The translations under genes and the position numbers were made by a program. The notes below the pieces were generated by a model. The model had not been told where the DNA came from. It worked only from the letters and a program-made list of their open reading frames with translations, and did no database searches. 64,000 bases of DNA from positions 62,001-126,000 of the forward strand of contig NZ_FOTS01000001.1 in assembly GCF_900114615.1 (NCBI RefSeq), in the 5' to 3' direction. Shown here piece after piece: positions 1 to 64,000 of the stretch (the stretch's first letter is position 1; each line of letters starts with the position of its first letter). The stretch is from Pelosinus propionicus DSM 13327. GTDB lineage: Bacteria; Bacillota; Negativicutes; DSM-13327.

Positions 1-62
1 CAGTGACACCGTCAACTGTTCATGAAACACATGAATCCCATGGATCACACGAAGAAAAGTAA
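1..62 (+). CDS. 3' end of an upstream gene, His/Glu-rich tail
   Basis: A reading frame is open from the left edge of the window to a TAA at 60-62. Its last residues read as an acidic, histidine-rich tail (several His-Glu and Ser-His pairs). Such tails are common on metal-handling membrane proteins, but only about 19 residues are visible, so no family can be named. The NapH-like gene starts 12 bases after the stop, which suggests that both belong to one operon. Confidence 0.4.
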   Translation, partial: VTPSTVHETHESHGSHEEK

Positions 63-74
63 GGAGATCATAAG

Positions 75-941
75 ATGAATCAGCGAGAAATAAAACGTAT
101 TTTAGGATATTTTGCAGGATTATTCTTGTTTTTTGCCCCTTTTGCTTATTACCAGAAAACACTTTCTGTTTGGTTAGGCGGCTCTCAAGCATCTGATATT
201 CATAGTTTTTGTTTGCGCATTCCGTTATTGAATGTGTTAACAGGACAAAGTATTGAGATATTCAATGTCGGCATTATTTCTTTATTATTATTGGTCAGCG
301 CGGCTTTTTTCCTAGGTCCTTTCTTTTGCGCCCACCTTTGCGCGAGTGGTGCGTTACCTGAATATCTTAGCCGTTTGATGCCAAAGCGGTTTAAAATCGA
401 TTGGCAACGTTCAGTAAATCCAGTTCCCATACGATATGGATTTTTTGTAGGGTATCTGCTTTCGCCTTTTTTGGCTGGTTCGATAGCGTGTGCGCTTTGT
501 AACTATAGTTTTATGGAAAGGCTGATTGTTGGCGGGGTACAAGGCGATATCGGTCCTTTGGGCTCTACTGCCATTATTACAGCTATTTTATGGCTGGGGA
601 TCTTTGGTGTTATGGCTAAAGGAGGACGGGGATTTTGCAGTTATTTATGCCCTGTTGGAGCGCTGCAAAGTGCTGTACATAGTGTGGGTGCTCGATTTCG
701 ATTTACTTATAAATTACGCTTTATCCCAAGCAAATGTGTGAATTGCAAACAGTGCGTAAAAAAATGTCCAATGGGTGCTCTTAGTCATAAGGATGGTATT
801 TTATCTTATGAAGTATATAATTGTATTACTTGCGGACAATGCGCTGGGGTTTGTGCAAAAAACGCTCTTGCCTATGGCACCGGCGAAAGTGGCTGGCAAA
901 AAGAGAATGCTGGAGAGCCAGAGCTGGAGTTAGTAAAATGA
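75..941 (+). CDS. NapH-like membrane polyferredoxin (two 4Fe-4S clusters)
   Basis: A 288-residue integral membrane protein that probably passes electrons between the quinone pool or a membrane partner and soluble acceptors. Several hydrophobic helices occur in residues 1-200, with the NapH-type motifs FCAHLC near residue 83 and FCSYLCP near 190. The C-terminal third carries two ferredoxin motifs, CVNCKQCVKKCP and CITCGQCAGVCA, each suited to one 4Fe-4S cluster. An AGGAGAT ribosome site lies 7 bases before the ATG. The stop overlaps the next start (ATGA), so the two are translationally coupled. The family occurs beside DUF4418 and FtsX-type ABC genes in other anaerobes; here those genes sit near 38-40.6 kb. 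The electron partner is unknown. Confidence 0.85.
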   Translation: MNQREIKRILGYFAGLFLFFAPFAYYQKTLSVWLGGSQASDIHSFCLRIPLLNVLTGQSIEIFNVGIISLLLLVSAAFFLGPFFCAHLCASGALPEYLSRLMPKRFKIDWQRSVNPVPIRYGFFVGYLLSPFLAGSIACALCNYSFMERLIVGGVQGDIGPLGSTAIITAILWLGIFGVMAKGGRGFCSYLCPVGALQSAVHSVGARFRFTYKLRFIPSKCVNCKQCVKKCPMGALSHKDGILSYEVYNCITCGQCAGVCAKNALAYGTGESGWQKENAGEPELELVK

Positions 942-1156
942 AGGAAAAGATCAAGTCTTTAGGAGTTGGGGTGAGTGCGGCGGCGATATCCATGGTTCCC
1001 AGTTTCGTGCCCGCAGCCAGTGCTGTCTGTACCGGTGTATGCGGCTCTTGTGGCGGTGGTTGTGCTGGTTTGATCGTAGGATTGGGGGCTGGAGGATTAA
1101 TTCTTCTGACTAAACTGCAAAATGATAAAAAAGAAAAAGTAGATGACCAGGAGTAG
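938..1156 (+). CDS. Small Cys-rich membrane protein (CXXC type)
   Basis: A 72-residue protein. The start is placed at ATG 938 because it overlaps the preceding stop as ATGA. Residues 1-25 look like a signal or anchor helix ending in an Ala-rich site. A cysteine cluster VCTGVCGSCGGGC follows, then a Gly/Leu-rich second helix and a charged tail. It resembles the small CXXC proteins (CD1871A-like) found next to NapH-like polyferredoxins in clostridia. The four cysteines could hold a metal or act as a redox relay for the upstream polyferredoxin; this is inference from position. Confidence 0.7.
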   Translation: MKEKIKSLGVGVSAAAISMVPSFVPAASAVCTGVCGSCGGGCAGLIVGLGAGGLILLTKLQNDKKEKVDDQE

Positions 1157-1176
1157 TAATAAGGGGATTTGAAAGT

Positions 1177-1755
1177 ATGAAAGTAAAACAAGTTTTTTCA
1201 GCATACAATTTTCAAGAAAGAAATTCTTTGTGTAATCGTTATTGCTCAGCATGCGGTGAAAAATGTGTAAAAAAAGAAGCGGGTGGGAGAGAAAGAGAGA
1301 GTTGCCCTGCATGTGGCTTTGTTCATTATGAGAACCCTTCGCCAGCGGTATCCGTCTTGTTGGTAAAGGATGAAAAAGTGCTTTTAGGCAAACGAGCTCA
1401 TGGCAGCTTTAAAGAAGGGTTATGGTGTTTGCCTTGTGGATTTATTGAATTTGATGAAGATTTTCTAACAGCTGCAAGACGGGAAGTTCAGGAAGAAACA
1501 GGTCTTATTAGTGAGATCGAATCAATTATTAGCGTAATGTCTAATTATTTAACCCCTAATTTACATACCTTAGTAGTTGTTTTAGTAGCTCATGTTATTG
1601 GTGGAGAACTTTGCCCTGGTGATGATTTGGATGAAGTCCAGTGGTTTCCTTTTTCAGGAGTACTGCCTCAAATGGCCTTTGAAGCAGATGAGAACATTAT
1701 CGCAAGATATTGGAATACCAGAATTAAGGGGATACCTGTAGATGAAGATTTTTGA
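1177..1755 (+). CDS. Nudix hydrolase with N-terminal zinc ribbon
   Basis: A 192-residue protein. Residues about 22-46 form a zinc ribbon (CSACGEKC ... CPACGF). A Nudix fold follows with a complete Nudix box: G, five residues, E, seven residues, then REVQEETGL (about residues 87-109). The family hydrolyses nucleoside diphosphates linked to another moiety, using a divalent metal. The zinc ribbon resembles that of NudC-type NADH pyrophosphatases, but the protein is shorter and the substrate cannot be read from sequence. It lies 20 bases after the Cys-rich gene and may share its transcript. Confidence 0.8.
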   Translation: MKVKQVFSAYNFQERNSLCNRYCSACGEKCVKKEAGGRERESCPACGFVHYENPSPAVSVLLVKDEKVLLGKRAHGSFKEGLWCLPCGFIEFDEDFLTAARREVQEETGLISEIESIISVMSNYLTPNLHTLVVVLVAHVIGGELCPGDDLDEVQWFPFSGVLPQMAFEADENIIARYWNTRIKGIPVDEDF

Positions 1756-1845
1756 AATCGATTGCATATAGTTAATCAAAATCGTATATATTGATTGTTA
1801 GGTATAATCTATATCTGAAGAAGTAAAATAAAAAGCAAAGATCTA

Positions 1846-1874
1846 TTGACAGAATGTATATAGTCGTTTATAAT
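1846..1874 (+). promoter_or_regulatory. Promoter of the DUF1858 gene
   Basis: TTGACA at 1846-1851, a 17-base spacer, and TATAAT at 1869-1874: a perfect vegetative-type promoter. The transcript would enter the leader element at 1920. Confidence 0.8.
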
Positions 1875-1919
1875 TCGAAAAAAGAGATAGTACTTTTAAA
1901 AAGCTAATAACAAGAACTT

Positions 1920-1982
1920 GCTGACTGGATAAACTAGAGGCAGATTTTTTCATTTTTGAAAACTTCTGCCTCTAATTTTATT
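1920..1982 (+). promoter_or_regulatory. Leader element copy 1: antiterminator hairpin plus terminator
   Basis: The antiterminator pairs GCU-GA-CUGG, loop AUAAA, CUAG-A-GGC (1920-1941). Its 3' arm overlaps the 5' arm of a terminator hairpin (AGAGGCAG at 1936-1943 with CTGCCTCT at 1966-1973, then a T-rich run). The two folds are mutually exclusive. It precedes the DUF1858 gene and belongs to the repeated family described in the findings. Confidence 0.85.
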
Positions 1983-2034
1983 TCTATTTATTTTAGAAAG
2001 AAGTCCATACTTCTTTATGAAAGGAGGTGTTAGT

Positions 2035-2226
2035 ATGGCAATTACCAAAGAACAAAGTATTAACGAAGTGGTTGAACAATACCCAAACACCATAGCAATA
2101 TTTCGTAATTATGGAATGGGGTGCTTTGGTTGCGCTGCTGCCAGATTTGAGAACATTGAGCAAGGAGCGGCAGCTCATGGCATCGACATCCATGCATTAA
2201 TTACGGATTTAAACAAAGCTGTATAA
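2035..2226 (+). CDS. DUF1858-type small Cys protein
   Basis: A 63-residue protein. The start is ATG 2035 because AAAGGAGGT lies directly upstream; the in-frame ATG at 2017 overlaps that ribosome site. It has the DUF1858 pattern: a helix with YPNTIAIFRNYG, then MGCFGCAAARFE with a CxxC pair, then a short helical end. Such proteins are often found with hybrid-cluster or other Fe-S redox proteins and are thought to bind a cluster or metal. It has its own promoter and leader copy and lies just before the first nitrogenase-like pair, so a redox or cluster-carrier role there is plausible but unproven. Confidence 0.8.
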   Translation: MAITKEQSINEVVEQYPNTIAIFRNYGMGCFGCAAARFENIEQGAAAHGIDIHALITDLNKAV

Positions 2227-2241
2227 AGTAATCCTGATAGT

Positions 2242-2271
2242 TTGTTCGTTTCATGAGTGTGTAGATATAAT
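2242..2271 (+). promoter_or_regulatory. Probable promoter of DK pair 1
   Basis: TATAAT at 2266-2271, with a weak -35 (TTGTTC, 2242-2247) at an 18-base spacing. The leader element begins only 16 bases after the -10, so almost no untranslated RNA precedes it. Confidence 0.55.
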
Positions 2272-2286
2272 GGATAAATTATATGG

Positions 2287-2338
2287 GTTGACCAGAAGAA
2301 AAGCTGGAGACGTACGTGTCTTTGGCTTTTCTTTTTTT
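2287..2338 (+). promoter_or_regulatory. Leader element copy 2
   Basis: GUU-GA-CCAG, loop AAGAAAAG, CUGG-A-GAC (2287-2311). The outer pair GUU/GAC and the inner pair CCAG/CUGG differ from copy 1 but keep pairing. The competing terminator pairs AGAAAAGC (2297-2304) with GCTTTTCT (2325-2332), followed by a T run. It controls DK pair 1. Confidence 0.85.
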
Positions 2339-2375
2339 ATTTAATTTAAAAATGGTTGCAAAAGGAGAAAAGGTG

Positions 2376-3833
2376 ATGAGTATAAATTTAAGCCAACCAG
2401 CAGTGGAATTAAGAGAATCCAGATTGAAAACAATCACTGGCTATGAAGGTGATGCTGCTGAATTACTCAGTAGAAATGATATTCCCAATAGGGAAAGGTC
2501 CTTTACCCAGTGTGGCTCATGCAGTGCTGACCAGGTAATGAATCTGCTTACTCAGATTCAGGATGCCGCTGTTGTGGAGCATGGTCCTGCAGGTTGCGCA
2601 GGTGATATTCCTATGCGTAACGGTGTATTTCGGACAGGTAATAAGAGAATGGGCTATAACGTACATAATGTGAAATATCTCAATACCAATCTTGATGAAA
2701 AAGATACGATTTATGGCGGCGGCGCCAAGCTGGAAAAAGCAATCAGGGAAGCTAAGCGTAGATTCAATCCCAAAGCGATTTTTGTGACCACTACTTGTGC
2801 ATCAGCCATCATTGGTGATGATGTTCCTGGTATTTGCAATGAACTGGAAGAAGAATTCGGCATCCCGGTAATTGCCACCTTGTGTGAAGGCTTCCGCACC
2901 AATATCTGGGCGACAGGCTTTGACTCGGCCAATCATAGCATCTTACGGAAAATTGTCAAACCAGCACGCCAAAAACAGCCGGATTTAATTAATGTCATTA
3001 GTTTTGAACATAAATTTTTGTATGAAAGTGTTTTTCGGCAGCTTGGTCTTAGAGCGAATCATATTGTGCCACTTTCAACTGTGGAGGAACTAGAGCGTAT
3101 TTCAGAAGCAGTGGCAACGGTACAATACTGCGAAACATTGGGGAGTTATCTTGCTGCTGGGTTGGAGGAGCATTTTGGTGTGCTGGAAATCAAAGCTCCT
3201 GCTCCTTTCGGTATAAAGGCCTCCGATGAATTATTAAGAGAGATAGGGCGGATTTTTCATAAAGAAGAAGAGGTTGAAAAAGTAATTATTTCCGAAAAGG
3301 AAAAGATTGCTGAGGATCTTGAAAGATTACGTGGGCGATTAACAGGAAAAACAGCTTATATTGCTGCTGGCGGTCCCCTTGCTTATAGTATTATTGCCTT
3401 GGTTAAAGATCTTGGCATGGAGGTGGTGGGAACTAGTGTCTGGCATCATGACCAAAGATATGACAATGATGATGAACGACTCAATTTTCTTAGATTTGGC
3501 GTGGAAACCTACGGTAATTTTAAGGTTGGGGTCTGCAATAAACAAGCTTTTGAAGTGACCAATGCGATCAACAAATATAAACCTGATATTGCAATTACGA
3601 GACACCTTGCCACAGTTTGGGCGGCAAAATTGGGAGTTCCCTCTATTTTTGCCGGTAACGAGCCCACAGAAATGCTGTATGATGGGCTAATCCGTTTTGG
3701 ACAATCCATCGATGATGCTATTTCTAATCCTGCTTATATCAAAAATGTAGCAAAGCACAGCAAGTTACCCTATACAGACTGGTGGCTCAAGCAAGGTACC
3801 TATTCATTTTTAAGGAGCGAACAAAATGTCTGA
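2376..3833 (+). CDS. Nitrogenase component 1-like D subunit (D1)
   Basis: A 485-residue NifD-like protein. Start ATG 2376 follows AAAGGAG and matches the MSINL start of D3; an in-frame ATG at 2316 lies in the terminator. Cysteines 49, 74 (GPAGC) and 141 (TCASAIIGDD) match the P-cluster ligands of NifD. C252 in QYCETLG matches cofactor ligand Cys275. NifD Gln191 and His195 are replaced by W178 and F182 (CEGF ... WATGFD). No His is seen at the His442 position, but a conserved RH lies upstream of it. It should form a heterotetramer with K1, fed by a NifH-like protein. It is not a canonical N2 reductase by these residues; the substrate is unknown. Confidence 0.9.
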   Translation: MSINLSQPAVELRESRLKTITGYEGDAAELLSRNDIPNRERSFTQCGSCSADQVMNLLTQIQDAAVVEHGPAGCAGDIPMRNGVFRTGNKRMGYNVHNVKYLNTNLDEKDTIYGGGAKLEKAIREAKRRFNPKAIFVTTTCASAIIGDDVPGICNELEEEFGIPVIATLCEGFRTNIWATGFDSANHSILRKIVKPARQKQPDLINVISFEHKFLYESVFRQLGLRANHIVPLSTVEELERISEAVATVQYCETLGSYLAAGLEEHFGVLEIKAPAPFGIKASDELLREIGRIFHKEEEVEKVIISEKEKIAEDLERLRGRLTGKTAYIAAGGPLAYSIIALVKDLGMEVVGTSVWHHDQRYDNDDERLNFLRFGVETYGNFKVGVCNKQAFEVTNAINKYKPDIAITRHLATVWAAKLGVPSIFAGNEPTEMLYDGLIRFGQSIDDAISNPAYIKNVAKHSKLPYTDWWLKQGTYSFLRSEQNV

Positions 3834-5151
3834 AATTATACAAGGACCACGCCACGGCTGTGCATTAGGAGCCCAGCAGACGGTAGTGGCAATTGAAAGA
3901 GCCATTCCTATTTTACACGCAGGACCTGGGTGTGGTTCCAAGCTGCATAGAGGCTTATCTCTTGCAGGAGGATACCAAGGTGCTGGGTATGCTGGGGCGG
4001 ATGCGATCCCATGCACGAACATGATTGAAAAAGACGTAGTTTTCGGTGGTACAGATAAATTAAGAGATGTGATTGAGGGGACGCTGAAAATCATGGATGG
4101 CGATTTCTTCGTTGTCTTGACAGGTTGTACTGCTGATATTATTGGCGATGACGTAGGCAGTATAGTCAGCGAGTTCAGAGAACAGGGCGTACCCATTGTT
4201 CATGCGGAAACGGCAGGGTTCAAGGGAGATGCTTATAAAGGGCATGAACTTGTGCTGGAAGCTATTATCAAACAGCATTTAAAGCCTGCTGCACAAATTG
4301 AAGAAGGACTTGTCAATGTATTTGCAAGTGTCCCCAGGCATGATCCATTTTGGGAAGGTGATTTGAACGAAATAAAGAAATTGCTTGCAGGCATAGGACT
4401 CAAAGCAAATATCTTGTTTGGTTATAATAGTGGAGGTATTAAGGCATTGGAGGCGATTCCCGCAGCACAATTCAATTTAGTTGTTTCTCCTTATATTGGC
4501 CTTAAGATAGTGGAGCTGCTGGAAGAAAAATTTCAAACTCCTTATCTTCATTATCCAGTGTTGCCAGTTGGCGGTATAGAAACATCAAAATTTCTGAGAA
4601 CCGTCGCTGAATTCGCAGGTACTTTATCGGAGCAGACGGAGAAATTTGTTGTTCAGCAGGAAGACGAATTCTATCATTATATTGTTCGTGCAGCAGATGT
4701 GCTTACAGAATACAGACTAAATCAGCCAAAACGCTTTTACAATATAAATGATGCTTCTTACGCCCTTGGCTTTAGTAAATTCTTAGTGAATGAACTGGGA
4801 TATTTTCCTATTCATCAGTTTATTAACGAGGATGTGCCTGAGGAATACAAAGATGCCATTGAGGGCTACTTTAAAGAACTTTCACCAGAGATTTCTTCCG
4901 AGATAACCTTTACCCAAGACGGAGGAGCCATTGAAGATAAGATCCGTTCGATAAAAGCATTAACCTCTCCTTTAGTGCTTGCTAGTTCATGGGAATTTGA
5001 TATTGCAAAAGAGATATCGGGTCTGCATCTTAGTGTAAGTTTACCCATTATCGACCGTTTGATTTTGCATCACACCTATGTAGGCTACAAGGGGGGCCTT
5101 AACCTTGTAGAAGACATCTACAGTAGACTGCTAGCTAAGAATCGTGAGTAG
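3826..5151 (+). CDS. Nitrogenase component 1-like K subunit (K1)
   Basis: A 441-residue NifK-like partner of D1, overlapping its end by 8 bases (coupled translation). C12 (HGCALG), C36 (GPGCG) and C101 (TGCTADIIGDD) match the three P-cluster ligands of NifK. C63 in PCTN is an extra cysteine shared with K2, K3 and K5. The segment near the end (IDRLILHH ... VGYKGG) corresponds to the NifK motif around DRHHLHR. The N-terminus is short compared with NifK, as in other nitrogenase-like reductases. No gene for a cofactor scaffold (NifE/NifN) is adjacent. Confidence 0.9.
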   Translation: MSEIIQGPRHGCALGAQQTVVAIERAIPILHAGPGCGSKLHRGLSLAGGYQGAGYAGADAIPCTNMIEKDVVFGGTDKLRDVIEGTLKIMDGDFFVVLTGCTADIIGDDVGSIVSEFREQGVPIVHAETAGFKGDAYKGHELVLEAIIKQHLKPAAQIEEGLVNVFASVPRHDPFWEGDLNEIKKLLAGIGLKANILFGYNSGGIKALEAIPAAQFNLVVSPYIGLKIVELLEEKFQTPYLHYPVLPVGGIETSKFLRTVAEFAGTLSEQTEKFVVQQEDEFYHYIVRAADVLTEYRLNQPKRFYNINDASYALGFSKFLVNELGYFPIHQFINEDVPEEYKDAIEGYFKELSPEISSEITFTQDGGAIEDKIRSIKALTSPLVLASSWEFDIAKEISGLHLSVSLPIIDRLILHHTYVGYKGGLNLVEDIYSRLLAKNRE

Positions 5152-5331
5152 TAGAGATCGTATATTTCTGGATGAATAAGCATATCATGAACATTGACAA
5201 GAAAGAGATCTTTGCACGAAAGATATTAAATTGTACTTTACCGGTGGATTAAAAGAATAATTTCATGATTATATGAGAAAAAATTCTGTTAGTCGTTATA
5301 GTGTTTTCTGAAAATAAACATAGCATGGGTA
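5152..5331. other. Non-coding stretch after DK1
   Basis: No credible gene. It holds a second TTGACAAGAAA-type box near 5194 that resembles the -35 region of the real promoter at 5332. This may be an old duplication of the promoter, or a second weak start. No U-tract terminator is obvious for DK1. Confidence 0.4.
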
Positions 5332-5360
5332 TTGACAAGAAATCTTCGTAGATATACTAT
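5332..5360 (+). promoter_or_regulatory. Promoter of the MetQ-like gene
   Basis: TTGACA 5332-5337, a 17-base spacer, TACTAT 5355-5360. Confidence 0.75.
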
Positions 5361-5389
5361 TGTAATAGATAATCTAGCGTAAATACATT

Positions 5390-5450
5390 GCTGGCTGGTT
5401 TGAGAATCAGAGGCTGTATCCCATTTATTTTGGGATGCAGCTTTTTTTAT
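5390..5450 (+). promoter_or_regulatory. Leader element copy 3
   Basis: GCU-GG-CUGG, loop UUUGAGAA, UCAG-A-GGC (5390-5414). The terminator pairs AGGCTGTATCCCA with TTGGGATGCAGCTT, followed by seven T. It precedes the MetQ-like lipoprotein gene. Confidence 0.85.
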
Positions 5451-5556
5451 TTTCAATCGTAAAAGCGGTCAATGTATATGATTGGGAGGCGGTTCAATAC
5501 AAGGATAGTTATAATTATGAGTAACTTGCCTAATTATTTTTGAAAGGGTGATTCCC

Positions 5557-6402
5557 GTGGTGAAAAAAGGTATTATCTTTAAAATGGTAGTCGGAATTAT
5601 TGGTGTTGTAACAGCTGCCAGTGTATTGGTGGCATGCTCATCAAGTAAAAAAGAGAGTGCTCCAGCTGTCACTGCAAAAACAGAAGTAACAGTCAAAGTA
5701 GGAGCAGCATTAGTACCACATGCGGAAATATTGAATTTTATTAAGCCAAAATTAAAACAAGAGGGCGTTAATCTAGAAGTAGTTGTGCTGGATGATGAAG
5801 CACAATTAAATCCTGCATTGCAAACAAAACAGATTGATGCCAATTATTTTCAGCATGTTCCTTATTACGAGTCAGTCGCAAAAGAAAAGGGCTATAGTTT
5901 TGTTGTAGCTGCGAAAGTACATGTGGAGCCTATTGGCTTTTATTCACAAAAAATCAAAAGCAAAGATGAGTTGAAAGAAGGGGCTACCATCGCAATTCCT
6001 AATAATCCATCGAATGAATATAGAGCATTAGCACTTTTACAAGCAAATGGATTGATTAAATTAAAAGATGGTATTGTGAATTTTTCGGCTACTCCTAGAG
6101 ATATTGTAGAAAATACGAAAAAAATAAAATTCATAGAGGTAGAAGCTGCTCAGCTTACCAGATCCTTACCTGATGTTGATGGTGCTATCATCAATACTAA
6201 TTTTATTCTAGAAGCGAAAATCGATCCTAAGAGCGCGATTTTTAGAGAGGATGCAAATTCTCCTTATGCAAATGACTTGTATGTAAGAAAAGGCGAGGAA
6301 AGCCGACCCGAAATTAAAAAACTGGCAGAGGTTTTAACGTCTCCTGATGTTAAAAAATTCATCCAAGATAAATATGGAGTTGCTGTGGTCCCTGCCTTTT
6401 AA
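5557..6402 (+). CDS. MetQ/NlpA-family substrate-binding lipoprotein
   Basis: About 281 residues. Start GTG 5557 is chosen because AAAGGGTG ends 7 bases before it; a GTG at 5548 lies inside that site. A signal peptide ends in the lipobox VLVAC, so the protein should be lipid-anchored outside the membrane. The rest is a typical NlpA fold (VGAALVPHAEIL, ANYFQHVPY, IAIPNNPSNEYRAL). Family members bind methionine or related ligands for MetN/MetI importers. No metN or metI is present in the window, so this copy is an orphan between two nitrogenase-like pairs under the shared leader. An organosulfur ligand is plausible. Confidence 0.88.
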   Translation: MVKKGIIFKMVVGIIGVVTAASVLVACSSSKKESAPAVTAKTEVTVKVGAALVPHAEILNFIKPKLKQEGVNLEVVVLDDEAQLNPALQTKQIDANYFQHVPYYESVAKEKGYSFVVAAKVHVEPIGFYSQKIKSKDELKEGATIAIPNNPSNEYRALALLQANGLIKLKDGIVNFSATPRDIVENTKKIKFIEVEAAQLTRSLPDVDGAIINTNFILEAKIDPKSAIFREDANSPYANDLYVRKGEESRPEIKKLAEVLTSPDVKKFIQDKYGVAVVPAF

Positions 6403-6455
6403 ATACGTGAATGGAATTGACGAGTAAGACTAACGAATATTTGATTCTGATGGAA

Positions 6456-6495
6456 CTGAAGGCTGAGCAGTCAAATCTGCTCAGTCTTCAGTTTA
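6456..6495 (+). terminator. Hairpin after the MetQ-like gene
   Basis: CTGAAGGCTGAGCAG (6456-6470) pairs with CTGCTCAGTCTTCAG (6477-6491), followed by only three T. The 5' arm has the leader-family signature CTGAAGGCT, but the upstream half of the element is not well formed. It may be a decayed leader copy that now acts as a weak terminator. Confidence 0.5.
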
Positions 6496-6565
6496 ACCGA
6501 CAGGATAAACAGGAATGAGCAAAGACATTAACTAAACGGGTTGAATAAAAGTTGAGTTGTGAGCA

Positions 6566-6624
6566 ACTGACTAGTTATTTACTAGAGGCTGCGTTCCATA
6601 CAGTTGGAATGCAGCCGTTTTAAT
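6566..6624 (+). promoter_or_regulatory. Leader element copy 4
   Basis: ACU-GA-CUAG, loop UUAUUUA, CUAG-A-GGC (hairpin region 6566-6590). The terminator pairs GGCTGCGTTCCA with TGGAATGCAGCC (6587-6616), followed by GTTTTAATTT. No good promoter is visible just upstream, so it may be reached from a weak site near 6417 or by read-through. It controls DK pair 2. Confidence 0.8.
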
Positions 6625-6699
6625 TTATTATTACAGGGCGTTGTCATTGGCTAGATGGTAGAAAATTCATAGGATTGAGTAAATTAGGGAGGGATTTTA

Positions 6700-8166
6700 A
6701 TGACGATTAATTTAAATGTAACTTCAGCAGGTACCCGGGAAAATAGGTTAGGATCGATTACGGGATATGCAGGGGATCTTCATGATTTAGTTAACCAGAG
6801 CAGATGTGGGACGCTAAAAGAAAGGGAAAGGTGCTTTAGTCAGTCAAGTTCTTGTGATGCGGGATGCGCCTTGAGTCAGCTTGCCTACATTCGGGATGTT
6901 GCCATTATCAATCATGCGCCCTCAGGCTGCACTGCAATGGCATCGGCAACGGTTGTGGCTCATACACAGCTTGCAGCGAAGAGAGGGCTTACTTATGATA
7001 CTATTTTTTTAGGAACGGATATGGATGAGAATGATACGATTTTTGGCGCAACCATCGGTCTTCGGGAAATCATCTTGGAGACATATAACAGATATAAACC
7101 CAATGCCATTTTTGTCGGAACTTCTTGTGTATCTGGGATTATCGGTGAAGATGTGGATAGCATAATTAACGAACTTGCATCAGAAATTCCGATTCCTTTA
7201 GCAGCAGTCCATTGTGAAGGATTTAAATCGAGAGTATGGGCTTCTGGTTTTGATGCAGCAGATCATGCTGTGCTTACAAGCCTCGTAAAACCACCGCAGA
7301 GAAAGACAAAATTCATTAATTTTAAGAATTTTAATGAAAGTGCTAGAGGAGAAATCACTGAACTATTTGCTAATTTCGGTGTAGAGCCTTTTTTCTTGTA
7401 TTCAAATTCAACGGTTGAGGAATTGTCACATATAGCTGAAGCGCTTGCTACAGTATCCATATGCGGTACATTAGGGACGTATTTAGGGAATGCCCTGGAA
7501 GAAAAATATGGGGTTCCTTATATAAAAACAATCAATCCTTTAGGCATTGCCGGTTTTGAAATTTGGCTACGAGAAATAGGTCGTGTAATTCATCAAGAAA
7601 CAGAAGTGGAAGCTTATATTGAACGAGAGAGGGCAAAATATCTGCCTAAAATAGAAGAAATAAAAAAAGAACTCAAAGGACTGCGTGCTGTTTTAGGCAT
7701 GGGAGCCAGCTATGCTTTCCAAATATCGCGTGTTTTGCAAGAGCTTGAGATAGAAGTAGTATGGGTGGCTTCATGGCATTATGATACGAAATATGATAAC
7801 AATGAAATTCCGCCTCATGTAGAGTATTTGGAAAAAGAAAGTCCCTATAATTTTAAAGTAAGTGTTTCCGATCAACAGAATTTTGAAATTTTGAATATAT
7901 TAAATACTTATCAGCCTGATATTTATTTAGCGAGGCATCCCGGAACGACGGTGTGGGCGATTAAACAAGGGATTGCAGCCTTCTTTTTAGCAGATGAATA
8001 TAAGACATTTGGGTATCGTGGTACGTTGGATTTTGCTCAGACGATACTGGATACGATTCGCAATCGAAGCTTTGAGAAAAACTTAGCAGCTAGAATTACT
8101 CTTCCTTACACAGATTGGTGGTACCAACAGAATCATGCAGCTTTTTTAAAGGAGGATTCAAAATAA
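6700..8166 (+). CDS. Nitrogenase component 1-like D subunit (D2)
   Basis: 488 residues; ATG after AGGGAGG. P-cluster-type cysteines: C52 (or C56), C77 (HAPSGC) and C143 (TSCVSGIIGED). C255 (SICGTLG) matches the cofactor Cys275 of NifD. W180 and F184 replace NifD Gln191 and His195. The ARHPG motif near the C-terminus places a conserved His upstream of the lost His442 position. The protein ends with the family-specific LPYTDWW segment. It is a paralogue of D1, D3 and D5 and clearly more divergent from D4. It probably uses NifB-derived metal clusters, because a NifB gene is present in the same island. Confidence 0.9.
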   Translation: MTINLNVTSAGTRENRLGSITGYAGDLHDLVNQSRCGTLKERERCFSQSSSCDAGCALSQLAYIRDVAIINHAPSGCTAMASATVVAHTQLAAKRGLTYDTIFLGTDMDENDTIFGATIGLREIILETYNRYKPNAIFVGTSCVSGIIGEDVDSIINELASEIPIPLAAVHCEGFKSRVWASGFDAADHAVLTSLVKPPQRKTKFINFKNFNESARGEITELFANFGVEPFFLYSNSTVEELSHIAEALATVSICGTLGTYLGNALEEKYGVPYIKTINPLGIAGFEIWLREIGRVIHQETEVEAYIERERAKYLPKIEEIKKELKGLRAVLGMGASYAFQISRVLQELEIEVVWVASWHYDTKYDNNEIPPHVEYLEKESPYNFKVSVSDQQNFEILNILNTYQPDIYLARHPGTTVWAIKQGIAAFFLADEYKTFGYRGTLDFAQTILDTIRNRSFEKNLAARITLPYTDWWYQQNHAAFLKEDSK

Positions 8167-9465
8167 ATGCCAAAAATATTAGATCAGCCTAGATATAAAT
8201 GTGCCCTTGGAGCCATGCAAACGGTGCATAGCATTACTAAAGCCCTGCCAATTTTGCATTCAGGACCTGGTTGCGCTGACAAATTGTCAGGCAGCCAAGG
8301 TGGTTCAGGGCATTTTGCACCTCGTATTTTTCCTTGTACAAATCTTAACGAAAAAGATGTGATTTTTGGTGGGGAAGAAGGGCTGCGGGATGTCATTGCA
8401 AATGCCTTAAAAATAGTAAATGCGGACCTATATGTTGTATTAAGTGGTTGTTCTTCAGAAATTGTTGGTGATGATATGCAAGAAGTAGTCAGATCCTTTA
8501 AAAATGCGGAGAAGCCAGTTGTTTTTGCGTCGACAGCCGGGTTTAAAGGAAACAATTTTTTAGGGCACGAGTGGGTCATTCAAGCAATTATCGAGCAATA
8601 TTTAAAACCGGCAGATAAAAAAACAAAAGGGCTGGTGAATATCTGGGCAAGTGTCCCTCAGCACGATCCCTTTTGGTATGGAAATTTATTCGAATTGGAA
8701 AATTTGATTACGCAGCTTGGATTAACACCCAATACGATTTTCGGCTATGATAGGGGTATTAAAAATATTGATAAAATACCAGAGGCTGAATTTAACCTTC
8801 TTGTATCGCCTTGGGTGGGGTTAAGTAATGTAAAATTATTAGAAGAAAAATTTCAGACTCCTTATTTGCATCTTCCCACTCTTCCCATTGGAGCCTTTGA
8901 AACCAGTAAATTTTTGCGGGAAGTAGGAAATTTTGCTGGAATTGATAAAGAAAAAGTAGAAGATATCATTACAGAAAATGAAAAAAAATATTATTATTTT
9001 ATTGAACGATTTGCTGATGTATTTCTGGAAACACGAATTATGGCAAAACGATTTGTTGTGATTTCCGATGCGCAATATTCCTTGGCGATTACTAAATTTC
9101 TGGTAAATGACGTTGGTTTGTTCCCTTCCAAACAATACATTACTGATAATGCTCCCGAAGAATACCAAGAGGCGATAAAAGGATATTTTAAAGAATTGAA
9201 TTGGAATATAGAAGCAGAGGTGGCATTTCTATCCGATGGACACTTGATACAAGATGAAATCAAAGAGACTTATTTTAGCGGCTACCCTTTAATCATCGGC
9301 AGTTCATGGGATAAAAAAGTTGCAGAGCAAACACAGGCACATTATTTATCTGTTTCTTGGCCAGTAAATGAACGACTTGTTATCAATAGTTCCTATGTAG
9401 GTTACGGTGGCGGACTTAAGCTGCTTGAGGACATATATTCTGTAGTTCTTACCCGATTTAATTAA
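8167..9465 (+). CDS. Nitrogenase component 1-like K subunit (K2)
   Basis: 432 residues, starting directly after the D2 stop with AAAGGAGG inside the end of D2. C12 (YKCALG), C36 (GPGCA) and C95 (SGCSSEIVGDD) match the NifK P-cluster ligands, with an additional PCT cysteine at 57. This is the shortest K of the set: the loop after GPGC is trimmed. The conserved segment LPIGAFETSKFLREV is shared with the other K-like proteins. Convergent with the nifH-like gene on the other strand. Confidence 0.9.
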   Translation: MPKILDQPRYKCALGAMQTVHSITKALPILHSGPGCADKLSGSQGGSGHFAPRIFPCTNLNEKDVIFGGEEGLRDVIANALKIVNADLYVVLSGCSSEIVGDDMQEVVRSFKNAEKPVVFASTAGFKGNNFLGHEWVIQAIIEQYLKPADKKTKGLVNIWASVPQHDPFWYGNLFELENLITQLGLTPNTIFGYDRGIKNIDKIPEAEFNLLVSPWVGLSNVKLLEEKFQTPYLHLPTLPIGAFETSKFLREVGNFAGIDKEKVEDIITENEKKYYYFIERFADVFLETRIMAKRFVVISDAQYSLAITKFLVNDVGLFPSKQYITDNAPEEYQEAIKGYFKELNWNIEAEVAFLSDGHLIQDEIKETYFSGYPLIIGSSWDKKVAEQTQAHYLSVSWPVNERLVINSSYVGYGGGLKLLEDIYSVVLTRFN

Positions 9466-9496
9466 AGTAGAAAAAAAGTAAATCAGCAGGTAAAAT

Positions 9497-9535
9497 AAGC
9501 AAAGCCGCCTCTATAAAAGGTGGCTTTGCTTAAGT
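9497..9535 (+). terminator. Terminator between DK2 and the minus-strand nifH-like gene
   Basis: AAGCAAAGCCGCCT pairs with AGGTGGCTTTGCTT (9497-9531). There is no long T run on the plus strand. It may work in both directions between convergent genes. Confidence 0.6.
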
Positions 9536-9641
9536 ATAAGTATTTAGTACATTCTCCCTTTGTGTCCTTCGCGTTTTTGGGATTCAAAATGTTTTGTTCT
9601 TTTAGATGGCGAAAAATTTTTCTGATGATCATACCTCTCCT

Positions 9642-10478
<837 letters not shown>

Positions 10479-10532
10479 TTAAATTAGCTGATTTTCAATG
10501 ATGAATCATTTGAATAGGAAGACATAGAAAAA

Positions 10533-10592
10533 CAAAAAAAGGCTATGTAGATAGGAGTATCTACATAGCCTTCAGTTTACCTACTGATCAGC
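10533..10592 (-). promoter_or_regulatory. Leader element copy 6 (minus strand)
   Basis: On the minus strand: GCU-GA-UCAG, loop UAGGUAAA, CUGA-A-GGC (10592 down to 10568). The terminator pairs the 12-base arms at 10570-10559 and 10552-10541 perfectly, followed by a run of U (10540-10533). It controls the nifH-like gene. Confidence 0.88.
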
Positions 10593-10666
10593 GCTACCAA
10601 ATGAGTTGCTAAATTAGAGATACTAATTTTAACAACTGGTAAATAATGATTATTCTTTCAAACAGA

Positions 10667-10695
10667 ATCGTATCATCATTTATTAAGAGTGTCAA
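10667..10695 (-). promoter_or_regulatory. Promoter of the minus-strand nifH-like gene
   Basis: On the minus strand: TTGACA (10695-10690), a 17-base spacer, TACGAT (10672-10667). About 75 bases of leader precede the antiterminator hairpin. Confidence 0.75.
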
Positions 10696-10751
10696 GTGAA
10701 AATAATAGCAAAATCACAGTGGATACGTGGTTACTTTTTTAAAAATAAGTA

Positions 10752-10780
10752 TTGACAGTGTATTATCTTAGTGATACCAT
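10752..10780 (+). promoter_or_regulatory. Promoter of DK pair 3
   Basis: TTGACA 10752-10757, a 17-base spacer, TACCAT 10775-10780. It is divergent from the nifH-like promoter, only about 57 bases away. Confidence 0.75.
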
Positions 10781-10807
10781 TACTCATAATAATTGAATAC
10801 AGTTCTA

Positions 10808-10885
10808 CCTATCTCTGCCAGAATATGGCAGATAGGAACTGGTCAGCTAATAAACTGAAGGTTAAAGAATTATTTCTTTGGCCTT
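10808..10885 (+). promoter_or_regulatory. Leader element copy 5, with an extra upstream hairpin
   Basis: ACU-GG-UCAG, loop CUAAUAAA, CUGA-A-GGU (10837-10863 with flanking A/T pairs). The terminator pairs AAGGTTAAAGAA with TTCTTTGGCCTT, followed by T6. Uniquely, a separate stem (10808-10820 with 10826-10836, two bases unpaired) abuts the element on its 5' side. It controls DK pair 3. Confidence 0.85.
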
Positions 10886-10981
10886 TTTTCTTTGTACAGA
10901 GTAAATAGGCTGTATTAAATCCAAAGAAATATTTCATGTATTCATGATTAGTTTATTAAAAATGACAAGGGGTTGAATTTT

Positions 10982-12484
10982 ATGTCAATTAATCTTACGA
11001 CACCAGAAGCTCAAATAAGAGAAAACAGATTATCCTCCATAACCGGTTACAAAGGCTCTATAAAAGATTTGGCAGCGCAAGCTAATGGATGCTCTTTAAA
11101 AAGTGGGGAGCGAGGATTTACGCAGACGACTGCTTGCAGCTTAGGTTGTGCTCAGGGGCAATTAGTGTTGATTAAAGATGCTGCAGTAGTTGGCCATAGT
11201 GCCATTGGATGCGGCTCAGATACGATACAAAGCAATATAAACAATCGCCGCGGTCAATTTTCTAGAGAACTGGAATATACCAATATTAATTATATTAATA
11301 CCAACATGACGGAAGAAGCCACTGTCTTTGGTGGTGCTGCTAAACTTAGAGAGGGGATACGAGAAGCCTATCGACGGTTTAACCCTAAAGTAATATTTGT
11401 GACAACATCCTGCGTTTCCGGGATCATTGGAGAAAATGTTAGTGGGATACTAGATGGATTAGCAGAAGAAATACCAGTGCCCTTAGTTCCTGTTCACTGC
11501 GAAGGTTTTCGTTCTAAACTATGGGCATCAGGGTTTGATGCAGCGTTTCACGCTATCTTGACTTATATTGTTAAACCAGCCGAAAAAAAGAACCCGAATC
11601 TGATCAATATTATTAACTTTTCCGGTATTGGCAGAAAAGAGGTTGTACGATTATTGGGTCGTTTAGGTTTAGTGCCACAATTTCTTGTTCAATTCACTAC
11701 TGTGGACCAACTAAGCAAAATATCAGAAGCGGCAGCGACTCTCAGCTTTTGCGGAACTTTGGGAAGTTATTTAGCCAGCGGTCTGGAAGAACATTTTGGT
11801 GTTCCCTACATCAAATCCTTACAACCACATGGAGTCGCTGGTATCAATAGCTGGCTAAGAGAATTAGGGAAGGTACTGGGAAGAGAAGAAGAGGTTGAAA
11901 AACTCATTGCAGAAGAAACCGCTGCCATCGTTCCGGAGTTAGAGGAATTAAGAGAGAAGCTGAAGGGGAAGCGAGTGGTAATCGGTATGGGACCAAGTTT
12001 TTCCCAAAATTATACGAGACTGTTGCAAGAGCTTGCCTTAGAAGTGGTATGGGCAGCAAGCTGGCATTTTGATCAGCGTCATGATTATGGTGAGATTCCG
12101 GCTACGATTTTAGATCTTGCTAAAAATGAAAAAGATATTTCTGCTTGTGTCAGTGAGCTTCAAGTTCATGAAATCAACAATCTACTGAGGCAATTAAAAC
12201 CGGATCTTTTTGTTTGCAGACATCCTGGCATGGCAATTTGGTCTGCGAAACTAGGAATACCTACTATTTTTATTAATGATGAATATCAATCTTTCGGTTA
12301 CCAAGGTTTAATTAATTTTGGCAATCGCGTTGCGGATACTCTAGCCAATCCAACTTTTGTCCAATATCTTGCTAGTAAAATTAAGCTGCCTTATACGAAC
12401 TGGTGGTTAGAACAAGACGCCTTTACATTTTTGGGTGAGGCGCCTCCCAAGAAGAAAGAAAGAATTACTAAGGCGGTGGTGTAG
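10982..12484 (+). CDS. Nitrogenase component 1-like D subunit (D3)
   Basis: 500 residues from ATG 10982, after AAGGGG; an upstream in-frame TTG is not needed. P-cluster-type cysteines C52/C56, C77 (AIGC) and C144 (TSCVSGIIGEN). C257 (SFCGTLG) is at the NifD Cys275 position. W181 and F185 replace Gln191 and His195. CRHPG holds the family His near the C-terminus. LPYTNWW is followed by a lysine-rich extension not seen in the other D proteins. Its last codon overlaps the GTG start of K3 by one base. Confidence 0.9.
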   Translation: MSINLTTPEAQIRENRLSSITGYKGSIKDLAAQANGCSLKSGERGFTQTTACSLGCAQGQLVLIKDAAVVGHSAIGCGSDTIQSNINNRRGQFSRELEYTNINYINTNMTEEATVFGGAAKLREGIREAYRRFNPKVIFVTTSCVSGIIGENVSGILDGLAEEIPVPLVPVHCEGFRSKLWASGFDAAFHAILTYIVKPAEKKNPNLINIINFSGIGRKEVVRLLGRLGLVPQFLVQFTTVDQLSKISEAAATLSFCGTLGSYLASGLEEHFGVPYIKSLQPHGVAGINSWLRELGKVLGREEEVEKLIAEETAAIVPELEELREKLKGKRVVIGMGPSFSQNYTRLLQELALEVVWAASWHFDQRHDYGEIPATILDLAKNEKDISACVSELQVHEINNLLRQLKPDLFVCRHPGMAIWSAKLGIPTIFINDEYQSFGYQGLINFGNRVADTLANPTFVQYLASKIKLPYTNWWLEQDAFTFLGEAPPKKKERITKAVV

Positions 12485-13821
12485 TGGCTAAAGCTGCTAA
12501 GAAGATTAAAGTAATTGAACAAGTACGATACTCTTGTGCTTTGGCTGCCCTGCATTCTGTTTTGGCGATCGATAGGGCGGTTCCCATTCTTCATGCTGGT
12601 CCTGGCTGCGGTCAAAGATTATCGACAGCATTAAGCACTACGAATGGTTACCAAGGTACTGGCTATGCAGGGGGGCATGCTATGCCCTGCACCAACAGTA
12701 CAGAAGCAGAAGTTATATTTGGCGGTGAAAAAAAATTAAAAGAGTTAATCACTCATAGTCTAGAAGTAATGGATGCGGATTTATATGTGGTTCTTACTGG
12801 GTGCACAGCTGATATCGTGGGTGATGATTCCACAGAAGTGGCAAGAGGCTTCCAAAAACAAGGTAAACCAGTGGTTTGCGCTCAGACAGGAGGATTTAGC
12901 GGTAATAATTTTGTTGGACACGAATTAATACTCGGTGCTATCATTGATCAATACTTGCAGCCGTCAGAAGAGATAGAACCTGGTTTGGTCAATGTTTTTT
13001 CTATCGTTCCTTACTATGATGCTTTCTGGACCGGGAATCTAGAGGAAATTCGTAAGTTACTAGAAGCAATTGGCTTAAAAGCCAATATCATTTTTGGACC
13101 TGGCGGCGGAGTGGATGCACTGAACAAGGTCCCTAAAGCACAGTTTAATTTGTTATTGTCACCCTGGATTGGTTTAACTAATGTTAAACAATTAGAAGAA
13201 AAATTTAAAACTCCTTATTTACATTATCCAGTTCTGCCAATTGGACCGACTGAGACAAGTAAGTTTCTGCGAGCCGTTGGTAAATATGCAGGACTGCCAT
13301 CAGAGCAGGTGGAAGCCTCTATTGCGGAATTGGAAAAACCTTATGATTATTATATTGAAAGATCAGCTGATTATTTACTACAAGCACGGGTAGGATTACC
13401 TAGCCGCTTTATCACAATTTCTGATAGTTTTTACGCACTGGGAATTTCTAAATTCTTAGTGAATGATCTTGGTCTTTTGCCAGGAACCCAGTTTATCATT
13501 GATAATATTCCTGCGAAATACCAGGCAGACTTAGAAGAAGAGTTTAAAGATTTGAGTCCAACGATTTCTGCGCCCGTCGTATTTACCAATGACAGTGGAA
13601 CCATTCGCGAGAAGTTAAGAGAAACGAAGTTTCGTGGTAAACCGCTAATTCTTGGAAGTGCTTGGGATCAAATGATAGCGAAAGAGCTGAATGGATATCA
13701 GTTAAGTGTCTCTTTTCCTGCTGCGGATCGATTTATATTAAATAGCACCTACATCGGCTATAATGGAGCCTTACGTTTGGCCGAAGATATCTTTTCTGTG
13801 TTGGTAAGTTCAAATTATTAA
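12484..13821 (+). CDS. Nitrogenase component 1-like K subunit (K3)
   Basis: 445 residues with a GTG start sharing one base with the D3 stop. A basic N-terminal extension (MAKAAKKIK) precedes the usual RYSCAL. C18, C42 (GPGCG) and C107 (TGCTADIVGDD) are the P-cluster-type ligands; C69 is the extra PCT cysteine. A PHEG-like NifK C-terminal region is replaced by ADRFILNSTYIGYNGAL, as in its paralogues. It should pair with D3. Confidence 0.9.
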   Translation: MAKAAKKIKVIEQVRYSCALAALHSVLAIDRAVPILHAGPGCGQRLSTALSTTNGYQGTGYAGGHAMPCTNSTEAEVIFGGEKKLKELITHSLEVMDADLYVVLTGCTADIVGDDSTEVARGFQKQGKPVVCAQTGGFSGNNFVGHELILGAIIDQYLQPSEEIEPGLVNVFSIVPYYDAFWTGNLEEIRKLLEAIGLKANIIFGPGGGVDALNKVPKAQFNLLLSPWIGLTNVKQLEEKFKTPYLHYPVLPIGPTETSKFLRAVGKYAGLPSEQVEASIAELEKPYDYYIERSADYLLQARVGLPSRFITISDSFYALGISKFLVNDLGLLPGTQFIIDNIPAKYQADLEEEFKDLSPTISAPVVFTNDSGTIREKLRETKFRGKPLILGSAWDQMIAKELNGYQLSVSFPAADRFILNSTYIGYNGALRLAEDIFSVLVSSNY

Positions 13822-13952
13822 TGAAATCATTGGCAATAATCTTAGGAATTAATCATGAATAGTTGCTTGATCATCAGTTTTAATTACTGGAAGTGAGACT
13901 CTTAGGTTGGCAGTTTAGTTTTGACAGAAGAGAGGATCAATTGAGTAGCAAG

Positions 13953-13995
13953 AAAAAAATGAACTGCCGCCTGGATTTGAAGGCGGCAGTTCACT
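13953..13995 (-). terminator. purB terminator
   Basis: GAACTGCCGCCT and AGGCGGCAGTTC pair (13961-13992). Read on the minus strand, the hairpin is followed by a U-rich run, so it ends purB. It may also stop DK3 transcripts from the other side. Confidence 0.8.
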
Positions 13996-14014
13996 TTAGA
14001 GTATTGACGTTTTC

Positions 14015-15373
14015 TTACTTTATGTGCTTAACCAATTCTACAGCCAAGCCGATATACTTTTGCGGCGTTAAAGCGAGTAAGCGAGTTTTATCTTCTTTTG
14101 GCAACTCTACGCTTTCGATAAAAGAACGAATTTCTGCTTCGCCAATTGCTTTTCCTCGAGTAATTTCTTTTAGCTTATCATAGGCATTCGTATGTCCATG
14201 CTTACGCATCACGGTTTGTACAGCTTCTGATAGGACCTCCCAAGCATCAGTCAAGTGACTTTCAATAACCTGATTATTAGCCAGGGTTTTGCTAAAACCT
14301 TTTAAAGCATAAGACAAGGCTATATGAGAATAGCCAATGGCAGCTCCTATGTTGCGCTGCGCCGAGGAGTCGCTAAGATCTCTTTGTAAGCGGGATATAG
14401 GCAGTTTATTTGCCAGATGATCCAGTAGCGCGTTACTAAGCCCCAGATTTGCCTCTGAGTTCTCAAAATCGATAGGGTTGACCTTATGAGGCATGGTTGA
14501 TGAGCCAACTTCACCGCTTATGGTTTTTTGTTTAAAATAACCCAAAGAGATATACAGCCACATATCTCGGTCAAAATCTAGGACAATATTATTAAAACGG
14601 TTGATGGCATGAAAGCACTCTGCTACATAATCATGAGATTCTATTTGGGTTGTCAGCGGATTGTATTCCAGACCCAGTCCCTCGACGAAATTCTTGGCAA
14701 CATTTTCCCAGTCGATTTCAGGATAGGCAATTTGATGAGCATTAAAGTTACCAACGGCCCCATTGAATTTTCCTAAAAACTCAAGACTGCGGATTTGTTT
14801 CAACTGTCGATTCCATCTGTATACAAATACTGCAAGCTCTTTTCCCATAGTGGTAGGAGACGCAGATTGTCCATGAGTATGTGCCAGCATTGCAACGTCT
14901 TTTAAGGTTTCGGCTTTGTTTGCCACTTCGGCAGCAAGCTCTTTGGCCGCTGGCAGCCAAACTTTATGGATGCCGTCCTTTAGCATTAATGCATAGGATA
15001 AGTTGTTGATATCCTCAGAGGTACAAGAAAAATGAATAAACTCAAGAACATCCGATAATGAAGTCGTACTCAGTGTATCTCTTAAGAAATATTCAACAGC
15101 TTTCACATCATGGTTCGTAATTTTTTCGATCGCCTTAATTTTTAAAGCAACTTCTTCATCAAAAGAAGTAACAATCTTTCGCAGCAACTGTACTTCGTCA
15201 GATGTAAAAGTTCGTACTTGATTGAATGCGGGGTTAGATGCCATGGTAATCAGCCATTCAATTTCTATATGGGTGCGATATTTCATTAATGCCCATTCTG
15301 AAAAAAAGTCGCCTAATGGTTTGGTAACAGATTCATAGCGCCCGTCAAGCGGAGTTAAAGATTTAATACTCAT
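14015..15373 (-). CDS. purB: Adenylosuccinate lyase
   Basis: 452 residues, full length for the E. coli-type PurB (start TPLDGRY). It splits adenylosuccinate to AMP and fumarate, and SAICAR to AICAR and fumarate, in purine synthesis. Visible family motifs: TSEDINN near 118, catalytic-His segment AHTHGQ near 164-169, and the signature GSSTMPHKVNP at 290-300 carrying the mobile-loop serine. It is a housekeeping gene lying alone, on the opposite strand, inside the nitrogenase-like island and without a leader copy. Either the island was built around it or this is a second, acquired purB. Confidence 0.95.
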   Translation of the reverse strand: MSIKSLTPLDGRYESVTKPLGDFFSEWALMKYRTHIEIEWLITMASNPAFNQVRTFTSDEVQLLRKIVTSFDEEVALKIKAIEKITNHDVKAVEYFLRDTLSTTSLSDVLEFIHFSCTSEDINNLSYALMLKDGIHKVWLPAAKELAAEVANKAETLKDVAMLAHTHGQSASPTTMGKELAVFVYRWNRQLKQIRSLEFLGKFNGAVGNFNAHQIAYPEIDWENVAKNFVEGLGLEYNPLTTQIESHDYVAECFHAINRFNNIVLDFDRDMWLYISLGYFKQKTISGEVGSSTMPHKVNPIDFENSEANLGLSNALLDHLANKLPISRLQRDLSDSSAQRNIGAAIGYSHIALSYALKGFSKTLANNQVIESHLTDAWEVLSEAVQTVMRKHGHTNAYDKLKEITRGKAIGEAEIRSFIESVELPKEDKTRLLALTPQKYIGLAVELVKHIK

Positions 15374-15636
15374 AAATACCCTCTTTATTTTATAGATTTT
15401 TGTGAAAACCCTAAGTAAGCAGTGAAAGCGTAAGATAGGGTGTCAAATGCATGACGCACTGTATACGTTTTTGGGTTGCTAGTATTATTTTATCACTATA
15501 GTCAAACTTTTTCCAAGAAGAAATATCGTGTTTCGATATATATTGTCAAAAAGAGAGTGATATTTATCCTTTGAAAAGCAATAAATATACATTTTAGAAG
15601 ATAAAAATGTCTGGGAAGAAATTAGTGTTAAGACTA
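15374..15636. other. Divergent intergenic region upstream of purB and KD4
   Basis: No gene is seen. A TTGACT box near 15500 on the minus strand may belong to a purB promoter, but the -10 is not clear. Confidence 0.35.
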
Positions 15637-15740
15637 TTGACAGGATAAGAAATAAGATATATTCTAGAAAGCATTAAGACCATCCTAGATCAATTACCTG
15701 AGATGGAGCATTGACTTTCAAGCAGGTAAAGTGTGTAATC
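15637..15740 (+). promoter_or_regulatory. Two candidate promoters of KD pair 4
   Basis: Upstream site: TTGACA 15637-15642, 17 bases, TATTCT 15660-15665. Downstream site: TTGACT 15711-15716, 18 bases, TGTAAT 15735-15740. Both would transcribe into leader copy 7. Confidence 0.6.
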
Positions 15741-15767
15741 GCTAAGAGAATTGAATAGCATTGATTA

Positions 15768-15822
15768 ACTGACTGAGAATAAAAGAGGTTAAACTACAAA
15801 ATAGTAGTTTGACCTCTTTTGT
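15768..15822 (+). promoter_or_regulatory. Leader element copy 7
   Basis: ACU-GA-CU, long loop, AG-A-GGU (15769-15790), with a flanking A-U pair and a weak inner stem. The terminator is strong: AAAGAGGTTAAACTAC pairs with GTAGTTTGACCTCTTT. It controls KD pair 4. Confidence 0.7.
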
Positions 15823-15937
15823 GTTTACACATACAAATAAAAATTTAAAGCTCTTTATTACAATTGCTTATACGATTCAATTCTTTTTTATGATGGTTAT
15901 TTGCATTATTATATTATTCATTTTAGGAGGTTGCTAA

Positions 15938-17278
15938 ATGTCTACTTTTATCGAACGCGCAAAAGTTACCTGTGCTCTTGGTGGTGCCATTGTTACTCTG
16001 TCAGCATTGCCAAAAGCAGTTCCCATCGTTCATGCATCTGGAGGGTGTGCAGGTACATTGTCGGGTACCTATAACCTGGCAAGCGGCTATAAAGGTTCCG
16101 GGTATTGTGGCGGAACGATGATACCTACATCTAATATTGTCGAAAACGATATCGTTTTTGGCGGTGAAGAACGATTGGAAGAGCAGATTATCAACACTGT
16201 GAAGATAATAGATGCTGATCTTTATTTTGTGGTGACGGGCTGCCAGGTGGAAATCATTGGTGATGATGCAGTGGGAGTGACCCATCGCTATAGAAATGAT
16301 AAAGCGATAGTGCTTGCTGCCAATACACCAGGTTTTTTAGGCGATAGTTTTAAAGGGTATGAGGCAGTGCTAAGTACGATCGCAGCTGAGTTAGTTGAAA
16401 AGAAAGACGTAAAAGAAAAAAAGACGATTACGATTCTGGGAATTGTGCCTGGTCAGGATGTCTTTTATCGGGGGAATATTAGAGAAATCGAAAGATTGCT
16501 AAGCCAATTGGGGATAAAAGCAAATACCTTCTTTGGTGACGGAGAAACGATTGAAAAAATAAGAAATTACGGTGATGCTTCATTAACCGTTGTTTTATCT
16601 GAGAATTACGGCATTGAGACTGCAAGGGTTTTCGAACAAATTCATCAGATTCCTTATATAACGACAGATCTTCCCATTGGCGCAAGCAGAACCGATGCAT
16701 TCTTACATAAAATTGGTGAACGATTGGGGATTGAGCCAGCTGAGATCGAGGCGCTTCTTGCAAAAGAACGAAAATATTATTATAGCTACATCGAAAGAAT
16801 TTTGGATATTTATACGGATTTGGACTTTCAAAGATATGCCATTATTTCTGCTGACACAAACTATGCATTTCCATTAACAAGCTTCCTGGCTGATGACTTA
16901 GGCTGGATTCCCCATATCGTTGTCATTCATGATGATATTGACGATCTGCGTAAAAAAGAATATGAATTAAAGTTCAAACAGCTTGGCTCTGAAACGAAGC
17001 CCAAAGTGGTATTCGAGCTGCAGGCTGGGCAGCTTCTCAATCATGTACGAAAAAGTTGGAAATACAACCAGAATGATAAGTATTTTGATGCCCTCAGTCC
17101 AACTTTTCTTGTCGGCAGCAGCCTTGAAGCGAGTGTGGCGCAAAAACTTGGAGCAGGCTTTCTTCCTGTAGTATTCCCAATCACAAACCGGGCTGTTTTA
17201 GATAGAGGATATACGGGTTACAAGGGGGGCTTAACTCTAACGGAAGACATTATTTCAGCGCTTGTCAGCGATCGATAA
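15938..17278 (+). CDS. Nitrogenase component 1-like K subunit (K4)
   Basis: 446 residues; ATG after GGAGGTT. P-cluster-type C12 (VTCALGG), C37 (SGGCAG) and C102 (TGCQVEIIGDD). It lacks the PCT cysteine of the other K proteins (IPTSN instead) but has C57 nearby. Unlike the other four pairs, K precedes D. K4 and D4 are also the most divergent in sequence, so this is a separate subfamily of nitrogenase-like reductase, followed by cysK. Confidence 0.9.
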   Translation: MSTFIERAKVTCALGGAIVTLSALPKAVPIVHASGGCAGTLSGTYNLASGYKGSGYCGGTMIPTSNIVENDIVFGGEERLEEQIINTVKIIDADLYFVVTGCQVEIIGDDAVGVTHRYRNDKAIVLAANTPGFLGDSFKGYEAVLSTIAAELVEKKDVKEKKTITILGIVPGQDVFYRGNIREIERLLSQLGIKANTFFGDGETIEKIRNYGDASLTVVLSENYGIETARVFEQIHQIPYITTDLPIGASRTDAFLHKIGERLGIEPAEIEALLAKERKYYYSYIERILDIYTDLDFQRYAIISADTNYAFPLTSFLADDLGWIPHIVVIHDDIDDLRKKEYELKFKQLGSETKPKVVFELQAGQLLNHVRKSWKYNQNDKYFDALSPTFLVGSSLEASVAQKLGAGFLPVVFPITNRAVLDRGYTGYKGGLTLTEDIISALVSDR

Positions 17279-17297
17279 TTATGAGGGGGTATAATAC

Positions 17298-18830
17298 ATG
17301 TCTAAATTGACAGAAGGTCTTACATATGATTATTTATCTTCCGAAGCAGCACCTACCAGAGAGGCTCGAATCGAGACGTGCAACGCATTTGGTGGTTCCT
17401 GCAATAGCTTAAGAACAGGAATGGGAACCGGCTGCAGCAAAAATAACAGCAGGAAATTTGCTCAGGGCGGTGGCTGTCAATTAAACTTGGCACTGGGGAT
17501 TGTTAGTAGTTTTCAAAATGTAGTAGTCATCATTCACGGACCTCTTGGCTGCGGTTCTAATAATCTAGGAAGAGCCGGAACCAGGAAAACTGCCAGAATA
17601 CTAAAGCAAAGACCAACAACTACTGATACCATATGGATACAAACCAATTTGGATGACACAGATGTTATTACAGGCGGTATTGAGAAATTGCGTCAAGCGG
17701 TTTTGTATGCTGAGCAAGAATATCGTCCAGATGCCATTATTATCGGTAATAGTTGTTTACCTGGTATTATAGGGGACGATATTGATACTCTATTAAATGA
17801 ACTTGATGGGCAGATTGCTGCAAAAGTTGTCCCGATCCACTGTGAAGGGTTTAAAAGCAAATATGTTGCGACAGGTTATGATTCTGCATATCATGGTGTA
17901 TTGAAAAAAATGGTGGAGCCAATACAACGATATGAGAAAGCACTTCCCAATGAACTTGCAGATTCAAACGAAAAATACCGTCATAGTAAAATTGTGAATC
18001 TTTTCAATGTCGGTTCTACAAGTTACGGAGATGAGGTCGAGTTGTCAAGGCTTCTTACGGCTCTTGGTTTAGAGGTACGGGTATTGCCTTTGTATTCCAG
18101 CGTTGAAGAAATTTCCCGCATCAGCGAAGCAGCGCTGAACATCAGCATTTGTGCGACTCATGATGATTATCTTCTTGGTCATTTGAAAGAACGTTTTGGC
18201 ACAGAATATATTATTGATACGCTGCCCATTGGGATAAAAAATACCAATCAATGGCTTAGGGTAATTGCAGAATTCTTTAAGCTGGAAAAGGAAGTAGAAA
18301 AGCTGATTGCGATTGAAACGGCACAATTGGAAGAAGCTTTAGAACCATTTAAAAAAGTTCTAAAGGGAAAAAGTGTGTTTGTTGGCGGTGGTGAGACACG
18401 CATCTTTACCACTGGTGAACTGTATCAGTCATTGGGAATGAGGGTTGTAGGATTAAAACCACATAATTTTGATCGTTTTGCAATTCCGATGATCGATAGT
18501 ATTGATGATCAGGAAGCCGTTATTGACGTTGCACCAGGACAGCCCGCAGAAGAGTTGGTTATTCTTAGCAGACTTAAGCCAGACCTGTATGTTGGTCATG
18601 CCCAAGCAAATGCATGGATAACGAAGTTGGGCATTCCTACTGTTCCTCTATTTGGTCAATCCTTTAATTATATGGGTTATTCCGGCGCTTTTGAGCTGGC
18701 AAGAAAAGCAGCAAGAGTGCTGAAAAATACATCCCTGTCCCAAAAAATAGTGTCAAATGTTGCTTTACCGTTTCGTCCCATTTGGTTTGAAAGCAATCCC
18801 TTTGACAATATCAAAGAAGCGAAGGTTTAA
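17298..18830 (+). CDS. Nitrogenase component 1-like D subunit (D4), Cys-rich N-terminus
   Basis: 510 residues, the longest D. P-cluster-type C60 (GGGCQLN), C85 (PLGCGS) and C153 (NSCLPGIIGDD); C285 (SICATHD) matches cofactor Cys275. The NifD Gln191/His195 positions are V190 and Y194, unlike the Trp/Phe of the other D proteins. Before C60 there are three more cysteines (28, 35, 46) in a Gly/Asn-rich segment that the other D proteins lack. The VGHAQANAW segment retains the family His. It sits 19 bases after K4 and 41 bases before cysK. The extra cysteines could modify the P-cluster region or bind another cluster. Confidence 0.9.
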   Translation: MSKLTEGLTYDYLSSEAAPTREARIETCNAFGGSCNSLRTGMGTGCSKNNSRKFAQGGGCQLNLALGIVSSFQNVVVIIHGPLGCGSNNLGRAGTRKTARILKQRPTTTDTIWIQTNLDDTDVITGGIEKLRQAVLYAEQEYRPDAIIIGNSCLPGIIGDDIDTLLNELDGQIAAKVVPIHCEGFKSKYVATGYDSAYHGVLKKMVEPIQRYEKALPNELADSNEKYRHSKIVNLFNVGSTSYGDEVELSRLLTALGLEVRVLPLYSSVEEISRISEAALNISICATHDDYLLGHLKERFGTEYIIDTLPIGIKNTNQWLRVIAEFFKLEKEVEKLIAIETAQLEEALEPFKKVLKGKSVFVGGGETRIFTTGELYQSLGMRVVGLKPHNFDRFAIPMIDSIDDQEAVIDVAPGQPAEELVILSRLKPDLYVGHAQANAWITKLGIPTVPLFGQSFNYMGYSGAFELARKAARVLKNTSLSQKIVSNVALPFRPIWFESNPFDNIKEAKV

Positions 18831-18871
18831 AATAGTGAAAAAGCACATAAAAATTACAGGAGGGAATTATA

Positions 18872-19834
18872 ATGGCTGCTATTGTAGATAATCTGACGGA
18901 ACTAATAGGCAATACTCCTTTATTGCGACCCAACTCATTTGCTAAGCTGGCAAAATTAAATAGCGAATTATTATTGAAACTTGAATATTTTAATCCTTTA
19001 GGCAGTGTAAAAGATCGAATTGGTAATGCAATGATCAGAGATGCTGAAAAAAAAGGTTTGCTCAAGAAACAAACGGTAATCATTGAGCCTACAAGTGGTA
19101 ATACTGGTGTCGGTCTTGCTTTTGTAGCTGCGGCAAAAGGATATCGGATCATCCTTACCATGCCGGATACGATGAGTTTGGAACGGCGGACTTTATTGAA
19201 AGCTCTTGGAGCAGAACTAGTGCTCACTCCTGGTGCCGATGGGATGAAGGGGGCAATTCGCAAAGCGGAAGAACTGTCTACCCAGATTCCAGATTCTATC
19301 ATCTTGCAGCAATTTAACAATCCTGCAAATCCTGCAATTCATAAGGAAACAACAGGAGAAGAAATCTGGCGTGACACAGGGGGCAAGATTGATATTTTTG
19401 TAGCTGGTGTGGGTACAGGAGGAACGGTTGCAGGAGTGGGAGAAGTGCTAAAAGGGAAAAATCCCAATATCCAGATTGTAGCAGTAGAGCCGAATGATTC
19501 CCCCGTTTTGTCAGGGGGAAATCCTGGCCCTCATCAGATTCAAGGTATAGGGGCGGGCTTTGTGCCTAAAGTTCTTAATTTTGAGCTTATTGATGAAGTT
19601 TTTAAAGTGAAAAATGATGAGGCCATTGATACTGCTCGAGTGCTTGCTAGAGTGGAAGGATTGCTAGTGGGGATTTCTTCTGGTGCTGCTGCATTTGCGG
19701 CTGCCCAAATTGCCAAAAGACCAGAGAATGCAGGTAAAACGGTGGTTGCATTGCTTCCCGACACAGGTGAAAGATATTTATCAACAGTTCTTTTTAAAGA
19801 CTTGACAGATGAAGTTAGTAAGTACTGGAGTTAA
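18872..19834 (+). CDS. cysK: Cysteine synthase (O-acetylserine sulfhydrylase)
   Basis: 320 residues. A PLP enzyme making cysteine from O-acetylserine and sulfide. PLP lysine K47 in GSVKDR; substrate loop TSGNTG near 77; phosphate-binding GTGGT near 178; C-terminal DTGERYLST. Strong AGGAGGG before ATG. It lies directly downstream of KD4 with no terminator between them, so it is probably co-transcribed. This is the clearest sequence hint that the product of at least that reductase is sulfide or a thiol. Confidence 0.93.
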
Positions 19835-19920
19835 AAAGGACTTGAATTCTAATTCCAAATGCAGTAATATTTAAACGATTAGTAATTTAGAAAAACAAAA
19901 TTAGGACTGAGAAGATATTT

Positions 19921-19968
19921 AAGGCTAAGATCGTTGTATCCTGATAAAGGAGATGTCTTAGTCTTTTT
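19921..19968 (+). terminator. Terminator after cysK, resembling a decayed leader
   Basis: AAGGCTAAGA (19921-19930) pairs with TCTTAGTCTT (19956-19965), followed by T. The loop is long (25 bases). The upstream GGACTGA ... TTAAGGCT resembles the leader family but does not form the standard hairpin, so it is counted only as a degenerate relative. It lies between cysK and the cysteine desulfurase gene. Confidence 0.6.
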
Positions 19969-20005
19969 TAGATTTGTAGTTTAATAGTAGGAAGGTGTAG
20001 TTTCT

Positions 20006-21163
20006 ATGATCTATCTGGATAATGCTGCCACTTCTTGGCCAAAACCGGAAAGCGTATATCAAATGGTTGACAAGGTTATGCGACAAATCGGAGCAAATCC
20101 TGGCCGTTCGGGGCATACCATGGCAATTGAAGCTGGCAGACTGGTTCAAGAAACAAGAGAATTAGCGGCAGCATTGTTTGCGATTCCTCATCCGTCTCAG
20201 GTGGTATTTACCTTAAATGTTACTGATTCTCTTAATCTAGCTTTAAAAGGATTGTTGCAGCCAGGCGATCATGTTATTACCAGTTCTATGGAACATAATG
20301 CTATGGCTCGCCCCTTAGAAGCGCTGTGTAAAAATGGGGTAACTGTTACCAAGGTGGCGACATCGCCTGTTAATGGAATTTCTCTTCGGGAGATTCAGAA
20401 TGCTATTCAGGCAAATACCAAGTTAATTGCCTTAACTCATGCTTCTAATGTGACTGGTACATTAAATCCCATTCGGGAAATTGGACAAATTGCAAAAGAG
20501 TTTGGTGTTGCCTTTTTAGTAGACTGTGCCCAAACCGCAGGTGTTTTTCCAATCAATGTGCAGGAAATGGGAATTGACCTTTTGGCTTTTCCTGGTCATA
20601 AATCTTTATTAGGCTGTCAGGGTGTTGGCGGGCTATATGTCCATAAGGGGATTACGCTAAAAACCCTGCGTGAAGGCGGTACTGGCAGCCATTCCGAGTC
20701 TTTAGAACAACCGGATGAATTACCAGAACGATATGAGAGCGGCACACTTAATACTTCAGGAATTGCTGGACTTGGAGCCGGCATTCGATATATCATGGAA
20801 ACCGGTATGGAAAAGATAAAGCAGCGGGAAGAAGAATTGACAAATCTGTTAGTAGCAGGTTTGGCGAAAATACCGGGAGTGGTGCTTTATGGTCCGCCAT
20901 TGGGACAGGAGCGAGCTGCTGTTGTGTCTTTTAATCTTGAGCAGATCAGTGCGAATGAGCTGTGTATGATTTTGGATAAATCCTTTCAAATTGCTGTCCG
21001 TCCAGGTTTGCATTGTGCCCCGGATGCTCATCGAGTACTGGGAACCTTGCAGGGGGGAACAATCCGAATTAGTCCAGGCTATTTTACTACAGAAGAAGAA
21101 ATAGAAAAGTGTTTGCAGGCAATTACTGCGATTGGGAAAGAATTGGTGGAGGAAATGAGATGA
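20006..21163 (+). CDS. Cysteine desulfurase family protein
   Basis: 385 residues, class V aminotransferase fold of the SufS/CsdA-like group. It should release sulfur from cysteine as an enzyme persulfide. PLP lysine K199 in FPGHKSLLG; start MIYLDNAATSWPKP; the probable persulfide cysteine is C337 in RPGLHCAPDAH. The last codons overlap the next gene (ATGA at 21160), so it is coupled to the ThiF-like gene. The pair could activate sulfur for a carrier protein or for Fe-S cluster supply to the reductases nearby. Confidence 0.9.
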   Translation: MIYLDNAATSWPKPESVYQMVDKVMRQIGANPGRSGHTMAIEAGRLVQETRELAAALFAIPHPSQVVFTLNVTDSLNLALKGLLQPGDHVITSSMEHNAMARPLEALCKNGVTVTKVATSPVNGISLREIQNAIQANTKLIALTHASNVTGTLNPIREIGQIAKEFGVAFLVDCAQTAGVFPINVQEMGIDLLAFPGHKSLLGCQGVGGLYVHKGITLKTLREGGTGSHSESLEQPDELPERYESGTLNTSGIAGLGAGIRYIMETGMEKIKQREEELTNLLVAGLAKIPGVVLYGPPLGQERAAVVSFNLEQISANELCMILDKSFQIAVRPGLHCAPDAHRVLGTLQGGTIRISPGYFTTEEEIEKCLQAITAIGKELVEEMR

Positions 21164-22182
21164 TACATGTACCAGAACGATACTCCAGGCAAGCTATTTT
21201 TCAAGGTATCGGTTCAGTAGGTCAGGAGAAGATTGGGCACAGTCGGGTGGCAATCATTGGTTTAGGAGCACTGGGAACTGTAATTGCCAATAACTTGGTG
21301 AGAGCTGGGGTTGGATATATACGCTTAATTGATCGTGATTTTGTAGAGCTTAGCAATTTACAGCGGCAAACGATTTTTGATGAAGCGGATGTTCATGAAC
21401 AACTTCCTAAAGCTGTTGCTGCTGCTCAGCATTTGGGAAAGGTCAATTCAGAAATAACACTAGAGGCAATTGTCAGCGATGTGAATGCCTCAAATATTGA
21501 AACACTGTTAACGGATGTTGACCTTGTCATGGATGGCACGGATAATTTTGAGACTCGCTTCCTTTTAAATGATATTTGTTTGAAAAAGAATATTCCTTGG
21601 GTGCACGGGGCTGTATTAGGGAGCTATGGTCTTACTGCGAACATGATTCCAGGACAAACTCCATGTTATCGATGCTTCATGCCTGGAATACCAGAAACAG
21701 GGGCTAGCGGCACTTGCAGTTCAGCTGGAGTGCTGAATATGATTACGGGTATTATTTCATCATATGCATCGGCAGAAGCTTTAAAAATACTGGTTGGCAG
21801 TTCTGATGTCAGAAAGTCAGCCCTTTTCATTGATGTTTGGAATAACTCTTTTCATAGTAAAGAGCTATCGAGGCAATCAGACTGTCCTGCTTGTGTTAAA
21901 CATGAATATCATTATCTTACTAAAGAAAAAGGAACCTATACGACTTTGCTATGCGGACAAAAGGCGGTGCAAATTGTGCCAGGTCAGGTACGCAAGATGG
22001 ACTTTTCCAATATTCTAAAGCGTTTGGCTCATGTAGGAGAAATTCAATCTAATCGTTTTCTTTTGCGTTTGAAAATTCATGAGATAGAAATAACTCTTTT
22101 TGCTGACGGACGGGCCATTATCAAAAATGTTGAAAATGAAAATAAAGCAAAGGCTCTCTATACAGAGTATTTTGGATTGTGA
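21160..22182 (+). CDS. ThiF/MoeB/HesA-family adenylyltransferase
   Basis: 340 residues from ATG 21160 (overlapping the previous stop; GGTGGAGG upstream). E1-like fold: RYSRQAIF start, nucleotide-binding GLGALGT near 35, DRDFVELSNLQRQ, zinc ligands CYRC and CPAC. The candidate catalytic cysteine is in SGTCSSAGVLN. Family members adenylate the C-terminal Gly-Gly of ThiS- or MoaD-like sulfur carriers. No such carrier is seen in the window. A C-terminal extension of about 70 residues follows the zinc site and is not part of the minimal MoeB fold. Confidence 0.88.
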   Translation: MIHVPERYSRQAIFQGIGSVGQEKIGHSRVAIIGLGALGTVIANNLVRAGVGYIRLIDRDFVELSNLQRQTIFDEADVHEQLPKAVAAAQHLGKVNSEITLEAIVSDVNASNIETLLTDVDLVMDGTDNFETRFLLNDICLKKNIPWVHGAVLGSYGLTANMIPGQTPCYRCFMPGIPETGASGTCSSAGVLNMITGIISSYASAEALKILVGSSDVRKSALFIDVWNNSFHSKELSRQSDCPACVKHEYHYLTKEKGTYTTLLCGQKAVQIVPGQVRKMDFSNILKRLAHVGEIQSNRFLLRLKIHEIEITLFADGRAIIKNVENENKAKALYTEYFGL

Positions 22183-22247
22183 TCAATATGCAATGCATTA
22201 CACATTTGTATATTGCTGCTATAAGCAAATCAATTAAGTGAAAATGA

Positions 22248-22276
22248 TTGACAAAAATAGTTAAAAATGATACGTA
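22248..22276 (+). promoter_or_regulatory. Promoter of the phosphoesterase gene
   Basis: TTGACA 22248-22253 and, after 17 bases, TACGTA 22271-22276. The -10 is weak. Confidence 0.55.
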
Positions 22277-22284
22277 TGTTATAA

Positions 22285-22350
22285 GACTGATTAGAAAACT
22301 AAAGGTCAAAATAAATTTGGTTACGACCAAGTTTGCTTTGATCTTTTTTT
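22285..22350 (+). promoter_or_regulatory. Leader element copy 9
   Basis: GACU-GA-UUAG, loop AAAA, CUAA-A-GGUC (22285-22307). Both inner and outer stems differ from the common form yet pair fully. The terminator pairs AAGGTCAAA with TTTGATCTT around an internal hairpin with a TACG loop, then T7. Confidence 0.88.
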
Positions 22351-22480
22351 ATGGAAATCATTATAGTATAGCGGAGGGATAAGATCGAAACCGCCTTGCA
22401 ACTTCGTTGTTTAAGTAGCATCAGGAGAGCATTCTACGTTAGAGCATCATTAATATGTTCATTTGAAAGGGGGCAGTTCT

Positions 22481-23752
22481 GTGCTGAAGAAAATCTTTTT
22501 ACGTAGCTTATGGATCATGACATTAGTGATTGTCATTATGATTGTGCCGAGTGTACGTTTTCTTTTCTCAGCGACGTCCTTGGGAAGTGCCGTTCCAGAT
22601 CTTATCACCTTAACGTGGAGGGATGATCCACAGACAACCCAGGCCATAACATGGCGAATGGATAAAGATGCTAAAGATGGGTTTATTGAATATGGGGAAA
22701 GATTTACGACGGGACCTTTTCCCTATGATACTAGAACCGTTACTTCAACTGTAGAGGAATTATCAACTAATGCGGGCGATATGAGTATTCATTCAGTGAA
22801 TCTCACTGGACTAAAACCTGGAACCTGTTATTATTATCGAGTAGGGTATGGGAACATATGGACTGAGTGGTATGAATTCACAACTGCGCCTAAGAGTTCT
22901 TCTGCCTTTGCATTTTTTATTTTTGGTGATTCTCAAAGCGTTGATTATAGCACTTGGGGTGCTACTTTGCATCAGGCCTTTCAAAACAATTCAAAAGCTG
23001 CATTTTTTATTAATACAGGAGATTTAGTGGCTGTTGGGCAAGATTTCATGCAATGGAACGCTTGGCTGGAAGCCGCTAAAGGAGTCATCGATACCATTCC
23101 GGCTATGCCAGTATTAGGAAATCATGAAACCTATACAAAGGATAAAAAAATATCTCAGCCGTTATTATACCAAACTCTTTTTAAACTGCCATCTAATGGT
23201 CCAGAACATTTGAAAGGAAAGGCGTATTCATTTGATTATGGTGAAGTACATTTTGTGATGCTTGATAGCCAAATGAATGAAGAATGCTGTTCCTTTTCAG
23301 ATGTATTAAGAGAAGAAAAAGCATGGCTAGAAAGAGATCTGCAAAATACGAATAAAAAATGGAAAGTGGCAGTTTTTCACCAGCCAATTTATAGCAATCA
23401 AGCACATGCTATTGACGATGATAGTAAGAGCGTCTTTGTGCCGATTATCGATAGACATCATGTTGATATTGCTTTCTCGGGGCACGAACAGGTATATGCT
23501 CGGACCTATCCTTTGTATAATAATGAGAAGGTCGATGGTGCCAGCCAAGGGACAATCTATGTTACTGCCGGGAAAAGTGGTACAAAAGCATATCAGAATT
23601 CAAAGGCTAAGCCAGGGGATGAAGTTTATAATCCCTTAGATGAACCGATCTATCTTACAGTAGAAGTAAAACATTCGAGTATGGAGGTAAAGGCATTCAA
23701 CGGGCAAGGTTCTGTAATCGATGATTGGAGAATTGAGAAACTATCGGAATAA
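22481..23752 (+). CDS. Purple-acid-phosphatase-like metallophosphoesterase, membrane-anchored
   Basis: About 423 residues. Start GTG 22481 follows GAAAGGGGG; an upstream TTG overlaps that site. A hydrophobic N-terminal helix should anchor or export it. A fibronectin-like N-terminal region (TLTWRDDPQTTQAITWR) is followed by the dinuclear metallophosphatase core: GDSQS, NTGDLV, GNHETY, VFHQPIYS, SGHEQVYART. This arrangement is that of bacterial PAP-like phosphatases that act on external phosphate esters. Its place under the shared leader is notable. The substrate is unknown. Confidence 0.87.
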   Translation: MLKKIFLRSLWIMTLVIVIMIVPSVRFLFSATSLGSAVPDLITLTWRDDPQTTQAITWRMDKDAKDGFIEYGERFTTGPFPYDTRTVTSTVEELSTNAGDMSIHSVNLTGLKPGTCYYYRVGYGNIWTEWYEFTTAPKSSSAFAFFIFGDSQSVDYSTWGATLHQAFQNNSKAAFFINTGDLVAVGQDFMQWNAWLEAAKGVIDTIPAMPVLGNHETYTKDKKISQPLLYQTLFKLPSNGPEHLKGKAYSFDYGEVHFVMLDSQMNEECCSFSDVLREEKAWLERDLQNTNKKWKVAVFHQPIYSNQAHAIDDDSKSVFVPIIDRHHVDIAFSGHEQVYARTYPLYNNEKVDGASQGTIYVTAGKSGTKAYQNSKAKPGDEVYNPLDEPIYLTVEVKHSSMEVKAFNGQGSVIDDWRIEKLSE

Positions 23753-23831
23753 AAGATATACATGGCAGGAAGGGATAGGATTGGTTCCAGAAATGCTGAA
23801 AAAGTAGTATTGAAAGACAAGACTACTTAAA

Positions 23832-23860
23832 TTGACTTTTATAATAATCAATGATATGAT
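23832..23860 (+). promoter_or_regulatory. Promoter of DK pair 5
   Basis: TTGACT 23832-23837, a 17-base spacer, TATGAT 23855-23860. Confidence 0.75.
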
Positions 23861-23892
23861 TTATTTAAATTTTATAAAGTAGCGTTGTGTAA

Positions 23893-23955
23893 GCTGGCTG
23901 TATGAAACAACAGAGGCTTCGAGCAAAATGTGTATTTTGCTCGAAGCCTCTTTAT
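23893..23955 (+). promoter_or_regulatory. Leader element copy 10
   Basis: GCU-GG-CUGU, loop AUGAAACA, ACAG-A-GGC (23893-23917). The terminator is a very long perfect stem: AGAGGCTTCGAGCAAAAT pairs with ATTTTGCTCGAAGCCTCT, followed by a T-rich run. It controls DK pair 5. Confidence 0.88.
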
Positions 23956-23980
23956 TTTCTGATTAACTAGGAGGTCCGGT

Positions 23981-25462
23981 ATGAGTGTCATTAATCTTAA
24001 AGCATCAGAGGTTCAAACCCGAGAAGCTCGTCTGGGGTCTATTACGGGATTTGCAGGAACTGCAGGTGAACTGGTTGGGTGTGCGCGCGCAGGCACGTTG
24101 AAAGAAAGTGAAAGAAGTTTTAGCCAGTGTATGGGATGCAGCTCGGGCAATGCGTTTTGTCAATTTTCTATGATTCAGGACGCTATTGTTGTCAACCACG
24201 CTCCAGTCGGTTGTGCTGGGGATTTCTTTACTTTTAACTTTGTATATCGGGTGGGGCAAATGGAGAGAGATCTTTCTCCTGTAATTGGAAGATACTTCAG
24301 TACAAATATTGAAGAGCAAGATACTATTTTTGGTGCAACCCAGAAGCTTGTTGATACGATTCGTAAAGCCTATGAAAGAGTCAGGCCAAATGCGATTTTT
24401 ATTACGACTTCTTGTGCATCTGGAATTATTGGAGATGATGTGGAAGGGGTTGCAAATGACTTATCAGAAGAATTGAGGATTCCTGTAATTGCTTGCTTTT
24501 GTGAGGGTTTTAAATCAAAGATTTGGACTACAGGGTTTGATGCGGCATATCATTCTATTGTTAGAAAGCTTGTAAAGCCGCCAGAAAAAAAATCAAATAA
24601 GGTCAATGTTATAAATTTTTGGGGAAGTAAAATATTTGATGAATTGTTGAATCCACTAGGGTATGAAGTAGACTATATTGTTCCATTTTCAACAGTAGCC
24701 CAGTTAGAACGTATTTCAGAAGCTGCAGCTACCATTCAAATTTGTTCCACCCTTGGGACTTATATTGGCGCTGCTTTAGAACAGGTTTATGGTGTGCCTG
24801 AGATCAAATCTCCGCCGGCTTATGGTATAGAGGGTACGGATCGCTGGATGAGAGAAATCGGCAGAGTTCTTAATAGGCAAGGGGAGATCGAAGAGGTGAT
24901 TGCTAAAGAGCATGAACGTGTATTACCGAAGCTTGAGGAATATCGTAATAAACTTCAGGGTAAAACAGCCTATCTAACGGCTGGTGCTGCCCACGGGCAC
25001 GCTTTAATTGCACTTTTGCAGGAATTGGGAATGACCGTGCAGGGGGCGGCAATTTTTCATCATGATCCTATTTATGATAATGGTGATGTGGTCTCAGATG
25101 CATTGGCTCATGCTGTCAATACCTATGGTGATGTTCCCAATTATAACGTTTGTAACAAACAAGCTTATGAATTAGTTAATATTTTAAATAAAGTAAGACC
25201 CGATATCATGATTGCCAGACATGGCGGCATGACGATGTGGGGAGCAAAACTGGGGATTCCTACCCTTTTAATTGGCGATGAACAACTCAGCTTTGGCTAT
25301 CAAGGGGTTCTAAACTATGCGGAAAGAATTTTGGAATCCCTTGATAACAAAGAGTTTGTCATTAACCTTGCTAAACACAGTACGATGCCTTACACCAAAT
25401 GGTGGTTGGAACAAGATCCATTTTCTTTTCTTAGGAGTGACTTAGATGTTAAAACTTATTGA
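23981..25462 (+). CDS. Nitrogenase component 1-like D subunit (D5)
   Basis: 493 residues; ATG after AGGAGGT. P-cluster-type cysteines C53 (in QCMGCSS), C78 (APVGCAGD) and C145 (TSCASGIIGDD); C255 (QICSTLG) is at the NifD Cys275 position. W182 and F186 replace NifD Gln191 and His195. ARHGG keeps the family His. Ends with MPYTKWW. Additional C34, C50 and C60 lie near the first ligand. Its closest match in the window by eye is D1. Overlaps K5 by 17 bases. Confidence 0.9.
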   Translation: MSVINLKASEVQTREARLGSITGFAGTAGELVGCARAGTLKESERSFSQCMGCSSGNAFCQFSMIQDAIVVNHAPVGCAGDFFTFNFVYRVGQMERDLSPVIGRYFSTNIEEQDTIFGATQKLVDTIRKAYERVRPNAIFITTSCASGIIGDDVEGVANDLSEELRIPVIACFCEGFKSKIWTTGFDAAYHSIVRKLVKPPEKKSNKVNVINFWGSKIFDELLNPLGYEVDYIVPFSTVAQLERISEAAATIQICSTLGTYIGAALEQVYGVPEIKSPPAYGIEGTDRWMREIGRVLNRQGEIEEVIAKEHERVLPKLEEYRNKLQGKTAYLTAGAAHGHALIALLQELGMTVQGAAIFHHDPIYDNGDVVSDALAHAVNTYGDVPNYNVCNKQAYELVNILNKVRPDIMIARHGGMTMWGAKLGIPTLLIGDEQLSFGYQGVLNYAERILESLDNKEFVINLAKHSTMPYTKWWLEQDPFSFLRSDLDVKTY

Positions 25463-26762
25463 ACAACCGCGCTATTCTTGTGCTTTAGGCGCACAGCAAT
25501 CTGTGATTGCCATAAAAAGAGCGGTTCCTATTTTGCATTCCGGACCTGGCTGCGGTGACAAAATCAACAGACTGCTTGGGCAAGGTGAGGGCTATGCAGG
25601 TGGAAATACTGTACCTTGTACAAATGCAAGTGAATCTGAAATTGTTTTTGGCGGCGAACAAAAATTAGGTAATGTGATTGAGGGTGCTTTTAAAGTAATC
25701 GATGCAGATCTTTATGTTGTATTGACTGGCTGCACCTCTGATATTATCGGGGATGATATCGGCCAGGTGACAAGCGCTTACCAAGAACAGGATAGACCAA
25801 TTGTATATGTGGAAACAGGTGGCTTCAAGAGTAATAACTATGTGAGCCATGAGACCGTGGTTAAAGCCATTATTGATCAATATGTAGATAAATTTAAAAA
25901 AGGAACAGACAAAATCAAAGGGCTGGTGAATGTATTTGCTACGGTTCCTTATCAAGATCCTTTCTGGAATGGGAATCTAGAGGAAATCAAGAGAATTTTG
26001 GAAGGGATAGGTCTTGGGGTCAATATTCTTTTTGGTGCAGAATCTGGCGGCATCAATGAATGGCAAAGCATTCCCCAAGCTGAATATAATGTTGTTATTA
26101 GCGCCTGGGCAGGCCTGGGAATTGCTCAACACTTAGAGGGAAAATATGGGACTCCTTATATTCATTTTCCCTATTTACCCATTGGTGGTGAGGAAACAAC
26201 AAAATTCTTACAACAGGTTGCTGAGGTTACTGGTATTGATAGAAGCTATGCAGAATCTTTTATTAAAAAAGAAGAAGAAAAGTTTTATATGCATATTGAA
26301 CGTATGGCTGATTTTATATTGGAGTTCAGGTATGGGCTTCCACGAAGATTTTATACAATTTTAGATGCTTCCTATGGGGTTGGTCTTTCCAAATACTTGT
26401 TGAATGAACTTGGCATTCTTCCAGCTAAACAATTCATTATTGATGACACGCCAGAAGAATTTCAGGAATCCATTCAGGAGCAATTTAATAAGATTTCTTC
26501 TTTACGCTCTGCCAAAGTCAGTTTCAATATTGATGCTGGTGCGATTCAAGAGGAAATTAGAAAGGATGATCATAAACATCGAGCCTTGATTGTGGGAAGT
26601 GCCTGGGAAAGAGATTTAGCTACAGAAATTGGTGGTGACCTTCTAATCCTAAGTGTACCTGTTGCTTATCGACTTGTTTTAAATTGCGGTTATGCTGGCT
26701 ATAATGGCGGACTGCGGGTAATTGAAGATATTTATGGAAAAGTGCTGGATACATACCGCTAG
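25446..26762 (+). CDS. Nitrogenase component 1-like K subunit (K5)
   Basis: 438 residues; ATG after AGGAGTG within the end of D5. C12 (YSCALG), C36 (GPGCG) and C96 (TGCTSDIIGDD) are the P-cluster-type ligands; C58 is the extra PCT cysteine. The CGYAGYNGGLRVIEDI end matches the other K proteins. Partner of D5. Confidence 0.9.
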   Translation: MLKLIEQPRYSCALGAQQSVIAIKRAVPILHSGPGCGDKINRLLGQGEGYAGGNTVPCTNASESEIVFGGEQKLGNVIEGAFKVIDADLYVVLTGCTSDIIGDDIGQVTSAYQEQDRPIVYVETGGFKSNNYVSHETVVKAIIDQYVDKFKKGTDKIKGLVNVFATVPYQDPFWNGNLEEIKRILEGIGLGVNILFGAESGGINEWQSIPQAEYNVVISAWAGLGIAQHLEGKYGTPYIHFPYLPIGGEETTKFLQQVAEVTGIDRSYAESFIKKEEEKFYMHIERMADFILEFRYGLPRRFYTILDASYGVGLSKYLLNELGILPAKQFIIDDTPEEFQESIQEQFNKISSLRSAKVSFNIDAGAIQEEIRKDDHKHRALIVGSAWERDLATEIGGDLLILSVPVAYRLVLNCGYAGYNGGLRVIEDIYGKVLDTYR

Positions 26763-26796
26763 GAATTGATATCATGAATAAATAGCATTAGAAGCA

Positions 26797-26860
26797 ACTG
26801 ACTAGGTGATGAACTAGAGGCTGTATTTCCCAGGTAATTTGGAATGCAGTCTTTTTGTTA
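26797..26860 (+). promoter_or_regulatory. Leader element copy 11
   Basis: ACU-GA-CUAG, loop GUGAUGAA, CUAG-A-GGC (26797-26821), nearly the same as copy 4. The terminator pairs GGCTGTATTTCC with GGAATGCAGTC, then T5. It lies between DK5 and the TrmO-like gene. No clear own promoter was found, so it may act on read-through from DK5. Confidence 0.8.
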
Positions 26861-26895
26861 TGATGTATATATAAATAGTGAAAGAGGTAGAAAAC

Positions 26896-27375
26896 ATGAT
26901 TACGTATCGAGAGATTGGTATTGTTCAGTCGCCTTTTAAAGAACCAAAAGGAACGCCCATTCAGTCACCAGCAGCACAAGATATTGATGGTGTGATCAGC
27001 ATATATCCAGAATATGTGGAAGGATTGAAAGATATTGAAGGATTTTCTCATATTATTTTGTTATATCATTTTCATTTAGTGAAAGAGTCTTCCTTGCTGG
27101 TAAAACCCTTTCTAGATACTAATTTACATGGTGTTTTTGCTACACGATCGCCAAGCAGACCCAATCCAATTGGGTTTTCCATAGTGCGCCTTATCAAGGT
27201 GGAAGAAAATAAGCTTTATATTCGGGATGTAGATATTGTAGATGGAACGCCCCTTTTAGATATCAAACCCTACGTAGCAGAGTTTGATATAAGGAAACCA
27301 GAGCGGACTGGGTGGTTTGAGAAAAATGTACATAAGTTATTAACAACAAAAGACGATGGTCGTTTTGTTAAATAA
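26896..27375 (+). CDS. TrmO/TsaA-family SAM-dependent methyltransferase
   Basis: 159 residues from ATG 26896 (AGAGGT upstream; the GTG at 26878 precedes that site). Typical TsaA/TrmO beta-barrel: YREIGIVQSPF, the diagnostic ATRSPSRPNPIGFS, and DGTPLLDIKPYV. TrmO N-methylates threonylcarbamoyl-adenosine 37 of some tRNAs. Related proteins also occur in nif and molybdenum clusters of anaerobes, where their role is not settled. The leader-controlled position here argues for a function linked to the reductases rather than general tRNA modification. Confidence 0.85.
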   Translation: MITYREIGIVQSPFKEPKGTPIQSPAAQDIDGVISIYPEYVEGLKDIEGFSHIILLYHFHLVKESSLLVKPFLDTNLHGVFATRSPSRPNPIGFSIVRLIKVEENKLYIRDVDIVDGTPLLDIKPYVAEFDIRKPERTGWFEKNVHKLLTTKDDGRFVK

Positions 27376-27442
27376 ATGTCATGCGCCAAGGGTTTACTTT
27401 GGCTGCATTTTAATAAACAGAATAAATAAGAGGAGTGGTATT

Positions 27443-27856
27443 ATGTCTAAGGTTGCTGTTGTCAGTACGGATGGAATCTCTATTAATGAACATTTTGGCA
27501 GGTCGAAAGAATTTTTGATTTATGAAGTGGATGAAAAAGGAGAATATACATTCCTTGAGCGTCGTGACAATATCTCGCCTAACTCTCAGAATGTGCATGC
27601 CCATATTGCTAGTACGACAGCCGATTTGCTTACGGATGTGGAAGTAGTGCTGGCAAAGCAAATCGGGCCCGGAGCAGAGCAAGAGTTGAGAAATAAGGGA
27701 GTTCTTGCTCTGTCGGTTAATAGTTCCATTGAAAAAGCATTGCAAGCTTATGGAAAACGAGGGAAATTTATAAAAAACAGTATTAAGCGGTCCGCTGGTT
27801 GTCAATCATCTTGTGGCACTGGTTCCTGCGGGGGAGCTTCTCAGGGGTGCAAATAG
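27443..27856 (+). CDS. NifX/NifB-C-domain protein with Cys-rich tail
   Basis: 137 residues from ATG 27443 after AGAGGAGTGG. A single dinitrogenase iron-molybdenum cofactor domain (KVAVVSTDG ... NEHFGRSKEFLIYEV), the fold of NifX, NafY and the C-terminus of NifB, which carries cofactor precursors. The last 25 residues hold four cysteines (CQSSCGTGSCGG ... GC), which resemble a metal-binding tail. It probably carries or stores a NifB-type cluster on its way to the D subunits. Follows the TrmO-like gene in the same direction. Confidence 0.85.
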   Translation: MSKVAVVSTDGISINEHFGRSKEFLIYEVDEKGEYTFLERRDNISPNSQNVHAHIASTTADLLTDVEVVLAKQIGPGAEQELRNKGVLALSVNSSIEKALQAYGKRGKFIKNSIKRSAGCQSSCGTGSCGGASQGCK

Positions 27857-27885
27857 CTCTTTGATGCAGAGAAAAAAATAATGAT

Positions 27886-27950
27886 AGGATCAGTGTGCAG
27901 ACTGAAGGCTAGGGCGGGAGGTATAATCTGCACTGGCCTTTTCTTTTTTA
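27886..27950 (+). promoter_or_regulatory. Leader element copy 12
   Basis: UCAG, loop UGUGCAGA, CUGA-A-GGC (27890-27909) with a weaker outer stem. The terminator pairs AAGGCTAG with CTGGCCTT, then a T-rich run. A third fold is possible: CAGTGTGCAGA (27891-27901) with TCTGCACTG (27928-27936). It precedes the methyltransferase gene. Confidence 0.7.
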
Positions 27951-28016
27951 CAAGTGATAAACAATGAATGAGAATGGTGCTGAATTAAAAAGTCGGGAAA
28001 GAAGAGAGGGGTTTTG

Positions 28017-29045
28017 ATGAATAACAAGGAAATCATTTTAAATTCAATAGTCGGTGAGGGGCGGGGGAGAGCAACTAGGCTGCCAGTGGCTTTGTTATCC
28101 GGAGGGACTTGGACCTTTAAACAAAAAGAATTTTCGTTACAAGATGTTCTTAAGCAGCCTCAAATTGCTTCTGAGAGTATTGTTGAAATGAGCCAGATTA
28201 TACAATCCGATATTGTTTGGCCAGGTTCTGGCTATCACAACTTATTAGTCCATGTGTTCGGAGGTGAAGTGAAGTTTCGCCATTTGGGAAATATTGATGT
28301 GGTGCGACCCTTATTCCATAGGATTTCTGATTTAGATCGTCTTCAACTCGAACAGTTGGATCAGCACGAGTGGATTGCTAATCTTCGCTGGATCATTGGA
28401 GATGTGGCTGACAAGATTGGAGAACAATATTTGGTAGGGACATCAAGCTGGGGACCCTTTACACTGGCGGGACAGTTTTATGGTGTAGAGAAGCTGATGA
28501 CAGATGTGTATAAAGATAAACAAGGCGTGCATGCCTTAATGGAGTTAATGACAGAAATCTGTTTTCGCTATCTGGTTCCAGCTATCGATAAAGGTGCAGC
28601 CATATTGTCAATTGCTGAACCTACGGCATCAGGAGATTTAATATCATTGAGGCATTTTGAAGAATTTATTGCACCTTATTTGGCAAAAGTAATTCGTAGG
28701 TTAAAAGAACATAAGGCTTTAATTGCGCTGCACATATGCGGTAATATTAAAGATCGTATTCACCTGGCTCCAGAATTAGGTGTGGATTTATTGTCAGTAG
28801 ATTATAAAGTTGATTTGCCCTTGGCCCAGAAAGCATTAAATGGGAAAATAGCATTAGCCGGCAATGTAAATCCTGTCATATTAAAAGATAAGTCACCGGA
28901 GGAGGTTGAAATAGCTGTAATAGAGTCGTTGGAGCATGTAGATACTGATCGTTTTGTAGTAATGCCTGGATGCGATATTCCACCTGGTGTTCCCTTAGCA
29001 AATGTGCAAGCATTTATTACTGCTGGATCGAAATATAAAGGATGA
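28017..29045 (+). CDS. Uroporphyrinogen decarboxylase-family protein, MtaA/MtbA-like
   Basis: 342 residues from ATG 28017 after AGAGGGG. The fold is shared by UroD and by the corrinoid-protein:coenzyme M methyltransferases. The zinc ligands of the methyltransferase branch are present: LHICGN (His and Cys, about residue 240) and MPGCDIPPG (Cys near 320). This favours methyl transfer to or from a thiol over decarboxylation. No corrinoid protein is seen in the window. Given the sulfur-related neighbours, transfer of a methyl group from or to a methylated thiol is a reasonable guess. Transcribed with the radical SAM gene 6 bases downstream. Confidence 0.82.
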   Translation: MNNKEIILNSIVGEGRGRATRLPVALLSGGTWTFKQKEFSLQDVLKQPQIASESIVEMSQIIQSDIVWPGSGYHNLLVHVFGGEVKFRHLGNIDVVRPLFHRISDLDRLQLEQLDQHEWIANLRWIIGDVADKIGEQYLVGTSSWGPFTLAGQFYGVEKLMTDVYKDKQGVHALMELMTEICFRYLVPAIDKGAAILSIAEPTASGDLISLRHFEEFIAPYLAKVIRRLKEHKALIALHICGNIKDRIHLAPELGVDLLSVDYKVDLPLAQKALNGKIALAGNVNPVILKDKSPEEVEIAVIESLEHVDTDRFVVMPGCDIPPGVPLANVQAFITAGSKYKG

Positions 29046-29051
29046 TGAAAC

Positions 29052-29657
29052 ATGTCAATGACGATCACTTATGAATTGGAGGATTCTTTATATCTTAATA
29101 TTACGAATCGGTGCAGCAGCCGCTGCTCTTTTTGTGTAAGAAATAATGCAGATGGTATCACGGATGGAAAGAGCCTCTGGCTGGAGCGGGAGCCTACCAT
29201 CGATGAAGTAATTGCCGATGTTCAAAGATATGATATTTCTAAGTATAAAGAATTCGTATTTTGCGGCTACGGAGAGCCTATGATGCGGGCCTATGATGTT
29301 ATTGAAATATGTAAAAAACTAAAAGCTGAATATCTGCTTCCCATTCGTATTAACACGAATGGCCATGGGAATTTAATTTGTGGTTTTGATATTACTTCAC
29401 AATTGAATGGAGTCATTGATTCTGTTTCAATTAGTCTTAATGCAAAAAACAAACAGATTTATCAGGAACTGTGCCGATCTGATTATGGTGAGGCATCTTT
29501 TGATGGTCTTTTAGATTTTGCGGTTAAGTGCAAAAGGTATGTTCCACATGTGGCATTATCTGTAGTTGATATTATGTGCGATAATGATATACAGGCTTGC
29601 ACAGCGCTTGCTCAAAAGATCGGCGTGGATTTTAAAGTAAGAAAATTTGTGCCATAA
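29052..29657 (+). CDS. Small radical SAM protein (TatD-linked type)
   Basis: 201 residues. The cluster motif is NRCSSRCSFC (C-x3-C-x2-C, residues 21-28), with GYGEP near 74 for SAM binding. The pattern LYLNITNRC followed by a SLWLEREPT segment matches the compact radical SAM family usually found beside TatD. No tatD lies here. Its reaction is unknown. It is tightly linked to the methyltransferase-family gene and ends just before a new promoter. Confidence 0.8.
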   Translation: MSMTITYELEDSLYLNITNRCSSRCSFCVRNNADGITDGKSLWLEREPTIDEVIADVQRYDISKYKEFVFCGYGEPMMRAYDVIEICKKLKAEYLLPIRINTNGHGNLICGFDITSQLNGVIDSVSISLNAKNKQIYQELCRSDYGEASFDGLLDFAVKCKRYVPHVALSVVDIMCDNDIQACTALAQKIGVDFKVRKFVP

Positions 29658-29675
29658 GTTGATGAATTACATAGA

Positions 29676-29705
29676 TTGACACTTCAATATCGATTGTGCT
29701 ATTAT
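29676..29705 (+). promoter_or_regulatory. Promoter of the YeiH gene
   Basis: TTGACA 29676-29681 and TATTAT 29700-29705 (18-base spacer). Confidence 0.7.
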
Positions 29706-29728
29706 AGCAAGTAATTCAATATCTTTTT

Positions 29729-29788
29729 GCTGATCAGACAACTGAAGGCTAAGGAATTCCCTAACAGGGATTCTTTAGCCTTTTTATT
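29729..29788 (+). promoter_or_regulatory. Leader element copy 13
   Basis: GCU-GA-UCAG, loop ACAA, CUGA-A-GGC (29729-29749): the most compact copy. The terminator pairs AAGGCTAAGGAAT with ATTCTTTAGCCTT, then T5. It controls the YeiH permease. Confidence 0.88.
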
Positions 29789-29838
29789 TATCTGCTCAGT
29801 TAGTAGGTTTATGAGAATAAAGTTGGGGGTGTCTACAA

Positions 29839-31203
29839 GTGAGTCAAATTGAAGCAACAAAAAAGGCGAAGCAAGTATCTGAGGGGGGCAAGTGGCTGAA
29901 AAAAGAAGATTCATGGGCAATTATTATTGCATTAGGTCTTGTAATTCTAACCACAATTACATTTTTTACTGGTGGCAGCAAATTTTTCACGACAATGGCT
30001 GTTTCTATTCCTAGTTGGTCTAATGATGTGAGCAAGTTAGCTGGTGGAATAGGGCAAAGTTCTCTTGGACTTATTTACTTATATGTTTTTTTCACAGCTG
30101 TTTTTGGTATGGGTGCCAAAGTTCTAGGATTTAATGTTAAACAATTTATAGCAGGCTTTACAACGCTGTTTGTAGCGTCAATTCTTGTTACTGTCTTAGG
30201 ATCTAATACATTTATTAAAGAAATGCAGTTAGAAACCCCTCTATTAGCATTAATAATCGGTTTATTGTTTGGCAACACGATGAAGCTTCCTGAATGGTTA
30301 CATCAGGCTTTACGCACCGAGTATTACGTTAAAACAGGTATTATCTTGATGGGGGCCACATTGCCCTTTACCATTATACTAAAAGCAGGACCTGCGGCAA
30401 TTACCCAGGCTCTAATTGTGTCTGTCGTAACCTTTGGTATTATCTATTTTGCAGCTACCAAATTGTTTGGCTTAGATCCCCGTTTAGGAGCTTGCTTAGG
30501 TGCTGGTGGTTCTATTTGCGGTGTATCTGGGGCAATTGCGATTGGGGGAGCTTGTCGGGCAGAGAAGCAACATGTTTCAATAGCGATTTCAATGGTCATT
30601 ATTTGGGCTGTTGCTATGATTTTCTTATTACCCTTTTGGGCAAAATCCCTAGGTTTAGCACCAGGGATTGCTGGTGCTTGGATAGGAACATCAGAATTTG
30701 CTGATGCAGCTGGATTTGCTGCTGCCGAAGCAATTGGTGATGAACGGGCCGTTAAAACCTTTACTTTGATGAAAGTAGTAGGGCGAGACATGTTTGTTGG
30801 CATATGGGCATTTTTAGTGGCAATTTTATCCGTTACTGTATGGGAAAAGAAAAGTGCGAAAGACTCGGAACGTATTGATAAAAAAGAAATTTGGAATCGA
30901 TTTCCAAAGTTTATTATTGGCTTTTTTATTGCTTCTATTCTCACTACCATAGTCATCTCTTTCCTAGATCAAAAAGCGGGCGCAGTGTATTCTAAAGATA
31001 TTATTGGTACTCTTAAAACGTTGCGTGGCTGGACATTTACATGGACCTTTTTATGCATCGGTTTTACTACTCGATTTCGTGAATTAACATCCGTAGGATG
31101 GAAGCCATTAGCAGCTTTTACCCTTGGTGTAATCGTTAATGTACCCTTAGGATATTGGTTGTCTAATGCAATATTCGCAAGTTATTGGCTGAGTATAAAA
31201 TAA
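29839..31203 (+). CDS. YeiH/UPF0324-family membrane permease
   Basis: 454 residues from a GTG start (GGGGGT upstream), longer than E. coli YeiH. About ten hydrophobic helices are seen, with family motifs GLLFGNT, GIILMGATLPF, GAGGSICGVSGAIAIGGA and TSEFADAAGFAAAEAIGD. Family members are annotated as putative sulfate or sulfonate exporters, on weak evidence. Position under the leader and with organosulfur-like genes fits export of an oxidised or unwanted sulfur anion, but this is inference. Confidence 0.85.
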   Translation: MSQIEATKKAKQVSEGGKWLKKEDSWAIIIALGLVILTTITFFTGGSKFFTTMAVSIPSWSNDVSKLAGGIGQSSLGLIYLYVFFTAVFGMGAKVLGFNVKQFIAGFTTLFVASILVTVLGSNTFIKEMQLETPLLALIIGLLFGNTMKLPEWLHQALRTEYYVKTGIILMGATLPFTIILKAGPAAITQALIVSVVTFGIIYFAATKLFGLDPRLGACLGAGGSICGVSGAIAIGGACRAEKQHVSIAISMVIIWAVAMIFLLPFWAKSLGLAPGIAGAWIGTSEFADAAGFAAAEAIGDERAVKTFTLMKVVGRDMFVGIWAFLVAILSVTVWEKKSAKDSERIDKKEIWNRFPKFIIGFFIASILTTIVISFLDQKAGAVYSKDIIGTLKTLRGWTFTWTFLCIGFTTRFRELTSVGWKPLAAFTLGVIVNVPLGYWLSNAIFASYWLSIK

Positions 31204-31204
31204 A

Positions 31205-31531
31205 ATGGTAGAGTATATTACGCGTATTACGATGAAGGTTATTAACAGGGAAGAGTTAGATACTAATAATCTCAAAAAGGTCGGTGAAATCGATGCAGAT
31301 TGCGTACGTAGTTTTGGTCGCCATTTGGCAGAACGCAGTGAACGTGTTGCAGCGATGATGGAAAGCTTAGCAGAAAAAGGATTTACTTTCACTGCTAAGC
31401 AGGATTCCGTTATTGCTGAATCAACAAAAGTAGAAGCGCAAGCTGCTAAGATATATTTGTTGCAAGAAGGATTTCATGATTCAGAGTTTCAAGTGTATCT
31501 GGAATATACTCGTAAATGGGGAATGTTATAG
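31205..31531 (+). CDS. Hypothetical protein, 108 residues
   Basis: A soluble, mostly helical, charged protein with one cysteine. It starts one base after the YeiH stop, so it is probably translated by coupling; there is no clear ribosome site of its own, and an in-frame ATG at 31232 is an alternative start. I recognise no family. It is the last gene before the second nifH promoter. Confidence 0.6.
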   Translation: MVEYITRITMKVINREELDTNNLKKVGEIDADCVRSFGRHLAERSERVAAMMESLAEKGFTFTAKQDSVIAESTKVEAQAAKIYLLQEGFHDSEFQVYLEYTRKWGML

Positions 31532-31546
31532 AAAAATAAAAAAACA

Positions 31547-31575
31547 CTTGCATTTTTCAAATCATTGAGTATAAT
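31547..31575 (+). promoter_or_regulatory. Promoter of the second nifH-like gene
   Basis: CTTGCA 31547-31552, a 17-base spacer, TATAAT 31570-31575. Only about 20 transcribed bases precede the leader hairpin, which shows that a single hairpin, not a double one, is enough for the family. Confidence 0.7.
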
Positions 31576-31601
31576 AATTAAAAGAGTAACTTTATATTAT
31601 T

Positions 31602-31675
31602 GCTGATTAGTTATTGAACTAAAGGCTGTGGAAGCATTTCTATTTTAGAAGTGTTTTCCCCAGCCTTTTTATTTT
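31602..31675 (+). promoter_or_regulatory. Leader element copy 14
   Basis: GCU-GA-UUAG, loop UUAUUGAA, CUAA-A-GGC (31602-31626). The terminator pairs AAGGCTGTGGAA with TTCCCCAGCCTT, then T5. It controls the second nifH-like gene. Confidence 0.87.
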
Positions 31676-31696
31676 TAAATTACAGGAGGGCTAAAA

Positions 31697-32572
31697 ATGA
31701 GTAAAAAAATTAAACAAATCGCTATTTATGGAAAAGGTGGAATTGGTAAATCTACCACGACTTCCAATATTAGTGCAGCTTTATCAAAAATGGGTTTAAA
31801 AGTTATGCAATTTGGGTGTGATCCAAAGGCGGATTCCACGAATACACTGCGTGACGGAACTTATATTCCTACCGTTCTGGATACCTTACGTGAAAAATCT
31901 CAAGTTAAAGCAGAAGATGTGATATTTCAAGGCTTCAATGGAGTCTATTGTGTAGAAGCTGGCGGTCCAGCCCCAGGAGTAGGGTGTGCAGGTCGAGGTA
32001 TTATTACTTCCGTTCAATTATTAAAGCAGTTAAAGGTTTATGAAGAACTTGATTTAGATGTAGTCATTTATGATGTTTTAGGCGATGTTGTGTGTGGTGG
32101 ATTCGCTGTTCCGATACGAGAAGGGATTGCTGAACATGTATTTACCGTATCGTCCTCTGATTTTATGGCCATCTATGCTGCAAATAACTTGTTCAAAGGA
32201 ATTAAGAAATATTCTAATTCTGGCGGTGCTCTACTGGGAGGGTTAATTGCAAATTCAATTAATGCACCTTATGCGAAGGAAATTGTAGATGATTTTGTAG
32301 ATAGAACAAAAACACGTGTTGTAGAATATGTTCCTCGCTCTGTTACCGTAACCCAGGCAGAACTTCAAGGGAAAACTTCAGTGGAAGCTTTCCCAGATTC
32401 AGAGCAAAGTAAAGTTTACAGTAAGCTGGCACAAAGAGTATATGAAACTACAGAATCAAAAGTTCCATCACCATTAGATACTGCGGAATTAAGAGACTGG
32501 GCTTCTAAATGGGCGGATCATTTATTAGCAATGGAAACAGGTGAAGTGCGAGGCAGAGCCGCTGCTATTTAA
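31697..32572 (+). CDS. nifH-like: NifH-like Fe protein 2
   Basis: 291 residues. P-loop GKGGIGKS (12-19), cluster ligands C97 (GVGCAGRG) and C133 (DVVCGG), and R100 at the ADP-ribosylation position. It differs from Fe protein 1 in the residues after the P-loop ([14 protein letters not shown]) and has a longer C-terminus ending in a basic [10 protein letters not shown]. It lies directly upstream of nifB. It may serve a different subset of the component-1-like pairs, or the NifB branch. Confidence 0.92.
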
Positions 32573-32617
32573 TCCATAGATACAATTGAAAATAGTAAAC
32601 TTGTCAGGAAACTAACA

Positions 32618-32680
32618 AGCTGGTCAGATAAACTGAAGGCTACAGAAATGATTTATTTCTGTAGCCTTCAGTCTAAGAAA
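32618..32680 (+). promoter_or_regulatory. Leader element copy 15
   Basis: GCU-GG-UCAG, loop AUAAA, CUGA-A-GGC (32619-32640). The competing hairpin ACTGAAGGCTACAGAAA with TTTCTGTAGCCTTCAGT is strong but is followed by CTAAGAAA, not a T run. It may be a weaker terminator or a pause/processing site between nifH2 and nifB. Confidence 0.8.
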
Positions 32681-32767
32681 AAGAGAGTTCATTTAGGGAT
32701 ATAAGCTTCTTTACCAAGGAGCTTTCTACGAGAGTAAGATAGATGAAATAGAAAGAAGGAGTATTAT

Positions 32768-34033
32768 ATGAGTTGCGTTTGCCCAGGTACTACAAAAAGC
32801 CAAGAGATAATAGAGAAAACAAAAAAACATCCTTGCTATTCCGCAGAAGCGCACCATACATATGCGCGTATGCATTTGCCTGTAGCACCGCAGTGCAATG
32901 TACAATGCAACTATTGCAACCGTAAATTTGATTGCGTAAATGAAAGCCGTCCTGGTGTAACGAGTGAGGTTCTAACACCGGATCAGGCATTAGATAAATT
33001 TGAGTGGGTTAAGGAGAAAATTGATCAGCTTAGTGTGGTTGGCATTGCCGGTCCAGGGGACGCTTTAGCCGAATGGAAGCTGACAAAGCAAACTTTTGAA
33101 AATATAAAAGCTGTCAATTCCGATGTTACATTTTGCTTATCGACGAATGGCTTGTTGCTGCCAGAGTATGCGGAAGAAATTATTCAGCTTGGCGTTCAGC
33201 ATGTTACGGTGACCGTAAACACGTTAGATCCAGAGATTGGAGCCAAAATTTATAAATTTGTGGTTTATAAAGGAATACGTTATGAAGGTGTTGCGGCAGC
33301 AACGTTGCTTTTGAAAAATCAATTGTCAGGGATTGAATATTTAACAAAACGAGGAGTTTTGGTAAAAATCAATATTGTTATGATCAAAGGTATAAACGAT
33401 CATCACATCCCTGCAGTAGTAAAAAAGGTTAAAGAACTTGGTGTTTTTGTTACGAATATTATGCCGTTGATTCCTGCACCTGGCAGCGCATTTGAACATT
33501 TTTCTCAAACGAGTATGAAAGAAATAAATGAACTTAGAAATGTTTGTCAGCTGGATATTCAGCAAATGCGTCACTGCCAGCAATGCAGAGCTGATGCGAT
33601 AGGGTTATTAAACGAAGACCGTTCCCAGGAATTTCGTATGTGCAACCGTCAGATAGCAGAGGTGAAAACAGCACAGAATCATAAGAAAAAGCAATACAAA
33701 ATTGCTGTGACGTCTAAGTATGGTAAGTTAGTTGATCAGCATTTTGGTCATGCCTCAAAATTTATTATCTATCAAGGAGATGGTCAAGACTTTAAAATAG
33801 TGGAAAATCGTTCTGTAGAAAAATTTTGTTCTGGCATGGAAGAATGCGATAGTGGTGAAGTACAAAGAGATAATATTATTAATGCCCTGCAGGATTGTGA
33901 TGCAGTTTTAACGATGCGAATTGGTCATCATGCTAAGGAGCGGTTAAATAAGAAGGAAATCTATAGTGTGGAATATTGTGACACTGTAAATAATGGACTG
34001 CAGTATGCAGTGAGCCAGTTGGTTGATCGATAA
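32768..34033 (+). CDS. nifB: NifB: radical SAM cofactor maturase with NifX domain
   Basis: 421 residues, the usual length for the fused form. NifB builds the 8Fe-9S-C precursor of nitrogenase cofactors by radical SAM chemistry. Radical SAM cysteines 43, 47 and 50 in PQCNVQCNYCNRKFDC, then ESRPGV, typical of NifB. C-terminal NifX-like domain from about residue 313 (KIAVTSKYGKLVDQHFGHASKF). An upstream conserved HPCYSAEAHH supplies the His and Cys used by NifB for its auxiliary clusters. Its presence implies that at least some of the five reductases carry a NifB-derived cluster. NifE and NifN are absent from the window. Confidence 0.94.
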   Translation: MSCVCPGTTKSQEIIEKTKKHPCYSAEAHHTYARMHLPVAPQCNVQCNYCNRKFDCVNESRPGVTSEVLTPDQALDKFEWVKEKIDQLSVVGIAGPGDALAEWKLTKQTFENIKAVNSDVTFCLSTNGLLLPEYAEEIIQLGVQHVTVTVNTLDPEIGAKIYKFVVYKGIRYEGVAAATLLLKNQLSGIEYLTKRGVLVKINIVMIKGINDHHIPAVVKKVKELGVFVTNIMPLIPAPGSAFEHFSQTSMKEINELRNVCQLDIQQMRHCQQCRADAIGLLNEDRSQEFRMCNRQIAEVKTAQNHKKKQYKIAVTSKYGKLVDQHFGHASKFIIYQGDGQDFKIVENRSVEKFCSGMEECDSGEVQRDNIINALQDCDAVLTMRIGHHAKERLNKKEIYSVEYCDTVNNGLQYAVSQLVDR

Positions 34034-34063
34034 AATATTAAATAAAGGAGAAGAAGGAAAGAA

Positions 34064-34849
34064 ATGAAGGATAACTTACAAGCACTTTCTATCAAACTCG
34101 TTGATTTCTCTGGTATTATTACTTTTTTTCTGCTATGGGAAATTCTACCCCGTATCGGAGTAGTAGATGGGCAGTTTATTCCCCCCATATCAGAAGTACT
34201 AGTAGCTTTGTGGATACTGGCTTCTGATGGTTCTTTGTTTATTCATATTGCTGCCAGTTTACAGCGAACAGTTATTGGCTTGATTCTTGCTATTGTTGTT
34301 GCCGTTCCTATGGGATTTATATTAGGAGGGGTATTTCCAGCGCTTTCAAGGCAACTCAGGCCATTGTTTCGCCTATTTGGTCAAATTAATGGTTTTTCTT
34401 TATTTCCTGTTTTTATGTTGTTCTTTGGAATTGGAGAAAGTGCGAAAGTAAGTATTATTTTCTGGTCTACCCTTTGGCCGGTACTTTTTACTACGATTTC
34501 TGGCGTTCAGCAAGTAGATCCCTTATATATAAAAAGTGCACGTTCTATCGGTGCGAATAAATTCATCATCTTTCGTAAGGTCCTTCTGCCGGGAGCGGCG
34601 CCTGTTATTTTTACTGGTGTGCGTACTGGGGCAACCATTGCATTCCTTTTACTTATGGCGGCTGAAGTGATTGGAGCCAGTGCTGGTTTAGGCTGGCTAA
34701 TTCATAACTCGGCAATGAATAATATTATTCCCAGGCTATTTGCTGGTGTTATTACGATTGCAGTGCTAGGGGTATTTATCACCTATCTGATTGATTATGT
34801 GGAAGAGAGTGTTGTGGATTGGAAGCAGCATACAGGAAAAGAGAATTGA
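34064..34849 (+). CDS. ABC importer permease, NrtB/SsuC/TauC type (1)
   Basis: 261 residues with about six membrane helices. The binding-protein-dependent transport motif is visible around KSARSIGANKFIIFRKVLLPGAAP (the EAA loop that meets the ATPase). The family imports nitrate, sulfonates, taurine and similar anions. AAGGAGAAGG precedes the ATG. It follows nifB by 30 bases and a second permease follows by about 50 bases, so both lie in the nifB transcript unless a start was missed. Confidence 0.87.
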   Translation: MKDNLQALSIKLVDFSGIITFFLLWEILPRIGVVDGQFIPPISEVLVALWILASDGSLFIHIAASLQRTVIGLILAIVVAVPMGFILGGVFPALSRQLRPLFRLFGQINGFSLFPVFMLFFGIGESAKVSIIFWSTLWPVLFTTISGVQQVDPLYIKSARSIGANKFIIFRKVLLPGAAPVIFTGVRTGATIAFLLLMAAEVIGASAGLGWLIHNSAMNNIIPRLFAGVITIAVLGVFITYLIDYVEESVVDWKQHTGKEN

Positions 34850-34901
34850 GTTTTTTAAAGGGTGTATCGCTAACTATTTATATTTAGAAAGGAGAGGGAG
34901 T

Positions 34902-35741
34902 ATGGAAATGGTGTTAGATAAAGCTACAGTAAGCGGTAATGAAAAGAAACCAAATATATTTCGCAAGGTTTTAAATAAGGTTCTAGAGATTTTGCATAGT
35001 GGGATATCCATTATTATCTTTCTGGTGCTTTGGGAGATCGCCCCTCGTGCTGGCTGGGTTCCAGAAACGTTCATTACACCGCCCACCCTTGTGTTAAGTA
35101 CACTTTGGGAGTTACTGATAACCGGGGTTATGACCAAACATATTGAAACCAGTATGTTTAGGGCTGTTATTGGCTTTATACTTGCTGCTATTGTCGGTGT
35201 TCCATTAGGATTTTTTCTAGGAGGCTGGTTTACATTATTTGAACGTATCGTAACTCCTGTGCTACGTTTGTTAAATGCGGTGAATCCATTCTCGCTGTTT
35301 CCTGTATTCATTTTATTGTTTGGTATTGGTGAAATATCCAAAGTCGCGATGATTTTCTGGGTGTGCTTGTGGCCAATTATGCTTAATACGACCACAGGAG
35401 TTAAAAATGTGGATCGTTTATTGCTTAAATCTGCTCGCTCCATGGGCGTAACGGGAAAGGAGCTGTTCTTCAAGGTTGTGTTGTTGGCTGCGTTACCGAG
35501 CATTTTTCATGGCTTAAAAACCAGTTGTGCTACTGCTTTTTTTATGCTGATCGCTGCTGAAATGATTGGCGCAAGCAGTGGATTAGGCTGGTTAGTATTT
35601 AATGCTCAGACTAATTATCAAATTCCTAAATTATTTGCGACTACCGTTACGATTTCGATATTAGGATTATCTCTAAATTATTTATTTACAGTATTGGAAG
35701 GGAGGCTGCTTAGTTGGCAAGAACGTCCTGCGGAATATTAA
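34902..35741 (+). CDS. ABC importer permease, NrtB/SsuC/TauC type (2)
   Basis: 279 residues from ATG 34902 after AAAGGAGAGGG; an earlier in-frame ATG lacks such a site. Clearly a paralogue of the preceding permease (shared LWEI.PR, VPLGFFLGG, FSLFPVFILLFGIGE, KSARSMGVTGKELFFKVVL). The two probably form a heterodimer or belong to two importers sharing one ATPase. No ATPase follows; the likely one is at 42990. Confidence 0.87.
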   Translation: MEMVLDKATVSGNEKKPNIFRKVLNKVLEILHSGISIIIFLVLWEIAPRAGWVPETFITPPTLVLSTLWELLITGVMTKHIETSMFRAVIGFILAAIVGVPLGFFLGGWFTLFERIVTPVLRLLNAVNPFSLFPVFILLFGIGEISKVAMIFWVCLWPIMLNTTTGVKNVDRLLLKSARSMGVTGKELFFKVVLLAALPSIFHGLKTSCATAFFMLIAAEMIGASSGLGWLVFNAQTNYQIPKLFATTVTISILGLSLNYLFTVLEGRLLSWQERPAEY

Positions 35742-35800
35742 AAGGCAAATGAGTGAATGTGACCTGCGTAGTTAATGAAAAAGTTGTAAGGGGAATGAAG

Positions 35801-36841
35801 ATGGCTGAGAAAAAAACAATTAAAAAAATTCTGGGAGGAATTATTGGCCTGGCAGTTATAGGTCTTGTTGCTTATGGTGCTAATCTTGGCAATAAACATG
35901 CAGCTGCTGGTAATGAGGCGACTGCTGCATCTAATGAAGGTTTGTTCCCGATTCGTACTATTTCTCAAACTGCTTGCGGCTCTACACCTTGGATTGTTAC
36001 TGACCAATTAGGTTTTTTTAAAGAAGAAGGCTTACAAGTCGTTTATACCGGTGATACCCAACCCAATCAAATTGTTCCATCCATTTTAAATGGTTCAAAT
36101 GATGTAAGCGGTGCTCATCCCAACACTCTTGCGGTTGCTATAGCTGGCGGAGCTAAAATAAAGGGAGTTGTACGAGCTGGTATCGATCCGACACCGGATA
36201 AAGATCCGAAATTGCGCCATATGAACTGGTACATCAATCCAAATGTAAATCCTGACATTCATACTTTTGCAGACTTAAACAAGTTACCAGGACAGGTCAA
36301 ATTTTCATTAATTACGCCAAATCAATGCTCTGATTTTTTAGGCAATAGTATTGCTGATAAAAATAATGTTTCTAGAAGTAAAATTGAATGGATAACGATG
36401 CCTGATGTTCAAGCCGTGCAGGCTCTAAAACAAGGATTAGTAACCGTGGCTGGTGTGCATCCTCCTTTCTATAAATCAATGGAAGATGCAGGTATGGTTA
36501 AAATTGCTGATAGTCTGGATGCTGGTGTAGGTGTGGCAGGTGGTATCGGTTATTACTATTTCACTACAGATTTTATTGAGAAGCATCCAGATATTATTAA
36601 GAAATTTGCCAGAGCGATTGCTAAAGGACAAAAATGGGCTAATGATCATCCGGAAGAAGCCCGTAAAATGACAGAAGACTGGATCCATGTGCCTGTTAAT
36701 GCTACTCATTATTATGCCACGGATACTAAAATTATTGAATCTGAGATTGATCCTTGGCTTAAAGATTTGGAAAATTCGGGTGTACTTCCTAAAGGTAAAA
36801 TTAAACCTTCGGATATGGTTATTCATACTTTCGACAATTAA
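35801..36841 (+). CDS. Substrate-binding protein, NrtA/SsuA-like (copy 1)
   Basis: 346 residues from ATG 35801 after AAGGGG; the start agrees with copy 2. N-terminal hydrophobic helix (ILGGIIGLAVIGLVAYGA) without a lipobox cysteine, so it is probably anchored or secreted. Then a type-2 periplasmic fold (STPWIVTDQLGFFKEEGLQVVYTGDTQPNQIVPSILNGSNDV). Two cysteines, in QTACGSTPW and PNQCSDF, are conserved in copy 2. The ligand is unknown; the family binds nitrate, sulfonates and thiamin precursors. Confidence 0.87.
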   Translation: MAEKKTIKKILGGIIGLAVIGLVAYGANLGNKHAAAGNEATAASNEGLFPIRTISQTACGSTPWIVTDQLGFFKEEGLQVVYTGDTQPNQIVPSILNGSNDVSGAHPNTLAVAIAGGAKIKGVVRAGIDPTPDKDPKLRHMNWYINPNVNPDIHTFADLNKLPGQVKFSLITPNQCSDFLGNSIADKNNVSRSKIEWITMPDVQAVQALKQGLVTVAGVHPPFYKSMEDAGMVKIADSLDAGVGVAGGIGYYYFTTDFIEKHPDIIKKFARAIAKGQKWANDHPEEARKMTEDWIHVPVNATHYYATDTKIIESEIDPWLKDLENSGVLPKGKIKPSDMVIHTFDN

Positions 36842-36884
36842 AGTTAGTAGTAATTTCTTTGTTCTATAAAAGGAGGCAATATAA

Positions 36885-37925
36885 ATGGCTGATAAAAAGA
36901 CGATAAAAAAAATTATCGCTGGTGTTTTAAGTTTAGCTGTGGTAGGTCTTGTTGCTTACGGTGCTAATCTAGGTAATAAGCATGCTGCTGCTGGTAAGGA
37001 ATCCGCCGTCGCTGCTGATGGCGGATTGTATCCGATTCGTACGGTTTCTCAGACAGCTTGCAGCTCTACTCCATGGGTTGTAACCGACCAATTGGGCTTT
37101 TTCAAAGAAGAAGGTTTACAAGTCGTTTATACTGGTGATACTCAACCGAATCAAATTGTTCCATCTATTTTAAATGGTTCGAATGATGTAAGCACTGCTC
37201 ACCCTAATAATCTTGCAGTTGCTATAGCTGGCGGGGCTAAAATAAAAGGAGTTGTACGAGCTGGTATCGATCCGACACCGGATAAAGATCCGAAACTGCG
37301 TCATATGAACTGGTACATCAATCCAAATGTAAATCCTGACATTCATACTTTTGCAGACTTAAACAAGTTACCAGGACAGGTCAAATTTTCATTAATTACG
37401 CCAAACCAATGCTCTGATTTTTTAGGCAATAGTATTGCTGATAAAAATAATGTTCCTAGAAGTAAAATTGAATGGGTAACGATGCCTGATGTTCAAGCAG
37501 TGCAGGCTCTAAAACAAGGACTCGTAACAGTGGCTGGTGTGCATCCTCCTTTTTATAAATCAATGGAAGATGCGGGTATGGTTAAAATTGCTGATAGTCT
37601 GGATGCTGGTGTAGGTATAGCAGGAGGTATTGGTTATTACTATTTCACTACTGACTTTATTGAGAAACATCCAGATATAATCAAGAAATTTGCCAGAGCC
37701 ATTGCCAAAGGACAAAGATGGGCGAATGATCATCCAGAAGAAGCCCGGAAAATGACAGAAGACTGGATCCATGTACCTGTTAATGCCACTCACTATTATG
37801 CTACGGATACTAAGATTGTTGAGTCAGAGATTGATCCTTGGCTTGCAGACTTAGAAAATACAGGTGTACTTCCTAAAGGTAAAATTAAGCCTTCGGACAT
37901 GGTTATTCATACTTTTGACAATTAG
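36885..37925 (+). CDS. Substrate-binding protein, NrtA/SsuA-like (copy 2)
   Basis: 346 residues; AAAGGAGG before ATG. Nearly identical to copy 1 over most of its length; in the middle (about codons 70-330) even the DNA matches almost base for base, while the signal region has drifted. This indicates a recent tandem duplication or ongoing gene conversion. Differences cluster at the N-terminus and in a few positions such as STAH versus SGAH and PRSKIEW versus SRSKIEW. Confidence 0.87.
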   Translation: MADKKTIKKIIAGVLSLAVVGLVAYGANLGNKHAAAGKESAVAADGGLYPIRTVSQTACSSTPWVVTDQLGFFKEEGLQVVYTGDTQPNQIVPSILNGSNDVSTAHPNNLAVAIAGGAKIKGVVRAGIDPTPDKDPKLRHMNWYINPNVNPDIHTFADLNKLPGQVKFSLITPNQCSDFLGNSIADKNNVPRSKIEWVTMPDVQAVQALKQGLVTVAGVHPPFYKSMEDAGMVKIADSLDAGVGIAGGIGYYYFTTDFIEKHPDIIKKFARAIAKGQRWANDHPEEARKMTEDWIHVPVNATHYYATDTKIVESEIDPWLADLENTGVLPKGKIKPSDMVIHTFDN

Positions 37926-37958
37926 GCAGCGAAAACAATATTTAGTTTATAAACAATT

Positions 37959-38010
37959 AAACCATCTGTAGAAGAATGTAAGTAGTATTCTTCCACAGAT
38001 GGTTTTTCTT
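37959..38010 (+). terminator. Terminator after the duplicated binding proteins
   Basis: AAACCATCTGT and ACAGATGGTTT pair around an inner GAAGAAT/ATTCTTC stem, followed by a T run. It ends the transporter transcript and faces the minus-strand ABC genes. Confidence 0.85.
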
Positions 38011-38041
38011 TGTAAGAAAAGAAATATAAAAGTTCTATTTT

Positions 38042-38722
38042 TTAGGACGCAGCGTTATCGTAGATGATTGGTTTTAGTGTTCCGTTTTCTAAATGAAAGG
38101 TTTGGTCAGTCTGATTTGCCAAATTAAGGTCATGGGTAACGATGACGACTCCTGCTCCTTCTGTACGTGCCGTAAGCAGGCACTCTGCTACTTCTTTGGC
38201 AAGAGCAGGATCAAGGTCATTGGTTGGCTCATCTGCAAGCAAGATCGGTGGTTTCAGCAGCAGAGCGCGAGCAAGGGAAATTCGTCGTAATTGACCAAGA
38301 CTAAGTTCTTGTGGTTTATGATCCAAACGATGGCTTAATCCGAAGCGTTCCAGCAAGTCTTTGGCCTGTTGCTCTATTTTATCGCCTCTTCTAATAAACC
38401 ATGCAGGCGCCATGACGTTTTCTAAGGCAGTAAGAGAATTGATCAAACGAGCTCTTTGAAAGACAAAGCCAAGATACTGTCCTCGCAGGTTGGCTAGTTG
38501 ATAAGAATCCAATCCCCCAATATCAATAGCATCTACAAGTACGTTACCGGAAGTTGCCCGCTGCAACAGTCCCATAATGGATAGCAGCGTAGTTTTACCA
38601 CCGCCAGAGTGTCCAATAATAGCAATTGCAGTTCCTTTCGCCAGGGTAAAGGAAACCTTTGATATAATAACATCATCGCCATATTTCTTTTCAATATTAC
38701 GGAGTTCTAGTAGAGTATTCAT
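38042..38722 (-). CDS. ABC ATPase, LolD/MacB type
   Basis: 226 residues. Start placed at 38722 because GGGAGG lies just upstream on the minus strand. Walker A GHSGGGKTT, signature LSLGQLRR, Walker B PILLADEPTNDLDP. The signature LSLGQ is a variant of LSGGQ. It couples to the FtsX-like permease directly upstream in the operon. Such pairs move lipids, peptides or siderophore-like compounds, or act mechanically, rather than importing small anions. Confidence 0.88.
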   Translation of the reverse strand: MNTLLELRNIEKKYGDDVIISKVSFTLAKGTAIAIIGHSGGGKTTLLSIMGLLQRATSGNVLVDAIDIGGLDSYQLANLRGQYLGFVFQRARLINSLTALENVMAPAWFIRRGDKIEQQAKDLLERFGLSHRLDHKPQELSLGQLRRISLARALLLKPPILLADEPTNDLDPALAKEVAECLLTARTEGAGVVIVTHDLNLANQTDQTFHLENGTLKPIIYDNAAS

Positions 38723-38735
38723 ATTTGTCCTCCCA

Positions 38736-39935
38736 TCAATCAAATTCTCCACGGGTCATAACCGTGCTGGGATCAATGCGACTGCCCTGATATGCAGGCA
38801 GCCAGGCAGCTAAAGCTCCTAATCCAGTGAACACTATGATAATTCCAATTGCAATGCTGGCAAGAAATCCCCATGAAGGATGAACAAAGGGAAAGGATTG
38901 ATAGGCTTCTAATAATGTTAAGCTCCCTTTATATAATCCACTACCTAATAACAAACCGATAATTGAGCCTGTTAAGGATACGACTGCCGCTTCGCCGACA
39001 ATCACCAATCCGATATCCCGTCCTGTTGCGCCAAAGGCCAGATAAAGTCCCCACTCTGCTTGACGTTCCCATGTCAAGGTATAAAAGCGGGAAAACAGAT
39101 GCAACAAAGAGGTCAATACAGTTAAAGATCCAATACCACCGATTAATATAGCGAAAACAGTAAACTGGTCCGCAATGCGTTTTTTTACTTCAGCAGCGAC
39201 AATCGGCTTCATGAGTCCAACTTCTTGAATATCACTTACCACTTTATCAATATTGGCATCATTATCAACTTTCACCAAAATAGTGGAAATGAGACCAGAA
39301 GGAGGGCCCATCCTGTCCCAAACTTTTTTTAATGTTCCATCACTAGAAACTACCCTTCTAGCCTCGTTCATGCTGACGAGCAAAGAATAATCAAGAGTTG
39401 TTCCCGTTTCTTCAGCGATGGCAATAATGTTGTACCACTTACCTAATATTGAGATTTTATTTTGGGCCCAAACTGGTACTTTTGCGCCTAAAATTACTTC
39501 ATCATCTTTAAGTTCGGTTTTGTGTGCCTTTTTTAGCCAGGGAGCTAGAATCCAATCGCTAGTAGGATCATATCCGATCATGCGATTTTTTGTTCCAATA
39601 TCATGGCAATCTGCTGACAAAGAATGGGTGAAGAATTGAGGCGTAACCGAATGTATCCCCTTAACAGCCCGTACGCCATCTACTAGTTCCTTTGGCATGT
39701 AAGAATTAGCGGCTGCCCCTCCAAACAAAAGCAGACTGGGTTCTAGCGTCTCACCAAAGGGGACAATAACGATGTCCGCCCCCATACGCTGCTTAGAAAG
39801 CTCCATACCTGACGAGACTCCGTTATAAACAGCTAAGATGCTAAATACAATAGCTATGCCGACGGCGATAGAGCCGACAATAGTTAGGCTTTGCAGCCTA
39901 CGATGCAGTAAGCTTTTCCAAATAAGTAATAGCAA
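38736..39935 (-). CDS. FtsX/MacB-like ABC permease
   Basis: 399 residues. One N-terminal helix (LTIVGSIAVGIAIVFSILAVY), a large extracytoplasmic domain (about residues 45-265), then three C-terminal helices: the MacB/FtsX topology. Partner of the LolD-like ATPase. The family is found with DUF4418 and NapH-like polyferredoxin genes in several anaerobes, and both types are present in this window though apart. Confidence 0.86.
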   Translation of the reverse strand: MLLLIWKSLLHRRLQSLTIVGSIAVGIAIVFSILAVYNGVSSGMELSKQRMGADIVIVPFGETLEPSLLLFGGAAANSYMPKELVDGVRAVKGIHSVTPQFFTHSLSADCHDIGTKNRMIGYDPTSDWILAPWLKKAHKTELKDDEVILGAKVPVWAQNKISILGKWYNIIAIAEETGTTLDYSLLVSMNEARRVVSSDGTLKKVWDRMGPPSGLISTILVKVDNDANIDKVVSDIQEVGLMKPIVAAEVKKRIADQFTVFAILIGGIGSLTVLTSLLHLFSRFYTLTWERQAEWGLYLAFGATGRDIGLVIVGEAAVVSLTGSIIGLLLGSGLYKGSLTLLEAYQSFPFVHPSWGFLASIAIGIIIVFTGLGALAAWLPAYQGSRIDPSTVMTRGEFD

Positions 39936-39991
39936 AATCTTTTTCTCCTCTCAGCAATCCTTTGACTTTATAATGTAAATAGGCTATAAGG

Positions 39992-40393
39992 TTAGCTCTC
40001 CTTGCTGCTATCCCAAGTAGTCCAGACAATTCCAGCCCCTGTTACAGCTAGTAGGGAGGCGCCAATAGTAAGGAAAAAGGTGGTTTTTAAACAAGAACCA
40101 TTTTCGCAAATGCCGATAGCCCAGGATTGGGGCAGAAGGATACTGCTAATTGCCAGTAATATAATGATAAATCCAGCTAATAAACGGGCTTCATTTGTAC
40201 GCAATACCAGTAATGCAGCAGAAACAATAACAGCTATTAACGTGATAATAAATTCTGCCTGATAAGTATAATGGCAGGTCATTGGGCTGCCAGCCTTCGT
40301 AAGTCCATCGCAAATCGGTACAAGTATCGGCAAAATCAGTAAAAAGAGACTAATGGAGACTGCAATCCAAGATAATAACTTATATTTTTTCAT
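39992..40393 (-). CDS. DUF4418-family membrane protein
   Basis: About 133 residues. Start at 40393 gives a good distance to GGAG; the ATG at 40399 is too close to it. Four hydrophobic helices; conserved cysteines in CDGLTKAGSPMTCHYTYQAE and GICENGSCLKTT. The MTCHYT motif is characteristic of DUF4418. Function unknown; usually beside FtsX-type ABC exporters, as here. The cysteine pairs suggest a thiol or metal role. Confidence 0.8.
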   Translation of the reverse strand: MKKYKLLSWIAVSISLFLLILPILVPICDGLTKAGSPMTCHYTYQAEFIITLIAVIVSAALLVLRTNEARLLAGFIIILLAISSILLPQSWAIGICENGSCLKTTFFLTIGASLLAVTGAGIVWTTWDSSKES

Positions 40394-40589
40394 TTCCATC
40401 AGCTCCTTTTTTATTTTCCGAGGTCGTGCTCATGTTGCTCAGCAGGATAGCACCAGTTGATAAAGTGGACTGGTGATGCTCGTGATTTCCGTTGTTGCGA
40501 AAAGGTATGCGGTTTACTCCATTGTATAAAATCCCAATTCCCAGCAAGAAGATCAAAAATGCGATGGCTAAAAACTTTTGTACTGTCAT
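40380..40589 (-). CDS. Small single-helix membrane protein
   Basis: 69 residues; AAAGGAGGG before the ATG on the minus strand. One N-terminal helix (FLAIAFLIFLLGIGILY), then a polar tail with a NHEHHQ cluster that might bind metal. First gene of the minus-strand ABC operon, overlapping the DUF4418 gene. Not recognised as a known family. Confidence 0.65.
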   Translation of the reverse strand: MTVQKFLAIAFLIFLLGIGILYNGVNRIPFRNNGNHEHHQSTLSTGAILLSNMSTTSENKKGADGNEKI

Positions 40590-40639
40590 GATGATATTCC
40601 CTCCTTTATAAATTCTAAAAATATAAACATCAATCTTTA

Positions 40640-40708
40640 AAATAAGAAAAGGTCAGATTAAATTTTCCTCAGAAAATTTAATCTGACCTTTGGTTATACC
40701 AATCAGTC
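40640..40708 (-). promoter_or_regulatory. Leader element copy 16 (minus strand)
   Basis: On the minus strand: GACU-GA-UUGG, loop UAUAA, CCAA-A-GGUC (40708 down to 40685). The UUGG/CCAA inner stem is found in no other copy and is strong covariation evidence. The terminator pairs AAGGTCAGATTAAATTTTC with its complement, then U. It controls the DUF4418/ABC operon. Confidence 0.9.
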
Positions 40709-40788
40709 GTGTAGATAGCTTAAGTTTTAATGCTACGATATCATAACTTTTTAGTTTAATTGGTGTTCGTTCTAGTTCTCTTTGTCAT

Positions 40789-40817
40789 ATTATAACCGTC
40801 TTTATATATGAATGCAA
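40789..40817 (-). promoter_or_regulatory. Promoter of the DUF4418/ABC operon
   Basis: On the minus strand: TTGCAT (40817-40812), a 17-base spacer, TATAAT (40794-40789). Confidence 0.72.
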
Positions 40818-41033
40818 AGGTTTGTTATTCTTAATTAAATAAAGCTAGTTTATCTTGTTGAATATATTTAGCCTTTTGTTTATCAACTTAGAATAATTCA
40901 TAATTAAATTACCAGTGAAGACAGGCATATCTTTCTTAAGCATCTTTTAATCTATTATGATTGAAAACCGTATCATTGTCTACTGTCCAAAAGTACTATT
41001 CATTACTGAAAATGCTAATGAGAAAGATTATTA

Positions 41034-41062
41034 TTGACAAAATTGAATTTTCCTATTAAGTT
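41034..41062 (+). promoter_or_regulatory. Possible promoter of the two-component genes
   Basis: TTGACA 41034-41039, with a weak -10 (TAAGTT 41057-41062) at 17 bases. No leader element follows, unlike the surrounding operons. Confidence 0.45.
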
Positions 41063-41103
41063 TTAAATGAACTATGTAATGATTCTAATTATGGAGCTAA
41101 TGT

Positions 41104-41940
41104 ATGAATATGAAAAGAATGAAATGGATCTCTGCATTATGTACCACTCTCTTCATTGGTGTATTTGAATTTGTACGGCATTATTTCTTGGATTTTATAT
41201 CGATGAGTTGGGGAAATCTATTGGTTGCTGTTGTGACTGGGATATTATTTTATATCTATTTTCATGGTATTTTTTCTCTTTTGGAAAATCTCTACTATAA
41301 ACTGCAAAAAGGGCAAGAAGAGAGGGCTGTTTTGCAAGAGCGAGATAGAATTGCTCGAGAATTACATGATAGTGTTTCTCAAGCTTTATTCTTTATGAAT
41401 GTTAAGGTAATGGAGATTGGTACGGCTCTTAAGCAGCAGCGTCAGCCCTTAGCAGAAGTAAAAGAATTGCAGGAGGCTATTAAATTTACCGATGCAGATA
41501 TACGGCAGCATATCTTTGCATTACAGAAAGTGACTCATGAGAATATTAATTTAGTGGATGTTATTCAAAACTATATTAATGTTTATAAAGAGCAAAATAA
41601 TATAAATGTGGACTTAGTGATAAGAGGTAATGGTAATAGTAGGTTAAATAACTATGTAAAATCCCAGTTGTTTCGTATTTTTCAGGAACTTTTATTTAAT
41701 ATTCGTAAGCACGCTGAAGCGAAGCAAGTGGATGTTAGTTTACTAGCGGATGAGCATCAATTTTCCATGATCATTTGTGATCATGGAAAGGGGTTTCCTA
41801 AAGAAGAATTAAACCCCAATAAAATGTCCTTTGGTTATAAAATGCTAAAAGATACTGCTTGCGCAATTGATGCTACATTGCAGATAGAAAGTATTTCAGG
41901 CAAGGGAACTACGGTAACTGTTAGCTTGGAATTAAAATAG
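41104..41940 (+). CDS. NarL-type sensor histidine kinase
   Basis: 278 residues. Two N-terminal membrane helices (about 10-55) with almost no external domain, so it probably senses within or near the membrane. HisKA_3 motif ERDRIARELHDSVSQAL with H88, then a coiled region and an HATPase domain (NIRKHAEAKQVDVSL, DHGKGFP, GKGTTVTVSL). It phosphorylates the response regulator 12 bases downstream. It is one of the two regulatory proteins in the accessory region and has no leader copy itself. Confidence 0.9.
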   Translation: MNMKRMKWISALCTTLFIGVFEFVRHYFLDFISMSWGNLLVAVVTGILFYIYFHGIFSLLENLYYKLQKGQEERAVLQERDRIARELHDSVSQALFFMNVKVMEIGTALKQQRQPLAEVKELQEAIKFTDADIRQHIFALQKVTHENINLVDVIQNYINVYKEQNNINVDLVIRGNGNSRLNNYVKSQLFRIFQELLFNIRKHAEAKQVDVSLLADEHQFSMIICDHGKGFPKEELNPNKMSFGYKMLKDTACAIDATLQIESISGKGTTVTVSLELK

Positions 41941-41952
41941 GAGGCTAAGTGA

Positions 41953-42588
41953 ATGACGATTAAGGTGTTAGTGGTAGATGATCACTTATTGTCCCGTAAA
42001 GGTATTATCAGTATTCTTTCATCTCATGCTATGTTTGAGATTATCGGGGAAGCAACGAATGGTCAAGAAGCTTTAGCAAAAGCAAAAGAGCTTATGCCAG
42101 ACCTTATTTTGATGGATATTCGAATGCCTGGTGGCAGTGGTTTAGAAGCTACAAGGCTGATTAAGGAAGACATGCCATATGTAAAAATTGTAATTTTAAG
42201 TGTATCTGATGATGTACAGGATTTTTTTGAGGCTATAAAGAAAGGTGCTCAGGGTTATTTATTAAAAAATATGGAGCCTGAATATTGGTTAGATTATATT
42301 ATCAGTATTGTCCAGGGAGAAGCACCCATTTCCCGAGAAGTTGCTAGTAAAATACTCCAGGAATTTTCGATTCAAAAGACGGATGCATCAGGGAGTAAAT
42401 TATCAGAAAGAGAAAAGGAAGTACTCCAATTAGTTAGTCAGGGCCTAGGAAATAAAGAGATAGGGAAAGTACTTTTCATTACAGAGAGTACTGTCAAAAA
42501 TCATTTGCGTAATATTTTAGATAAGCTTCATTTACAAAATCGTATGCAGCTTATTGCTTTTGCTTATAAAAATGGCTTGATTTCATAG
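41953..42588 (+). CDS. NarL/FixJ-type response regulator
   Basis: 211 residues. Receiver domain with phospho-acceptor D55 (LILMDIRMPG), then a LuxR-type helix-turn-helix (LSEREKEVLQLVSQGLGNKEIG ... TVKNHLRNIL). It should bind DNA. There is no ANTAR or other RNA-binding domain, so it is not the obvious reader of the leader elements, but it could control the promoters of the regulon or the gene for the antiterminator. Confidence 0.9.
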   Translation: MTIKVLVVDDHLLSRKGIISILSSHAMFEIIGEATNGQEALAKAKELMPDLILMDIRMPGGSGLEATRLIKEDMPYVKIVILSVSDDVQDFFEAIKKGAQGYLLKNMEPEYWLDYIISIVQGEAPISREVASKILQEFSIQKTDASGSKLSEREKEVLQLVSQGLGNKEIGKVLFITESTVKNHLRNILDKLHLQNRMQLIAFAYKNGLIS

Positions 42589-42659
42589 TCAGAAATTGTG
42601 AATAAAAATAAACTGATAACTTAGATTGCTGCATTTACAATGGAAATCATAAAAGCATA

Positions 42660-42687
42660 TTGACAAATCAGTGCAAAACATTATAAT
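42660..42687 (+). promoter_or_regulatory. Promoter of the ABC ATPase gene
   Basis: TTGACA 42660-42665, a 16-base spacer, TATAAT 42682-42687. About 100 transcribed bases precede the first of two leader copies. Confidence 0.78.
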
Positions 42688-42793
42688 AGAAGAAAAGTAA
42701 CGATTAGCAGTAATTAATTTGCGGGTTGCAATAAATTTAAAGTTATCTGTTCAGAGCATTGTAACGCAAATAATGGCAAATCAATAATGATAT

Positions 42794-42866
42794 AGCTGAT
42801 CAGTAGTATATGCTGAAGGTAAAGAAGTGATTACGATACGGTAAATCATTCTTTGCCTTTTTTAAA
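42794..42866 (+). promoter_or_regulatory. Leader element copy 17a (first of a tandem pair)
   Basis: GCU-GA-UCAG, loop UAGUAUAUG, CUGA-A-GGU (42795-42819). The terminator pairs AAGGTAAAGAA with TTCTTTGCCTT (inner GTGATT/AATCAT), then T. Confidence 0.85.
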
Positions 42867-42899
42867 TAATTAAATTGCTCTATTAAGAAGCAGCCACTT

Positions 42900-42957
42900 G
42901 CCGACTATAAAAAAAGTAGAGGTCAAGTTCCTAACTTAGGAACTTGACCTTTTTTAT
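42900..42957 (+). promoter_or_regulatory. Leader element copy 17b (second of a tandem pair)
   Basis: GCC-GA-CUAU, loop of seven A, GUAG-A-GGU (42900-42923). The only copy with C before the GA, and with a CUAU/GUAG stem that still pairs. The terminator pairs AGGTCAAGTTCCTAA with TTAGGAACTTGACCT, then T6. Confidence 0.85.
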
Positions 42958-42989
42958 ATAAAACCATAAATATGAGGAGTGAAAAACAC

Positions 42990-43877
42990 ATGTCAGAGAA
43001 TAAAATACCATTTGTAACATCAGTGCAGGAAAAAAGTGATAAAATTGTTGCTCGTAATATTCATCAAGTCTATAAAATTAAACAGCAGGATAGTGATAGC
43101 CTGACGAACTTTGAGGCAATTAAACAATTAAATCTTACTGTAAAGCAGGGTGAATTCCTGGCAATTGTAGGACCAAGTGGCTGCGGAAAATCAACATTTC
43201 TCGATATGATTGCTGGATTGGCAAAGCCTAGCTCAGGAGAAATATTCATTGATAATAGAAAAATTACTGGTCCGGCATTAGATCGAGGGATTGTATTGCA
43301 AGGTTATGCGTTATTTCCTTGGCGGACGGTACGAAAAAACGTAGAGTTTGGTTTAGAGATAAAAAAAATTCCTGAGAAAGATCGTAAGGATATTAGTCAG
43401 CGATATATTGAATTAGTAGGATTAAAAAACTTTGAAGAGCGCTATCCTCATGAATTATCAGGCGGTATGAAACAACGTGTAGCCATCGCTAGGGCGCTGG
43501 CATATGATCCGGAAGTATTGCTGATGGATGAGCCTTTTGCTGCTGTAGATGCACAAACTAGGGAAACTCTGCAGGAAGAATTATTGCGTATTTGGGAACA
43601 AACCCAAAAAACCATTGTGTTTGTTACTCATGGTATTGATGAAGCGGTATTTTTAGCTGATCGGGTTGCGGTTATGACTACAAATCCAGGTACAATTAAA
43701 GATATTATTACGATTAATTTACCAAGACCGCGAGATGGTATACGCTCTTCAGCTGAATTTGGCTGGGCAAGACATAAAATCTGGGAATTATTGCAGAATG
43801 ATCCATCTGCTGCACATAAGATAAAATCAGAAAAACAAGATATTGCAGATTTTATATCACCATCAGCAGCACTATAA
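42990..43877 (+). CDS. ABC importer ATPase, NrtD/SsuB/TauB type
   Basis: 295 residues from ATG 42990 after GAGGAGTG. Walker [11 protein letters not shown]-loop region [13 protein letters not shown], signature LSGGMKQR, Walker [13 protein letters not shown]. The C-terminus has the family extension seen in nitrate/sulfonate ATPases. It most likely energises the two permeases and two binding proteins at 34.0-37.9 kb, which lack their own ATPase. Control by two leaders in series may set its level separately from those genes. Confidence 0.88.
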
Positions 43878-43884
43878 ACGTAAA

Positions 43885-44156
43885 AGTAGAGGAATCATTG
43901 TCGATGGTGGTAATTTTAATTGGGATAATGGTAAATTTCCATGTTGCGTGATTTAGGTGCAGCAAATACTTCCTTTAATTTCTTTTTAATTTTTGCAAGG
44001 ATTAGAGACTTTCTCAATACGTCTGGAGTGGCATGTTGCCTGGTAAATCATCCAGCAAGTACGACTCATACAGCAGCTGCTGCCGGAAGAGCAATTAGTG
44101 AGTGGTATTACAGAGGATCTTATACGCTTTCCATTGGCCTGGAAGATATCTAGGAT
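43885..44156 (+). pseudogene. Decayed O-acetylhomoserine sulfhydrylase (metY-like) remnant
   Basis: Two fragments of this PLP-enzyme family are readable in different frames. Codons from 43891 give GIIVDGGNFNWDNGKFP, a mid-protein motif, then stop. From 43941 another frame gives LRDLGAANTSFNFFLIF, then after an internal loss LVNHPASTTH and LSIGLEDI, which are hallmark MetY C-terminal motifs in the right order. About 300 upstream residues, including the PLP lysine, are gone. So a sulfhydrylase gene once followed the ABC ATPase. MetY-type enzymes assimilate sulfide or methanethiol, which supports a sulfur role for the region. Confidence 0.75.
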
Positions 44157-44201
44157 TTACTGTATTATCTCGATAAAGTCCTTACTGTAAGTCAGTAATA
44201 T

Positions 44202-44240
44202 AACAAACCGGTCTCTACAGTTTGAGACCGGTTTGTTTTT
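44202..44240. terminator. Bidirectional terminator
   Basis: AACAAACCGGTCTC pairs with GAGACCGGTTTGTT, followed by T on the plus strand and a T-rich run on the minus strand. It separates the metY remnant from the minus-strand gene. Confidence 0.85.
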
Positions 44241-44631
44241 ATACTGTTTTCATCCATTTTTCAAATTCCTCGACGATTTCCTCTCGGGCAACTTGCACCG
44301 CCTCGCCGCTCCATTCTTGTCCAGTATCTCCATCATACCAGAGATCTTTGTTGGTGAATGTACCTGTTGGGTATAATTTTTCTTGTATGGCTGTATGCAT
44401 GCCATCGAGTAGGCTTTGCTTAATGGTTTTACGCGATGTCCGATGACCTGATTTTTCTGTTGGGGTTACCTCAAGGCCCGACTCTCCTTTACTGATTTCG
44501 ATATGCGATAATACTTTTCCTTGTGCTTGGGCTGTAGAAATGGACTGCCTAGCAGCACTGGTTGCTTGTTCATGGCTAATTGAGTCGTCAGACACGGTAA
44601 TTCTAATATTTCCTATGATTAGTTTATACAT
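44239..44631 (-). CDS. Hypothetical protein, 130 residues
   Basis: Start taken as ATG 44631, 8 bases from GGGAGG on the minus strand. A soluble protein with an N-terminal beta strand (YKLIIGNIRITVSDD), a Ser/Ala/Gln-rich helix, and a basic-then-acidic C-terminal half. No cysteines. I recognise no family. It stands alone between the regulon and leuS and has no leader copy. Confidence 0.65.
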   Translation of the reverse strand: MYKLIIGNIRITVSDDSISHEQATSAARQSISTAQAQGKVLSHIEISKGESGLEVTPTEKSGHRTSRKTIKQSLLDGMHTAIQEKLYPTGTFTNKDLWYDGDTGQEWSGEAVQVAREEIVEEFEKWMKTV

Positions 44632-44754
44632 AGAATACACCTCCCAAGAAAAAATATATTCATTTTAAAAAAAGATAGAACTAGATTTACGAATAGACAG
44701 AATAGTGGTAATTTGACTTTCAACATAGGGTGGGATATAATATTATACAAGTCC

Positions 44755-44995
44755 TAAGATACAGAGTAGTAGGCTTTATTTATGGTACAGAAAGTTGGCG
44801 GATGATGCGAGCCAGCCCTTAAATTTGCTGAACTCACTGTGGAGGATCAGTTATGAATTAATAATAGCTGACGCTTGATTAGTGTTAACAATCATTGAGA
44901 GGATGGCAACAGCTGTCAATCAGGGTGGTATCGCGGGTGTATATAACTCGTCCCTGGCTAATAAGCCAAGGGGCGGTTTTTTATTTTTTTATAAA
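44755..44995 (+). promoter_or_regulatory. T-box leader of leuS
   Basis: The conserved T-box sequence AGGGTGGTATCGCGGGT lies at 44922-44938. The terminator follows (CGTCCCTGGCT with AGCCAAGGGGCG, then a long T run). Upstream, GAACTC near 44830 could present the leucine codon CTC as specifier. Uncharged tRNA-Leu would favour antitermination. The 5' limit is approximate. Confidence 0.88.
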
Positions 44996-45009
44996 TAGGA
45001 GGATTTTAA

Positions 45010-47490
45010 ATGAACGAAAGATATAATCCTAAAGAAATTGAATCGAAATGGCAGAAATATTGGACTGAAAATCATGCTTTTAAAACGGAACTCAATCGCC
45101 AGCGTCCAGAATATTATGTTTTAGAAATGTTTCCTTATCCTTCCGGCAATTTACATATGGGGCATGTTCGCAACTATTCCATTGGTGATGTAGTTGCGAG
45201 ATTCAAAAGTATGCAAGGTTATAATGTGCTTCATCCTATGGGATGGGATTCTTTTGGGATGCCTGCTGAAAACGCAGCGATCAAGCATGGTGTTCATCCA
45301 GCAGAGTGGACTTGGGAAAATATTGCTAATATGCGGCGTCAACAGCAGGAATTAGGCTTATCTTATGATTGGGATCGAGAAGTAGCAACGTGCCATCCTG
45401 ATTATTATCGTTGGACCCAATGGCTATTCTTATTGTTTGTAGAGCGCGGACTTGCCTATAAGAAAAAAGCTGCAGTGAATTGGTGTAATGAATGTAATAC
45501 TGTGCTCGCAAATGAGCAAGTAATTGATGGTGCTTGCTGGCGCTGCGATTCTGTCGTTGTTAAAAAAGAATTAGAACAGTGGTTTTTCAAAATTACAGAT
45601 TATGCGGATCGGCTTTTAAATGATCTCAATGAGCTGAAGGGCTGGCCTGAGAGAGTCAAAACGATGCAGGAAAATTGGATCGGTCGTAGTGAAGGTGCAG
45701 AATTCAGCTTTGCTGTTGCGGGATCTGAAGATAAAATTGCTGTATATACAACACGGCATGATACGGTTTTTGGCGTAAGTTATGTAGTATTGGCGCCAGA
45801 ACATAAATTAGTAGAAAAGCTGATTGCTGATAAAGACAATGCTGGAGAAATTCGTCAATTTGTTGATAAAGTACGAAATATGAGCGAGATTAGCCGAACT
45901 TCTAGTGAATTTGAGAAGGAAGGCATCTTTACAGGTGCTTATGCTGTAAATCCTTTTACTGGACAAGAGGTGCCAATTTGGGTGGCAAATTATGTCTTGG
46001 TGGAATATGGTACTGGGGCAGTTATGGGCGTTCCAGCCCATGATGAACGAGACTGGCAATTTGCTAATAAATATAATTTAACTAAAAAGATTGTTGTACA
46101 GCCTGAAGGGGATGAATTGACACTAGAAACGATGGAAGGCGCATACAGCGGCGATGGTATTATGGTCAATTCTGGACAGTTTAGTGGTATGAAGAGTGAA
46201 GCAGGTAAAGTAGCAATCGCAAAATGGTTAGAAGAACAGGGCCATGGCAAGCGCCATGTAAATTATCGTTTACGAGATTGGCTTGTATCTCGTCAACGAT
46301 ATTGGGGTGCGCCAATTCCCCTTATCAATTGTGTTGACTGTGGTAGTGTGCCTGTTCCAAAGGAACAGTTACCTGTTTTATTACCTGAAAATGTAAATTT
46401 TGCTGCAGGTTCGGTTTCGCCGTTAGCCAAGGTAGAAGAGTTTGTAAATTGTACATGTCCTAAATGTGGTGGTCCTGCGAAGCGTGAGACTGATACGATG
46501 GATACTTTTATTTGTTCCTCATGGTATTATATGCGTTATGCAGACCCTAAAAACACAAATCTTCCTTTTGATTCCTCAAAGGCCGATTATTGGGCACCTG
46601 TCGATCAATACATTGGTGGCATTGAGCATGCCATATTACATCTTTTATATTCTAGGTTTTTTACAAAAGTGCTTAAAGATGCAGGATTAGTAAATGTAAA
46701 TGAACCGTTTAAGAACTTATTAACGCAAGGAATGGTTATAAAAGATGGTTCTAAAATGTCTAAGTCTAAGGGAAATGTCGTATCTCCTGAAGAAATTATT
46801 GCAAAATATGGGGCTGATACAGCTCGTTTGTTTATTTTATTTGCTGCTCCGCCGGAACGTGACTTAGAATGGAATGATCAAGGCGTAGAAGGTTCTTATC
46901 GATTCCTTGGACGTCTATGGCGAATCGTGGATCACTACGCTTCTTTTATGGCAGGAGAAGAATCGGAATATGACAATAGTACTCTTAGTAAAGAGGAACG
47001 AAATCTTAGACGTGTATTGCACGCGACGATTAAGAAAGTAACGGAAGATATTGGTGATCGTTTTAACTTTAATACTGCCATTAGTTCTATTATGGAACTG
47101 GTAAATGCGATGTATACCGCTAAGGATCAGAATCTAGCTGTTAATCCTGGATTAGTACGAGAACTTGTTTCAAGTTTATTATGCTTGTTAGCTCCTTTTG
47201 CACCGCATATCACCGAAGAATTGTGGAGTGAAACCATTGGTCAAGGTAGTGTGCATAAACATATATGGCCTGTGTTTGATGAGGACGCTATAAAATTAGA
47301 AGAAGTAGAAATTGTTGTACAGATTAATGGGAAAGTTCGAGAAAAAACTGTTGTTTCTGCAACACTTACAGCAAAGGAATTGGAAGAAACGGTATTAGAG
47401 CAAGAAAAAGTACAGGCACTGATTCATGAGAAACAAGTGATAAAGGTAATTGCCATAGCAGGAAAATTAGTTAATATTGTAGTGCGCTAA
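45010..47490 (+). CDS. leuS: Leucyl-tRNA synthetase
   Basis: 826 residues, normal for a bacterial LeuRS. HIGH-type motif [15 protein letters not shown] (near 42), zinc-like [10 protein letters not shown] and CWRC, an editing domain with the [15 protein letters not shown] motif (near 330), and the KMSKSKGN loop (near 580). It charges tRNA-Leu. Preceded by a T-box and an AGGAGG site. Typical housekeeping gene, not part of the leader regulon. Confidence 0.97.
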
Positions 47491-47520
47491 TGAATTTTCT
47501 TTAGAATGTAGTGCTATGGG

Positions 47521-47556
47521 AAAAGTCCGGTCGAATATATCGACTGGACTTTTCCT
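47521..47556 (+). terminator. leuS terminator
   Basis: AAAAGTCCGGTCGA pairs with TCGACTGGACTTTT, followed by CC and a T-poor stretch. Confidence 0.8.
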
Positions 47557-47667
47557 ATATTGCTATATGGGAACATTTATTAAAAAAAATATCTTTAATT
47601 GAATCAAAAAACTTTTCTGAAAATAAATTGCCAAGAGAATCAAGGACATGTATAATAATGCTAATAA

Positions 47668-47703
47668 GATAATATCAAAATGATAATATCAAAATGATGA
47701 TAT
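47668..47703 (+). repeat. Short tandem repeat upstream of nrtR
   Basis: GATAATATCAAAAT occurs twice in direct repeat (47668-47681 and 47682-47695), then a partial third unit GATGATAT. It lies about 110 bases before the NrtR-like gene and could be an autoregulatory operator, but it does not match a known NrtR site that I can confirm. Confidence 0.5.
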
Positions 47704-47813
47704 AAGAATATCTTAAATATAAACCGTCAATTACTTATTTTTTCCAAAGAAGACATGATTCTGGTGGGATCTTAACTTCCATTGGATATGATAATTAGCG
47801 GGAGGTTAAGGAT

Positions 47814-48725
47814 ATGAATGAATCGAAATATGGTTTTTTTAAAGATGATGGCAGTAATCATCAAATACATTCATCAAATACGGTAGACATGGTTATTTTC
47901 AGTGCTATTGATAGTGAAGATAAAGATCCAAGGAGACTGCCAGATAAGGTATTGCAAATTCTATTGGTAAAAAAGAAAAAGAACCTATTAAAGGTAAATG
48001 ATAATGAATCACAAGAGGGGAAATGGTCTCTTCCAGGAGGGTTTGTTAATTACGAAGAAAGCATTGATGAAGCTGCTGTAAGGGAATTGAAAGAAGAAAC
48101 AAACTTAGAGAATGTATATATGGAGCAGCTTTATACATGGGGGCGAGTCTACACCAACCTTCATAGAAGGGTGATAAGCACATCCTATATGGCCTTGGTC
48201 GATCGAAAGAAGTTTACCGTAAAATCAGGTGAAGAGGCAGAAGATGTACGATGGTTTAATGTCCGCAGTAATGTGATTGGGAAGCACAAGCATCCAACGA
48301 TAAATGGATATATCCTTGAGCAAACTTTTGAAATTACAATAGAAAATAATGAAATTACCATAAAAGATCATGTAATAGTGAAAAATACTGTGGAGGGACA
48401 TATCTCAAAAACAGAAAACACATATGTTGAGAATAAAGATGGCTTAGCCTTTGAACATGCTAAAGTCATTCAGTATGCTCTTGATAGATTAAAAAATAAA
48501 GTAATGTATACAGACATTGCTTTTAGCTTGATGCCAGAATTATTTACACTTACGGAACTGCAAAAAGTGTATGAGGTTTTATATCGTCGGGAATTGGCAG
48601 ATGCTTATTTTCGGAAAAAAGTTAAAAGAATGCTTACAAAAACAGCATTATTGTCAGAGGGTAAGCAGTTTAGACCTTCCAAGTTATATCTATTTAATCC
48701 TCGATGGAAAGATGAAGAAGAATAG
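47814..48725 (+). CDS. nrtR: NrtR-like Nudix regulator
   Basis: 303 residues. N-terminal Nudix domain with box GFVNYEESIDEAAVRELKEET (an N replaces the usual G after EET), and a C-terminal winged helix (FTLTELQKVYEVLYRREL ... YFRKKVKRML). This is the architecture of NrtR, which senses ADP-ribose and represses NAD synthesis and salvage genes. The middle region is longer than in small NrtR proteins. The next gene encodes a nicotinate phosphoribosyltransferase-like enzyme, as expected for its regulon. Confidence 0.85.
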   Translation: MNESKYGFFKDDGSNHQIHSSNTVDMVIFSAIDSEDKDPRRLPDKVLQILLVKKKKNLLKVNDNESQEGKWSLPGGFVNYEESIDEAAVRELKEETNLENVYMEQLYTWGRVYTNLHRRVISTSYMALVDRKKFTVKSGEEAEDVRWFNVRSNVIGKHKHPTINGYILEQTFEITIENNEITIKDHVIVKNTVEGHISKTENTYVENKDGLAFEHAKVIQYALDRLKNKVMYTDIAFSLMPELFTLTELQKVYEVLYRRELADAYFRKKVKRMLTKTALLSEGKQFRPSKLYLFNPRWKDEEE

Positions 48726-48817
48726 GTTGTATAAGGAACTACCAAAAAAGCAAATATTCATAGATGTAAGTATAGATAGATCTGTATCTTTATTCAATGT
48801 GAGAGAGGGGCAAAAAA

Positions 48818-50158
48818 ATGGCTATATTTAATGATGAAAGATTAGCAGCAGAAATATTTAAAATTGAGGCGGATAAAATTCGGCGAGGCTGGTATTCGGA
48901 TAAATATTTTAGCAATAATGTAATCTTATTAGAAGCATTGGCAAAGGAAGGGTATACGTTTGCCGGCAATAGTGATATTAAAGATGTGGATTGTTCTATG
49001 GTGCAGGTTGGTGATGTAGAAGTTGAAATGCAATTTTTTACTCGCAGAAGACCTTGGAGTTTAGTTGCTGGAGTAGATGAGGCGTTAGCAATTATAAAAA
49101 TGTGTACTGGCTATTTTGATGAAGAAGGAAAGTTTGTAAATACCTATGATACATTAGAGGTTGAAGCAGTACAGGATGGCACTTTTGTCGAGTATGATGG
49201 CGACCCATTAAGTGTGCAGCCCGTCATTCGAATTCGTGGTCGTTATCGGGATTTTGCGAATCTGGAGACGGTGATCTTAGGGGTTATTGCTGAGCCAACT
49301 CGGATTGCCACAAATGTATATAATACGTTAGTTGCAAGTAGATCTAAAGATATTTTGTTTTTTCCTGCACGATTTGCTCACTATAAGATGCAAGCATTGC
49401 ATGGATATGCCTATTCATTGGCGATTCAAGCTTACAATCAAAAATATAGTAAGAAAAACTCTCGATTTGTAAGTACAGATGAACAGGGAACTTGGTGGGG
49501 CGGAGAAGGCGGAGGAACCATTGCCCACGCGACAATTTGTTGTTTCTTAGGAGATACTGTTGAAACTATGATGCAGTATTCTCGTATATTTGACAAAATT
49601 GTTTCCAGATTGGTATTAGTTGATTTTCACAATGATTGTGTCGGTGAAACGAAAGCTGTAATGACAAAAATGTTTGCTGCTTACCTTGCTTATTATAAGA
49701 AAGGTCAATTTGATGAAGCGGAAAAATATAAGCTGTATGGGGTACGTCCTGATACCTCTAAAAATATGCGGGATAAATCCATTGTTCCTACGGGGAACAA
49801 ACAACAGGATATGGGAGTATCACCGAGACTTGTGTGGAATTTGCGAGAAGCAATTGACAGCGTTTATCATGAGTGGGGGTTAAATGAAGAGGAAACTGCA
49901 ATTGCCAAAGAGTGGTGTGAACAAATCAAGATTTGTGTCACGGGGGGATTTAATGCAAAGAAAATAAGAGAGTTTGAAGAGATGGATGTACCTGTGGACA
50001 TTTACGGGGTTGGTTCTTCTTTACTGGAAAATTCCGATGAAACCAATAATGATTTTACTGCGGATATTGTTCGTGTAAAGATTAATAGTCAATGGTGCAA
50101 TCTTTCTAAAATTGGCCGTTCAGTCTGTGAAAACCCTAATTTAGAAAAAATTCAATAA
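48818..50158 (+). CDS. Nicotinate phosphoribosyltransferase-like protein
   Basis: 446 residues. PRPP-dependent NAPRTase fold: ADKIRRGWYSDKYF near the start, the phosphate-site segment VTGGFNAKKIREFEE and VDIYGVGSSLLEN near the C-terminus. It should make nicotinate mononucleotide from nicotinate in NAD salvage. A Cys- and His-containing region near HATICCFLG is visible. The NrtR-like gene directly upstream supports the role. Start ATG follows GAGAGAGGGG. Confidence 0.88.
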   Translation: MAIFNDERLAAEIFKIEADKIRRGWYSDKYFSNNVILLEALAKEGYTFAGNSDIKDVDCSMVQVGDVEVEMQFFTRRRPWSLVAGVDEALAIIKMCTGYFDEEGKFVNTYDTLEVEAVQDGTFVEYDGDPLSVQPVIRIRGRYRDFANLETVILGVIAEPTRIATNVYNTLVASRSKDILFFPARFAHYKMQALHGYAYSLAIQAYNQKYSKKNSRFVSTDEQGTWWGGEGGGTIAHATICCFLGDTVETMMQYSRIFDKIVSRLVLVDFHNDCVGETKAVMTKMFAAYLAYYKKGQFDEAEKYKLYGVRPDTSKNMRDKSIVPTGNKQQDMGVSPRLVWNLREAIDSVYHEWGLNEEETAIAKEWCEQIKICVTGGFNAKKIREFEEMDVPVDIYGVGSSLLENSDETNNDFTADIVRVKINSQWCNLSKIGRSVCENPNLEKIQ

Positions 50159-50176
50159 TGATATAAGAAAATAATT

Positions 50177-50232
50177 CCTATTGTAAAGGAAAACCTATGT
50201 TTTTGTCGAAGGAATAGGCTAGTTACAATAGG
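50177..50232. repeat. Inverted repeat before comEA
   Basis: CCTATTGTAA (50177-50186) and TTACAATAGG (50223-50232) are perfect 10-base inverted repeats 36 bases apart, ending next to the comEA ribosome site. This could be an operator or an RNA stem that masks the start. No T run follows. Confidence 0.5.
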
Positions 50233-50243
50233 GGGGGATATCG

Positions 50244-50831
50244 ATGGTTGAGCAACGGAATAAGTTGTTATTTATTGTGATCCTGGCGATATTGATTGTA
50301 GCAGGCAGTTTCTATAATTTTTGGCAAAAGAGCTCAGTGGCCGAAGTAGCATCTTCCGATGACGTTGCGGTTAAAAATGAATCTCGTCAGCCAGAACAAT
50401 CTGATGAGATCTTCGTATATATAAGCGGTGCTGTTCATAAACCAGGTGTATTTAAAGCATCTCCTAATGCTAGAGTATTTGATATCGTTGAGATGGCTGG
50501 TGGTCTTACAGCTGAGGCTGATGTGGCTAAAACCAATTTGGCTCAGAGTATTAAAGACGGTATGCATATACATGTAGTGGATAAGCTTCCGGCTTCTAAT
50601 GAGCATTCAGCAACTGGCACTGCTAAGACGAAAGTAGGTAATAAAGTCAATATTAATCATGCCGATAAAAGTGAACTAGACACACTGCCGGGTGTGGGAC
50701 CTGCGCTAGCAGAGCGAATCATTGAATATCGCCAAACAATTGGCAGTTTTAACAGTATTGATGAGCTAAAGAATGTTCCTGGGATAGGGTCAAGTAAATT
50801 TGAAAAATTAAAAGAAAGAATCATAAATTGA
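50244..50831 (+). CDS. comEA: ComEA DNA-binding competence protein
   Basis: 195 residues. One N-terminal membrane helix, a SLBB domain (IFVYISGAVHKPGVFKASPNARVFDIVEMAGG), a linker, and a C-terminal helix-hairpin-helix domain (VNINHADKSELDTLPGVGPALAERII). ComEA binds incoming double-stranded DNA at the cell surface. In many Firmicutes comEC follows closely; here it lies 6.6 kb downstream, beyond a block of leader-controlled genes. Confidence 0.93.
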   Translation: MVEQRNKLLFIVILAILIVAGSFYNFWQKSSVAEVASSDDVAVKNESRQPEQSDEIFVYISGAVHKPGVFKASPNARVFDIVEMAGGLTAEADVAKTNLAQSIKDGMHIHVVDKLPASNEHSATGTAKTKVGNKVNINHADKSELDTLPGVGPALAERIIEYRQTIGSFNSIDELKNVPGIGSSKFEKLKERIIN

Positions 50832-50898
50832 TAAGTAGGTTAATTTCAGCATGAACCAGATAGTGTAGAATTTTCAGGAGTATTCTAAATGAAAATAC

Positions 50899-50927
50899 TT
50901 GACAGCTATTTTATCCTGGTGTAATAT
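50899..50927 (+). promoter_or_regulatory. Promoter of the second SsuABC-like operon
   Basis: TTGACA 50899-50904, a 17-base spacer, TAATAT 50922-50927. Confidence 0.75.
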
Positions 50928-50965
50928 CTATATAAAGTTATATATCTTAAAAAAATAATGATTAT

Positions 50966-51022
50966 GGTTGATCAGTTGAGCTGAAGACCAGAGATGTTTC
51001 TATACATTTCTGGTCTTTTTTG
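50966..51022 (+). promoter_or_regulatory. Leader element copy 18
   Basis: GGUU-GA-UCAG, loop UUGAG, CUGA-A-GACC (50966-50989). The terminator pairs AAGACCAGA with TCTGGTCTT, then T6. It controls the ABC importer operon at 51.1-53.9 kb. Confidence 0.88.
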
Positions 51023-51133
51023 TCGTCTTTTTACATTAAAGAACAAAGGATGATGACAAAGAATTTATTCATTATTTCGAATTGTATCTTTTATGCAATG
51101 GGTATATAAAATCAGAAAAGGAGGTTGATTGTA

Positions 51134-52081
51134 TTGAAAACAGTAAATGCCTGGCTACCGGCATTATCGGCAATTTTGGCAATTCTTGTAGATTATGGAG
51201 TGGGAAATATTGATAAACATATGCCTGCAAAACATCCTTATTTTATGTACTTACTTGTGGTTTTGCTTGGTGTTTTTACAATTTCTGCATTATTATCCTA
51301 TTTTAACCTAAAAGTAAAGAAATGGATCGAGGACAGATCGTTATTTATTGCGGTAACAATTTTATTTCTAAATATAATCAATATAGTGACTAAGAAACTT
51401 GGGCTTCTTCCTGTGATATTCTTTCCGACGCTTGACAAAATATTAAGCATTATTGTAGAAGACCGGGATTTTCTTGCTTTGTGTCTTAGTTCTTCAGGAA
51501 AGCTTCTTTTTACAGGATATATCTTTGGTGCAATTGGTGGGTTTGCTACAGGCATAGCTGTAGGATTCAGCAACTCGGCAAACTATTGGATTAGTCCTCT
51601 AATACGTATATTGGGCCCAATTCCTGCAACAGCATGGATTCCACTGGTACTCATTAGCTTTCCAACAACATTTACAGCCAGTGCATTTTTGATTGCACTT
51701 TCAGTATGGTTTCCGACAACAGTTATGACAAGCAGCGGTATTTTTAATGTTCGTAATGCGTATTTTGAAGTATCAAGTACACTGGGGGCGGGAAAGTATT
51801 ATCAAATATTTATGGTTGGTGTTCCTGCCGCTATGCCTCATATGTTTATCGGGCTTTTTAATGGAACTTGTGCTTCCTTTATTACATTGATGACAGCTGA
51901 AATGTTAGGTGTTAAAAATGGTATAGGCTGGTACATTAATTGGCAGAAGGAGATGATGGCTTATGCAAATGTTTACGCAGGACTGATCATAATTGCTGTT
52001 ACATTCTCGATTCTCATTACACTGCTGTTTAAAGTACGAGATAATGTGCTTGTGTGGCAGAAGGGAGTCATAAAATGGTAG
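51134..52081 (+). CDS. ABC importer permease, SsuC/TauC-like
   Basis: 315 residues from TTG 51134 after AAAGGAGG (an earlier TTG overlaps that site). It has an unusual N-terminal part with three helices before the normal six-helix permease core (FATGIAVGFS, LGPIPATAWIPLVLI, SSTLGAGKYYQIFMVGVPAAMPH, the EAA loop). Longer than typical SsuC. Forms an importer with the ATPase and lipoprotein that follow. Confidence 0.87.
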   Translation: MKTVNAWLPALSAILAILVDYGVGNIDKHMPAKHPYFMYLLVVLLGVFTISALLSYFNLKVKKWIEDRSLFIAVTILFLNIINIVTKKLGLLPVIFFPTLDKILSIIVEDRDFLALCLSSSGKLLFTGYIFGAIGGFATGIAVGFSNSANYWISPLIRILGPIPATAWIPLVLISFPTTFTASAFLIALSVWFPTTVMTSSGIFNVRNAYFEVSSTLGAGKYYQIFMVGVPAAMPHMFIGLFNGTCASFITLMTAEMLGVKNGIGWYINWQKEMMAYANVYAGLIIIAVTFSILITLLFKVRDNVLVWQKGVIKW

Positions 52082-52854
52082 GAAAAATTAAAGTAGAGGG
52101 GGTTGTGAAACGCTTCCAGCAACAGAATGCAGAAGAGGTTATTGCCTTAAGCGGTATTGATCTTAGGATTGAGGCAGGAGAATTTGTATCACTTATTGGC
52201 CCTTCTGGCTGCGGGAAATCTACACTTCTTCGTCTGATTGCCGGTTTAAATGGTGCTGATGAAGGCAAGTTGTATATCGATAATGAAGAAATAAAAAAGC
52301 CATCTTATGAACGGGGATTAGTGTTTCAAGATCCTATGCTTTTTCCTTGGCTTAGTGTTTATGATAATGTTGCATTTGGGTTGAAGGCGCGTAACATATA
52401 CAAGACAAATCATGCAGAAGTTCAAAAGTTTATTGATTTAGTAGGATTATCAGATTTTAGTAAGTCCTATCCTCATCAACTTTCTGGTGGCATGGCACAA
52501 AGAGCATCTCTTGCCCGGGCATTAGTGAATCATCCTAAAGTGCTTCTGCTGGATGAGCCTCTCGGAGCTCTTGACGCTTTTACGCGAATGAACATGCAAG
52601 ATGAACTCATTCGTATCTGGAAGGAGCGAGGTACGACTATGATCATGGTAACCCATGATGTAGATGAAGCGATCTATTTATCCGACCGCGTAATTGTCAT
52701 GACACCAAGACCGGCCAAAATTGAAAGATGTATTGACGTACAGCTTGCAAGACCGCGGGCGAGGAACAATCCAGAGTTTCTTAGCTTACGTTCGAAAATA
52801 CTGGAAATTTTACATTTTACAGGGACTGTAACTGAGCCTAATTATTATTTATAA
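52075..52854 (+). CDS. ABC importer ATPase, SsuB/TauB-like
   Basis: 259 residues from ATG 52075 after GGGAG, overlapping the permease end by 7 bases. Walker [23 protein letters not shown], signature LSGGMAQR, Walker B VLLLDEPLGALDAF. Energises the neighbouring permease. Confidence 0.9.
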   Translation: MVGKIKVEGVVKRFQQQNAEEVIALSGIDLRIEAGEFVSLIGPSGCGKSTLLRLIAGLNGADEGKLYIDNEEIKKPSYERGLVFQDPMLFPWLSVYDNVAFGLKARNIYKTNHAEVQKFIDLVGLSDFSKSYPHQLSGGMAQRASLARALVNHPKVLLLDEPLGALDAFTRMNMQDELIRIWKERGTTMIMVTHDVDEAIYLSDRVIVMTPRPAKIERCIDVQLARPRARNNPEFLSLRSKILEILHFTGTVTEPNYYL

Positions 52855-52867
52855 GGGAGATATGTTA

Positions 52868-53875
52868 ATGAAAAAGAAACTTGCAATTATTTTAGTCGCT
52901 GTAATATCAATCGTATTGACACTTACAGGTTGCGGAGAAAAACCTGCAGCAGTTAAAAGCGATGATTACGTTTTAAAGATTGGTTATAGTGGCAGCCTAT
53001 GCGAGGCTCCGTTGCATATGGCCATTGAGAAGGGCTTTTTTGAAGCAGAAGGTTTGAAAGTTGATGTGACGAAGCTAGCGCCAGGCACAGCCTTTGAGGC
53101 TGTTACGGCAGGAAAGACAGAAGCAGGCTTTGGACTGCTTGCCAGCTTGGTTCAGCCGCTTTCTAATGGATTGCCAATCAAAATTACTTCCGGATTGCAT
53201 ACAGGATGCGATAAGGTGCTTGCTCCTAAAAATTCCGGCATTAATTCCCTTGCAGATTTAAGAGGCAAGCGAATCGGAGTTCCTAGCATGAACAGTAGCC
53301 CGATCATTTTTGCGAAGCGTGCCCTTGCAGATGCAGGTGTTGGTGTCAGTGAAAAGAATATGGAAGTGGAATTCATTGTATTCAGTGCTACTGATTTACC
53401 ACTTGCTTTGAAAAATGGAGCAGTTGATGCACTTGCAATGAATGATCCGACGGCTTCTATTACGCAAAAAGAGTATGATTTAAAAAGTATCGTTGATTCT
53501 GCAGTTGATGCGCCATATAAAGATCAATATTGCTGCTCCGCTTATGTTCGTGACAATATAGCAAGCGAGCATCCTGAGATTGCTGCAAAATATACTCGTG
53601 CTATGCAAAAAGCAAGTGCATGGATACAAAAGAATCCAGATGAAGCTGCAAAAATTCAAGTTGATAAGAAATGGGTTGCGGGTGATGCTGCATTTAATGC
53701 AAGCGTATTAAAAACATATAATTTCATTCCATCCGTTAGTGGAGCATACGATGCTTTTGGTATTACTGCAAAACAATTACAAGAAGTTGGTATGCTAGAT
53801 AAAGGCGTCGATACTGATGCCTTGCAAAAGAAAAGCTTTATTAAACTCAAAGATGTGCCAGATGTGGTTCAATAG
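52868..53875 (+). CDS. Substrate-binding lipoprotein, SsuA/TauA-like
   Basis: 335 residues from ATG 52868. Signal peptide with lipobox LTGC, then a binding domain (KIGYSGSLCEAPLHMAIEKGFFEAEGL; a cysteine in SLCEAP). It differs clearly from the duplicated binding proteins at 36-38 kb. Ligand unknown; the family includes sulfonate, taurine and nitrate binders. Confidence 0.88.
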   Translation: MKKKLAIILVAVISIVLTLTGCGEKPAAVKSDDYVLKIGYSGSLCEAPLHMAIEKGFFEAEGLKVDVTKLAPGTAFEAVTAGKTEAGFGLLASLVQPLSNGLPIKITSGLHTGCDKVLAPKNSGINSLADLRGKRIGVPSMNSSPIIFAKRALADAGVGVSEKNMEVEFIVFSATDLPLALKNGAVDALAMNDPTASITQKEYDLKSIVDSAVDAPYKDQYCCSAYVRDNIASEHPEIAAKYTRAMQKASAWIQKNPDEAAKIQVDKKWVAGDAAFNASVLKTYNFIPSVSGAYDAFGITAKQLQEVGMLDKGVDTDALQKKSFIKLKDVPDVVQ

Positions 53876-53936
53876 CTAACCTAAGTACGCATTGATCGTA
53901 AAGAAGATTGTATTTGCTAAGCGATCGAATAAATTA

Positions 53937-53980
53937 AAGGTCAGAGATCTTTTTTGATAGAACCTCTGACCTCTAATTTT
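53937..53980 (+). terminator. Terminator of the ABC operon
   Basis: AGGTCAGAG pairs with CTCTGACCT (53938-53972), followed by CTAATTTTAG. The preceding bases resemble a leader copy but do not form its hairpin, so it is not counted. Confidence 0.7.
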
Positions 53981-54102
53981 AGTGGTCAGGTCTATCTGCA
54001 TATTGAAAACAATAATGAGTATAAAACAGATACCTTCATATTGAACATCGTTTATATACCAGACGTAATAATTCTTTTAATGCTGGATAGGTTGAAAATA
54101 TG

Positions 54103-54131
54103 TTGACGTAGTTTAATTCTTGTGGTATGCT
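54103..54131 (+). promoter_or_regulatory. Promoter of the DUF2325 gene
   Basis: TTGACG 54103-54108, a 17-base spacer, TATGCT 54126-54131. Confidence 0.72.
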
Positions 54132-54149
54132 GTTTTAAACATAATAATT

Positions 54150-54213
54150 GCTGATCAGGATAACTGAAGGCTAAAAGTATCTCTATAACGGAGATTCTTT
54201 TAGCTTTTTTTAT
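54150..54213 (+). promoter_or_regulatory. Leader element copy 20a (first of a tandem pair)
   Basis: GCU-GA-UCAG, loop GAUAA, CUGA-A-GGC (54150-54171). The terminator pairs AAGGCTAAAAG with CTTTTAGCTTT around GTATCTC/GGAGATT, then T7. Confidence 0.88.
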
Positions 54214-54219
54214 ATACTA

Positions 54220-54279
54220 AGCTGACTGGATAACCAGAGGCTGGCTTCTTTCGTAAAAGCGAAGAAACCAGCCTTTTTA
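54220..54279 (+). promoter_or_regulatory. Leader element copy 20b (second of a tandem pair)
   Basis: GCU-GA-CUGG, loop AUAA, CCAG-A-GGC (54221-54241). The terminator pairs AGGCTGGCTTCTT with AAGAAACCAGCCT, then T5. It begins directly after the U run of copy 20a. Confidence 0.88.
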
Positions 54280-54298
54280 ATTTTAAGGAGGTGAGAGA

Positions 54299-54595
54299 AT
54301 GTCAATTATGCTAGTTGGCGCAGATCATTTAGGAAGTATCGAGAAAAAATTGCAGACGTTAGGAATCCATGCAATTGATCATGTTACAGGTAGAAATGTT
54401 TCTGATCGAAAACGCTTTAAGTTTCCGTTATCAACAACTTTAATTGTTATTTTTATTGATTATATTAATCATACTACAGCAAAAAATATTAAACAGCTGG
54501 CAAAATCCCAAGGGGTTCCCCTCGTGTTCGCAAATCGTTCTTGGAGTTCATTACAAGATAAATTAATCGATTTCAATTTAAAAGAAATAGGGTAA
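54299..54595 (+). CDS. DUF2325-family small protein
   Basis: 98 residues; AAGGAGGTG before the ATG. Pattern of DUF2325: MLVGADHLGSIEKKL at the start, HVTGR near 30, FIDYINHTTAKNIKQLAKSQGVPLVFANRSW. A Rossmann-like small protein of unknown function. It is preceded by two leader copies in series, so its expression appears tightly controlled. Confidence 0.75.
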   Translation: MSIMLVGADHLGSIEKKLQTLGIHAIDHVTGRNVSDRKRFKFPLSTTLIVIFIDYINHTTAKNIKQLAKSQGVPLVFANRSWSSLQDKLIDFNLKEIG

Positions 54596-54633
54596 TTATA
54601 CTATGTTTTTTATTAAGAAAGGAGGTCTTTGTA

Positions 54634-55023
54634 GTGCAGTCCTGTTCCGATGCGAAGAATAATGTGGCAAATTTAAGAGGGGCAATTAAACCATTGCCGT
54701 CTCAAGTGTTTGATATTATTGAGCATTTTTTATTAAACGTTCAATATGGTCACTTAATTTTAATGATACAAGATGGATTTGTTGTTAAAATAGATAAAAT
54801 TGAAAAGTTTATGATCTCAGCTAAAAGTAGAGAGAGCAGTTTTTTAATAAAGGAAAAAACAACGAAAAAACATCCTATGCAAATGAAAATTTTATCTGAT
54901 TTACAAAGTATACGATACGGACAATTGGTCATTCATGTGAATAATGGGCAAGTGGGACAAATTGAAAAGACTGAAAAAAGGCGTATTGACGAGCTAGAAG
55001 GACTGTATGGTGATGGCATATGA
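54634..55023 (+). CDS. Tandem YezD-like (DUF2292) protein
   Basis: 129 residues from GTG 54634 after AAAGGAGGT. It contains two copies of the YezD-like unit: QYGHLILMIQDGFVVKIDKIEKF (about residues 37-59) and RYGQLVIHVNNGQVGQIEKTEKRR (about 93-116). Usual YezD proteins have one unit of about 50 residues and are often found with sulfur assimilation genes. A fused double form is unusual. Confidence 0.75.
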   Translation: MQSCSDAKNNVANLRGAIKPLPSQVFDIIEHFLLNVQYGHLILMIQDGFVVKIDKIEKFMISAKSRESSFLIKEKTTKKHPMQMKILSDLQSIRYGQLVIHVNNGQVGQIEKTEKRRIDELEGLYGDGI

Positions 55024-55099
55024 AATCTGAAAAGTCTTTTATGAGTTAGTAGCTATAATAATGAAGGTATTTTTCCGTAATAATTTTTTAATACTATGG

Positions 55100-55127
55100 T
55101 TGACAACAACATTTATAAGCGTATAAT
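55100..55127 (+). promoter_or_regulatory. Promoter of the DUF1847 gene
   Basis: TTGACA 55100-55105, a 16-base spacer, TATAAT 55122-55127. Confidence 0.8.
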
Positions 55128-55179
55128 AAGATGAAAAGGTTATTGTTGTTGATAATTTGATAGATGCATTATTATCTTG

Positions 55180-55238
55180 GTTGATCAGACACACTGAAGA
55201 CTGGAGAGGCTCTTTGAGACATCTTCAGTCTTTTTTAT
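55180..55238 (+). promoter_or_regulatory. Leader element copy 21
   Basis: GUU-GA-UCAG, loop ACACA, CUGA-A-GAC (55180-55201). The terminator pairs AAGACTG with CAGTCTT around a larger loop, then T6. It is the last copy seen; none occurs downstream. Confidence 0.87.
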
Positions 55239-55268
55239 TGTGATAAAAGTAAAAATGGGGGAAGAAAG

Positions 55269-55943
55269 ATGAGTAGAAAAAAAGATATAGAGAATTTGAG
55301 TTGTACAGATTGCAGTATTTACAATTGTAGAAGCCAGGACAAGAAATTTCCGGGGTTCTGTTTAACTACTAAAGATAATGATGGGCATTCCATTGCAGAT
55401 GATATTGAAGAAATTAAAAATTACCTGCAGGGAGATGAACAGGATGCAGTTGTTGCTAGAGCATCAGCTCAAGTAGAAGGACTTTTTTATGGTAAATTAA
55501 CAAGGGTAGAGGAAATTATTGAATTTGCCAACCGCATCGGAGCTAAGAAAATTGGTATTGCGACTTGTGCTGGTTTGATAGAAGAATCAAAAATCTTTAC
55601 TAATATTCTTACAGCCAAAGGTTTTGACTACTATAGTGCTATTTGCAAGGTAGGTTCTGTCGACAAAACAGAAATTGGCATATTAGAAGAGCATAAAATA
55701 CGACCTGGTGGCCATGAAGCAATGTGCAATCCTATATTGCAAGCTCGCATTTTAAATTATCATAAAACGGATTTAAATGTTGTAGTTGGTTTGTGTGTGG
55801 GACATGATTCTTTATTTATAAAATACTCAGATGCACTGGTTACTACTTTGGTAACAAAGGATCGGATTACAGGTCATAACCCAGTTGCCGCTTTATATAC
55901 GGCTCAATCGTACTATAAAAGATTACTGCAGGCAAAAGAATAA
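55269..55943 (+). CDS. DUF1847-family Cys-rich protein
   Basis: 224 residues. N-terminal CTDCSIYNCRSQ ... PGFC metal-binding-like cysteines, a central GIATCAGL segment, EAMCNP and GLCVGHDSLF. These match DUF1847, a family of small anaerobe proteins thought to bind metal. ATG after GGGGGAAG. Function unknown. It has its own promoter and leader copy, and precedes the C-S lyase gene. Confidence 0.82.
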   Translation: MSRKKDIENLSCTDCSIYNCRSQDKKFPGFCLTTKDNDGHSIADDIEEIKNYLQGDEQDAVVARASAQVEGLFYGKLTRVEEIIEFANRIGAKKIGIATCAGLIEESKIFTNILTAKGFDYYSAICKVGSVDKTEIGILEEHKIRPGGHEAMCNPILQARILNYHKTDLNVVVGLCVGHDSLFIKYSDALVTTLVTKDRITGHNPVAALYTAQSYYKRLLQAKE

Positions 55944-56081
55944 TATCCAAAAGAAGACGAACGAAGCAATTTTTAAAACGAATTTTACCTGCTTCGGATT
56001 ATTCCATATAATAAAAGACAGTGATCATTGCTGTTTAAATATGTGGATGAACAACATAATTTTCAGTGAGGATGTGGTAAT

Positions 56082-57281
56082 ATGACAAATCGTAGCATAC
56101 AATTTGATTTTGATAAAATAATACCTCGCCAAGGAACTGGCAGCCGAAAATGGGATGCTTTGGAGAATGTATTTGGCAGTAATGATGTGCTGCCTCTTTG
56201 GATTGCCGATATGGATTTTTCTTCACCCAAGGCAGTATCCACTGCGATAATAGATCGTGCCAGCCATCCAATTTATGCGTATAATACCCAGGAGAAATCT
56301 CTTTATCAGTCCTTAATCGAGTGGGCGAAAAAACGACATGGCTGGGAAATTGAAGAAGAATGGATTCTACTTGCTCCTGGTGTAGTCCCATCGATAAGTT
56401 TGTCAATTTTTGCACTTTCAGAACCAGGGGATGGCATTATTATTCAGCCTCCTGTGTACCCGCCATTTTTTGCTTCCATAAAAGATAATGAACGTAAGGT
56501 AGTTGAGAATCCCCTTCTTTTAAAGAATGGACATTATGAAATCGACTTTGAGGACCTAGAGAAAAAACTAGCAGATCCAAATAATAAATTGCTTTTATTA
56601 TGCAGTCCTCATAATCCAGTTGGTCGTGTGTGGAAACGGGAAGAACTGGAAAAGGTGTATGAACTTTGCCAAAAATATGGGGTCGACGTATTGGCAGATG
56701 AGATACACAATGATTTAGTATTTCAAGGTCACAAGCATACTGTGTTTGCCTCATTAGGGACACCTGTATGTAAACAAAGTATTACCTTTATGGCTGCTAG
56801 CAAGACTTTCAATGTGGCTGGACTCAATTTTTCTTTTATCATTGTTCCGTGTAAGCGTAGACGTGGTCTAATTCAAAATTGGATTACCAAATTGCATATT
56901 AGCCGTAATAATATTTTTGGTGGTATTGGTACTGAAGCTGCTTACAGAGATGGTGAAGATTGGTTGGATGCATTGCTGATATACCTTGAAAAAAATGCAG
57001 ATACATTAGTTGATTTTATTCAAACCAGATTGCCAGAAGTGAAAGTAAGTAAACCAGAAGGTACTTATTTAGTATGGTTAGATTTCCGTGCATATTTTAC
57101 AAATGATAAAGAACTGCAGAAGTTTCTCATACACACAGCGAAGGTTGGATTAAATGCAGGCAGAAATTTCGGAACGCAAGGTGAAGGGTTTGCCCGTATT
57201 AATATAGCCACGCAGAGAAGTGTCTTGCTTGAAGCATTAACGAGAATTGAAAAAGCGTTATTGAATTATAAAAAAATATAA
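56082..57281 (+). CDS. PatB/MalY-type C-S lyase (cystathionine beta-lyase family)
   Basis: 399 residues, class I/II aminotransferase fold. PLP lysine in MAASKTFNVAGL (about 236); SPHNPVGRVW; ADEIHNDL; RINIATQR with the carboxylate-binding Arg. MalY/PatB enzymes split cystathionine or S-substituted cysteines to a thiol, pyruvate and ammonia. It lies after the DUF1847 gene without a visible terminator, so it may be in the leader-controlled transcript. It fits release of thiols from organic sulfur compounds. Confidence 0.9.
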   Translation: MTNRSIQFDFDKIIPRQGTGSRKWDALENVFGSNDVLPLWIADMDFSSPKAVSTAIIDRASHPIYAYNTQEKSLYQSLIEWAKKRHGWEIEEEWILLAPGVVPSISLSIFALSEPGDGIIIQPPVYPPFFASIKDNERKVVENPLLLKNGHYEIDFEDLEKKLADPNNKLLLLCSPHNPVGRVWKREELEKVYELCQKYGVDVLADEIHNDLVFQGHKHTVFASLGTPVCKQSITFMAASKTFNVAGLNFSFIIVPCKRRRGLIQNWITKLHISRNNIFGGIGTEAAYRDGEDWLDALLIYLEKNADTLVDFIQTRLPEVKVSKPEGTYLVWLDFRAYFTNDKELQKFLIHTAKVGLNAGRNFGTQGEGFARINIATQRSVLLEALTRIEKALLNYKKI

Positions 57282-57301
57282 GACGCGACAAAAGAAACAA
57301 T

Positions 57302-57340
57302 ACAAAAATCCTGCAATACATGCAGGATTTTTGTATTTTA
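57302..57340. terminator. Terminator after the C-S lyase gene
   Basis: ACAAAAATCCTGCA pairs with TGCAGGATTTTTGT, with T/A runs on both sides. It could work in both directions and closes the accessory block. Confidence 0.88.
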
Positions 57341-57422
57341 GTGAAAAACCTATATGCTTATAACGAATAAAGGTGTCTTGATTATTAAGAGGTAAAGTAA
57401 TCATTGAAGGGGTAATTGTCAT

Positions 57423-59804
57423 ATGCCCAATATTATTATTTTGATTACAGCAGCCTTTACTGCTGGTATTTGGTGTGCTAGTTATTTTATGTGTTTGTTA
57501 CCTTTTTTATATATTGGCGGTTTTATTATTACTGTTATTTTGATTTGGAAAATTCACAAACAGCAGTCAGTGACTTGGCTGCTGGCTGTATTATTTTTTA
57601 TAATTGGTATGCTGCGCTTTATTCATGCAGATGCTTTGGCTATAAACGATATCAGTCGTCATGCAGGGGAAAAGATAACTGTATATGCTACGATTGAAGA
57701 ACCAGCCCATGTGACGTCTTTAGCCCAAGAAAAAAGTAGAGTTAGCTATGTTCTATCAATTGATGAAGTACAATCGAAAAATACTAAAAAAGAAGCTGCA
57801 TCTGGAAAATTGTATCTGTATGCTAGACAAGCAAATCAGGAACGGGTTTTTAAAGCGGGAGACAAGATTAGAGTAACTGCTGAAGTTATTGCTTTACATG
57901 GCTATAATAATCCAGGACAATATGATAGTGTCGCCTCTGCAAATCTGCAGGGGATTAGAGGGCGCATGTCTGTTTCAGGTAATGCGATACACTTAGTTAG
58001 TGAGAATCACTCATTCTGGAAAGAAATTATGGAGAAATGGCGGATAGCGATAATAAGCAATATTGAACGTGTAATGCCACCGAGCCATAAGGCGATTCTT
58101 GTAGGGATGCTGTTTGGCGGTTATGGCGGAATTCCTCGTGATGTGGTGGTTGATTTTGCTACAACAGGAATTGTACATATCTTGTCCGTATCCGGATCAC
58201 ATATTGCTTTGGTGGTAGGGCTCATAACTGTATTAGGTAAAGGAATATTTAGACGTTTCGCCTTTGCCGATCAGCTAATCCCTTTATTTGCAGCTATTTT
58301 TATTACGCTATATGCCGTGTTTTGCGGATTAACACCCCCAGTGTTGCGTTCTCTTATAATGGGGTTGATTGGGTTAGGTGCGGTATGTTTTAATCGAGAA
58401 AAAGATGCTGCAGTTGCATTATGTTTATCGGTGTTAGGGATGCTTATTTATCAGCCAGCATTAATTTATGATTTAAGCTTTCAATTATCTTTTACTGCAA
58501 CAGCAGGCTTAGTGTTTCTAAATGCTCAAACTGTGAAAATTTTGGAAAGCACGATTCCTCTTTACCTAGCTCGGCCTTTGGCTGTTACTATAGCTGCTCA
58601 ATTAGGTGTGTTACCTTTTCTTGCATGGCATTTTAATAGCTTTTCTCTTAGTTCCTTCATAGCAAACCTATTCATTGTACCTATTATTGAAGGGATTGTC
58701 ATATTGGGCTTGCTTGGTGCCTTTAGCAGCATGATCATTAGTGTTGTAGGAGCAGCGTGTTTAGTGACTTGTAGTTTAATGATTAGCCTGGTTTTACAAT
58801 TGGCAGAATGGCTTGCAGACATGCCTGCGGCAAAGTTGTATGTGCCTTCGATTGGACTGGCTGGCAGCATAGTATATTATATTTTAGTAGGCTGGATATA
58901 TGGGTATAAACCGAAAAATATGTTATCCTTAAAGGATACGCTGGAAAAATGGCCTCAAAGAAGTGCTGTAGCAGTGTTGATGCTTGTTTTTTGCATTATA
59001 GTATATTGTGCTTATCCTGCGCCACTTTCTGTTCATTTTATTGATGTAGGGCAGGGAGATGCGGCTCTCATCATAACACCCCATGGACGGGCAATTTTAG
59101 TGGATACAGGAGGTACTCTCGGGGAAAGTACAGATTTTGATATTGGCTATAGAGTTCTAATGCCGTATTTAAAACATTATGGCGTACTGAAAATTGATTA
59201 TCTTTTTCTAACTCATGGTCATCAAGATCATGCTGGAGGAGCGGCAGGAGTTGCTGGAGAGATACCTATAAAAAATATTATGTTGTCTCGTGAGAACTAC
59301 ACCCGGGCCGTGCTTAATCTATTAAAGGCAGCACCTAACAGTGTTCGTATTGCGGTTTATGAAGGACAAAAAGTAGAGATTGATGGTGCAGTTGTTAACG
59401 TACTGCATGCTGATACAGGACTGAGCCAAAAACAACCAAGCAATGAGGTATCCAGTGTCATACAGTTGCGTTATGGGAAACATAGTTTTTTATTTACAGG
59501 AGATCTTCCAGCTCAAGGAGAAGATGAGATGATACACAGTGGTAGAGCTTTTTCGAGTACGGTCTTAAAAGTAGGTCATCACGGTTCAAAAACATCTTCT
59601 ACTGTAAAATTCTTGCAAGCTGTTAATCCGGAATATGCGGTTATTTCTGTAGGGAGAAATAATTCTTTTGGGCATCCTCATGAAGAGGTCATCGATCGCT
59701 TATTATTCCAAGGAAGCAAAGTGTATCGTACAGATGAACAGGGTGCGATCGTATTTCAAACTGACGGCGATACAATAACAGTTGATACGTTTTTAAACGA
59801 TTGA
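57423..59804 (+). CDS. comEC: ComEC/Rec2 DNA-uptake channel
   Basis: 793 residues. N-terminal helices and an OB-like DUF4131 region, a central competence membrane domain (VHILSVSGSHIALVVGL), and a C-terminal metallo-beta-lactamase-like domain (FIDVGQGDAALI, THGHQDHAGG, TGDL, VGHHGSKTSS). Forms the channel that moves single-stranded DNA across the membrane. Ends 19 bases before holA. Confidence 0.95.
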   Translation: MPNIIILITAAFTAGIWCASYFMCLLPFLYIGGFIITVILIWKIHKQQSVTWLLAVLFFIIGMLRFIHADALAINDISRHAGEKITVYATIEEPAHVTSLAQEKSRVSYVLSIDEVQSKNTKKEAASGKLYLYARQANQERVFKAGDKIRVTAEVIALHGYNNPGQYDSVASANLQGIRGRMSVSGNAIHLVSENHSFWKEIMEKWRIAIISNIERVMPPSHKAILVGMLFGGYGGIPRDVVVDFATTGIVHILSVSGSHIALVVGLITVLGKGIFRRFAFADQLIPLFAAIFITLYAVFCGLTPPVLRSLIMGLIGLGAVCFNREKDAAVALCLSVLGMLIYQPALIYDLSFQLSFTATAGLVFLNAQTVKILESTIPLYLARPLAVTIAAQLGVLPFLAWHFNSFSLSSFIANLFIVPIIEGIVILGLLGAFSSMIISVVGAACLVTCSLMISLVLQLAEWLADMPAAKLYVPSIGLAGSIVYYILVGWIYGYKPKNMLSLKDTLEKWPQRSAVAVLMLVFCIIVYCAYPAPLSVHFIDVGQGDAALIITPHGRAILVDTGGTLGESTDFDIGYRVLMPYLKHYGVLKIDYLFLTHGHQDHAGGAAGVAGEIPIKNIMLSRENYTRAVLNLLKAAPNSVRIAVYEGQKVEIDGAVVNVLHADTGLSQKQPSNEVSSVIQLRYGKHSFLFTGDLPAQGEDEMIHSGRAFSSTVLKVGHHGSKTSSTVKFLQAVNPEYAVISVGRNNSFGHPHEEVIDRLLFQGSKVYRTDEQGAIVFQTDGDTITVDTFLND

Positions 59805-59823
59805 AGGATAACAGGAGGTATTT

Positions 59824-60861
59824 ATGGGGTATGCAGAGGTTATTCAAGAGTTAAAAAAGGGACAGGTGAAATCTGTTTACCTATTATACGGCGAAGAAAC
59901 TTATTTTATAAAGCAGCTGGAGCAGGCAGTAATAACTACTGTATTAGCACCTGAGGAAATAGACATGAATCTTCTTACTTTAGATAAGGACCCTGCTATA
60001 AATGAATTAATTGCCATAATTGAAACAGTTCCATTTATGGGGGGGAAAAATGTGATTCATATCCGAGGCACTGCTTTGCTCCGGCCACGAAAAAATGGTG
60101 GAAATGAGCAAGTGGAAGTCAGTGATAAGGAGGAGGAACGCTTATTTAAGGTCATAAGCGATATGCCGGATTATACGCATTTGATTCTTTCAACTACGGA
60201 TAAGGTAGATAAACGGCGTAAATTGTTTAAACTAATCGAGAAGCATGGAGAGACTGTAGAACTAGCCAATATCAAGGCAAGGGATGTAAGAGGCTGGCTT
60301 ATGGCTAAATTGGCTGAACTGAACAAAAGAATGGATAGCGATGCTATGGAGTATTTTCTAGGAGTAGTTAGTATTATGCCTCAAATATCCTTGAGCTTTT
60401 TGCATAATGAATTAGAAAAAACTGCTTTATTTACAGATGGAAAAGTTAAAATTAGTCAATCAGATCTTACTATGATAATGTCGAGTATACCTGAAATTTC
60501 GATATTCTCAATGATTGATGCGGTTAGTCAAAAGCAAATGGGTAGAGCGTTGCAGTTAATGGGAGAGCAGCTAAAGTCAGGGGAACATCCTCTTAAATTG
60601 GTATCTTTATTAGCTAGGCAAGTACGTTTGATGTGGCAGGCTAAAGAGATGTCAAAGGATGGATATGGCATTAGAGAAATCTCTGAAAGACTTAGCTTGG
60701 TACCTTTTATTGGTGAAAAAATGGTGAAGCAAAGTAAGAATTTTACATCAGAGATATTAAAGGAAGTTATGTTGGCTTTAGCTGCCGCTGACTATGATTT
60801 AAAATCTGGTAGGGCTAATAAATTGGCTTTAGAGCAGATCATTATTACAATGTGCAGATAA
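59824..60861 (+). CDS. holA: DNA polymerase III delta subunit
   Basis: 345 residues, typical length. Clamp-loader delta subunit that opens the sliding clamp. Motifs: VYLLYGEETYFIKQLEQ at the N-terminus, a helical middle with ARDVRGWL, and a C-terminal region FTSEILKEVMLALAAADYDLKSGR characteristic of HolA. The comEC-holA order is common in Firmicutes. Confidence 0.94.
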   Translation: MGYAEVIQELKKGQVKSVYLLYGEETYFIKQLEQAVITTVLAPEEIDMNLLTLDKDPAINELIAIIETVPFMGGKNVIHIRGTALLRPRKNGGNEQVEVSDKEEERLFKVISDMPDYTHLILSTTDKVDKRRKLFKLIEKHGETVELANIKARDVRGWLMAKLAELNKRMDSDAMEYFLGVVSIMPQISLSFLHNELEKTALFTDGKVKISQSDLTMIMSSIPEISIFSMIDAVSQKQMGRALQLMGEQLKSGEHPLKLVSLLARQVRLMWQAKEMSKDGYGIREISERLSLVPFIGEKMVKQSKNFTSEILKEVMLALAAADYDLKSGRANKLALEQIIITMCR

Positions 60862-60862
60862 A

Positions 60863-60917
60863 AGCAAAGGGCGAGGAATCTGGTGTACCACCAGATTCCT
60901 CGCCCTTTGCTTTTATC
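60863..60917. terminator. holA terminator
   Basis: AAAGCAAAGGGCGAGGAATC pairs with its complement up to GCTTT, followed by TTATC. A long stem between the convergent holA and rpsT genes. Confidence 0.85.
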
Positions 60918-60927
60918 AAAATAATAA

Positions 60928-60968
60928 CGTAAAAAGCCTCTGAACATAGCAAAATGAACAGAGGCTTT
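60928..60968 (-). terminator. rpsT terminator
   Basis: AAAGCCTCTG and CAGAGGCTTT pair; on the minus strand the hairpin is followed by a U run. Confidence 0.82.
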
Positions 60969-60976
60969 AATCTTAA

Positions 60977-61243
60977 TTAATTAGCTAAAGCGTTAAGTTT
61001 ACGAGCTAATCTCGATTTTTTACGAGCTGCGGCATTTTTATGAACAACACCTTTGCTGGCTGCCTTGTCAATAGTTTTGCTAGCATTAATTAGAAGAGCT
61101 TTCGCTTCATCAGTGTTACCAGCATTTACAGACTCAACTACTTTGCGAGATACAGTTCTAATGGTTGATCTCACCGCAAAGTTTCTAGCACGTCGCTCAG
61201 CATCAGTTTTTACGCTACGTTCAGATGACTTAATGTTTGGCAA
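60977..61243 (-). CDS. rpsT: 30S ribosomal protein S20
   Basis: 88 residues, normal for S20. A TTG start at 61243 is chosen because AAGGAGGTG lies upstream at the right distance and the protein then begins MPNIKSSERS as expected. An upstream ATG at 61267 would add eight residues and cover the ribosome site. Lys/Ala/Arg-rich with the typical RNAFAVRST- and HKNAAARKKSRLARK-like segments. Confidence 0.95.
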   Translation of the reverse strand: MPNIKSSERSVKTDAERRARNFAVRSTIRTVSRKVVESVNAGNTDEAKALLINASKTIDKAASKGVVHKNAAARKKSRLARKLNALAN

Positions 61244-61462
61244 GTGATTCACCTCCTTAAAGAGCATGTTACCTATAGTATCTTAGCATGTGATTATGGA
61301 AAATGCAAGTAACAAATAATATTTTATAACTATAAGTTGGGAATTTTTCAATGGTTTGCATATTTATAGGAAGATACTTTTATTGAAGGGGGGGTTAATT
61401 GCATAGCTAGTAACATTTTAGGGCAAAATAAATGTGATTTTAGAATTAAGGAGTGGATAAAA

Positions 61463-62434
61463 GTGGAGCAATTTACAGGTACTTCTCGTACTGATTTAGC
61501 ATTAGAAGCAAGAGAATTATTGACCAAACAAGTGAGTGAAGACATTCCAGGAGTTTTAGTGGAGACGTCAGAAGATGAGGAGGTTACTCTTACTAAAGTT
61601 GACATTACTACACCAGATGCGGAAAAGATCATGGGAAAGAAGCAAGGAACTTATGTCACGATCGAAGCACAGGGACTCCGTTACAAGAATACTCCTTTGC
61701 AAGAAAAAATAATGAAACTATTAGCAGATGAGTTGGTAGGGATGGCGGAATTATCCAAAAAAGCAACAGTCTTAGTAATTGGTTTAGGAAATCGTAATAT
61801 TACTCCTGATGCTTTAGGTCCGCGGGCGATTGACAAAATTGTAGTAACACGACATTTGCAGGAAATCTTATCTCCTGAGCTCAAGGGAGGAGTACGGTCA
61901 ATTTGTGCCATCGCACCAGGTGTTTTAGGGATTACTGGTATGGAGACTGTAGAGATTGTACAGGGTTTGGTAAGTAAAATAAAACCAGATCTGGTTATTG
62001 CTATTGATGCCCTAGCGGCAGCTTCCAGCCGTAGAGTGATTGCTACCGTACAATTAGCCAACACAGGTATTAGTCCTGGTTCTGGTGTAGGGAATAAACG
62101 ATTTGGTTTAACTCAAGAATCCTTAGGAGTGCCTGTAATTGCTATTGGTGTGCCGACTGTTGTTCATGCTTCTACCATTGCCATGGATACGATTAATACT
62201 TTGCAAGAACATGCGCCATTTGCTCGCTACTTTAAAAGCATGGAAAATTTATCTGATGCTGATCGTCAAACGATAGTACGTCAAGTGTTGCCAGAGGTAT
62301 TAGGTGACTTGATGGTAACTCCCAAAGAGATAGATCGTTTTATTGACGATATTGCGGTGGCCGTCGCTGGAGGAATTAATCAAGCCATGCATCCCCATAT
62401 TGATTATGAAAATATACATGCTTATTTGCATTGA
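61463..62434 (+). CDS. gpr: GPR spore germination protease
   Basis: 323 residues from a GTG start. GPR degrades small acid-soluble spore proteins at germination. It begins with a SASP-cleavage-like prosequence (EQFTGTSRTDLALEARE), then VLVIGLGNRNITPDALGP, CAIAPGVLGITGMET and DALAAASSRRV. The presence of gpr shows that the organism makes endospores. Confidence 0.96.
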   Translation: MEQFTGTSRTDLALEARELLTKQVSEDIPGVLVETSEDEEVTLTKVDITTPDAEKIMGKKQGTYVTIEAQGLRYKNTPLQEKIMKLLADELVGMAELSKKATVLVIGLGNRNITPDALGPRAIDKIVVTRHLQEILSPELKGGVRSICAIAPGVLGITGMETVEIVQGLVSKIKPDLVIAIDALAAASSRRVIATVQLANTGISPGSGVGNKRFGLTQESLGVPVIAIGVPTVVHASTIAMDTINTLQEHAPFARYFKSMENLSDADRQTIVRQVLPEVLGDLMVTPKEIDRFIDDIAVAVAGGINQAMHPHIDYENIHAYLH

Positions 62435-62593
62435 TAAAATATAACATTGCTGGAAAAAAGCTTTATTCCTCTTATTGATCTCTAACGTATTTCAGTACTA
62501 TCCCTGTCCTCCCAAGCATATACATTGTATGTAAACAAAAAAGTGTGACAACCTGTGCTTTATTTCTTAGTGCAGATGTCAAGGGAGGAAAGG

Positions 62594-63655
62594 ATGTTAA
62601 CAAGGCGTGCGCGACACCAGGCAAGAAATCTATGGCATAAAAAAATAGGATTTGCAATACTTGCTATGCTTTTCTTAGGCGTAGTAATGTGGCAAGGTTT
62701 AAATAAATCTCAAGATGCTATCCCCGTAAGTGCAAATAGTTCTTTGAAACAAGGAGAATTTGGATTGCCTCAATGGCGTGATATATTATTTTCAGGCATT
62801 CCTGGTTTGATTCGTACTACAGATCCTAAGCCAGTCGTAATTGTTAAAAATGAGCAGAATGTGCAGCAACTGCTTAGAGAGACAGTACGGCTTTTAATTG
62901 GCGTGGATATTGCCGATATACGTTCTATATTACAGGTTGAGTTGCCTTTGCTGACAAAGGTTAAATCTGTACCGCAAACAGTGAGTGCTATGACCTTGCC
63001 GAATTTTCCTAAATTTGAAAAAAAAGAAACGATACCAAGTGGCAAACCGCTGGTTGGTCTTTATTATACACATACAGCAGAATCTTATGTTCCTAATACA
63101 GGTGCTACTCATAAACCTGGAGGGCAGTTAGGTGATATTGTAGATGTAGGAGGAGCACTCGCCAAGCAATTAGGTACTTATGGTATTTCTACTTTGCAAA
63201 ATACTACTGTTAATGATTATCCAAGCTTTATGAAGGCTTATGACGCTTCAGAGGTTACAGTAAGAAAAATGATAGCTGAGAACCCATCGATTCAAATGTA
63301 TTTTGACATACATCGCGACGCTGGCAAAAAAGAAAGTCATACTGCCATGGTAAATGGTATAGAAGTTGCAAAAATTAAGATATTGGTTTGCATAGGGCAG
63401 CAGGATTTAGTTCAGCCTCATTGGCAGCAGAATCATGCTTTTGCTAAGTTAATTGATGCTAAATTAAATCAGCGTTTTCCAGGTCTTTCTTTTGGAATTC
63501 AAATGGAAAATTGGCGATATAATCAGCATCTTCATCCACGTGCTTTATTGCTTGAAGTAGGGTGTCAGGAGAATACAAAAGAAGAAGCGCAGCGCGCCAT
63601 GGAAATGTTTGGTGATGTATTAGCTGAGATTATTAATGAAAATAATATACAGTAA
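62594..63655 (+). CDS. spoIIP: Stage II sporulation protein P (SpoIIP)
   Basis: 353 residues from ATG 62594 after AGGGAGG (the upstream ATG at 62555 lacks such a site). One N-terminal helix, then the SpoIIP amidase/endopeptidase domain: YYTHTAESYVP (zinc His), DIHRDAGKKE, VGCQENTKEEA. SpoIIP thins peptidoglycan during engulfment. Directly downstream of gpr, as in Bacillus and many other sporeformers. Confidence 0.94.
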   Translation: MLTRRARHQARNLWHKKIGFAILAMLFLGVVMWQGLNKSQDAIPVSANSSLKQGEFGLPQWRDILFSGIPGLIRTTDPKPVVIVKNEQNVQQLLRETVRLLIGVDIADIRSILQVELPLLTKVKSVPQTVSAMTLPNFPKFEKKETIPSGKPLVGLYYTHTAESYVPNTGATHKPGGQLGDIVDVGGALAKQLGTYGISTLQNTTVNDYPSFMKAYDASEVTVRKMIAENPSIQMYFDIHRDAGKKESHTAMVNGIEVAKIKILVCIGQQDLVQPHWQQNHAFAKLIDAKLNQRFPGLSFGIQMENWRYNQHLHPRALLLEVGCQENTKEEAQRAMEMFGDVLAEIINENNIQ

Positions 63656-63693
63656 AGAATGTAAAGGCATTTTTTATATTAAGAGGTGAGGAC

Positions 63694-64000
63694 GTGTTTT
63701 GCTCCTTAGCTTATAGGGATGTTTTAATGATTGTTCGTGGTTTAATGATTTTAGTTGTAGTTATAGCCCTAGGGTTATCTGTAGCAGAACAACAATTAAA
63801 TACGTTGACACAGCGCCAGGAGAGGATGCGTATTATTGATGTAAGCCGTAATCATGAGGGTGTTTATACCATGGAAGTCTTCGGTTCTGACTGTAGTATC
63901 AGTGCAATGTATACTATCGCTGAAATTAAGAATCAAGACGCTAATATAAATATCAAGACTCCTTTGGTTACCTGGACAATTCCTAAGTATTTATATATCG
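63694..64000 (+). CDS. Partial small membrane protein after spoIIP
   Basis: A reading frame runs from GTG 63694 (AGAGGTGAG upstream) or ATG 63727 to the right edge. It has one hydrophobic helix (IVRGLMILVVVIALGLSVAEQQL), then a soluble part with DVSRNHEGVYTMEVFG. Cut by the window; the family is not recognised. Confidence 0.6.
   Translation, partial: MFCSLAYRDVLMIVRGLMILVVVIALGLSVAEQQLNTLTQRQERMRIIDVSRNHEGVYTMEVFGSDCSISAMYTIAEIKNQDANINIKTPLVTWTIPKYLYI

Follow-up and report, generated by a model that had tools for sequence, protein, structure and literature searches.

Serial transcription attenuators before an orphan ABC ATPase gene in Pelosinus propionicus, probably antiterminated by a DUF2292 (YezD/OscA-like) protein

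Two complete transcription attenuators, 17a and 17b, lie in series before an orphan ABC ATPase gene of Pelosinus propionicus DSM 13327, and they belong to a leader unit of which ~19 copies (17 at E<=0.001 by our covariance model R1) occur in the 64,000-nt stretch of DNA analysed here (the window). We consider it likely that these leaders are sulfur-responsive attenuators antiterminated by a small RNA-binding protein, most probably of the DUF2292 family. By default, the nascent RNA would form a strong terminator and transcription would end. Binding of a DUF2292/YezD/OscA family protein, the most likely candidate, to the GYYGA-stem-loop-A-RRY hairpin would block termination, since this hairpin uses nucleotides of the terminator 5' arm, and polymerase would then enter sulfur-acquisition genes, probably under sulfur scarcity. 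At 17a/17b, polymerase would have to pass both attenuators; leakage should then be lower and, if the read-through of the two sites multiplies, the response steeper.

The anatomy of the tandem leader is directly visible. A sigma-A-type promoter (TTGACA-16-TATAAT, 12/12 match) is located at 42660-42687 on the + strand, like the leader elements and the gene behind it, and is also present in two other Pelosinus species (G051 and G061). The antiterminator hairpin of 17a, the predicted protein-binding site, spans 42795-42820 and reads GCTGA-TCAG-TAGTATATG-CTGA-A-GGT, and it has its 3' side in common with the terminator at 42815-42863 including the T run (stem 42815-42860). In 17b, the antiterminator extends over 42896-42928 and comprises a core at 42900-42923, which reads GCCGA-CTAT-AAAAAAA-GTAG-A-GGT, and an additional ACUUG/CAAGU stem predicted by folding; its terminator is found at 42918-42957 including the T run (stem 42918-42952). 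R1 scores both within the window (51.8 bits, E 2.6e-11 for 17a; 49.9 bits, E 8e-11 for 17b), as copies that belonged to the training set of the model. The sequence-only reading had described two complete copies in series, each with its own terminator, and this is borne out by direct reading, folding and the covariance model. The promoter scan found no promoter-like site between the copies, and the single perfect promoter is the one upstream. With two complete attenuators in series and no visible promoter between them, polymerase starting at 42687 would meet two terminators, and double antitermination is consequently plausible. Default termination, read-through with the hairpin bound and two serial gates all follow from this anatomy.

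The gene under this control (42990-43877) encodes an orphan ABC ATPase of the sulfonate/taurine/nitrate type (SaoA/TauB/NtrD-like). Its likely start is the ATG at 42990, with the RBS GAGGAG at 42974-42979 upstream and an alternative in-frame ATG at 42972, which gives a leader of ~300 nt from the promoter. No permease gene adjoins the ATPase gene. Conversely, an ATPase is missing from the permease/binding-protein genes at 34064-37925, which the orphan one plausibly serves. Genes for a histidine kinase and a LuxR-type response regulator (41104-42588) lie directly 5' of the leader promoter. A further stem, GTTGCAAT...ATTGTAAC, is found at 42727-42775 in the interval between promoter and 17a and is absent from the other leaders examined.

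The unit consists of G-Y-Y-G-A, a 4-bp stem with a loop of 4-9 nt, the stem return, an A and R-R-Y, the latter pairing with the first three bases; the same RRY opens a long terminator stem, which is followed by a T run. A strict pattern scan yielded 25 hairpins in the window, where simulated sequence gave 3-9; a terminator follows on the 3' side of almost every true one. In a structural alignment of 15 copies (A3), 99% of antiterminator cells are paired and 6/7 pairs covary, with changes on both sides, and the terminator reaches 98% paired cells with 6/8 pairs covarying; shifting the partners abolished the pairing signal of both. Alignment columns 26-28 are shared by the two helices, which are therefore mutually exclusive. 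Two covarying helices with shared nucleotides, the second one followed by a T run, are what generally characterizes an attenuator. The third antiterminator pair is U-G in 14 of the 15 copies and C-G in 17b. Copy 17b had earlier been taken for the most divergent one, but its C-G recurs before cysK and elsewhere.

Across 17 copies, the antiterminator amounts to -1 to -7 kcal/mol when forced, and the complete leaders reach -15 to -29 kcal/mol with the terminator formed. These energies suggest that termination is the default and that the hairpin requires a stabilising factor; the direction of control would then be from termination to read-through upon binding. A metabolite-sensing riboswitch would share the arrangement of leader and terminator upstream of metabolic genes. 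Such a sensor is nevertheless extremely unlikely, as the hairpin measures only 21-26 nt, with stem sequence and loop free to vary, and the conserved core of GA/A internal loop and U-G pair would offer a scant ligand pocket. Moreover, Rfam at gathering and permissive thresholds returned no family over the hairpins in the window. Its sole match in the window is a T-box leader at 44747-44958, which precedes the leucyl-tRNA synthetase gene.

Apart from 17a and 17b, R1 detected leader copies at 1918-1971 (32.3 bits), 2285-2338 (24.1 bits), 6564-6623 (35.1 bits), 22284-22350, 26795-26858 and 29727-29787 on the + strand and at 40644-40709 on the - strand. Further R1 copies precede an NlpA-type lipoprotein (5388-5449, +), nifH-like genes (10534-10594, -, and 31600-31672, +), a nitrogenase-like operon (10836-10890, +), nifB with ABC permeases (32617-32668, +), a taurine-type ABC operon (50965-51022, +), one of the taurine/sulfonate-type ABC targets, and a DUF1847 gene (55178-55237, +); the pattern scan added a copy before a nitrogenase-like gene (23891-23951, +). 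A second tandem pair, again found by R1, consists of leaders at 54148-54212 (63.1 bits) and 54219-54280, both on the + strand, and stands before DUF2325 and DUF2292 genes. The candidate trans-acting factor, a two-domain DUF2292 (YezD/OscA-like) protein, is encoded at 54634-55023 (+).

In the 5.4-Mb genome, 39 copies were found by R1 at E<=0.001. Outside the window, leaders precede cysK, two Cys/Met-metabolism PLP enzymes (cystathionine-type), a MetN-type ABC ATPase, amino-acid and sulfonate (NMT1) binding proteins, methyltransferase-like URO-D proteins and more nitrogenase-like genes. The genes behind the leaders are thus largely those of sulfur acquisition, and sulfur is the signal we infer. 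Nitrogenase-like enzymes of organosulfur use are known, e.g., methylthio-alkane reductase (PMC12552129) or those of isethionate assimilation in Rhodobacter (PMC11423573). If the proposed mechanism is true, the nitrogenase-like operons of the window would be tied to sulfur scavenging.

DUF2292 tracks the leader across genomes. In a survey of 200 genomes of the class, 63 were R1-positive and 59 of these contain DUF2292 (p 3e-28; genus level p 4e-12; both Fisher values are inflated by the relatedness of the genomes), while the four leader-positive genomes without it are three with single marginal matches and one that is 58% complete. Leader and DUF2292 are also concordant within the genus g5 (G079 vs. 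G003, G035 and G043) as well as within g40 (G078, G086 and G090 vs. G054) and g23 (G033 vs. G022). A sample of the phylum served as an independent test: outside the class, DUF2292 is present in 8 of 11 R1-positive genomes compared to 1.5 expected (p 9e-6), and in G232, G279, G287 and G387 the R1 match lies directly 3' of the DUF2292 gene. In Pelosinus, the main DUF2292 copy is flanked by a Cys/Met PLP-enzyme gene on one side and by leader-cysK on the other. Twenty DUF2292-positive genomes, mostly of one family, have no leader match at threshold, several of them featuring weaker hairpins. In the class family f11 (L199-L206), two-domain DUF2292 proteins are accompanied by few R1 matches and some weaker hairpins, e.g., ACTGACCAAAAAAATTGGAGGT.

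An alternative option would be the same attenuators with the hairpin bound by another protein, DUF2292 being a co-regulated sulfur gene. This would be in line with the genomic setting in Pelosinus, where two of the three or more DUF2292 paralogs sit downstream of leaders, and DUF2325 co-occurs with the leader, too. However, DUF2325 is less well correlated (48 of the 63 leader-positive genomes compared to 59 for DUF2292) and was rejected as factor on this basis. ANTAR proteins are encoded in 168 of the 200 genomes irrespective of the leader and gave no match in G019, which is 87% complete and has 17 leaders. In most distant loci, moreover, DUF2292 is located upstream of the hairpin and consequently is not the attenuated gene. 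We hence regard a different binding protein as unlikely and DUF2292 as the preferred candidate.

These distant loci emerged from a DUF2292 profile scan of contigs, in which the hairpin was found immediately 3' of the stop codon of DUF2292 in Lachnospiraceae, Lysinibacillus and Sporosarcina and in MAGs labelled Armatimonadota, Brocadiaceae and Deltaproteobacteria. It occurs at 30 of 61 loci compared to 44 of 3660 control windows (1.2%), a count that was based on end motifs only, with pairing then required, and in which many loci are from related Lachnospiraceae. The genes that follow encode SsuD, SsuA, Sat, MetQ, the sulfate-binding protein (sbp), NifB-like and nitrogenase-like proteins and CysH. 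Among the four plasmid records retrieved for OscA, only the one from Cytobacillus contains the hairpin. In Cytobacillus and Lysinibacillus (L229 2700-3230, L172 7801-8188), the order is S box, yezD, hairpin with terminator and then cysH or metQ, i.e., two different attenuators per operon; the S box is an Rfam match in Lysinibacillus and was recognized by eye in Cytobacillus. In the Brocadiaceae and Deltaproteobacteria MAGs (L190 7520-7570, L193 8186-8230), the hairpin stands shortly before the start codon and a terminator is not clear, which suggests translational control there.

The candidate partner matches DUF2292 (PF10055) above the Pfam cut-off and is found either as two fused domains or as two adjacent genes. 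For all five DUF2292 proteins searched, the best NCBIfam model was OscA (NF033785, 'sulfur starvation response protein OscA') with 25-39 bits, below the curated cut-off of 85; by sequence, they appear as relatives of OscA and not as filed members. The predicted fold is (alpha-beta-beta)x2 (pLDDT 72) with a conserved loose tail, EGLYGDGI. In a PDB fold search, this model had no match at E<=0.001, the best VIA Z being 4.2, and a fold family is therefore neither assigned nor excluded; no known RNA-binding structure was matched, and a PDB sequence search gave weak matches only. In previous work, oscA-sbp was described as one transcriptional unit overexpressed upon chromate exposure, and inactivated oscA led to Cr(VI) sensitivity, OscA being a small protein of unknown function (PMC2996968). 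The literature searched on YezD/DUF2292 and on sulfonate/sulfur leaders contained no description of a hairpin-DUF2292 system and no molecular function of OscA/YezD. For bacilli, Naville and Gautheret (PMC2965389) report a leader upstream of a sulfonate transporter for which they had no explanation; it may be the same element.

Taken over all groups, it appears reasonably probable that DUF2292/YezD/OscA proteins form an unrecognised family of small antiterminators that bind RNA and act via one conserved hairpin on sulfur-starvation genes in Negativicutes, Clostridia, Bacilli and MAGs of Armatimonadota, Brocadiales and Deltaproteobacteria, and that was expanded in Pelosinus to ~40 targets, some of them serial. 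If true, this would provide a function for OscA/YezD, a protein associated with sulfur starvation and with resistance to chromate, and an RNA element absent from Rfam would join the few known systems of protein-dependent antitermination.

Known systems offer close parallels. As for BglG/SacY/LicT and the RAT, a small hairpin, here predicted to be protein-bound, overlaps and blocks the terminator 5' arm; those proteins, however, carry a CAT RNA-binding domain, in contrast to the candidate DUF2292, and their targets differ from the leader with its single GA/A internal loop, free stem sequence and sulfur-gene targets. The BglG/SacY RAT hairpin is ~30 nt long and contains two asymmetric internal loops, whereas the covarying leader structure has one 2x1 internal loop. 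ANTAR proteins (NasR, EutV) likewise mediate protein-dependent antitermination via terminator-overlapping hairpins in Firmicutes. Their target RNA comprises a pair of hairpins, each with a six-base loop (A1, G4), whereas each leader unit has a single hairpin with a variable loop of 4-9 nt. An ANTAR system was rejected on loop size and distribution, the occurrence of ANTAR proteins being apparently independent of that of the leader. The leader system would work like the RAT and ANTAR systems but lacks the defining features of either RNA, and it is best called a form of protein-dependent antitermination. With Pseudomonas OscA (NF033785)/YezD it has the protein family, the association with sulfur starvation and the gene position directly 5' of sulfate/sulfonate uptake genes in common; the RNA partner is proposed here, and in Pelosinus the protein has two fused domains. 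SAM riboswitches (S box) and T-boxes also attenuate transcription of sulfur and amino-acid genes in the same bacteria but are different RNAs, as illustrated by the Lysinibacillus S box upstream of yezD and leader hairpin.

Serial leaders recur. Four pairs within 130 nt are present in the genome compared to ~0.02 expected by chance, the first member of one pair being weak (25 bits). Both 17a and 17b are retained in G051 and G061, and in G061 the changes preserve pairing (G-U to A-U in 17a, U-G to U-A in a terminator). In G005 and G036, a single leader precedes the orthologous ABC gene, and its AACUUG...CAAGUU sequence matches 17b; in G005, it sits within a nitrogenase-like/cysK operon, whose head leader (G005:C1:2964624) is similar to 17a, as is another at 3001301. 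Accordingly, 17b is the older intra-operon attenuator, to which 17a was added with a new promoter, possibly by loss of the intervening genes, and the tandem pair may be partly historical. The second copy might even be an evolutionary left-over without regulatory gain, for which this match of 17b speaks, as do four almost identical units in a row in G056, which resemble a recent repeat duplication. We consider this doubtful, as both copies have kept hairpin and terminator in three species with pair-preserving changes, the DUF2325 pair is retained across Pelosinus species and a pair with copies 73 nt apart exists in another genus.

The sequence-only reading had also raised an AND gate of two proteins. 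Such a gate could have 17a and 17b read by different DUF2292 paralogs. The paralogs are available, and 17b differs in its C-G pair and extended stem. Yet both copies agree with all others in their GA/A internal loop and layout, the C-G variant also occurs in single leaders, other tandem pairs show no consistent division into types and a second type of hairpin was not found; the AND gate is hence unsupported, not needed and very unlikely. The single, double and quadruple arrays of this leader that occur in nature lend themselves to testing how attenuators in series affect leakage and steepness. In the second pair of the window (54148-54280), the copies are 71 nt apart and retained across other Pelosinus species, and the similarly spaced pair of the other genus was found at locus L132. 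The four leaders of G056, a relative, are arranged in 147-nt units (contig C265, L230 319-822) and precede a gene for a 428-aa protein that is SLH-domain-like by eye.
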